A stretch of DNA of 33,914 bases, taken from NCBI GenBank assembly GCA_022564475.1, contig JADFLJ010000006.1, positions 1 through 33,914 on the forward strand, read 5' to 3'. How positions within the stretch are numbered: position 1 is the stretch's first letter; each line of letters begins with the position of its first letter. Positions 1-33,914 of this stretch are shown here, piece by piece. The stretch comes from Pseudomonadota bacterium. GTDB taxonomy: Bacteria > Pseudomonadota > Gammaproteobacteria > Steroidobacterales > Woeseiaceae. Made by a program: the position numbers and the translations under genes. The notes beneath the pieces were generated by a model. The model had not been told where the DNA came from, did no database searches, and saw only the letters and a list, made by a program, of their open reading frames with translations.

Positions 1-1
1 G

Positions 2-1123
2 GAGCGCATGAATTGTGTCGAATCGCTGGATGCTGCGGGCGCGACGATGACCGTGCAGGCAGGCGTCTTGTTACAAGCCGCGAAGGATCGTGCGAGCGAG
101 GCAGGATTCATGTTCGCGATGGATTTCGGCGCACGTGGTTCGGCGACGATCGGTGGTTGTATTGCCACGAACGCGGGCGGCAACGGTGTAATTCGTTACG
201 GCATGATGCGCGAGCAGGTTCTGGGGCTTGAAGTTGTTCTCGCGGACGGAACGCTATTGTCGTCGATGAACCGCATGCTCAAAAACAATGCCGGTTACGA
301 CCTGAAGCAATTGTTTATCGGTAGCGAGGGAACGCTCGGCATCGTAACGCGCGCGGTGTTGCGATTGCGACCGGAGCTGCGCAGCCAGAACACGGCGCTG
401 GCGGCGGTCGACGACTACTCCAGGATCCCGCTGCTGTTGCAGCAACTCGGGAGCGCGCTGGGTGGCACGCTGTCGGCGTTCGAGGTCTTGTGGGCTGACT
501 TTTACGACGCGGTTCTGGATGCCTCCGATCAACACACGGCACCTGTTTCGCGGGGCCACCCGTTTTACGTACTGGCGGAGGCGCGCGGCGGGGATCAGGA
601 AGCAGATGCCTTGCGTTTTCAAGCCGCGCTGGAAGAGGCGCTGGCAGCCGAATTGATCGTCGATGCGTCTTTTGCGACCAGTCTGCAGCAGCGCGAAGCC
701 ATGTGGGCAATTCGAGACGACATAGCCAATTTGTCTGAATTGCTAAAGCCGATGATCGTATTCGACGTCAGCGTACCGATCGCCGATGCTGCGGCCTATG
801 CCGCCGCTGTGCACGCCCGCCTGACGAAGCGTTGGCCGAAAACCTATCGCGGCACGACATTCGGGCACCTGGGGGACAGTAACCTGCACTTCCTCCTGAC
901 GATTGGCAGCGATGATCACGACGAGCAGCAGGCCGTCATGGATGTGGTCTACAGCGAGTTACAGCCCTACGGCGGCTCCATTTCTGCCGAACATGGAGTT
1001 GGCCTGGAGAAGCGGCCTTTCCTGCACTATTCACGCAGCGAGGCGGAGATTGCGATGATGCGGCGTTTAAAGAAAGCACTCGATCCGGACGGCATTCTGA
1101 ATCCCGGCAAAATCTTCGCCTGA
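2..1123 (+). CDS. FAD-linked 2-hydroxyacid dehydrogenase (D2HGDH / D-lactate dehydrogenase-like), 5' truncated
   Basis: C-terminal ~370 residues of an FAD-binding type 4 oxidoreductase, a family that oxidises 2-hydroxyacids such as D-2-hydroxyglutarate, D-lactate or glycolate. The reading frame is open to the window edge, so the ATG at 8 is internal and the N-terminal part of the FAD domain is missing. Visible landmarks are GSATIGGCIATNAGG (FAD-domain glycine-rich segment), GYDLKQLFIGSEGTLGI, the substrate/metal motif GHLGDSNLH (usually GHxGDGNLH, so a Ser replaces the second Gly), SAEHGVG, and the family's C-terminal DPxGILNPGKIF. The spacing resembles D-2-hydroxyglutarate dehydrogenase more than a GlcD subunit, but the substrate cannot be fixed from sequence. 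A 7-bp-stem hairpin (1129-1147) separates it from the ABC exporter genes. Confidence 0.85.
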   Translation, partial: ERMNCVESLDAAGATMTVQAGVLLQAAKDRASEAGFMFAMDFGARGSATIGGCIATNAGGNGVIRYGMMREQVLGLEVVLADGTLLSSMNRMLKNNAGYDLKQLFIGSEGTLGIVTRAVLRLRPELRSQNTALAAVDDYSRIPLLLQQLGSALGGTLSAFEVLWADFYDAVLDASDQHTAPVSRGHPFYVLAEARGGDQEADALRFQAALEEALAAELIVDASFATSLQQREAMWAIRDDIANLSELLKPMIVFDVSVPIADAAAYAAAVHARLTKRWPKTYRGTTFGHLGDSNLHFLLTIGSDDHDEQQAVMDVVYSELQPYGGSISAEHGVGLEKRPFLHYSRSEAEIAMMRRLKKALDPDGILNPGKIFA

Positions 1124-1159
1124 TTTATTACGCGACGATTTCGCGTACTATCGCCGCCG

Positions 1160-2086
1160 ATGGATTCAATACTTTCAATAAGCAATTTAAGCAAAACCTA
1201 CGCGGGCGGTTTCGAGGCGCTTAAGAACGTAAACCTCGAAATCGAACGCGGCGAGATTTTTGCACTGCTAGGCCCGAACGGAGCTGGCAAGACCACGCTC
1301 ATCAATATTGTTTGCGGAATTGTCTCCGCGAGCAGTGGCAAGGCCTTAGTCAATGGTCACGATATCTCAACAGACTTTCGTAAGGCGCGTGAGGTAATCG
1401 GTCTCGTGCCACAGGAATTACCGGTCGAGACATTCGAGTCCGTCTGGAACACTTGTACGTTCAGTCGTGGCCTGTTCGGCAGGTCGCCGAATCCCGCCCA
1501 TATTGAAAAAGTCCTCAAATCCTTGTCACTCTGGGATAAGAAAGACAGCCGCATCATGGAATTATCGGGCGGGATGAAACGTCGCGTTCTGATCGCCAAG
1601 GCGCTTTCACATGATCCGGAGTTGCTGTTTCTGGACGAGCCGACAGCAGGTGTCGACGTCGAGTTACGGCAAGCCATGTGGCGCGTTGTCAATGAGCTGC
1701 GTGATAGCGGTGTAACGGTGATTTTGACGACGCACTATATTGCCGAGGCGGAGCAGATGGCTGATCGTGTGGGCATCATCAATGGCGGCGAAATCATATT
1801 GGTGCAGGAGAAAGACAGCCTGATGCAGGAGCTCGGCAAGAAGCAGTTGACGTTGAATCTTCACGAAGCGCTGCAGGAAATACCGTCACAACTGTCGGCC
1901 TACAAGCTCGTGCTCAACGATGAGGGTCGGGAACTCGTGTATACCTATGACACGAAGGATGAGCGAACCGGTATCACGGCCTTGCTGGGAGAGCTGCAGG
2001 CGGCCGATGTTCGATTCAATGATCTGCATACTTCACAAAGCTCGCTTGAAGACATCTTTGTTGACCTGGTGAAGAGGCCGCAATGA
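1160..2086 (+). CDS. yadG: ABC-2 type exporter ATP-binding protein, YadG-like
   Basis: ATPase subunit of an ABC-2 export system. Walker [10 protein letters not shown] is at residues 38-46, Q-loop Gln85, signature LSGGM 135-139, Walker B LLFLDE 155-160 and the H-loop His192. All are intact, so an active ATPase is expected. The protein aligns by eye along its length with E. coli YadG, including [13 protein letters not shown] and DEPTAGVD. Length is 308 residues, as usual for that family. The stop codon overlaps the start of the permease gene by 4 bases (ATGA), indicating translational coupling. The ATG has no clear Shine-Dalgarno sequence; a TACTAT -10-like hexamer at 1146-1151 would place the transcript start almost on the ATG. 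The substrate of YadGH-type exporters is not known from sequence. Confidence 0.93.
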
Positions 2087-2844
2087 ATTACCAGGCGATA
2101 AGGTCGATCTACAAATTCGAGATGGCCAGGATGTTTCGCACGGTTGTACAAAGCATCGTGGCGCCCGTGCTGTCGACATCCTTGTATTTCGTGATATTCG
2201 GGGCGGTGATTGGCTCGCGCATTGCTGAGATCGACGGTGTCAGTTATGGCGCATTCATAGTGCCGGGCCTGATCATGCTCGCGATCATGACCGAGAGTAT
2301 TTCGAACTCGTCGTTCGCGATTTACTTTCCGCGTTTTACCGGAACAATATTCGAGGTGCTGTCGGCGCCCGTATCCTACGTCGAGGTTGTGATTGGCTAT
2401 GTTGGCGCGGCCGCGACCAAGTCGGTGATTGTTGGTTTGATCATTTTCGCGACAGCGAACTTTTTTGTGGACATCAAATTGGCGCATCCTTTCGTGATGC
2501 TGCTATTCCTGGTTCTGACATCGGTGTCGTTTTGTCTGTTTGGATTTATTCTGGGCATATGGGCGGACGGCTGGGAAAAACTCACGATCGTACCCGTGCT
2601 TGTGATCATGCCGCTGACATTCCTCGGTGGCACGTTTTACTCGATCAGCATGTTGCCCGAGGTCTGGCAGACGATCAGTTTGTTCAATCCCGTCGTTTAT
2701 CTGATCAGCGGATTTCGCTGGAGTTTTTATGAAAATGCCGATGTGAGTGTGTGGCTGAGTATTGCGACGACGGTCGGTTTTCTGCTGCTGTGCCTGCTCA
2801 TCGTTCGCTGGATCTTCAAGACCGGCTACAAGTTACGTTCCTAG
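2083..2844 (+). CDS. yadH: ABC-2 type exporter permease, YadH-like
   Basis: Integral membrane partner of the preceding ATPase, 253 residues, matching the ~256 of E. coli YadH. It shows about six hydrophobic segments, with the ABC-2 family hallmarks of an amphipathic N-terminus, a [15 protein letters not shown] segment and [16 protein letters not shown] before the last helices. It starts at the ATG overlapping the ATPase stop codon. The two genes form a pair; the downstream MFS gene follows after 13 bases and may be co-transcribed. Function as an exporter is family knowledge, the cargo is unknown. Confidence 0.92.
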
Positions 2845-2857
2845 GCAGAGCAAAAAT

Positions 2858-4144
2858 ATGCGCCGGCTCCTGTTGATCCTGACCCTGATCATTGCCGGCG
2901 AGATGGTCTTCGGCTTGCCGTTTCACACGGCGCGATATTTTCGGCCGACCATGCTCGAAGTCTTCGGTTTTAGCAACACGCAGCTGGGCGACTTATTCGC
3001 CGTTTACGGCATCGCGGCGATGCTGGCCTATTTTCCGGGCGGCGCATTGGCAGATCGTTTTTCTGAACGTTTCCAGTTGAGCGTGTCACTGTTCGCAACC
3101 GCGGCCGGTGGCCTCTATATGGCGACAATCCCCGGCGCCCCGCAAATGGCTGCGTTGTACGGCTACTGGGGTATATCGACAATTTTTCTGTTCTGGGGTG
3201 CGTTGATCCGGGCAACGCGCGATTGGGGCGGCCGACACTCGCAGGGACGCGCGTTTGGCATTCTCGAAGGTGGTCGCGGCTTGACGGCTGCGGTGGTCGC
3301 GAGTGTTGCGGTTAGTATATTTGCAGCGCTTATGCCGGAAACTGTGGAGCTCGCGTCGGATGCGGAGCGCCGAGCAGCATTCAGCAAGGTCATCCTGACG
3401 TATTCCGCAATAACGGCCGCGGTAGGAATGTTGGCCTGGACGTTGATTCCCGTGTCCAAGGGAGCAACGCATGCACGGCCAAATCCGCTGGCCGGCATGG
3501 CCGTCGTAGCGGGAAGGCCCATCGTCTGGGCGCAGGCGGCGATTATCGTATGTGCCTATTGCGGCTTCAAGGGAACCGACAACTATTCATTATATGCCGT
3601 GCAGGTACTCGGTATGAATGAGGTCGATGCTGCCCGATTCGCGACCTGGGGTGCCTACATTCGCCCGTTCGCTGCAATCGCAGCGGGCCTGTGTGCCGAT
3701 CGATTCGATGCGGCACGCTCCATTGGCGTAGCGTTCCTGATCTTGGTGCTGGCGTATTTGCCGCTTTCAATGTTTACGCCCGACACGTCCGGAGTGAACC
3801 TGATCTATGCGAACATTTTCATCAGTTTCTTCGCCGTCTTCGCCATCAGGGGTATCTACTTCGCATTACTCGAGGAAAACAAAACCCCACCGCATGTCAC
3901 AGGTGCTGCGGTCGGCATGGTATCGCTGATTGGATATATGCCGGAGATTTTCTTCGCTTCAATAGCGGGCCGGATACTCGACGCAAATCCAGGTGTTGAA
4001 GGATTTCACAATTATTTTATGTTTCTTGCGAGTATCATGCTCGCAGGAGTTGCTGCTGTCGCATGGCTTATTTGGCTACGGCGGCGGGGCGTAGAGAAGC
4101 TATGGCCGGTGCAGCTTGAAAGCCGCGGGAGTGGTTTGTCTTAA
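2858..4144 (+). CDS. MFS transporter
   Basis: A 428-residue protein with about 12 hydrophobic segments, typical of a major facilitator superfamily secondary transporter. The first cytoplasmic loop carries GGALADRFSER, matching MFS motif A (G-x3-DRF-xxR). I chose the ATG at 2858 rather than an in-frame start at 2762 because the longer form would overlap the permease by 83 bases and add a non-hydrophobic leader, while 2858 starts a first transmembrane helix directly and has a purine-rich GGCAGAG upstream. General architecture recalls sugar-phosphate or nitrate/anion MFS members, but no substrate motif is decisive. It sits 13 bases behind the ABC permease and 13 bases before the next gene's start, so the four genes are probably one transcript. 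Confidence 0.9.
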   Translation: MRRLLLILTLIIAGEMVFGLPFHTARYFRPTMLEVFGFSNTQLGDLFAVYGIAAMLAYFPGGALADRFSERFQLSVSLFATAAGGLYMATIPGAPQMAALYGYWGISTIFLFWGALIRATRDWGGRHSQGRAFGILEGGRGLTAAVVASVAVSIFAALMPETVELASDAERRAAFSKVILTYSAITAAVGMLAWTLIPVSKGATHARPNPLAGMAVVAGRPIVWAQAAIIVCAYCGFKGTDNYSLYAVQVLGMNEVDAARFATWGAYIRPFAAIAAGLCADRFDAARSIGVAFLILVLAYLPLSMFTPDTSGVNLIYANIFISFFAVFAIRGIYFALLEENKTPPHVTGAAVGMVSLIGYMPEIFFASIAGRILDANPGVEGFHNYFMFLASIMLAGVAAVAWLIWLRRRGVEKLWPVQLESRGSGLS

Positions 4145-4157
4145 TCAGGAGAGTGTC

Positions 4158-5069
4158 ATGCAAAAATATCTAATATTGTTAGCAGCGCTGGCGCTGGCTG
4201 CGTGTCAGCAAGCGACTGAAGAAACCGCTGTGGAAGAAGCTGCTACAGATGAGTCTGCTGTTGAAGCAACACAAGCAGCTGCGCCGAGTCTTGCAGATGT
4301 GCTGGCGGCACAGTCGGATGAGATGAAAGCGCGATATCAATATCGCCACCCGCAGGAGACGCTGGAATTTTTTGGTATTGAATCCGGAATGACCGTTGTC
4401 GAAGCCTTTCCGGGCCGTGGCTGGTACACGCATTTGTTGGTGCCATTGCTGGGCAGCGAAGGGCACATTATCGCCGTCAACTACCCGATCGAAATCTGGC
4501 CGTTATTCCCCTTCGGCAACGAGGAATTTGTGCAGCGCATGAGTACATGGGCGACGGATTTTCCCGCGGGCGTGGACGAGTGGCGTGGCGAAAATTCAGC
4601 GGGAATCAGCGCTTATACGTTCGGCTCCATACCGGACGAGCTGGCGGGTACAGCCGACGTCGTGTTTTTCGCGCGCGTTCTACACAATCTTGCGAACGCT
4701 GAAAACGCAGGTGAGGGCGAGTTCCTGACAACGGCACTTGCAGATGCGTACTCGTTACTCAAGCCGGGCGGTGTATTTGCTGTGGTGCAGCACGAAGCAC
4801 GTGCTGAGATGAGCGATGAGTTTGCGAACGGCACGCAAGGTTATCTCAAGAAAGACTTCGTCATTGCTCAAGTAGAAGCGGCGGGCCTGGAGTTTGTTGG
4901 CGAAATCGCGATCAACGCCAACGAAAACGATCAGCCCTCAGCGAGCGATATCGTGTGGCGCTTACCGCCAACCTATTTAGGTGCCGATGACGACGAAGAG
5001 TTGCGGGCAGCCATGGATGAGATTGGCGAGTCCAATCGCATGACGCTCAAGTTTCGCAAGCCGGAATAG
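4158..5069 (+). CDS. Predicted lipoprotein with class I methyltransferase-like fold (COG4798-like)
   Basis: 303 residues. The N-terminus is a lipoprotein signal with lipobox LAAC and Cys16, followed by a low-complexity Glu/Ala/Thr linker (to about residue 45). The body looks like a class I SAM-methyltransferase: VVEAFPGRGWYTHLLVPLLG with its glycine-rich loop, GHIIAVN as strand 2, and a later ADVVFFARVLHNL and LKPGGVFAVVQHEA, as in COG4798 'predicted methyltransferase' proteins. The canonical ExGxGxG loop is degraded (EAFPGRGWYT). A lipid-anchored periplasmic methyltransferase is odd, because SAM is cytosolic; the fold may bind something else. ATG 4158 is preceded by AGGAGAG at 4147-4153 with good spacing. 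The fold is fairly clear, the activity is unknown. Confidence 0.85.
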   Translation: MQKYLILLAALALAACQQATEETAVEEAATDESAVEATQAAAPSLADVLAAQSDEMKARYQYRHPQETLEFFGIESGMTVVEAFPGRGWYTHLLVPLLGSEGHIIAVNYPIEIWPLFPFGNEEFVQRMSTWATDFPAGVDEWRGENSAGISAYTFGSIPDELAGTADVVFFARVLHNLANAENAGEGEFLTTALADAYSLLKPGGVFAVVQHEARAEMSDEFANGTQGYLKKDFVIAQVEAAGLEFVGEIAINANENDQPSASDIVWRLPPTYLGADDDEELRAAMDEIGESNRMTLKFRKPE

Positions 5070-5080
5070 TTGCGGGGGTT

Positions 5081-5345
5081 AGTAGTCCAACAAGGTGGGT
5101 TTGATGGGTTCAGCGAGTTGTGAAGCGGTTGACCGCCAGGCGCGTCTCGCCGGTAATGGCGAGTCCTTGCCAAGAGGCGCAACACCGCGGACGACCGCTT
5201 CACAACTCGCCCGGAGGGAGCCACCCGAATGATCCAATACGGCGTTGCAGCCCTTGTAAAGGACATGCCATTCACTGCGGACTACGCCTTGTCTTGGATC
5301 ATTCGGGTGGCTCTGAACCCATCAAACCCACCTTGTTGGACTACT
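5081..5345. repeat. 265-bp element of three nested perfect inverted repeats (three-way-junction fold)
   Basis: Outer arms 5081-5113 and 5313-5345 are perfect 33-base inverted copies. Inside them lie two side-by-side hairpins: arms 5113-5129 / 5194-5210 (17 bases, perfect) and arms 5218-5237 / 5294-5313 (20 bases, perfect). The first hairpin's loop holds a smaller stem CTCGCC / GGCGAG (5146-5151 / 5158-5163), and the second loop holds CCTT-GTA-AAGG (5252-5262). The whole folds as a Y- or T-shaped three-way junction in either DNA strand or RNA. It lies between convergent genes: 11 bases after the methyltransferase-like gene, and its right arm contains the stop codon (5341-5343) of the nuclease gene. 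There is no T-run, so it is not a simple intrinsic terminator. A non-autonomous mobile element is the favoured reading. Confidence 0.9.
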
Positions 5346-7188
5346 TGTTGCTCAGATCGAGCCCGATGATAATGGGGTCGTGGTCAGACGCCCGGTAGGG
5401 CGTCGAGCCGTCGAAAATAGCGGGATCACGACCGTTCTCGAGGTTGTAGTCATGTGCCGGTGATTCGTCGGCGTTGATGTGCCATTCGATGGTTTGTGCA
5501 ACCTGTGATGACAGGCTCGGCGATGCCAGCGCATGATCGAGTGCGCCGGACTGGCTACCGAAGATATACGAATAGGCCTCGGCCTTGTTCCCGAATTCGA
5601 GCAGATTGACGAAACCGGCATGGGCCAACACCTGTAAAGGATCCTCCTGCCCGTAGGCGTTCAAGTCGCCGACGATCAGGAAGTCCGGGTCGCCGCTAGC
5701 CGTTGGGTCCGATGCCAGCCAGTTGACGATCGCCGTGGCCGCAGCGCTGCGTGTTTGATTGCAATTGCCCTGGCCGTCTTGTCTGTTGGGGTCGCCATCC
5801 CTCTCGCAGCTCGAAGCTTTGGACTTGAAATGATTCACCACGATCGTCAGTCGCGCGTCATTGCTGCGTTGTGAAAACGTCTGCGCCAGCGCAGCACGGT
5901 TTCGATGGTCTTTAAACCGCGGATCGATACTTGAATCCAGAATCGCATGCCTGCCGATTGTCCTGACGCGCGCCGGCTTGAAGACAAAGCCCGTCTTGAT
6001 TGCGTCATTACCGACAGTGCCCGTGTCCAGAAACGCGTATGTGTTGGCTCCTGCCGTCGCATTCAGTGAATTGACAATCACCTGTAGAGAGTCATGCGCA
6101 TTATTCTCCAGCTCAATCAGGCCGACGATGTCGGCGTCGATCATTAGCAAGGCGGTCGTGGTTTTCTCGAGTTGTCGCAGCCGTTCTGCCGCACTGTCGG
6201 CACCGCGGCAGCCGCTGCGAGAAGCGGGCCCGCAAATTCTGTCACCGCTATCGACGGTCGAAAACAGGTTAAGCACGTTGAAGCTCGCGACACGCAGCTC
6301 ACCGCCAATATCCGGAGCACCGGGCCGCGGATTGTCTGTGACGAATTTCGGCCGGGATGTCGGCATCAATCGCCAGGTTTCCCTGCCGTTGCCGCCGCTG
6401 CCGCGCGCAAAGCGCAGGTTGCCCGTCAGATTTTCCACCGAGTCGCCGACGCGTATGCTGCTGCCCGACGTCAATGCAGTTTCGAGGTGCCGGATCGGTG
6501 AATTGGATTGATTGCGATAGCCATCGTCGAGTACGAGCATGCGAGCAGCAATGGCCTCACGGTGCGACGCGTAGCCCGTCACGTCGGGCGAATTGCCGTT
6601 CGTAAACTGAAACAGTCGGCCACCAGAGGCCAGCGTCAGCTCGCCATAGCGTTCGAGGAAATAAAGCTCATTGATCGTCAGCGGCTCAGCGATTCGTACC
6701 AACATGCCTTCGAATCGCTCGAGGTCGGCGATTGGCTCGCCATCCGAATTCGCAATAGTGTTTGTAGCTGGAAGGACTAATGAAATGGCCTGGACTGTTC
6801 CCGTGCCGATGATCGATACCGTTGCCGCGTTGATCTGGGTTTCGCCGAAGTATTCTTTCACGACGCCCGTCACGATGACTTTGTTGCCGACACGTACATC
6901 GACCATCGCGCTTGCACCTTCGTACACAAACACACCATCGGAAGTTGCTGCATCCGCGTCCGGGTGTTCGGCCTGAAGATAGAACCCGCCCAGATCGCCA
7001 TGTTCGCCTTTGCCATCGCTCTGAAAGTCGCCTGTGACGATTCCTTCGACACTGACAGTCTCACCTTCCATCGGGCTGGCCGGCCCGTTGCCCTGGACAT
7101 CGGCAATGGTGATTCCGTCGATCGCGCTGCCGCCACAAGCGGCGATCGGCAACAGAATGAGTGCGAACACGTAGCAGGAGTTTTTCAT
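5341..7188 (-). CDS. ExeM/NucH-like extracellular endonuclease, predicted lipoprotein
   Basis: 615 residues. The signal ends in lipobox IAAC with Cys18, so the protein should be anchored outside the cytoplasm. The N-terminal half has an OB-fold-like segment (VSVEGIVTGDFQ, GNKVIVTGVVKEYFGETQI) as in ExeM/NucH nucleases. The C-terminal half is an endonuclease/exonuclease/phosphatase domain: RVASFNVLNLF, IGLIELENNA, VVNHFKSK, FLIVGDLNAYGQEDP, the catalytic-type LDHAL and the terminal ASDHDPI. It probably scavenges extracellular DNA for phosphate or nucleosides. I chose the ATG at 7188 because longer in-frame starts would run into the divergent gene and mask the signal peptide. The last Lys-stop codons lie in the right arm of the inverted-repeat element. 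Confidence 0.9.
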   Translation of the reverse strand: MKNSCYVFALILLPIAACGGSAIDGITIADVQGNGPASPMEGETVSVEGIVTGDFQSDGKGEHGDLGGFYLQAEHPDADAATSDGVFVYEGASAMVDVRVGNKVIVTGVVKEYFGETQINAATVSIIGTGTVQAISLVLPATNTIANSDGEPIADLERFEGMLVRIAEPLTINELYFLERYGELTLASGGRLFQFTNGNSPDVTGYASHREAIAARMLVLDDGYRNQSNSPIRHLETALTSGSSIRVGDSVENLTGNLRFARGSGGNGRETWRLMPTSRPKFVTDNPRPGAPDIGGELRVASFNVLNLFSTVDSGDRICGPASRSGCRGADSAAERLRQLEKTTTALLMIDADIVGLIELENNAHDSLQVIVNSLNATAGANTYAFLDTGTVGNDAIKTGFVFKPARVRTIGRHAILDSSIDPRFKDHRNRAALAQTFSQRSNDARLTIVVNHFKSKASSCERDGDPNRQDGQGNCNQTRSAAATAIVNWLASDPTASGDPDFLIVGDLNAYGQEDPLQVLAHAGFVNLLEFGNKAEAYSYIFGSQSGALDHALASPSLSSQVAQTIEWHINADESPAHDYNLENGRDPAIFDGSTPYRASDHDPIIIGLDLSNK

Positions 7189-7216
7189 GGCTGCGGTCAG
7201 GCTATTGACCCATTGA

Positions 7217-7222
7217 ATATTA
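7217..7222 (-). promoter_or_regulatory. Extended -10 element for the nuclease gene
   Basis: On the minus strand the sequence reads TGC-TAATAT, an extended -10 box (TGn plus a 5/6 match to TATAAT). It would give a transcript start about 20 bases before the ATG at 7188. No convincing -35 is visible, which is compatible with extended -10 promoters. The 77-base gap to the divergent flavin reductase gene must hold both promoters. Confidence 0.45.
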
Positions 7223-7265
7223 GCAGTATCCTGCTGACCTTGTTCCTCCCGAAGTTTTAACAATA

Positions 7266-7793
7266 ATGTCGCTATCATCCGCAGAGTTTCGCGCCACCAT
7301 GTCGCTGTATCCGACGGGCGTTTGCATCATTGCCACGCAGATCGAAACACAAGCGCCGTTCGGCATAACGGTAAATTCGCTCACCTCATTGTCACTCGAG
7401 CCGCCATTATTGATGTGGAATCTGCAAAAGAGCTCCGATACTTACAAGGACTGGCGGGATGCGGAGTTTTTTGGCGTCAGCATGTTACGGATCGAGCAAG
7501 CTCACCTGGCGCAACGCTTCGCAGTCCGCGGCCAACACGATTTTGAGCAAGGCGAGCTGGCGCGCGGTGAAACTGGCTGCCCAATATTGGAAGAATGCCT
7601 CGCGACGTTCGAGTGCAAGCTGCACGCACGTTACGAGGAGGGCGATCACGTCATCATGATCGGTGAGGTACTCGCGGCATCGCCACGCTCTGATTTGGCG
7701 CCATTGACCTACCACAAGGGCCTTTACGGTAGCGTCGATACAGGGCGAGTGCTGAATCAGGCAACGAATGACGCCAATCGCGGTCGGAGATAG
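7266..7793 (+). CDS. Flavin reductase-like (FMN-binding split barrel) protein
   Basis: 175 residues, the usual length of the flavin reductase-like family (the reductase component of two-component monooxygenases, which use NAD(P)H to reduce FMN/FAD). The N-terminus MSLYPTGVCIIAT corresponds to the family's FxTGVxVVT segment, followed by GITVNSLTSLSLEPPLLMW (usually GxTxxSFxSVSLxPPLv), which lines the flavin site. Later HARYEEGDHVIMIGEVL matches the family's GDHxIxxGxV strand, and PLTYHKGLYGSV the terminal PLxYxxGxY. No partner monooxygenase is adjacent, so the role is open. The gene diverges from the nuclease gene; the ATG at 7266 has no strong Shine-Dalgarno sequence. Confidence 0.88.
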   Translation: MSLSSAEFRATMSLYPTGVCIIATQIETQAPFGITVNSLTSLSLEPPLLMWNLQKSSDTYKDWRDAEFFGVSMLRIEQAHLAQRFAVRGQHDFEQGELARGETGCPILEECLATFECKLHARYEEGDHVIMIGEVLAASPRSDLAPLTYHKGLYGSVDTGRVLNQATNDANRGRR

Positions 7794-7845
7794 GCTAAGC
7801 TATTGCTGGCGGGCAACAAGCAAACAGAACACAGGAAATAGCGCC

Positions 7846-8238
7846 ATGAAAGTGACACTCACCCTGGCGGCAGCGGCAGTTGCCGTGCTGCTCTCATCAG
7901 CTGTAAACAGCAAAAGCGTTGTTCGGGAATTCTCGGGAGACAAGGACGCGATAACCGCGCCGTTCACGGTCGATGGCCCCTGGCTGCTCGATTGGCGACT
8001 CGACACGGACTACGAACATTTCGCGGTACTCGATATCAGCTTGATCGAGGCGGGCACGGGTCGCCACATGGGGCGGGTCTTGCACACGAAATACAGAGGC
8101 AATGGCCTCAAGTTGTTTGAGGACGGCGGCACGTATCAGCTGCGTATCAGTTCAACGCTGGCGCGCTGGCGCGTAAAGATCGAACAGATCACGCCCGAGG
8201 AAATGGAGCAGTACACACCCAGACGAGACAACAAATAG
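7846..8238 (+). CDS. Small exported protein of unknown function
   Basis: 130 residues with a clear Sec signal peptide (MKVTLTLAAAAVAVLLSSAV, cleavage probably after residue 19-22). The mature part is about 110 residues, mostly predicted beta, with GPWLLDWRLDTDYEHFAVLDISLIEA and a Trp-Arg-rich C-terminus, and no cysteines. I recognise no family. The ATG at 7846 is chosen over an in-frame start at 7768 because the longer form would overlap the flavin reductase gene and hide the signal peptide; AGGAAA sits just upstream. The next gene starts 17 bases downstream, suggesting co-transcription with the AI-2E family permease. Confidence 0.75.
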   Translation: MKVTLTLAAAAVAVLLSSAVNSKSVVREFSGDKDAITAPFTVDGPWLLDWRLDTDYEHFAVLDISLIEAGTGRHMGRVLHTKYRGNGLKLFEDGGTYQLRISSTLARWRVKIEQITPEEMEQYTPRRDNK

Positions 8239-8255
8239 GTCAGGCGTGAACACCG

Positions 8256-9320
8256 ATGACGTTGACACCGGAACATAAGAGCAGCGTCGTCATCAGCCTG
8301 GCGGCTGTGATCGTGATTATCTATGGTCTGCAAATGGCCAAAGTTTTACTCGTGCCGTTTCTTCTGGCCGCGTTCCTCGCAATGATTACGGTCCGACCGA
8401 TGCTGTGGATGCAGCAGCGGCGCGTTCCGGCCGTGCTTGCCGCACTCATCATTGTCGGTTTCATGGCGCTGATCATCGTCGTCGCCGGCGCGATTCTCGG
8501 ACGTTCAATCGCTGATTTCACGGCGGCATTGCCGGAGTATCAGGAGCGCCTCGATTCCATGATTGACGGCTTCCTCGTCTTCGCCGTGGATCGCCTGGGA
8601 TTCGACGATTCGGTCGAGAGCATCGGCGACATGATCAACCCCGGTTGGGCAATGGGTTTCGCCGCGACGCTCCTGAACGGTTTGAAAGACGTACTGACGA
8701 ACGTGTTTCTGATCATCTTCACGATGATTTTCATCCTGCTGGAAGCCTCGAGTATTACTACAAAGGTAGAGGCGGCTTTCGGTAAAAGCGCCGACTCGCT
8801 CGAAAGGCCGCGCGTGTTCCTGGACAACCTGGGTCGCTATCTGGGTATTAAGACTGTGGTCAGTTTCGCCACGGGCCTGTGCGCATGGCTGCTCACGTGG
8901 TCGATCGGCCTCGACTTTCCATTGCTGTGGGCGATGCTGGCATTCTTGCTGAATTACCTGCCGACCATTGGTTCCATCATCGCAGCCGTGCCGGCGATCC
9001 TGTTGGCGCTGGTGCAACTGGGGCCCGGAGCAGCGGTTGCCACGCTGGCTGGATTTGCTGTGATAAACGTGGTCATCGGCAACGTCATCGAGCCCCGGCT
9101 GATGGGCTATGGCGTTGGAATATCGCCACTCGTGGTGTTCATCGGCTTGCTGTTTTGGGGCTGGGTATTTGGCCCTGTTGGCATGTTGTTGTCGGTGCCA
9201 CTCACGATGACGCTCAAGCTTGGCCTGGAAAGCGACGAGCGCACGCGCTGGATTGCGATTTTTCTGGGCTCGGAACGGGATGCGAAGCACGCGCTCGCAT
9301 CGCGAGCGGCTGCGGAGTAG
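8256..9320 (+). CDS. AI-2E family transporter (UPF0118/DUF20 permease)
   Basis: 354 residues with paired hydrophobic segments at the N-terminus, a hydrophilic middle part, and a group of helices at the C-terminus, the standard AI-2E family plan. The best family markers are NYLPTIGSIIAAVPAILLA, then NVVIGNVIEPRLMGYGVGISP and VFGPVGMLLSVPLT. Members include TqsA (AI-2 export) and Na+/H+ antiporter-like proteins; the substrate here is not predictable. Its last 107 bases overlap the 3' end of the MerR-family gene on the other strand, an unusually long convergent overlap, so the C-terminal tail of one or both proteins may be non-conserved. Confidence 0.92.
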   Translation: MTLTPEHKSSVVISLAAVIVIIYGLQMAKVLLVPFLLAAFLAMITVRPMLWMQQRRVPAVLAALIIVGFMALIIVVAGAILGRSIADFTAALPEYQERLDSMIDGFLVFAVDRLGFDDSVESIGDMINPGWAMGFAATLLNGLKDVLTNVFLIIFTMIFILLEASSITTKVEAAFGKSADSLERPRVFLDNLGRYLGIKTVVSFATGLCAWLLTWSIGLDFPLLWAMLAFLLNYLPTIGSIIAAVPAILLALVQLGPGAAVATLAGFAVINVVIGNVIEPRLMGYGVGISPLVVFIGLLFWGWVFGPVGMLLSVPLTMTLKLGLESDERTRWIAIFLGSERDAKHALASRAAAE

Positions 9321-9702
9321 CCATCAACTCATCGATAACAGGACATTCGTGCAGGGTCTCGTCGATGCACTTCGCCTCGAGACGCAGCAACGAGGATTCG
9401 AGTTGTTGCAAATCCCGCAACCGGGCTCGCACGTCGTCGATGTGCGCCAGTATCAAACGGTGTACGTCTTTGCAGGTCGAGTTTGGCGTATCGGCCAGGT
9501 TGGTCAATCGACGTACCTCGTTCTGGCTGAACCCCAGTGCCTTGCTGCGCAGGATGAACATCAGCCATTTTTGATGCGATGCGTCATAGCTTCGATAGCC
9601 ATTGGAGGACCGCATGGCGGGCGGCAGCAAGCCGATTTTCTCGTAGTAGCGAATAGTTTCTCGCGAGCAATCGCAGCTGTCTGCGAGGCGTCCGATACGC
9701 AT
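9214..9702 (-). CDS. MerR-family transcriptional regulator of the mercury-type cassette
   Basis: 162 residues. The N-terminal winged helix MRIGRLADSCDCSRETIRYYEKIGLL is typical MerR, followed by NGYRSYD and a coiled-coil dimerisation helix around 78-108. Cys77, Cys112 and Cys120 correspond to the metal-binding cysteines of MerR/PbrR-type sensors: the 35-residue gap between the first two equals Cys82-Cys117 of Tn501 MerR, while the last gap is 8 instead of 9 residues. This supports a thiol-coordinated soft-metal effector (Hg, Pb or Cd class). It is divergent from the GDCCVxC-merT genes with a MerR-type promoter between. The last ~35 residues (after IDEL) look like an extra, low-conservation tail antisense to the AI-2E gene. 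The specific metal cannot be settled by reading. Confidence 0.9.
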   Translation of the reverse strand: MRIGRLADSCDCSRETIRYYEKIGLLPPAMRSSNGYRSYDASHQKWLMFILRSKALGFSQNEVRRLTNLADTPNSTCKDVHRLILAHIDDVRARLRDLQQLESSLLRLEAKCIDETLHECPVIDELMATPQPLAMRARASHPVPSPEKSQSSACARRFPGQA

Positions 9703-9708
9703 GATTGC

Positions 9709-9739
9709 TTGACCTTGTAGTTACTACAGGGATTAGTCT
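9709..9739 (+). promoter_or_regulatory. MerR-type promoter/operator of the mercury-type cassette
   Basis: A -35 box TTGACC (9709-9714) and a -10 box TAGTCT (9734-9739) are separated by 19 bases, the lengthened spacer characteristic of MerR-regulated promoters. The spacer holds a dyad centred on 9722: CCTTGTAG / CTACAGGG with 7 of 8 positions paired (9713-9720 / 9724-9731). The architecture fits activation by DNA untwisting when the metal binds. The regulator gene begins 7 bases before the -35 on the other strand, so the same site can autoregulate it. Confidence 0.85.
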
Positions 9740-9774
9740 AACACGCTCTCTTTAAATGAGCGGAGAAGACCTCC

Positions 9775-9999
9775 ATGAGTAGCGCACCCGACCAGGTAGT
9801 TGAGCTGGAATCGACAATTACCTGCCCGATTTGCGGTCATGAGGAGACCGAAACCATGCTCACCAATGCCTGCCAGTTTTATTACCAGTGCGAGGGCTGC
9901 AGCGAGCTATTGCGACCACTGCCGGGTGATTGTTGCGTTTTTTGCTCTTACGGATCCGTCGTGTGTCCGCCCATACAGCTGGGCGATGGTTGCTGCTGA
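9775..9999 (+). CDS. GDCCVxC-domain small cysteine-rich protein
   Basis: 74 residues with 11 cysteines: CPIC (17-20), Cys33, CEGC (39-42), GDCCVFC (51-57), Cys64 and a terminal CC (73-74). GDCCVFCSYG followed by VxCPPIQ is the signature of the 'GDCCVxC domain-containing (seleno)protein' family, often found beside merT-like genes. The CxxC pairs suggest zinc or soft-metal binding; a role as a thiol metal carrier or chaperone for the adjacent transporter is inference. Here all family redox positions are Cys; there is no in-frame TGA within the motif. GGAG at 9762-9765 is the ribosome site. It is the first gene behind the MerR-type promoter, 10 bases before the transporter gene. Confidence 0.88.
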   Translation: MSSAPDQVVELESTITCPICGHEETETMLTNACQFYYQCEGCSELLRPLPGDCCVFCSYGSVVCPPIQLGDGCC

Positions 10000-10009
10000 G
10001 GGCCACAGA

Positions 10010-10384
10010 ATGAACAACGAGCAAAAAGTAGCAGCAACGACAGGTGGCGCAATCGGAGCGAGTGTCTTCGCGTCCTTCATCGGCCTTTGCTGCATCGGAC
10101 CGTGGGCCGTTGTGTTGTTCGGCGTGTCGGGTGCCGTAACAATGGCGCGTTGGGCGCCACTAAGACCTTACATTATTGTTGTCGCGGCCGTCTTACTGGC
10201 GTGGGCATTCTGGCGCGCTTACCGACCGCAAGAGAATTGTGACGACGGCTCGTGTCCGACAGGCCCGTCAACATGGCTGAAGGTCATGCTTTGGGTTGCG
10301 GCACTCATGCTTGTTACCGCTTTTCTTGCAGATGACCTGCAGTGGATACTGTTCGATGCAACGCCCGAAGGCTTAAGAAATTGA
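10010..10384 (+). CDS. merT: MerT-like mercuric ion transport protein
   Basis: 124 residues, three predicted membrane helices (about 13-31, 38-71 region and 89-108). The first helix carries the vicinal pair Cys27-Cys28 in LCCIGPWAVVLFGVSGA, equivalent to MerT Cys24-Cys25, which takes Hg(II) into the cytoplasm. The loop after helix 2 has Cys77 and Cys82 (NCDDGSC), equivalent to the second MerT cysteine pair. Both pairs are intact. I chose ATG 10010 because the in-frame upstream extension overlaps the GDCCVxC gene out of frame and has no membrane-start logic. The stop TGA overlaps the TTG start of the next gene. No merP or merA is in the window, so whether the substrate is mercury and what happens to it are open. 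Confidence 0.9.
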   Translation: MNNEQKVAATTGGAIGASVFASFIGLCCIGPWAVVLFGVSGAVTMARWAPLRPYIIVVAAVLLAWAFWRAYRPQENCDDGSCPTGPSTWLKVMLWVAALMLVTAFLADDLQWILFDATPEGLRN

Positions 10385-11712
10385 AAAGCATATTTTTGAT
10401 CGCGGTCCTGGCTGTTTCACTGCTTGCTTGCAGCGAGTCGCCGGCGCCTGTTCCTGCAGAGGCCGCGCCCGATGCCGCTCAGGACGCCCCATACGAGGTG
10501 ATCAGTGACGATCTGCAAAGCTTGAAGGATGCATTCAACGCGAACGAAGGTCGCGTACGCTTGCTGTTCCTGAGTGGCCCGACCTGTGGAATTTGTCTTC
10601 GCGGCATGGCAGATCTGAATGACGAGTTTTTGGCCGAGAGACAAAACGATGACCGGCTCGTAAGCTTTGTAGTACACGTCCCAACCATGGGTGCCAAAGA
10701 ACGGCATGTCATCGAAACAATCCCTCTGTTGCAGGGCCCGAGAATTCATCACTACTGGGAAGAATCGGGCATCATCGGACAACACTTCAGCGACACCATG
10801 GACGTCGCATTCTATGTCTGGGACTTCTGGGCGATCTACGGCCCGGACGCGCGGTGGGACGGGACCTTGCCACCGAAGCCACTGTATTACGAACATCAGC
10901 TTGGAGGCTCGGGAGGTTTCCCGCAGGAGTTACTCCTGGACGCAAAGCGTTTCGCTCAAAAAACCATGGCAGCGCTTGCTTCCGTCGATGCGAGTCGTTT
11001 CACAAATCAGGCCATGTCTTCTCAGAACCAATCCGGCCGCAATGCCGATGGCACGGAAATATCGGTCGTTGGCCAGCCGCGCAACGTAGCGGTTGCACTG
11101 CATATTCGGGGGCGAGGCGGATACGCGAACCTGAAACGTGTGCAAAGTGTTGTCTCTACAGGGCGCATAGAAACGGATTTTCAAGCCTTCGAGCTAACCG
11201 TCAGTAGGAGCAGACCGAATATTATTCAGCGCGACTTGCTGCTTATTGATGCATCTTCGACGGACGAGGCCGGAAAAACCAGCTCGGCCGCGGCAGCAGC
11301 ACAAAACAGGCGCTTGCTAAGTTCGCTTGAGACAACGCTTCTCGATACCTTCGAGTTCGACGGGCTGTTCGTCGAATGGCCCGCCAAAGGTCATGCAGTC
11401 GAAATGCTGGGGATGCGGAAGATTGGCGACATCCTCACCTGGAAACTGGCCTTGCAACAGAATGGTGGGCCTGATTGGTATATGTATGTGGACAGCCACA
11501 GTGGCGATGTCGTGCGCATGGAGATGTTTGATGAAGGAGACATTGCGCTAGCCATTGTACAAAGCGATTTTCGAGCATCCTCAGGAATTCGCTTCCCCTA
11601 TCGAATTGAGTACCGGGCTGCGGATGGCGCTGTTATTGCAACGGAAATTACCGATTCGATCATTCTTGAAGTCGACTTGTTCGAGATCGACGACGCAAAT
11701 GTGAGTCACTAA
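10381..11712 (+). CDS. Thioredoxin-fold lipoprotein with LolA-like C-terminal region
   Basis: 443 residues from a TTG start that overlaps the merT stop (TTGA), a translationally coupled arrangement. The TTG begins a lipoprotein signal with lipobox LLAC and Cys17; the in-frame GTG at 10342 would bury it. Residues ~40-200 look thioredoxin-like: LLFLSGPTCGIC with CxxC at 69-72, then RIHHYWEESGIIGQHFS, VAFYVWDFWAIYGPDARW and a C-terminal FPQELLLDAKRF. Residues ~215-443 are a beta-rich region resembling the LolA/LolB-type fold (repeated strands ending WYMYVDSHSGDVVRMEMFD and GIRFPYRIEYRAADG). I recognise no named family for the fusion. Likely periplasm-facing; it could reduce thiols or hand metal between envelope and MerT, which is inference. 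Confidence 0.82.
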   Translation: MKSIFLIAVLAVSLLACSESPAPVPAEAAPDAAQDAPYEVISDDLQSLKDAFNANEGRVRLLFLSGPTCGICLRGMADLNDEFLAERQNDDRLVSFVVHVPTMGAKERHVIETIPLLQGPRIHHYWEESGIIGQHFSDTMDVAFYVWDFWAIYGPDARWDGTLPPKPLYYEHQLGGSGGFPQELLLDAKRFAQKTMAALASVDASRFTNQAMSSQNQSGRNADGTEISVVGQPRNVAVALHIRGRGGYANLKRVQSVVSTGRIETDFQAFELTVSRSRPNIIQRDLLLIDASSTDEAGKTSSAAAAAQNRRLLSSLETTLLDTFEFDGLFVEWPAKGHAVEMLGMRKIGDILTWKLALQQNGGPDWYMYVDSHSGDVVRMEMFDEGDIALAIVQSDFRASSGIRFPYRIEYRAADGAVIATEITDSIILEVDLFEIDDANVSH

Positions 11713-12248
11713 TGGCGGCGACGGACCTGCAGCTTGAGGCGCCTGGGACCATAGCCAGACCGGGCCCGGCAGGATGCTTGGCGCGACTCGCGTTCGGCGC
11801 GATGTGTGTATTTTACGTGGTCGGGCTGATCGATGTGCAACACAGCATGCTGAACACCGCGGGACATATCCGCGGCGTGATCTGGAACGGAATCCTGCCG
11901 GGTCTTTTCCTCGTCAGCTACGTGGTTAATATTGGCTATTCCCGAGGCTGGAAAAAATGGCCGGCAATCGTCAGCGGCGGCGCACTCCTGCTCGTTGCCG
12001 CTTACGGATTCCATGCTCAGGGCATGCTGGAGACTGAGATACTGGCTCAGGCGATCTGGGTTTGGGAACTGTACATTTTCGCTCACCTCGGCCTGTCGTT
12101 TCTGCTGTCCGCTTTGCTTGGCACGCCCGGCTGCGAGATGCGGGCGATGCATGACCTGTGGGCGAAACTAGCGGGCAATCAAGCCAGAGAGCACTTGTGC
12201 CCGGTTGGCCCCTTGCGCAGTATTGACCGCTGGGAGTCCGGCCGCTAA
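11712..12248 (+). CDS. Four-helix membrane protein of the mercury-type cassette, unknown function
   Basis: 178 residues with four predicted membrane helices (about 24-40, 56-76, 84-100, 112-136). The start codon shares one base with the stop of the preceding lipoprotein gene (TAATG), so the two are tightly coupled. Polar residues inside or near helices include the His-containing segments DVQHSM and GHIRG and Glu119. The C-terminal tail carries Cys141 (GTPGCEMR) and Cys163 in EHLCPVGPL, ending in a Trp-Glu, and looks like the conserved part. I do not recognise a characterised family. Position suggests a partner of the MerT-like transporter or of the thioredoxin-like lipoprotein, for example in electron transfer or metal passage, but this is inference. 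Confidence 0.78.
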   Translation: MAATDLQLEAPGTIARPGPAGCLARLAFGAMCVFYVVGLIDVQHSMLNTAGHIRGVIWNGILPGLFLVSYVVNIGYSRGWKKWPAIVSGGALLLVAAYGFHAQGMLETEILAQAIWVWELYIFAHLGLSFLLSALLGTPGCEMRAMHDLWAKLAGNQAREHLCPVGPLRSIDRWESGR

Positions 12249-12284
12249 CGTCACCTGACCAGCAACATTAAAAGGTTGGATCCA

Positions 12285-13598
12285 ATGTCTCAACACGCAG
12301 ACAGGCTTGCTCTCAAACTCGCCGCTGCCGCGCTGTTGCTGGCGCTAATGTCGGCTTGCTCGGTGAACCCGGTGACCGGGGAGCGGCAATTCATGACCGT
12401 CAGCACTGAGTCTGATTTGCAGCTGGGTGAGCGCAATTACAGGCCCATGCAGCAATCGCAGGGCGGCTTGCACGATGTGGACCCGGTGCTGACAGCTTAC
12501 GTAAGCCGCGTCGGCGCAAAGCTTGCGGCAGAAAGCGGCGTGGCTCTGCCCTACGAGTTTGTCGTCCTTAATAATTCCGTACCCAACGCATGGGCGCTAC
12601 CGGGCGGCAAAATCGCGATCAATCGCGGCTTGTTGACGGAACTCCAGTCCGAGGCGGAGCTCGCGGCGGTATTGGGCCATGAAATCGTGCACGCAGCTGC
12701 CCGGCACAGTGCCCAGCAGCGTTCGCGCAGCATGATCATGGCGGGACTTGTTGTGGCGACGGCCGCGGTGGCGAGTGAGGGCGACTACGGTGATCTCGCC
12801 GTCGGCGGTGCGAGTACCGCCGCTGCGCTAATTACGCAGAAATACGGGCGTGGCGCGGAGCTTGAGTCGGACCGCTACGGCATGCAGTACATGTCCAAAG
12901 CCGGCTATGACCCGGTCGGCGCAGTGTATTTGCAAGCGACCTTTGTTCGGCTCAACGATAGCCATCAGCCGGACTGGGTGAGCGGTTTGTTTGCCTCCCA
13001 TCCACCGTCGCAGGATCGCGTAAACGCAAATCGTGCGACCGCCGCGATGCTGCCCGAGGGCGGTATTCTCGGCAAAGAGGCGTTCCAGCGTGCGATGCGA
13101 ATAACCCTGGACGCCGGCCCTGCGTATGCGGCCTATGACGAGGGGCGCAAGGCACTGTCCGAAAACAAACCTGAAGAAGCGCTGGCGCTGGCGAACAAGG
13201 CATTGAAACTGTTCCCTGAAGAAGCGAACTTTCATGCGTTACGCGGTGACGTTCGATTGCTAGAGCATAACTATGAGTGGGCTGTCACCAACTACACGCG
13301 TGCGCTCGATCGACGCGACGGATTTTTCTATTACTACGTACAGCGCGGAATTGCGAAGAAGGAGTTGCAACAAATCGACGGCTCTGTTTCCGACCTGGAG
13401 CGCAGTATTGAGCTCCTGCCCACGGTGCCGGCGCATTTCATGCTTGGTGAAATCTCGGAACAACGCGGGCAAACGACGGTCGCAATAAAACATTACAGGC
13501 TTATTTCGACGTCGGGCGGCAAATACGGCAAAGCGGCGGCAGAGGCGCTCGCAAGGCTTGAATCGGCCACGAATCCAGCAGCGAACGTCAGCCACTGA
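12285..13598 (+). CDS. M48-family metallopeptidase lipoprotein with TPR region (BepA-like)
   Basis: 437 residues. Lipobox MSAC gives a lipid-anchored Cys25, directly followed by NPVTGERQF, a frequent start of M48C lipoproteins. Zinc site: HEIVH at 132-136 and third ligand Glu194 in ESDRYG. The remainder (from about residue 275) is made of TPR-like helices (ALSENKPEEALALANKALKLFPEE, YTRALDRRDG). The plan matches BepA/YfgC-type proteases that act on outer-membrane proteins in the periplasm. ATG 12285 is preferred over TTG 12276 because AAAGG (12271-12275) is optimally spaced for it. The PDZ-protein gene follows 13 bases downstream. All catalytic residues are present, so an active protease is expected. 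Confidence 0.93.
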   Translation: MSQHADRLALKLAAAALLLALMSACSVNPVTGERQFMTVSTESDLQLGERNYRPMQQSQGGLHDVDPVLTAYVSRVGAKLAAESGVALPYEFVVLNNSVPNAWALPGGKIAINRGLLTELQSEAELAAVLGHEIVHAAARHSAQQRSRSMIMAGLVVATAAVASEGDYGDLAVGGASTAAALITQKYGRGAELESDRYGMQYMSKAGYDPVGAVYLQATFVRLNDSHQPDWVSGLFASHPPSQDRVNANRATAAMLPEGGILGKEAFQRAMRITLDAGPAYAAYDEGRKALSENKPEEALALANKALKLFPEEANFHALRGDVRLLEHNYEWAVTNYTRALDRRDGFFYYYVQRGIAKKELQQIDGSVSDLERSIELLPTVPAHFMLGEISEQRGQTTVAIKHYRLISTSGGKYGKAAAEALARLESATNPAANVSH

Positions 13599-13611
13599 GG
13601 TGACGCAGGCA

Positions 13612-14430
13612 ATGCCCAAACTCACGATCGCTGTCGTTGTTAGCCTGCTGGTCGGGTTTGCCATTGCAGCCCTTTATATCGATGTGCCGGAATCCATCCA
13701 GCCGGTTGCAACAGGTCTTGAGCCCAACACGAAATTCGACGAGCGCCTGCGGGCCCTCGAAACCGCCATCAATGTCGAACGCCAGGCCCGGCAGCTACTC
13801 GAAGAAGAAATCTTCAGTCTTTATGCGGAGCTGGAGTCGCTCGATGTTGTCAGGCAGGCCTTCGAAGTACAGCAATCTGCAATAGTGCGTGGCGAGACAG
13901 GCGACGCCATTGCGGAGGCCCGCAGAAGACAGCGCAGTGATCGACCGAGCGAAGCAGAGCAACGTCTCGCGAGGCTCACGGGCGCTGGTTTTTCAGCCGC
14001 CAGCGCCAGCTGGGTTGTTCGACGCGAGTCGGAATTGCAAATGGTGGTATTGCGGAACCAGTACGATTCGATGCGCACAGGCGAGCCAATGAACCCGATG
14101 AACCCGGGCCTGAACATGAATGCCATGTTGCGCGAGGAACTGGGAGATGTGCAGTACGAGATGTATCTGCAAGCTGGAGGCCGATCGACAGCCGTCGGCA
14201 TCGGGTCGGTGTTCGAGTCCTCCCCGGCGCAGACAGCGGGCCTGCGGCCCGGCGATGAAATCACTCACTACGATGGTGTACGCGTTTTCAGCTCCTACGA
14301 TTTGACCCGGCAGGCGATGCAGGGCAATGAGGGGGAGCGCGTTGTGGTCAGTTTCATGCGCGACGGAATCGCGATGCAAATCGTGATGCCGCGGGGACCG
14401 CTCGGCGTCAGCACACGAGGTCGGCGTTAG
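13612..14430 (+). CDS. Membrane-anchored PDZ-domain protein
   Basis: 272 residues. An N-terminal membrane anchor (about 4-23) is followed by a coiled-coil segment (about 40-85, Glu/Leu/Arg rich), a helical linker containing a Met-Asn-Pro repeat (EPMNPMNPGLNMNAM), and a C-terminal PDZ domain (about 185-265): GIGSVFESSPAQTAGLRPGDEI and DGVRVFSSYDL. The PDZ carries the usual GLxxGD substrate-loop motif. No protease triad is present, so it is probably an adaptor or a GspC-like scaffold rather than a protease. The start at 13612 places the anchor at the N-terminus and has a purine-rich GCAGG just upstream. Its position behind the M48 protease gene suggests a joint role in envelope protein quality control (inference). 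Confidence 0.82.
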   Translation: MPKLTIAVVVSLLVGFAIAALYIDVPESIQPVATGLEPNTKFDERLRALETAINVERQARQLLEEEIFSLYAELESLDVVRQAFEVQQSAIVRGETGDAIAEARRRQRSDRPSEAEQRLARLTGAGFSAASASWVVRRESELQMVVLRNQYDSMRTGEPMNPMNPGLNMNAMLREELGDVQYEMYLQAGGRSTAVGIGSVFESSPAQTAGLRPGDEITHYDGVRVFSSYDLTRQAMQGNEGERVVVSFMRDGIAMQIVMPRGPLGVSTRGRR

Positions 14431-14465
14431 CTGGAAGCCGCGTCAAAACTGGATAAAGATCGGCC

Positions 14466-14481
14466 CCCATTGCAGAATGGG
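14466..14481 (+). other. Short perfect hairpin ahead of the phosphatidylserine synthase gene
   Basis: CCCATT-GCAG-AATGGG forms a six-base-pair stem with a four-base loop in the 144 bases between the PDZ gene and the first conventional pssA start. There is no T-run, so it is not an intrinsic terminator. It may be an mRNA leader structure or chance. Confidence 0.35.
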
Positions 14482-14574
14482 CACTGTCCTATGTCAATCC
14501 TTCGGTGATCGGCCGTTTCCATTATCCGTTACAGCATTCCCAACAGCCTTACAGCCCTGAGTCTTGTTTTCGGG

Positions 14575-15258
14575 TTGTCATCCATTGTTTCGACGCAGTT
14601 TGGCAACCTGGAGCTTGCTGCCTGGATGATCGTCTGGTGCGGCCTGCTCGATACGCTCGATGGCATGGTGGCGAGGCTGTTGAAGGCGACATCGAACTTC
14701 GGCGCCGAATTCGATTCCATGTCGGATCTGATTTCCTTCGGCGTTGCGCCGTCGGTACTGGTATTGAATGCCGGCATCGAAATTGGCGGAGTGGAAGTCG
14801 AGTCTGGCCAGTTCTGGGTGCTGGCGGCGTCTTGCGGCGCTTTTACACTTGCCGGCGCCATGCGCCTGGCGAGATTCAATCTGGACACGTCGAAACCGCG
14901 TACCGGTTGGTTTGCAGGGATTCCGATTACGGTTGCCGGCGGTGGCTTGCTGTCCTCCCTGATTCTCGTGTTATTGCATCACGAAGCAATCGCGACAGGG
15001 ATGCCCCTGCAGCTTTACCTGCCTGTCCTGATGTTTGTGTTCGCTTTACTAATGATTTCGCGTCTTCGGTTTCCGAAAATGACGATCCGCAAGAGCAGAT
15101 TCATCAACGTATTTCAGTTCGCAAACCTGGCATTGATTTTCTATTGCGGCGTAACCCGTCGTTATCCTGAATACCTGTTCGGCATTGGCGTATTCTCACT
15201 GGTCGCCGGAATCATCGCGGGGCGAATAACACGGGACGCTGAACTCGACCAGGAATAA
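14575..15258 (+). CDS. pssA: CDP-diacylglycerol-serine O-phosphatidyltransferase (type II PssA)
   Basis: Membrane enzyme that makes phosphatidylserine from CDP-diacylglycerol and serine, the first step to phosphatidylethanolamine. The CDP-alcohol phosphotransferase motif is complete: DG-xx-AR-x8-G-xxx-D-xxx-D (DGMVAR...FGAEFDSMSD), followed by LISFGVAPS, typical of PssA. About seven hydrophobic segments follow. The listed TTG (14575) is the first conventional start in frame, but the conserved N-terminal segment SIPNSLTALSLVFG is encoded just before it (14533-14574) with no ATG/GTG/TTG before an in-frame TGA at 14506. The real start may be a rare ATT/ATC at 14521-14526, or a frameshift or sequence error joins it to the GTG at 14505. 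Function is sure; the 5' end is not. Confidence 0.85.
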   Translation: MSSIVSTQFGNLELAAWMIVWCGLLDTLDGMVARLLKATSNFGAEFDSMSDLISFGVAPSVLVLNAGIEIGGVEVESGQFWVLAASCGAFTLAGAMRLARFNLDTSKPRTGWFAGIPITVAGGGLLSSLILVLLHHEAIATGMPLQLYLPVLMFVFALLMISRLRFPKMTIRKSRFINVFQFANLALIFYCGVTRRYPEYLFGIGVFSLVAGIIAGRITRDAELDQE

Positions 15259-15273
15259 TAATCAGGAGTACGA

Positions 15274-17712
15274 ATGCTGCACCGTTTTCTGCCATTACTC
15301 ATACTGGCGTGTCTTGCTGCATGTGGCGGCGGTGGCTCTGCCACCGACCGTGGTATGTCCGCCGACGACTACGAAGTTCTCGATGGTTTCGTGACGCTTT
15401 ACTGGGACGAACAGCAGGCTCGCTTGCTGTTTCGCATCGATGAGTTCGACACGCCCTTGTTGTATCAATCCTCGTTATCGCGCGGTGTCGGGTCCAACGA
15501 CCTTGGCCTCGATCGTGGCCAGCTTGGCGCAACCCGCATTGTGCGATTCGTTCGCAGCGGCTCGAAAGTATTGCTGATCGCAGACAACCTCGACTACCGG
15601 GCAATCAGTGGTGATGCGGACGAGCGGCAGGCCGTCGATGAGTCCTTTGCACGTTCGGTTATTTGGGGATTTGAAGTTGCCAGCGAGAGCGACGGCGCGG
15701 TGCTGGTTGATGGCACGGATTTCTTCCTGCGTGACGCACATGAATTCTCGGCAAGCTTGAATGAGTCTGCGGAAGGCTCTTACTCGGTTGATGCCTCGCG
15801 CTCAATGATGTTCATGCCACGCACAAAGGCATTCCCGGACAACACCGAAATTGAAGCGGTCGTGACCTATACCGGCAAGCCGGCGGGCGAACACTTGCCG
15901 ACCGTCGTTCCCGACCCGGCGTCAATCACCGTGCATTCTCATCACTCCTTTATTCGTCTGCCGGATGATGATTTCGAGCCGTTGGCCTACGATCCACGCG
16001 CCGGGATTATCGGGCTGTCCTACGAGCGTGCGGGTTTCCTGGATTATGCGAGCGACATTGGCGAACCCCTGCGAGTGAATTACGGCCGTCGCCACCGGCT
16101 GCAGAAGAAGAACCCGGAGGCCGATGTCAGCGAGGCCGTCGAAGCGATTGTTTATTACGTTGATCGTGGCGCTCCGGAGCCCGTGCGATCAGCACTAATC
16201 GAGGGCGCGCTCTGGTGGAACCAGGCCTTCGAGGCAGCCGGTTATCGCGACGCGTTCCAGGTGAAGCTGATGCCTGAAGACGCCGACCCGATGGACGTCC
16301 GGTACAACGTCATCCAGTGGGTTCATCGTTCGACGCGCGGCTGGTCTTACGGTTCGTCAATTCTGGATCCTCGTACCGGGGAGATCATGAAAGGGCATGT
16401 CACGCTGGGCTCGCTGCGCGTGCGTCAGGACTACATGATTGCCGAGGGGCTGCTCGCGCCCTACATTGACGAAAATGTGCCGGACGACATGATCGACATG
16501 GCACTCGCACGTATTCGTCAGTTAGCGGCGCACGAAGTAGGGCATACGCTTGGTTTCGAACACAATTTCGCCGCGAGTACGCAGGAGCGGTCATCGGTCA
16601 TGGATTACCCGTTTCCGTTGATCACGTTTGATGAAAACGGCGACATCGACCTGTCCGATGCTTACGGTATTGGTATTGGCGACTGGGACAAGCGCACGGT
16701 TCTCTATGCTTACCAGGATTTTCCGATTGAGATGGATGCGGATGCGGAGCGCCAGTCAATCATTGAACAAACGATTGCGGATAATTACGCTTTCGTGGCA
16801 GACGGTGATTCTCGCTCGCTCGGCGCGGCGCATCCGGACGGCAATCTATGGGACAACGGCGCCGATGCAATCGCTGAGCTGGAGCATCTTCTGGATGTGA
16901 GGGCGTATGCGCTGAATCGTTTTTCCGAGAACGTGATTCGGGATGGTCGTCCAATGGCAAGGCTCGAAGAAGTGCTGGTGCCAATTTATCTCCTGCATCG
17001 TTTTCAACTGCAAGCGGTCGGGAAGTTGATCGGTGGCAGTTATTTCGATTATGCGCTGCGCGGCGACGGCCAGGATGTGCCGGCTGCCGTCAGTGAGGCA
17101 CGCCAGCGGCAAGCCATGGACGTGATGTACGGCACGCTGCAGGCAGATGTATTGAGTTTGTCCGCTGATCTGGTCGCGATCATTCCGCCGCGGCCGCCCG
17201 GAAATCCGAAATCTCGCGAAGCGTTCACGGGGGCAACGGGCGTGACATTCGACCCGCTGGCACCAGCCGCAAGCTCGGTGACGCTCACGCTGCAGGTGTT
17301 GCTCCATCCTCAGCGTGCAGCACGTATGAGCAGATCCGGATCGCCGTCTTTTTCGGAATTAGTCGACGGCCTGCTTGCTGCAAGCTGGGACAAAAGAACA
17401 AGTGCCGACAACGCAATGCTGCAACGACAAACCAACATGCTGGTGCTCGATGGGCTGCTACGGCTCGCCGTCACCGAGTCTGTCGACAATGCGGTTCGCG
17501 CAACGGCGCTTGCGGCCGTTGATCGTCTGCGCGGCCGGACACAGAGGCTGGTGTCGGCCGATAACGATGAGCTCGCGTTTTTGCGTCTCGCGCAACTGAA
17601 AATAGACAGGGTGCTTGCGGACCCTGCAAGCATTGAGACTTTGCTGGCAGTGACCGTACCGCCGGGCTCGCCGATCGGAGCGCTGGGCGCGCTGCTGCAA
17701 CAGGGTTATTAA
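15274..17712 (+). CDS. Large zinc metalloprotease lipoprotein (DUF5117/DUF4953-type)
   Basis: 812 residues. Lipobox LAAC with Cys17, followed by a glycine-rich stretch, indicates an outer-surface or periplasmic lipoprotein. The zinc motif HEVGHTLGFEHN (His420, Glu421, His424, His430) matches the metzincin-type HExxHxxGxxH, and the following SSVMDYP is a plausible Met-turn. The large domains before and after fit the DUF5117-DUF4953 zinc-dependent metalloproteases common in marine Gammaproteobacteria, Bacteroidetes and sphingomonads. AGGAG (15264-15268) with ATG 15274 gives an excellent start. The stop codon directly abuts the GTG of the symporter gene, so protease and transporter are probably co-expressed for peptide/amino-acid use (inference). 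Confidence 0.93.
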   Translation: MLHRFLPLLILACLAACGGGGSATDRGMSADDYEVLDGFVTLYWDEQQARLLFRIDEFDTPLLYQSSLSRGVGSNDLGLDRGQLGATRIVRFVRSGSKVLLIADNLDYRAISGDADERQAVDESFARSVIWGFEVASESDGAVLVDGTDFFLRDAHEFSASLNESAEGSYSVDASRSMMFMPRTKAFPDNTEIEAVVTYTGKPAGEHLPTVVPDPASITVHSHHSFIRLPDDDFEPLAYDPRAGIIGLSYERAGFLDYASDIGEPLRVNYGRRHRLQKKNPEADVSEAVEAIVYYVDRGAPEPVRSALIEGALWWNQAFEAAGYRDAFQVKLMPEDADPMDVRYNVIQWVHRSTRGWSYGSSILDPRTGEIMKGHVTLGSLRVRQDYMIAEGLLAPYIDENVPDDMIDMALARIRQLAAHEVGHTLGFEHNFAASTQERSSVMDYPFPLITFDENGDIDLSDAYGIGIGDWDKRTVLYAYQDFPIEMDADAERQSIIEQTIADNYAFVADGDSRSLGAAHPDGNLWDNGADAIAELEHLLDVRAYALNRFSENVIRDGRPMARLEEVLVPIYLLHRFQLQAVGKLIGGSYFDYALRGDGQDVPAAVSEARQRQAMDVMYGTLQADVLSLSADLVAIIPPRPPGNPKSREAFTGATGVTFDPLAPAASSVTLTLQVLLHPQRAARMSRSGSPSFSELVDGLLAASWDKRTSADNAMLQRQTNMLVLDGLLRLAVTESVDNAVRATALAAVDRLRGRTQRLVSADNDELAFLRLAQLKIDRVLADPASIETLLAVTVPPGSPIGALGALLQQGY

Positions 17713-19158
17713 GTGAGCACTCCGATACTGGTACTGGGCGCGTATCTGCTGGTATTGATCGCGCTTGCGCTCTGGAGTCGCCGCGACTCGCAATCGCTGA
17801 AAGGCTACTTTATTGCGGACAAGAAACTGCCGTTCTGGGTGGTCGCGTTTAGCGCCAATGCGACGGGTGAGTCGGGGTGGCTGCTGCTGGGCCTGACAGG
17901 CATGGGTTATACGGTTGGCGCACAGGCTTATTGGGTTGTCATCGGCGAGATCATCGGGCTGACAGCGTCCTGGGGGTTGATTTCCAGAAAGCTCAAGAAG
18001 CTCGGCGATGAGACGGACTCGATAACTCTCCCGGACGTCATGGCCGCGAAGTTCGACGACAAGATGCATCTTATCCGCGGCGTTGCCGTCGCGATCATCC
18101 TGATCATGGTGACGACCTACGTCACGGCACAAATGGTCGCATCAGGCAAAGCGCTGAGCAGCTTTGTGGGTTGGGACTACGAAACGGGCGTCATTATCGG
18201 TGCCATCATTATCGTTGGCTATACGTTTATAGGTGGTTACAAGGCCGTTTCCTACACCGACGTCGTTCAGGGCGTGCTGATGTTACTGGGCCTGATTCTG
18301 GTGCCCGCCGCAGCGATCTATGCGTCCGGCGGTTGGAGCGGTGTTACAGAATCACTGCAGCAACAAGATCCGAATCTGCTTGATATGTTTGCCGTGACGG
18401 GCGACGGCATTTCGGGCTGGGTCGTTATCCTGAGCTTCATGGCGATCGGACTGCCGTTCCTCGGTGTGCCGCAGATGTTGATCCGCTACATGTCGGCACG
18501 AGACGACGGCGAAGTGCGCAAGGCGCGTGTCATGTCGATCGGCGTGATGATTGTCTATCTGAGTGGCGCCGTGACCGTGGGTGTCGCCGGGCGAGCGTTG
18601 TTCCCGGGCCTGGAGGATGCAGACACGATCTTCCCGACGATCTCCAGCAACCTGTTTCCACCGTTGATTGCGGGCTTGCTGCTCGTCGTCGTATTGGCAG
18701 CGATCATGTCCACCGTCGATTCATTGTTACTGCTGTCGTCGTCTGCCGTGGTCCGGGACACGATGCAGAAAATCTTTGGCAGCGATAAATCCGATCGACA
18801 ATTGGCCGCTTACGGCAAATTCGTAACGGTGATCATCGGTGCAATTGGCGTTGTGTTCGCATTGCCCGATGGGCAGTACATCTTCTGGTTTGTGTTATTC
18901 GCCTGGTCCGGGCTTGGCGCCGCCTTCGGGCCGGCGCTGTTGGGCATTTTGTATTACAGGAAGATTACACGCCAAGGTGTCGTCGCCGGCATGCTCGGCG
19001 GCTTTCTGACCAGCGTGACCTGGGTTGTCGTATTCAAGGAACATGCCTACAACCTCTACGAGGCGATTCCGGCATTTACGGTGGGATTCTTGTTGACCTG
19101 GCTCGTCAGCCGGTTCACATGGAAGGAAGAACCCGAGTCGGGCCAGCCGAATGTGTAA
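17713..19158 (+). CDS. putP: Sodium:solute symporter, PutP-like (SSS family)
   Basis: 481 residues, 12-13 hydrophobic segments. It starts at a GTG immediately after the protease stop, with CAGGG inside the preceding coding end as a possible ribosome site. Family markers: KGYFIADKKLPFWVVAFS-NATGESGWLLLGLTG in helices 1-2 (proline/sodium site region), VTTYVTAQMVASGKALSSF, FIGGYKAVSYTDVVQG, GLPFLGVPQMLIRYMSA, and the Na2-site helix AIMSTVDSLLLLSSSAVVRD. The match is closest to sodium/proline symporters. Substrate is likely proline or another small amino acid, which fits the preceding extracellular protease, but SSS specificity is difficult to read from sequence. Confidence 0.9.
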   Translation: MSTPILVLGAYLLVLIALALWSRRDSQSLKGYFIADKKLPFWVVAFSANATGESGWLLLGLTGMGYTVGAQAYWVVIGEIIGLTASWGLISRKLKKLGDETDSITLPDVMAAKFDDKMHLIRGVAVAIILIMVTTYVTAQMVASGKALSSFVGWDYETGVIIGAIIIVGYTFIGGYKAVSYTDVVQGVLMLLGLILVPAAAIYASGGWSGVTESLQQQDPNLLDMFAVTGDGISGWVVILSFMAIGLPFLGVPQMLIRYMSARDDGEVRKARVMSIGVMIVYLSGAVTVGVAGRALFPGLEDADTIFPTISSNLFPPLIAGLLLVVVLAAIMSTVDSLLLLSSSAVVRDTMQKIFGSDKSDRQLAAYGKFVTVIIGAIGVVFALPDGQYIFWFVLFAWSGLGAAFGPALLGILYYRKITRQGVVAGMLGGFLTSVTWVVVFKEHAYNLYEAIPAFTVGFLLTWLVSRFTWKEEPESGQPNV

Positions 19159-19217
19159 CCAATCGGGGATTTCGACGCTATAAGAGTCCATACAAGTGAA
19201 TTAAAGGACCTGATCAA

Positions 19218-20138
19218 ATGCGTTATCTCAAACTGGTTACAGCCTGCATCCTGTTCTTGTCTCCGGCCATGGCCTTCGGCGGCATTGATGCCGACGACCT
19301 GCCGAGCGCAACGACTTGGTATGTCCACGTCGATTTCCGGGAAATGCAGTCATCAACAGCAGGCAAGAGCCTGTGGGATTGGCTCGATGGCGAGGTATTC
19401 GAAGAAATTCGTGACGACGCCGAAATCGATGTCGCGACCGAAGTAGATCGTATTACGGCGTATGCCACAGATGAGAATGGCGTGGTTTTTGTTCTCGAAG
19501 GCGCTATTTCCCAAGCGACAAAAGATAAAGTGCTCGCTGCCGCAGCCGGCGCCAGGAAATTCGACATGCTGAAATACCAACGCAAGACCTATTACTTTGT
19601 CGAGCGCGATGAGGATGACAATAACGACATAGACATAGACGGATTTAATAATGAGCTGTATTTCAGCTTCGCCGTCAATAACAAGTTGATCGCGGCGACC
19701 AGCGAACAGCAATTGCAGGCGATGCTGGCCAATGGTGGCAAGATAGCCGGAAGCAAGAGCCACAATGGCGCCTTGTTTATTCTCACGGCTGAGAGAAGCC
19801 TGATTCAGGCGGGCATGGATACCGAGGGCTTTGATGAGGAAGAGGGCGGTTTCAAATCCAATATTCTGCGCAACACGAATCATGCTGCGATCCTGGTCGC
19901 GGACATCGCCGACAATATCGTCGTCGAGGCACAGCTGACGACGGCAGAGCCTGAAATGGCCGAGTCTCTGGCCAGTATCGTGCGTGGCCTGGTCGCGATC
20001 ACTGCGTTCAGCGACGACCTGGATCCGAACCTTAGTGCAACTCTGCGCAGCATCAAAGTTGACGTGACGGACAATAAGCTCAAGGTCAGCGTAATCGTGA
20101 GCCCGGAAGTAATCAAAGCGGCGATGGACGAAGCCTGA
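19218..20138 (+). CDS. Exported protein of unknown function
   Basis: 306 residues with a signal peptide (MRYLKLVTACILFLSPAMAFG, cleavage after about residue 20). The mature protein has WYVHVDFREM, a strongly acidic patch (ERDEDDNNDIDIDGFNNE, about 134-151) that could bind cations, and a C-terminal domain ending in VSPEVIKAAMDEA. No cysteines in the mature part and no catalytic motif I recognise. AAAGGA lies 8-13 bases upstream of the ATG. The next gene encodes an ECF sigma factor 28 bases downstream, so this protein may be in its regulon or signalling chain (inference). Confidence 0.8.
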   Translation: MRYLKLVTACILFLSPAMAFGGIDADDLPSATTWYVHVDFREMQSSTAGKSLWDWLDGEVFEEIRDDAEIDVATEVDRITAYATDENGVVFVLEGAISQATKDKVLAAAAGARKFDMLKYQRKTYYFVERDEDDNNDIDIDGFNNELYFSFAVNNKLIAATSEQQLQAMLANGGKIAGSKSHNGALFILTAERSLIQAGMDTEGFDEEEGGFKSNILRNTNHAAILVADIADNIVVEAQLTTAEPEMAESLASIVRGLVAITAFSDDLDPNLSATLRSIKVDVTDNKLKVSVIVSPEVIKAAMDEA

Positions 20139-20166
20139 GCAAGGGCGACTGGACCCGTACTCTGTT

Positions 20167-20715
20167 GTGACTGACGAACTTGACCTCATAGATGCCGCAA
20201 AGTCGGGCTCGGTGATCGCATTCACCGAGCTCGTGCGCAGTTATCGTGAACGGCTGCTGCGCTTCTTGCTTACTCGTTGCGAAAGCTACGCGGATGCAGA
20301 AGATGCGTTGCAGGATACCTTCATCAACGCCTATCGCTATCTCCAATCCTACGATTCGCGTTGGCGATTCAGCACCTGGTTATATCGCATCGCGATTCGC
20401 AATGCCGCCCGGCTGCAAACGGACCACGTCGCCGAACTTGGCGAATTGCGAGATGAAGAAAGCGATCCGCTCAAATTGTGTATCGCGGATTCGGAATGCG
20501 AAAACCTGTGGCAAAGCGCGCGTCGACTGCTGTCGGACGAAGTGTATACGGCGATGTGGTTGCGCTATGTAGAGGACATGTCGATCAAAGATGTTGCCGT
20601 CGTGCTGGATCGATCGAACTCATGGACCAAAGTAAACCTGTTACGAGGACGTCGTGCGCTTGAAGCGGAGCTGAACCGCGACCAGCAGACGAACGAAAGT
20701 GAAGCCTATGGATAA
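20167..20715 (+). CDS. ECF-type RNA polymerase sigma factor
   Basis: 182 residues. Region 2 is clear: DAEDALQDTFINAYRYLQSY (2.1-2.2, core binding) and FSTWLYRIAIRNA (2.3-2.4, -10 recognition). Region 4 appears as a helix-turn-helix (YVEDMSIKDVAVVLDRSNSWTKVNLLRGRRALE). No sigma 1 or 3 domain, so ECF class. The GTG at 20167 starts 28 bases after the preceding stop. Its 3' end overlaps the next gene by 8 bases (ATGGATAA), the usual arrangement with a cognate anti-sigma factor. Target promoters are unknown. Confidence 0.92.
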   Translation: MTDELDLIDAAKSGSVIAFTELVRSYRERLLRFLLTRCESYADAEDALQDTFINAYRYLQSYDSRWRFSTWLYRIAIRNAARLQTDHVAELGELRDEESDPLKLCIADSECENLWQSARRLLSDEVYTAMWLRYVEDMSIKDVAVVLDRSNSWTKVNLLRGRRALEAELNRDQQTNESEAYG

Positions 20716-21103
20716 ACTCGCCAGACAGCTGCGCGAAGACGCGGCCAATATCAATGTTGAGGTCTCTGCTGAACTCGATGACCGAATACGGGCATCGCTG
20801 CACGGCATCACGCCCGAGCGAGCGCGGGAAAGTGAAGCGCCGCAGCGACCGCGTTCTACGTGGTGGGCAAGCAGTCTGACCGGTATCGCGGCTGTGACAA
20901 TCGTGATCGTGCTGCTCAATCTCAATCAGCCGGAGCCTCCTGTAGTGCTTATTACCACTCCGCCCGGCAATATTTTTCAGCCACAGCTGATTATCAACCC
21001 AGCCGTCATGACAGCGCCGCTGCGGAAAGAACTCGAAAATCTCGAAGCGGATCTCAAAAAGGCCGAGCAAGCCGTTAGGAAGGAAATCGGACTGTTTCCC
21101 TGA
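20708..21103 (+). CDS. Membrane-anchored putative anti-sigma partner
   Basis: 131 residues with one transmembrane helix (about 49-70, TWWASSLTGIAAVTIVIVLL), a basic/acidic cytoplasmic N-terminal part of ~48 residues and an extracytoplasmic C-terminal part with a Glu/Lys-rich helix (PLRKELENLEADLKKAEQAV). The gene start lies within the 3' end of the sigma factor gene, which strongly suggests a sigma/anti-sigma pair. No HxxxCxxC zinc motif of classic ZAS anti-sigma factors is present, so the assignment rests on topology and context. ATG 20708 is chosen over GTG 20699; both are in frame. Confidence 0.75.
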   Translation: MDKLARQLREDAANINVEVSAELDDRIRASLHGITPERARESEAPQRPRSTWWASSLTGIAAVTIVIVLLNLNQPEPPVVLITTPPGNIFQPQLIINPAVMTAPLRKELENLEADLKKAEQAVRKEIGLFP

Positions 21104-21354
21104 TTCAGGCGTGTGAGCCTGCGGATCAGACGCAAACGAGAGCAGCAGCTCGCGGCATTTTTCCTGGTGGAAATCGAAGTTTGATTCCCTTATCCTCACG
21201 GCGGGGATCAGTTCGCTGATATCAAAATATCGAACAAGCGGCACATACGGGGAATAGCGGCTAAGCAGAAAAGCGAACTGGCACATTGGAATAACCAGCA
21301 ACGCCCCCGTCGCGGCTGGATAAATTACACTGATCAACCAAGGATGCGTGAAGT
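21104..21354 (+). other. Intergenic region ahead of the cytochrome oxidase operon
   Basis: 251 bases without a convincing gene. It should contain the oxidase operon promoter, but no strong -35/-10 pair stands out; AT-rich TAAATT at 21321-21326 is one -10 candidate. A five-base-pair stem with a TTCG tetraloop is at 21207-21220, and a weaker stem-loop with a T-rich 3' side lies near 21137-21160 and may end the sigma-factor transcript. AAGGA at 21340-21344 is the ribosome site of the first oxidase gene. Confidence 0.5.
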
Positions 21355-22707
21355 ATGCCTTTAGCTGTTGTTTTGATCCTGCTCGTCGTCGGTTCCGTTA
21401 TCTTCCACTTCGTAAGTCCCTGGACTTTTACCCCGTTGGCATCCAACTGGGGGACGATCGACCTGACGATCAACATTACCTTCATCGTTACCGGTATTGT
21501 CTTCGTCGCAATCAACCTGTTCATGGCTTATGCGATTATCAAGTATCGTTATAAGAAAGATGCTCGTGCCAAGTACGAACCCGAAAACAAAAAACTCGAA
21601 TACTGGTTGACTGGTATCACAGGGGTCGGCGTTGCATTGATGCTCGCGCCGGGTCTGTTCGTTTGGGCGGAGTTCGTCAATGTGCCGGAAGAGGCGGATG
21701 TCGTCGAGGCCGTTGGTCAGCAATGGCATTGGTCGTATCGCTATCCGGGCGCTGACGGCAAGTTTGGCGAAGTTGATGCCGAACGTATCACGATGGACAA
21801 CCCGTTCGGCATCGATCCCGCGGACCCCAACGGCCAGGATGATCTCGTTGTAGCGCATCCCGAAGCGCATATCCTGCTCGACCAGCCCGTCAAATTCCTG
21901 CTGCGTTCCAAAGACGTATTGCACAACTTCACGGTGGCACAGTTCCGCGTCAAGATGGACCTGGTACCCGGCACACAGACCTATCTATGGTTGACGCCGA
22001 CCAAGGCAGGACGATTCGAACTCTTGTGCGAAGAGCTTTGCGGTATTGCGCACCACACGATGCGCGGCGCAATCATTGTCGATGAAAGAGCTGATTACGA
22101 CGCGTGGATCGCGAAGCAACAGACGTTTGCCGAATCACAAGTTGTTGTCGTCGGCAACGCGGATATTGGCGCAGCTCAATACGCAATCTGTGGCGCCTGC
22201 CATGGTCAGCAAGGCGAAGGCTCGGTGGCGATGAACGCACCGAAGCTCGCCGGCCAGAGTGGCTGGTACCTGCAACGCCAGATCAAGGCTTACCAGAATG
22301 GTTTGCGCGGTGTGCATGAAGACGACACTTATGGCAGACAGATGGCACCGATGGCTGCGACCCTGTTCGACGATGCGTCGATCGCCAATGTCATTGCATA
22401 CATCCAGTCGTTTCCGGATACACCTGCGCCGCACACGATTGCTGGTGATGCGGACCATGGGCAGCGACTCTACAGGGTTTGCTCCTATTGCCACGGCAAG
22501 GATGGCATGGGTATCCAGGCGCTGAATGCACCTCGCACAGCAGGCATGACCGACTGGTACATGGCCAGGCAATTACAGAATTTCAAGGACGGTGTCCGCG
22601 GTACGCATAAGCAGGACTTTTACGGAATGCAGATGGGCTTTATGGGCGCCATCGTGCAGGACGAGCAGGCAATCAATGACTTGATGGCCTACATCAATAC
22701 CCTATAG
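21355..22707 (+). CDS. coxB: Cytochrome c oxidase subunit II with two C-terminal cytochrome c domains
   Basis: 450 residues. N-terminal hydrophobic helices anchor the protein; the QQWHWSYRYPG strand opens the cupredoxin domain. The CuA ligands are complete: His190, then Cys225, Glu227, Cys229, His233 and Met236. Two haem c sites follow, CGACH (279-283) and CSYCH (376-380), each in its own cytochrome c domain. The fusion defines a caa3-like, here dihaem, subunit II that takes electrons from c-type carriers and passes them to CuA. First gene of a five-gene operon; the next gene starts 10 bases downstream. Two haem domains rather than one is the noteworthy variant. Confidence 0.96.
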   Translation: MPLAVVLILLVVGSVIFHFVSPWTFTPLASNWGTIDLTINITFIVTGIVFVAINLFMAYAIIKYRYKKDARAKYEPENKKLEYWLTGITGVGVALMLAPGLFVWAEFVNVPEEADVVEAVGQQWHWSYRYPGADGKFGEVDAERITMDNPFGIDPADPNGQDDLVVAHPEAHILLDQPVKFLLRSKDVLHNFTVAQFRVKMDLVPGTQTYLWLTPTKAGRFELLCEELCGIAHHTMRGAIIVDERADYDAWIAKQQTFAESQVVVVGNADIGAAQYAICGACHGQQGEGSVAMNAPKLAGQSGWYLQRQIKAYQNGLRGVHEDDTYGRQMAPMAATLFDDASIANVIAYIQSFPDTPAPHTIAGDADHGQRLYRVCSYCHGKDGMGIQALNAPRTAGMTDWYMARQLQNFKDGVRGTHKQDFYGMQMGFMGAIVQDEQAINDLMAYINTL

Positions 22708-22717
22708 GAAATCGAAG

Positions 22718-24484
22718 ATGTCATCATATGTTGCAATTGCAGATCGCGATCACGAGATTGAACATCACGATCCGCAGACATTCATAAGGAAGTACGTCTG
22801 GAGTCAGGACCACAAGGTCATTGCCATCCAGTACGGGATAACGGCGATTTTCGTTGGCCTGATCGCACTCGGCCTGTCGCTCATGATGCGATTGCAGCTC
22901 GGTTTTCCTAACGAGTTTGAGTTCATCAATCCGGAGAGCTATTACCAGTTCATCACGATGCACGGCATGATCATGGTGATCTACCTGCTGACAGCATTGT
23001 TTCTCGGCGGCTTCGGCAACTATTTGATTCCGCTCATGTGTGGCGCCCGCGACATGGTGTTCCCGTACATGAACATGCTCAGTTACTGGGCCTACCTCCT
23101 GTCGGTCATTATCCTGCTGGCGAGTTTCTTCGTGCCTGGAGGCGCGACGGGAGCCGGCTGGACCTTGTACCCGCCGCAGGCGATCCTGCCCGGGACGCCG
23201 GGTGTCGAATGGGGCATATTGCTGATGTTGGTGTCGCTGGCCGTATTCATCGTCGCGTTCACCATGGGCGGCCTGAATTACGTTACGACGGTGTTGCAGG
23301 CACGTTGCCGCGGCATGACGCTGATGCGCATGCCGTTGTCGGTCTGGGGCATCTTCATCGCAACGATTCTCGGCTTGCTGGCATTCCCGGCACTGCTCGT
23401 CAGCGCGATCATGATGTTGTTCGACATGAATCTCGGCACGAGTTTCTTCATGCCGGCGATTAGCTCAATGGGCGTTGACCCGGGTTTTGTGGGTGGTAGC
23501 CCGATCCTGTTCCAGCATTTGTTCTGGTTCTTCGGTCATCCCGAGGTGTACATCGTCGCCTTACCGGCATTCGGTATCGTGTCGGATCTGCTCAGCGTAC
23601 ATGCTCGCAAGAACATCTTCGGCTATCGCATGATGGTCTGGGCACTCATCGCGATCGGCGGTTTGTCGTTCGTTGTCTGGGCGCACCATATGTACGTATC
23701 AGGGATGCATCCTTACTTCGGATTCTTCTTCGCGACGACGACGTTGATTATCGCGGTGCCGACGGCGATAAAAGTTTACAACTGGGTGCTGACTCTGTGG
23801 GAGGGCAACATTCACCTCCGCGTGCCGATGTTGTTTGCGATCGGTTTCATATTTACGTTTATTCATGGCGGGCTGACGGGTCTGTTCCTGGGTAACGTCA
23901 CGATCGATATGCCGCTGTCAGATACCTATTTCGTGGTCGCACATTTCCACATGGTGATGGGCGTGTCGCCAATTCTTGTGGTATTCGGCGCCATCTATCA
24001 CTGGTTCCCGAAAATCACGGGCAAGATGTACAACGAGACGCTCGGCAAGTGGCATTTCTGGATGACCTTCCTCGGTACCTATGCGATTTACCTGCCAATG
24101 CATTACCTGGGCTTCCAGGGTGTGCCGCGGCGTTACTTCGCGATGGGCAATACGGACTTCCTGCCCGAATCGGCGCAGGCGTTGAATGCCGCCATCACGA
24201 TATCGGCCTTATTTGTTGCGGCGACGCAGATCCTGTTTTTCGTCAACATGATCTGGAGCATGAAAAGCGGCAAGAAAGCGGATCCGAATCCGTGGGATGC
24301 GACCACGCTTGAGTGGCTGACACCGGACACGCCGCCAAAACACGGCAACTGGGGTCCTGATCTGCCCGTCGTACACCGCTGGGCCTACGACTACAGCGTG
24401 CCGGGCTACGAGGACGATTTTATTCCACAAACCGTGCCGCCTGAGCAGGCGCCTGCGGGTCGCGACCACGGAGTTGTGGACTAG
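22718..24484 (+). CDS. coxA: Cytochrome c oxidase subunit I
   Basis: 588 residues, about 12 transmembrane helices. Active-site motif GHPEVY has His274 (CuB) with Glu276 and Tyr278, the A1-type haem-copper oxidase signature with the cross-linked His-Tyr. His409 and His411 in VAHFHMVMG bind haem a3 and haem a. GARDMVFPYMN carries the D-channel aspartate. The enzyme reduces oxygen to water and pumps protons in the cytoplasmic membrane. AGGAA at 22706-22710 precedes the ATG. The stop codon shares a base with the start of the next gene, so translation is coupled. Confidence 0.97.
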   Translation: MSSYVAIADRDHEIEHHDPQTFIRKYVWSQDHKVIAIQYGITAIFVGLIALGLSLMMRLQLGFPNEFEFINPESYYQFITMHGMIMVIYLLTALFLGGFGNYLIPLMCGARDMVFPYMNMLSYWAYLLSVIILLASFFVPGGATGAGWTLYPPQAILPGTPGVEWGILLMLVSLAVFIVAFTMGGLNYVTTVLQARCRGMTLMRMPLSVWGIFIATILGLLAFPALLVSAIMMLFDMNLGTSFFMPAISSMGVDPGFVGGSPILFQHLFWFFGHPEVYIVALPAFGIVSDLLSVHARKNIFGYRMMVWALIAIGGLSFVVWAHHMYVSGMHPYFGFFFATTTLIIAVPTAIKVYNWVLTLWEGNIHLRVPMLFAIGFIFTFIHGGLTGLFLGNVTIDMPLSDTYFVVAHFHMVMGVSPILVVFGAIYHWFPKITGKMYNETLGKWHFWMTFLGTYAIYLPMHYLGFQGVPRRYFAMGNTDFLPESAQALNAAITISALFVAATQILFFVNMIWSMKSGKKADPNPWDATTLEWLTPDTPPKHGNWGPDLPVVHRWAYDYSVPGYEDDFIPQTVPPEQAPAGRDHGVVD

Positions 24485-25146
24485 TGGAATACATTCTTAT
24501 TGTTCTCGCAGTCATTCTCGGCGGCTTGCTCGGCTGGTTGTTAAAGCAAACCTTTAACGCGGAGCCGTGGGTTGCGGACGTCGTTAGCGACACCGCACAT
24601 CAGGGACCGATGAACGCCCATTCGAAACTGATCGGGCTAGTGACGTTGCTGGCCGTTGTTACGTCCTTTTTCGCCTTGATCGTGAGTGCCTACACATTGC
24701 GAATGGATCTGGGCGACTGGATCCCACTCACAGAGCCCGGGATCTTGTGGATGAACACGGGCGTTCTCGTTGTCGCGAGCCTGGCGTTCCAGTGGACGCG
24801 CAATGCGGCCGTCCGAAATGACGAGTCGAAACTCCTGCCGGGCATGATCGTAACCGGGTTGCTGACATCGGTGTTCGTGATCGGGCAGTTCATCGCATGG
24901 CAGCAACTGAACGCGTCCGGGCAATATGTAACGAGCAATCCGGCGAACGCGTTTTTCTTTTTTCTGACCGGTGCACACGCCGTGCATATTCTCGGCGGTA
25001 TGTACGTGTGGACGAGGGCGACGGTCAGGCTCATGAGTGGCAAGGATACCGAGTCGGTACGACGCAGCATTGAGCTGTGCGCATTGTACTGGCACTTTCT
25101 GCTCATCGTTTGGCTGGTCTTGTTTGGATTGCTGTTGTCGACCTGA
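24484..25146 (+). CDS. Cytochrome c oxidase subunit III-like protein (first of two)
   Basis: 220 residues from a GTG that overlaps the subunit I stop codon. About six hydrophobic helices; the subunit III hallmarks are FFFLTGAHAVHILGGMYVW and ALYWHFLLIVWLVLFGLLL near the C-terminus. It is clearly related to, but diverged from, the subunit III gene that follows. The N-terminal ~40 residues (MEYILIVLAVILGGLLGWLL then a polar stretch) are an extra helix not usual in short subunit III proteins. Two subunit III-like genes in one operon is a recurring but uncommon layout; whether both are in one complex is not known. Confidence 0.88.
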   Translation: MEYILIVLAVILGGLLGWLLKQTFNAEPWVADVVSDTAHQGPMNAHSKLIGLVTLLAVVTSFFALIVSAYTLRMDLGDWIPLTEPGILWMNTGVLVVASLAFQWTRNAAVRNDESKLLPGMIVTGLLTSVFVIGQFIAWQQLNASGQYVTSNPANAFFFFLTGAHAVHILGGMYVWTRATVRLMSGKDTESVRRSIELCALYWHFLLIVWLVLFGLLLST

Positions 25147-25165
25147 TTTGCAAGGAAACTGATTA

Positions 25166-25849
25166 ATGTCAGAAGCGGTATTGGATACTACGGTAGAGCC
25201 CTCGGGCGCGAGCGGCGTGAGCCACGACTTCTCGCGGGACAAGCAGGCGTTTGGCGTGCCCTGGGGCAAGGCCATGATGTGGATCTTCCTGCTCAGCGAC
25301 ACCTTCATCTTCAGTTGTTTTCTGGTCGCTTACATGTCCGTGCGACTTGCCGCAACTGACGCATGGCCGGTTCCCAGCGAAGTCTTCGCACTGTCGTTCG
25401 GCGGTGAACCGATACCCCTTATTCTGATTGCGATCATGACGTTCATCCTGATCACCTCATCGGGCACGATGGCCATGGCCGTCAACATGGGCTACCGCAA
25501 GGAAAAGAACAAAACCTTCTGGCTTATGTTCGCGACGGCAATGCTCGGTGTTTCGTTCGTCAGCATGCAAGCCTTTGAGTGGACGAAGTTAATTCAGGAA
25601 GGCGTACGGCCCTGGGAGAACCCGTTCGGTGCGGCGCAGTTCGGGGCAAGTTTCTTCATGATCACGGGCTTCCACGGCATGCACGTAACCGTCGGCGTGA
25701 TCTACTTGCTCGTCATCGCGTTCCGCGTGAAACGCGGCTATTACGAAAGGCGCGGCAACAACTATGAAATTGTCGAGATCACGGGCCTGTACTGGCACTT
25801 CGTCGATCTCGTCTGGGTCTTTATTTTCGCATTCTTCTACCTCTGGTAA
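25166..25849 (+). CDS. coxC: Cytochrome c oxidase subunit III (second of two)
   Basis: 227 residues with a polar N-terminus (~30 residues) and about five to six helices. Family markers: KAMMWIFLLSDTFIFSCFL (helix 1, the WxFLxSDxxxF motif), a conserved Glu in SMQAFEWTKLI, FFMITGFHGMHVTVGVIYL and ITGLYWHFVDLVWVFIFAFFYLW. This is the more canonical of the two subunit III proteins. It begins 20 bases after the first and ends 12 bases before the subunit IV gene, all in one transcript. Confidence 0.94.
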   Translation: MSEAVLDTTVEPSGASGVSHDFSRDKQAFGVPWGKAMMWIFLLSDTFIFSCFLVAYMSVRLAATDAWPVPSEVFALSFGGEPIPLILIAIMTFILITSSGTMAMAVNMGYRKEKNKTFWLMFATAMLGVSFVSMQAFEWTKLIQEGVRPWENPFGAAQFGASFFMITGFHGMHVTVGVIYLLVIAFRVKRGYYERRGNNYEIVEITGLYWHFVDLVWVFIFAFFYLW

Positions 25850-25860
25850 GGGACGTCCGC

Positions 25861-26211
25861 ATGGCAAGTGAAGAAGGGCAACAACATCCAATCAAGATCT
25901 ATCTTACGGTCTGGGTTCTGCTGTTCGTACTGAGTTTTTTCTCGTACATGGTCGACTACCTGAATGTTCAGGGGATGTTGCGATGGGCGTTGATTCTCAC
26001 ATTCATGTTCCTCAAGGCGGGCTTCATCATCGCCATTTTCATGCACATGAAGTGGGAACGCCTGGCGTTGAAGCTGGCGATTCTCGGCCCACCCGTGGCG
26101 ATACTCGTCCTCATCGCGATGATGGCTGCCGAGGGCAACTACATCGAAGAAACCCGCCTGGAATATTACGGTGAGAGTACCTTCGTGCCAGAGGTGCCCG
26201 AACACCACTGA
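25861..26211 (+). CDS. Cytochrome c oxidase subunit IV (prokaryotic COX4-like)
   Basis: 116 residues, three predicted helices, with the family's short motif pattern: IKIYLTVWVLLFVLSFFSYMVD, ALILTFMFLKAGFIIAIFMHMKWE and a third helix after it. FLKAGFIIAIFMHM matches the conserved AxxKaxLIxxfFMHL segment of bacterial subunit IV proteins. It ends the oxidase operon; no assembly genes (cox11, haem A synthase, sco) follow in the window. The palindromic repeat region at 26222-26310 begins 11 bases after the stop and may stop transcription or stabilise the mRNA end. Confidence 0.9.
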   Translation: MASEEGQQHPIKIYLTVWVLLFVLSFFSYMVDYLNVQGMLRWALILTFMFLKAGFIIAIFMHMKWERLALKLAILGPPVAILVLIAMMAAEGNYIEETRLEYYGESTFVPEVPEHH

Positions 26212-26221
26212 CGCGGCCCGC

Positions 26222-26310
26222 GCTGTGGCCTTTCGGGCAATGTAGGAGCGGCTTCAGCCGCGACCGTTGCGGCTCACGGTGTGGCCCTTCGGGCAAAGCC
26301 GCTCCTACGA
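26222..26310. repeat. REP-like palindromic repeat region
   Basis: A 13-base inverted repeat starting GTAGGAGCGGCTT (26242-26254) pairs perfectly with 26296-26308. Between the arms lies a second hairpin, AGCCGC / GCGGCT (26256-26261 / 26269-26274). A direct repeat of about 19 bases (GTGGCC-TTCGGGCAA type, near 26224-26240 and 26281-26296) brackets the left arm. GTAGGAGCGGCTTCAGCCGCG is a REP-like core familiar from several Gammaproteobacteria. It lies between the oxidase operon and deoB. Confidence 0.85.
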
Positions 26311-26344
26311 TTAACAGGCACCCCCACCAGCTAGCCGTATTTGC

Positions 26345-26350
26345 TAGAGT
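26345..26350 (+). promoter_or_regulatory. Extended -10 element for deoB, possible leaderless start
   Basis: TGC-TAGAGT is a TGn-extended -10 box that ends only six bases before the deoB ATG. A start site at the usual 6-8 bases downstream would fall on or beside the ATG, giving a leaderless mRNA; this agrees with the absence of a Shine-Dalgarno sequence. No clear -35 is visible. Confidence 0.4.
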
Positions 26351-26356
26351 GCACCC

Positions 26357-27556
26357 ATGGGGCGCGCAATCATTCTGGTTCTGGATTCGTTTGGCATCGG
26401 TGCGACCGACGATGCCGAACGATTCGGCGATGTTGGCGCCAACACCTTCGCAAGCATTGCTCGTGTGCGTGCCGAATCCGATGAGGGGCCACTAAAACTT
26501 CCTAATCTCGCCAGGCTCGGCCTGTTCCACGCGGGCCAGGAAAGCTCTGGCGAGTTCGCTGCTGGCGCCGACCCTGACATCGAAATAACAGGCAGCTACG
26601 GCTACGCCGCGGAATTATCGAGTGGCAAGGACACGCCCAGCGGTCATTGGGAAATCGCGGGTGTTCCGGTCCTGTTCGAATGGGGCTACTTCAAGAAGCT
26701 GACCGATACCTTTCCGCAGGACTTGCTCGATAAACTGGTCGAGCGCGCAGATTTGCCGGGTTATCTCGGCAACTGCCACGCGTCCGGCACGACGATTATC
26801 GCTGAGCTCGGTGACGAGCATGTCCGCAGCGGCAAGCCGATTTTCTATACGTCCGCCGACAGCGTGTTTCAGATCGCGTGTCACGAAGAGTCTTTTGGAT
26901 TGCAGCGCTTGTACGATCTCTGCGACATCGCCCGCGAACTGGTTGATGAATACGACATCGGTCGCATCATCGCCCGGCCTTTTATTGGCGACGGACCCGA
27001 TAGTTATGCTCGAACAGGAAACCGCCGCGATCTCACAACGCCGCCGCCGGCGCCGACTGTGCTCGACAAACTCGTCGAAGCAGGTGGGGACGTCGTCAGC
27101 ATCGGCAAGATCGCAGATATTTACGCGCATCAGGGCATCACGAAGAAGGTTAAGGCAAATGGCAATGCAGCGTTATTCGACGCGACGCTGAAGGCCATCG
27201 ATGAAACGCAGGACAACGCCATTATCTTCACGAACTTCGTCGACTTCGACATGTTGTACGGTCACCGACGTGACGTGCAGGGCTACGCGACTGCACTCGA
27301 GTACTTCGATCAGCGACTACCGGAGATTTTGAACAAGCTAAAGTCGGACGACTTGCTGATTATCACGGCCGACCACGGTTGCGATCCGACCTGGCCGGGC
27401 AGCGATCACACACGTGAGCACATACCTGTCATTGCCCTGGGTGCTGGACTCAAGCCCGGCTCACTGGGCAAGCGCGATACCTTCGCCGACATCGGGCAAA
27501 GCATTGCGACTCACTTCGGTTTGTCGCCGATGGATTACGGCACGAGTTTCTTGTAG
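26357..27556 (+). CDS. deoB: Phosphopentomutase
   Basis: 399 residues, the usual length. DeoB converts ribose 1-phosphate or deoxyribose 1-phosphate to the 5-phosphate in nucleoside salvage. Alkaline-phosphatase superfamily markers: metal ligand Asp10 in [19 protein letters not shown] with the phosphorylated Thr93, and the C-terminal metal cluster [36 protein letters not shown] is also conserved. All active-site segments are intact. No other deo genes are adjacent. The TAG stop (27554-27556) lies within the first unit of the REP cluster shared with the convergent typA gene. Confidence 0.97.
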
Positions 27557-27630
27557 GAGGGCCTTCAGGCCCGAGTTGCAAGGTCGGGCCTGAAGACCCT
27601 CCTACAGCTCGGGCCTGAAGACCCTCCTAC
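27553..27630. repeat. REP-like cluster between deoB and typA (three units)
   Basis: Three 22-base units: one plus-oriented at 27553-27574 (starts GTAGGAGGGCC) and two minus-oriented, identical copies at 27584-27605 and 27609-27630 that differ from the first's complement at one base. Each unit is itself a hairpin around GGGCC-TGAA-GGCCC or its variant with A. The first unit contains the deoB stop and the third the typA stop, so the cluster fills the whole convergent interval and may act as a two-way transcript end. Confidence 0.93.
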
Positions 27631-29465
27631 AGTTCGGCTTCTTTGGCCCGCCTGCGTACGTCGCGCCGACGCTCGCCTTCCGACAGAAACTTCTTGCGCA
27701 GTCGAATGCTCTTCGGCGTGATCTCGACCAATTCATCGTCGTCGATGAACTCAAGCGCGTTCTCCAGCGAAAACTTGATCGGTGGCGTGAGCTGAATGTT
27801 CTCGTCATTGCCTGCGGCCCGAATATTATTCAGCTGCTTGGCCCTGGTCGGATTCACCGGCAGATCGTTGCTGCGAATGTGAATACCGACGAGCATGCCT
27901 TCATATACTTCGGCGCCGTGACCGAGAAACAGCTTGCCGCGGTTCTGCAGGTTATCCAGCGCATAGGCCAGCGCCTTGCCGGCGACGTTGGACACCATGA
28001 CGCCGTTGTTGCGTTGACCTATTTCACCACCTACTTTCTTCGCGTACTTTTCGAAGACGTGATAGAACAGTCCCGTGCCGGAGGTGGTCGTCAGGTATTC
28101 GGTACGAAAGCCGATAAGACCCCGCGCCGGAATGCGGTACTCCAGGCGTACGCGACCACGGCCGTCCGGCTCCATATTGAGCAGCTCACCCTTGCGCTCG
28201 GCGATGCGGGTCATGACGCCGCCCTGAAATTCTTCAGCGAAGTCGAGTGTTACGAGTTCCCAGGGTTCGTGAATTTCGCCGTCGACTTCATGTTCAATGA
28301 CCATCGGACGTGACACAGCCAGTTCGAAACCCTCGCGTCGCATTGTCTCAATCAATATAGACAAGTGCAGCTCGCCGCGGCCGGAGACACGAAATTTATC
28401 CGGATCACTGGTCTCTGCAACGCGCAGCGCAACATTGTGTTTGAGCTCCTGCATGAGTCGTTCCTGGATCTGGCGACTGGTCAGAAACTTGCCTTCGCGA
28501 CCGGCGAAGGGTGACTTGTTGACCTGGAAGGTCATGCTGATGGTCGGTTCGTCGACCTGCAGTGGCGGCAGGCCTTCGGGCTTATCGCGCGAGCACAGCG
28601 TATCGGAGATCCGTAGGTCATCAATGCCGCTGAAGATCACGATATCGCCTGCACCGGCTTCCTCGACCCGCACACGCTCCAGTCCGTGAAAAGCATAGAG
28701 ATGCATGAGCCGTGCATTCTTCACGCTGCCATCGACACGCACGAGGCTAACGCCTTTGTTTGCCCTGGCGATGCCACGGCTGATTCGACCGATACCAAGA
28801 ACGCCGACGTAGGAGTTGTAATCCAGGCTCGAGACCTGCAACTGCAGCGGACCGTCCTGGTTTGCATCGGGCGCAGGCACGTTGTTAACAATTGCGTCGA
28901 GCAGCGGCATGATGTCACCGCTTCTCACGTCCGTGTCCATACCAGCGTAACCGTGTAGAGCCGAGGCGTAGACGACGGGGAAGTCGAGTTGCTCATCGCT
29001 CGCGCCAAGGCGGTCAAATAACTCAAACGTCTGATCCAGCACCCAGTCGGGGCGGGCGCCGTCGCGGTCGATCTTGTTGATCACGACAATCGGCGTGAAG
29101 CCGTAGGAGAATGCTTTCTGCGTGACGAAGCGTGTTTGCGGCATCGGGCCGTCGACGGCATCGACGAGCAACAGCACGCCATCAACCATCGACAGGATGC
29201 GCTCAACCTCACCACCGAAGTCGGCGTGTCCGGGCGTGTCGACGATATTGATGTGCCAGTCGTTCCAGCTGATGGACGTGTTCTTGGCGAGAATCGTAAT
29301 GCCACGCTCACGCTCGAGATCGTTGGAGTCCATGACGCGATCGGGCACGTCGGCGCGCTCGCCCAGCGTGCCGGTCTGCCGGAGCAACTGGTCCACGAGC
29401 GTAGTCTTGCCGTGATCAACGTGAGCGATGATCGCGATATTTCGAATTTTGTCTGTAGGGAACAC
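27627..29465 (-). CDS. typA: Ribosome-associated translational GTPase BipA/TypA
   Basis: 612 residues, the family's usual length. GTPase motifs: G1 AHVDHGKTT (14-22), G2 ERGITI, G3 DTPGHADF, G4 [10 protein letters not shown] and G5 YASALHG. Domains II, III, V follow ([54 protein letters not shown]) and the BipA-specific C-terminal domain with [24 protein letters not shown]. It assists 50S assembly and stress or low-temperature growth. The start is a GTG, reading [12 protein letters not shown]. The TAG stop lies inside a REP unit. A good -10 sits about 27 bases upstream. Confidence 0.97.
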
Positions 29466-29491
29466 GGGAGGTCCGCCGCGAAAAGTTGCGC

Positions 29492-29497
29492 ATTATA
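29492..29497 (-). promoter_or_regulatory. -10 box of the typA promoter
   Basis: The minus strand reads TATAAT exactly, about 27 bases before the GTG start, which gives a leader of roughly 20 bases. The -35 position falls at the edge of the REP-like GTAGGAGCGGC sequence (29513-29523) and shows no good match to TTGACA. The repeat array therefore directly abuts this promoter. Confidence 0.5.
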
Positions 29498-29512
29498 TAC
29501 AGTTTTTCAGGC

Positions 29513-29660
29513 GTAGGAGCGGCTTTAACTGCGTTCGGGCCTGAAGGCCCTCCTACCAACCCGTTTGGGCCTGAAGGCCCTCCTGCCAACCCCTTCGGGC
29601 CTAAAGGCCCTCCTACCAACCCCTTCGGGCCTAAAGGCCCTCCTACCAATGCCTTCGGGC
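29513..29660. repeat. REP-derived array: degenerate head plus four 30-bp tandem units
   Basis: After a degenerate REP head (GTAGGAGCGGCTTTAACTGC, 29513-29532) come four head-to-tail units of exactly 30 bases (29531-29560, 29561-29590, 29591-29620, 29621-29650) and a partial fifth (29651-29660). Each holds the hairpin GGGCC-TGAA-GGCCC or GGGCC-TAAA-GGCCC and the tail CTCCTACCAAC with few substitutions. No spacers of variable sequence separate units, so it is not a CRISPR array. Because 30 is a multiple of three, every frame stays open and gives spurious Gly-Pro-rich reading frames. Confidence 0.93.
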
Positions 29661-29681
29661 GGAGAAAGACCAGGAGACGAG

Positions 29682-30146
29682 CTAGGTTCCCTCGCGCCAG
29701 GAATCAGGAACGCGGATGGCAATCGCCGTCGACTCCGCGACGACAGTGTCGCCGGAATACATTGTACACGCGATTATCGTTTTCTTCCCGGATGACTCGG
29801 CGATCCTCGCGCGCAGCTCAACCGGCTGGTCGATCGGGACCGGTTTGAGGAAGCTTACGTTGAGGTTTGCGGTAACACACCAGATCGAATCACCGCTGCC
29901 AATGTCTCGGCCCTCGAGTTCGTATTGATGTGCCATGGCCGTGCACATACTGTGGCAGTCGAATAAGCTGGCGATCGTGCCGCCATAGAGAAACTGGGTT
30001 GGCCCGGCGCATTGTTCGGGTTGTGGGTGATAGGTGCACGTCGACACCTCGCCGTCCCAGTAACTTTTAATCTGCATACCGTCGGGATTGTCCTTGCCGC
30101 AGCCGTAGCAGTGATTGTGTGGGATCTGATCCTGTATCGCGATCAT
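29682..30146 (-). CDS. PaaI-like hotdog-fold thioesterase
   Basis: 154 residues of the 4HBT/PaaI thioesterase type, which hydrolyse acyl-CoA. The N-terminal HNHCYGCGKDNPDGM matches the HxxCxxCGxxNPxGL entry of this subfamily; the hotdog helix is at FLYGGTIASLFDCHSMCTAM (usually GGxxaxLxD, with the catalytic-type Asp in LFDCH). Strands TANLNVSFLKPVPIDQPVELRARI follow. Start ATG 30146 overlaps the stop of the upstream membrane protein gene (ATGA); a longer in-frame start at 30200 lies inside that gene. Last gene of a three-gene operon on this strand. Confidence 0.9.
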   Translation of the reverse strand: MIAIQDQIPHNHCYGCGKDNPDGMQIKSYWDGEVSTCTYHPQPEQCAGPTQFLYGGTIASLFDCHSMCTAMAHQYELEGRDIGSGDSIWCVTANLNVSFLKPVPIDQPVELRARIAESSGKKTIIACTMYSGDTVVAESTAIAIRVPDSWREGT

Positions 30147-30565
30147 TGCCCGCTGGTCCTTCGCGCGCGTAGCTTGCCGGCAAATATCATGGCCAACCAC
30201 GCACTAAGCACGATGCCAATGAGGACGGCTGCTGCATACCAGTTCGGATGCCGGAACATCAGCAGATTGCTCGCCGTGGCCGCGATCATCAGCATGCCAA
30301 TCAAAAGCGCATAAAAGAACGGCCTTATTCGGCCGATCAGGCACGCGGTAATTACGCCGTCGAACGTAGCAATGAGATTGCCGGCGAGCACTAACAAGAA
30401 CGCTGTGAGTGGTAAAGACCCGATGTGCGCATTCAGGGCTTCGGTATCGGTTATCTCCAGGCCATCGGGGAACGGGTACAGTGAATGGCTAAACCACTCC
30501 ACAAACTTCACCGTAAGCACTGCAACCGCAATACCGATAATCGCACCTGCAATATTACGCAGCAT
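30143..30565 (-). CDS. Small four-helix membrane protein, unknown function
   Basis: 140 residues, four predicted membrane helices: about 3-22, 53-75, 82-100 and 110-130. Between helices 1 and 2 is an extracytoplasmic loop with YPFPDGLEITDTEAL. No cysteines and no catalytic motif I recognise. The start lies 2 bases after the amidohydrolase stop, and the end overlaps the thioesterase start by 4 bases, so it belongs to a translationally coupled trio. Confidence 0.8.
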   Translation of the reverse strand: MLRNIAGAIIGIAVAVLTVKFVEWFSHSLYPFPDGLEITDTEALNAHIGSLPLTAFLLVLAGNLIATFDGVITACLIGRIRPFFYALLIGMLMIAATASNLLMFRHPNWYAAAVLIGIVLSAWLAMIFAGKLRARRTSGQ

Positions 30566-30567
30566 GT

Positions 30568-32016
30568 TTACTCCCGATTTCTCTGTTCGAGCGCGGCCTG
30601 AATCCGGGCTGCGAACTCAACCGCCTCTGCGGTGACGCGCTCTGTATCAATCGTCAAAAACTCATGTTCGAGCATCAATACCTGCCCGTCGACAATAACA
30701 GATGCCACATCCTGCTCGTCGGTCACGTATACAAGGTGTGAAACAACGTTAAAGGTCGGTACATGGTGTACGTCATCAAAAGCGACCTGGATGATGTCGG
30801 CGCGCTTACCAACTTCGAGTGAGCCCGTGATGTCGCCAAGCCCGATCGCAGTTGCACCGCCCGTCGTCGCCATCGATAAAACCGTGTCCGCCGGCAGCAC
30901 CCGTGGATCCATACGGTCGACCTTTTGCAGAAACGCGGCGAGGCGCATTTCCTCCCACATATCGAGATCGTTGTTGCTGGCCGCGCCGTCCGTCCCGAGT
31001 CCGACACGAACGCCGGCTGCCAGCATCTCCGCAACGGGTGAAATACCCGACGCGATTTTCATGTTGGATGTCGGGTTGTGAATGACGCCGACTTTTCTGC
31101 TGACGAGGATTGGAATCTCGGCAGCTGTCGGCCAGACGACGTGCGCAGCAATCGTCGGGCCCTCGAAAAAGCCGATCGACTCGTACATTTCGATGCTCGT
31201 CATCCCGAACGTATCCTGGGAATATTGCAGCTCAAACGGTGATTCCGACATATGAATACTGATCGGCACGCCCAGCTCAATCGCGGCCGCACGTGTAGCC
31301 GCCAGCTGCTCGGCGTTCAGTGTGTAGTTGGCATGCGGGCCGAACATCGGTGTTATACGTGGATTGCGGTTTTTCCAGCGATTGATAAAAGCGCTGCCCT
31401 TCGAGATAGAGTCTGCCGCGCCTTCCGCGTCGGGACTGCGCTGGTCTATAACAGTTGCCGAGATCATCGCGCGCATGCCGCAATCAACGACAACCTCGGC
31501 AATCGTGTCGGGGAAGTAGTACATGTCGACGAAGGTCGTCGTGCCGCCGCGAATCATTTCCCAGCAGGCGAGCTCGGTGCCAATGCGCACGAATTCCGAA
31601 TCGACGAATTCGACCTCGGACGGGAAGATGTAATTGTTGAGCCAGTCCATCAGCTCGAGGTCGTCCGCGACGCCGCGCAACAGTGTCATTGCTGCGTGGC
31701 CATGACCATTCACGAGCCCCGGCATCACGACACGCTTGTCGCCCGCGAGCGTTTGACGGGACCTGAATTGAGCTTCGATTTCGGCCTGCGTGCCGATCGC
31801 GATGATGATGCCGTCGTCAACTGCGACCGCGCCGTTGCTGATGATCGTGCGGTCGTCGTCCATCGTGACGATATGATCGCCCTTGATAATCAGGTCGATT
31901 GCGTCGTCCGAGCCGGCATCCACTTTCCCGGATTCTCTATCGGCGGAGCAGGCTGCCAGAGCAACAAAGCACAGCAGCAGGATCTGGCCAAGCGTCGTTC
32001 TATTTGTATTGTTCAT
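30568..32016 (-). CDS. Amidohydrolase (TrzA/SsnA/MtaD-like deaminase family), predicted lipoprotein
   Basis: 482 residues. Signal with lipobox ALAAC and Cys23, so the enzyme should be exported, unusual for this family. The metal-dependent amidohydrolase plan is complete: HxH at His105/His107 (VNGHGHAAM), LLRGVADDLELMDWL, GGTTTFVDMYYFP, GPHANYT, SIHMSES and GTDGAASNNDLDMWEEM, as in S-adenosylhomocysteine/methylthioadenosine and chlorohydrolase deaminases. Likely substrate is a purine derivative or related aminated ring taken up or processed in the periplasm. ATG 32016 is chosen because a TTG at 32061 would start inside the upstream terminator hairpin. Ribosome site is weak. Confidence 0.9.
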   Translation of the reverse strand: MNNTNRTTLGQILLLCFVALAACSADRESGKVDAGSDDAIDLIIKGDHIVTMDDDRTIISNGAVAVDDGIIIAIGTQAEIEAQFRSRQTLAGDKRVVMPGLVNGHGHAAMTLLRGVADDLELMDWLNNYIFPSEVEFVDSEFVRIGTELACWEMIRGGTTTFVDMYYFPDTIAEVVVDCGMRAMISATVIDQRSPDAEGAADSISKGSAFINRWKNRNPRITPMFGPHANYTLNAEQLAATRAAAIELGVPISIHMSESPFELQYSQDTFGMTSIEMYESIGFFEGPTIAAHVVWPTAAEIPILVSRKVGVIHNPTSNMKIASGISPVAEMLAAGVRVGLGTDGAASNNDLDMWEEMRLAAFLQKVDRMDPRVLPADTVLSMATTGGATAIGLGDITGSLEVGKRADIIQVAFDDVHHVPTFNVVSHLVYVTDEQDVASVIVDGQVLMLEHEFLTIDTERVTAEAVEFAARIQAALEQRNRE

Positions 32017-32044
32017 AAGCACAGGTTGCACGAAATGACGGGCG

Positions 32045-32072
32045 AAAAAAAGGGGCAGCAATCGCTGCCCCT
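32045..32072 (-). terminator. Intrinsic terminator of the TonB-dependent receptor gene
   Basis: On the minus strand an eight-base-pair GC-rich stem (GGGGCAGC / GCTGCCCC, 32052-32059 / 32064-32071) with a four-base loop is followed by seven T. One further A-T pair extends the stem. It starts 24 bases after the receptor stop codon and separates the receptor from the amidohydrolase operon. Confidence 0.9.
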
Positions 32073-32095
32073 CATCGTCAAGCGGTCAGGAGCGA

Positions 32096-33914
32096 CTAGA
32101 ACCTGAAAGTCGCCTCGATGCCGTATGTGCGTTGCTCATTTATAATGCCTTCAAGATTGTTGAAGTCGATTGCTGCGATCAGCTTGAGCTCGTCGGTGAT
32201 GTTTCTGCCGTACAAAGCGATTTCCCAGCGATCCGTGACATAGCCGATATTCAGACCACCTTCCAGGAATGAGTCGGCCTGGAATTCGATCGATTCATAC
32301 AGGAACATACTGAATTCATCCCGATACACCCAATCGGTCTGGAAATACAAGTCGCCGTTGGACATTGGCACCGTGTAGCGTGCAACGAAATTACCCGTCC
32401 ACTCAGGTGCTCGTGGCAAGTCATTGCCATCCAGAGAAACACTGCCCGGAAATGATCCGGCCGGATCCAGCGGCGTACAGGGTGCACCACAGGGCAATAC
32501 GGACAGATTAGGATCGTCAATTTCCGTCTTGTTGAGGCTCACACCCAGCGAAAAGCTCAGGTTCTCGGTGGCCGCCAGTTCTGCATCAAGTTCGATGCCG
32601 CTGCCCTTGGTCTTGTCAGCATTGATCAGCTGGTTTGCATTCGCCGTACCACTACCGGCAGTCAATTGCTGATCATTTATCTCAAACACGTACACGGCAA
32701 CATTCAAGCGCAATCGATTATCCATCAACTGGCTTTTCACGCCGACTTCTAATGAGTCGAGCGTTTCGGAGTCCGCGACGGTGACGGCGTTGCCGAACAA
32801 CACGCGGCCCTGAATACTGGGCGCACGGAATCCTCGCGCATAGCGGCCGTAGATGCTGACGTCACTGTTAATCGTGTAGTTGAGGCTAAGGTTGCCGCTA
32901 ACTTGTGAATCGGAGGGATTCCTAAATACTGGCAGCAAAGGACCCAGCGCGGGAACGCCGAACAAGTCAGTCGTCCGAAAGGCCACATAGTCTTTCTCAT
33001 CATCGGAGAAACGCAATCCGGCGGTCAAAATCAGATCGTCCGTCAGGTCGTAGTCGAACTGGCCGAAAACAGCCCAGGCCGTCGTGTCCTGCTCCTGGTG
33101 CGCAAAGCCGTCAAAATTATCTGTTCGATCAGCATAGTTAAAGCTGTCGACCTCAAGGTGCTCATCGAAATAGTACAGGCCGACCTGCCAACGGAACTGG
33201 TTAGCCACATCATTGTTCAATCTCAGTTCCTGAGTAAATTGGCTGTGGTCAGGAATGCCGTCCGCGGTTTGTGCGGGAAAAGGAATGAATCCGGGCCCGG
33301 AAGGTGGCGCGAAATCTGCGCTAATACCGCCTTCAACATCTGCGCGGCTAAACGTTTGCACGGTTTCAAAGGCAGTAATCGAGGTAAGCGAGTATTCGCC
33401 CAGATCCCATTCGAGTCGCGCCAGCAAGCCGATTGACCGCAGAGTTTGCTCGTTTCGTCCGTCAAAGTTCACGACGTCGGGATCGAAAAAGCTTTCGAAA
33501 TCGTTGGTACCCGGTGTGATGATGTTGGCGCGGAACAGGGTTGCTGTTCCATCCAGGTCACGACCATGAACGTTGAACAGGGCAGAAAAGTTGTCTGAAT
33601 CGTAGGCCAGCTGAAGTCGGTAGGCCCACTCAGTGTGGCCTTCCAGAAAATCGTCTTCATCAAGGAACGCGAGAGACGGGTCAATGTCGGAACCGCTGTT
33701 CCTTACCCAGTCGCCGCGAGTCTGGTGCAATAATGATAAGCGGGCAGACCAACTGTCATTCAGAGCGCCGCCAATCGCGGCCTCAAAATCGGTCACATCC
33801 AGGTTGCCGATGCCCAGTTTGACATAGGCATCGAAATCCTGGCTCGGCTTGTTGGACTCGATTTTCACGATGCCGGCTGGCGTATTGCTGCCGGACAATG
33901 TGCCCTGAGGGCCG
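32096..33914 (-). CDS. TonB-dependent outer-membrane receptor, 5' truncated by the window edge
   Basis: C-terminal ~605 residues. The frame stays open to the window end and its first visible residues read GPQGTLSGSNTPAGIV, the conserved end of the plug domain (usually GPQGTLFGRNT); the start, signal peptide and TonB box are outside. The rest is a beta-barrel with alternating strands (YRLQLAYDSDNF, ARLEWDLGEYSLTSITAFE, QFTQELRLNND, ILTAGLRFSDDEKDY, SVYGRYARGFRAP-like motif ISIYGRYARGFRAPS region). It ends in ATFRF, the expected C-terminal aromatic for BAM insertion. The class imports siderophores, nucleobases, glycans or other large substrates; the target is unknown. A terminator follows. Confidence 0.93.
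   Translation of the reverse strand, partial: GPQGTLSGSNTPAGIVKIESNKPSQDFDAYVKLGIGNLDVTDFEAAIGGALNDSWSARLSLLHQTRGDWVRNSGSDIDPSLAFLDEDDFLEGHTEWAYRLQLAYDSDNFSALFNVHGRDLDGTATLFRANIITPGTNDFESFFDPDVVNFDGRNEQTLRSIGLLARLEWDLGEYSLTSITAFETVQTFSRADVEGGISADFAPPSGPGFIPFPAQTADGIPDHSQFTQELRLNNDVANQFRWQVGLYYFDEHLEVDSFNYADRTDNFDGFAHQEQDTTAWAVFGQFDYDLTDDLILTAGLRFSDDEKDYVAFRTTDLFGVPALGPLLPVFRNPSDSQVSGNLSLNYTINSDVSIYGRYARGFRAPSIQGRVLFGNAVTVADSETLDSLEVGVKSQLMDNRLRLNVAVYVFEINDQQLTAGSGTANANQLINADKTKGSGIELDAELAATENLSFSLGVSLNKTEIDDPNLSVLPCGAPCTPLDPAGSFPGSVSLDGNDLPRAPEWTGNFVARYTVPMSNGDLYFQTDWVYRDEFSMFLYESIEFQADSFLEGGLNIGYVTDRWEIALYGRNITDELKLIAAIDFNNLEGIINEQRTYGIEATFRF

Follow-up and report, generated by a model that had tools for sequence, protein, structure and literature searches.

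What kind of element is the 265-bp stretch at positions 5081-5345 of the window (the whole 33,914-nucleotide stretch of DNA analysed), and why do its arms pair so perfectly? It lies between a gene at 4116-5069, for which no family match was found at E 0.001, and a nuclease gene of the ExeM/NucH type. A sequence-only reading had proposed a non-autonomous element moved as folded single-stranded DNA, a structured RNA or a large two-way transcription stop, and had taken the identity of the arms as a sign of recent spread or active maintenance.

Parts and fold of the element

The arms followed one another in the order A-B-B'-C-C'-A' in both predicted folds. The outer arm A (5081-5113, + strand), annotated as left terminal inverted repeat and structural stem, and the outer arm A' (5313-5345, + strand), the right terminal inverted repeat and perfect complement of A, were 33 nt long with 100% identity in the inverted-repeat search. 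Nested between them were hairpin unit B (5113-5210, + strand), with a conserved inner part and a stem formed by 5113-5136 and 5187-5210 (92% over 24 nt, 17 perfect counted from the base); the centre of the B-C linker (5211-5217, + strand), which falls within a conserved CGCCC..GGGAG motif in an alignment of 25 copies; and hairpin unit C (5218-5313, - strand), with a stem formed by 5218-5240 and 5291-5313 (96% over 23 nt, 20 perfect counted from the base). The predicted fold reached -175 kcal/mol for the + strand with RNA parameters (shuffle mean -90.97, z -15.8) and -107 for the - strand with DNA parameters (z -15.85), and 0 of 200 shuffles were as low in either case, which bears out the claim that nested perfect arms of 33, 17 and 20 bases are far beyond chance. 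The stems of B and C were unlike in letters; the inner part of C, reversed, resembled the inner part of B by eye, which gives the element the appearance of one hairpin unit present twice, in mirror image, within an outer stem. A covariance model made from B units alone also detected, on the opposite strand, the C-type units that other copies have.

The nuclease ORF (5341-7278, - strand) ended within the right arm, its stop codon being the TAG inside GTAGTCC (5341-5343, minus strand), as the sequence-only reading had held. Across the family, about 21 of 72 copies gave a neighbouring gene its stop codon (longest-ORF rule; two repeats of one site, L245 and L246, omitted), in many cases because the flanking TA together with the first G of the element reads TAG. 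This frequent position at gene ends would suit a large two-way transcription stop, but the T-run of an intrinsic terminator was absent after the hairpins in the window sequence, in agreement with the earlier judgement that no terminator explains the arms, and CTAG targets close to stop codons, together with the loss of insertions in genes, also account for the position. A transcription stop is, in our opinion, quite improbable.

Dispersal of the family and pairing of its arms

The element was not single-copy. Long matches to the 265 bases were found at 12 places in its own genome (83% complete, 256 contigs), many of them at contig ends, so that a single copy split between contigs may in some cases account for two places; further places had outer arms only (remnants). 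Copies break draft assemblies, and several contigs of this genome end within them. DNA matches were found in 16 of the 60 genomes searched, and of the 296 genomes of the order scanned with the covariance model 48 were positive (own genome included in both counts), from 15 of 68 genera; eight of the positives had at least 12 scored places. Scanning named genomes with a pattern turned up 67 stretches with the inner hairpin, mostly gammaproteobacterial: carriers included Woeseia, Woeseiaceae, Porticoccaceae, Marinobacter halodurans, Alcanivorax, Thiohalobacter thiocyanaticus, Candidatus Thiodiazotropha, Sedimenticola and one Thiobacillus, and for some stretches the record titles gave only Proteobacteria. 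Both the model and the pattern searches are biased towards copies with a good B unit. The same B-core pattern gave 0 stretches in viral contigs, and blastn with other copies as queries gave no match in phages and plasmids. The repeat is short (265 bp), multi-copy, devoid of a transposase gene and bounded by terminal inverted repeats (33-nt perfect arms in the window; 96 armed copies were collected, having been picked for their arms); the 265-base stretch is one copy of a dispersed family of non-autonomous foldback MITEs, widespread in uncultured and cultured gammaproteobacteria.

One site could be compared between relatives. The region between purE and purK was matched in 59 of 73 genomes and looked at in 30 loci: two relatives carried a copy there (L056 and L058, alike in 216 of 265 bases) and the other 28 had no intact copy, the relatives having diverged too far to give an empty site exact to the base. 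In one of these 28 (L272, G302), the purE-purK gap contained a short GGTCCACTAG piece which may be what is left of an element end at this site. Together with the dispersed copies, presence in two relatives against no intact copy in 28 supports the recent spread suggested earlier. The other half of that suggestion, active maintenance at a site, was contradicted by one copy: the outer pairs had 1 mismatch in 33 in L056 and 7 in 33 in L058, where the arms have drifted apart and pairing has therefore not been maintained. This decay speaks against a host function at purE-purK. From this pair of copies, and from how widely the arm scores varied, we infer that resident copies decay and that the family keeps its pairing through turnover.

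Pairing across the family was very strong. In 25 aligned copies (L003 and L057, with an insertion in B, left out), 96.0% of cells were paired against 35-40% with the partners slid, and 73 of 93 pairs were doubly changed against 49.9 in shuffles, a value reached by 0 of 500 shuffles; the structure tested was derived from the same alignment. All 28 of 28 outer pairs were perfect in 32 of 68 non-redundant copies, a set picked for having arms (68 of 71 non-redundant copies, out of the 96; L191, L225 and L233, with no regular B or C stem, were dropped). The collection of arms started from one hit per locus and left out L222 and L243; no arms were obtained for L098, L099 and L102, and 14 more hits were left out, 7 of them at the end of their stretch. 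The flank, gene-position and IS630-end counts given in this work, and an earlier count of wobble pairs, used a set lacking 10 copies added later. Among 14 copies chosen for their perfect arms and bearing GT[GA][GC]TCC ends, 13 distinct 32-nt arms occurred, with a mean difference of 7.5 bases. Outer arms which are perfect and yet variable in letters keep their pairing rather than their sequence.

Arms that are perfect and yet vary freely can be accounted for in two ways: pairing may have been selected as copies moved again and again, or one arm may be copied from the other. Under the second explanation, template switching or hairpin replication would have made the outer arms perfect with no selection for pairing, as the many perfect copies with widely different arms might suggest. 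The inner stems, however, also covary, with mismatches tolerated, and compensatory selection across many rounds yields the same pattern as copying; in addition, cleavage by Tc1/mariner enzymes is reported without a hairpin step in the portion of PMC2170065 available to us. Copying appears unlikely as the origin of the arms.

A third explanation is that the transcript is the selected form, a structured RNA or mRNA-end element like ERIC/NEMIS for which the MITE ends are merely the carrier. The very strong covariation in the stems speaks for this explanation, which takes in the structured RNA of the sequence-only reading, but does not separate RNA from DNA. On the top strand, B stems had 35 G-T against 13 A-C mismatches (p 0.002), as expected for a top-strand RNA, but the excess was not significant in A (34 vs. 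23) or C (16 vs. 9), and these wobble counts ignore relatedness; a single RNA argued from strand-biased wobble was rejected as weak and confined to B. No Rfam family was above its cut-off on the element in the window or at 7 loci (at the latter, mir-81 fell on one copy below its cut-off, and t44 was above cut-off outside the element). The arms of one copy had decayed at a fixed site (purE-purK, above), and copies occurred in every arrangement of neighbouring genes: 27 tandem forward, 19 tandem reverse, 18 divergent and 10 convergent among the 74 copies with enough flank, genes being called by longest ORF alone. RNA as the selected form is unlikely. Pairing probably matters at transposition or replication and not for a host function.

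Target site, transposases and variant ends

The flanks of the copies indicated a preferred target. The flanking dinucleotide was TA in 80 of 126 flanks and the base before it was C in 66 of these 80, both counts standing without a background count; TA was present on both sides of 27 of 63 copies, on one side of 26 and on neither side of 10 (these 63 came from 82 copies, the remaining 19 having other end motifs or no equal offset). In the window copy, TA precedes the element (5080-5081) but TT follows it (5345-5346), and a clean TA is thus not present at both sides; judged from the family ends, the element proper spans approximately 5082-5344. A preference for CTAG is also a property of IS630 itself. 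Insertion of an IS630-family element at TA, with duplication of the TA, is described in the part of PMC2170065 available to us.

The family is best explained, with a probability of roughly 0.7, as a non-autonomous foldback MITE moved by IS630 transposases encoded elsewhere. The outer arms would act as terminal inverted repeats, an IS630-family transposase (Tc1/mariner superfamily) would excise the element in trans, and insertion would follow at TA, preferably within CTAG, presumably with duplication of the TA. DDE_3 was found in 9 of 39 genomes (2/10 and 7/29) in a search which covered carriers alone. The two transposases scanned were identified as IS630 transposases by NCBIfam NF033545 (G000, E 1.5e-75; G028, E 2.2e-87), both in elements of approximately 1.2 kb with ends starting CTAGTG; such ends were likewise present on elements of G094, G120, G159 and a Thiodiazotropha genome. 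The IS630 element of G242 had other ends (CTAAATGACC), and for several DDE_3 transposase genes element ends were looked for and none was found. Forty-eight of 150 MITE ends agreed with an IS630 end in at least 13 of the 20 bases after CTAG, against 8.1% of 1675 CTAG places, the MITE ends including related copies and the control still containing element ends. These matches were mostly between different genomes; a MITE and an IS630 element with like ends in one genome were seen only in G094 (a single contig), where they shared a 17-base exact lead and 20 of 24 bases.

The arm of the window copy (GTAGTCCAACAAG) had no match among the IS630 ends found (6/20, chance level), so for this copy the link to IS630 runs through the family. 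A pattern search for window-type ends in 8 genomes gave no inward pair 1-1.6 kb apart, and no autonomous element, among the matches listed. Dispersal, TA/CTAG flanks and IS630 elements with similar ends together support the non-autonomous mobile element proposed earlier. To our knowledge, IS630-type transposition does not need inner stems, and the covariation of the inner stems is therefore left unexplained by IS630 mobilisation.

Two other candidates for a partner were tried and rejected. IS5-type transposases (PF01609) were present in 7 of 10 genomes; the family's ends were seen at 0 of the 13 loci inspected, which had CTAGGGAAGG.., CTAGCAGCC.. or other ends, or none that could be found (five loci of Marinobacter halodurans were outside the 13). 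A pattern search of 10 genomes for a longer element with the family's ends (20 stretches taken, part of them inspected) gave pairs approximately 160 and 265 bp apart, collapsed shorter pairs and unpaired ends. Two end-pattern matches in G094 were IS630 ends, and one end pair 1.4 kb apart (G021:C10) surrounded a 449-aa ORF read by eye as a host gene. In G094, an IS5-type element and an IS630 element each occupied the terminal CTAG of a MITE copy (L326, approximately 1313-1320, and L352, approximately 2533); MITE ends may themselves serve as targets.

The sequence-only reading had considered mobilisation through folded single-stranded DNA by a Y1 (HUH) transposase, as for REP/BIME-like or IS200/IS605-type elements. 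The whole element folds, its two inverted hairpins are reminiscent of BIMEs, and Y1 genes were present in 11 of 20 carriers, but 7 of the 12 non-carriers tested had them as well, and 9 of the 20 carriers (including G094, G085, G120 and G061) lacked them. Moreover, a scan of 27 Y1 loci with the model gave no core hairpin, neither of the two end patterns tried was present at loci L106-L133, and many ends of the family match IS630 ends instead. Mobilisation by such an enzyme was not supported by these counts and is very improbable.

The inner stems raise another possibility, to be held tentatively: the mirrored double-hairpin core could be an independent mobile structured module, kept in shape by covariation, which hitchhikes on different transposases, its folded single strand (DNA or RNA) serving a step beyond what transposases by themselves provide. 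A conserved core was found behind unlike terminal repeats, namely the IS630-like CTAGTG, TTACTAATGAG in Thiohalobacter, GGGAACCTCTGAAT in Alcanivorax and ACCAAGACAATCG in others, the B likeness of the copies from named genomes being there by selection, as they were picked by a B-core pattern. The C unit, which lay outside that pattern, was found by the model in some of the copies from named genomes (L197, L209 and L235). It was not found by the model in the Thiohalobacter TTACTAATGAG copies or at two Alcanivorax loci, and the case for a single intact double module is the weaker for it.

Several shortened and mosaic forms were observed. G159, G017 and G000 had many 37-bp end pairs (at least, among the matches listed), and in four such pairs (L025 1157, L026 1500, L373 283 and L377 1502) the initial 10 bases of one end ran directly into the final 27 of the other, each time with an identical junction; 37-bp pairs may have arisen by deletion between short CCA repeats or may represent a mobile unit of minimal size. 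Relatives of 160 bp with GTGTCCTGTCC ends and one inner hairpin, which keeps an AAGGCGC..GCAACGCC motif, were present in G021 and G005 (L165 1632-1851, L166 1384-1603, L167 and L168). At two loci of one genome (L203 850-1330 and L243 1-420), another repeat, a hairpin with GGGGTCGAACCGAAGTTTTT arms, was inserted within the B unit. The copies of Alcanivorax sp. S71-1-4 (L281, L285, L297 and L309) had GGGAACCTCTGAAT-type ends and were mosaics with one or two hairpins; L297 and L309 had CAA before and AAG after, L285 had TT on both sides, and no transposase matching GGGAACCTCTGAAT-type ends was found for the copies of this strain.

Comparison with known repeat families

Although the family is mobile DNA, its stems covary as strongly as those of a structured RNA, which makes it a clean case for asking why foldback elements keep folding; the candidate reasons are selection at transposition, arm copying and RNA function. 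Among known repeats, REP/BIME elements with RAYT also form palindromes in inverted pairs between genes; the units of the present family are much longer, and a Y1 gene is not associated with them. Correia/NEMIS and ERIC resemble the family in having TA at their ends, long stem-loops and the ability to alter mRNA, but differ, from the description in the part of PMC2229807 available, in being a stem-loop without arms or linker, as opposed to a three-way junction with mirrored units. CIR (Caulobacter, Brucella) has two long inverted repeats as two arms joined by a linker; according to the description in the same part of PMC2229807, it is set apart by its GANTC motif, by its other taxa and by a terminal inverted repeat not being reported there.

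A close known parallel is RUP of Streptococcus pneumoniae, an IS630-linked MITE which, in the parts of PMC2229807 and PMC3049150 available, is, like the present family, a short non-autonomous repeat with a TA target; its ends are IS630-like (IS630-Spn1), as are those of many copies here, and its transcript is base-paired, as that of a copy of the present family would be. RUP is 107 bp long and occurs in pneumococcus and close relatives, whereas the present family is approximately 265 bp long, has two extra conserved hairpins with freely varying stems and occurs in many gammaproteobacteria. A description of the family was not found in the open-access full-text literature. The family is known in kind; its architecture and its strongly covarying double-hairpin core are new.
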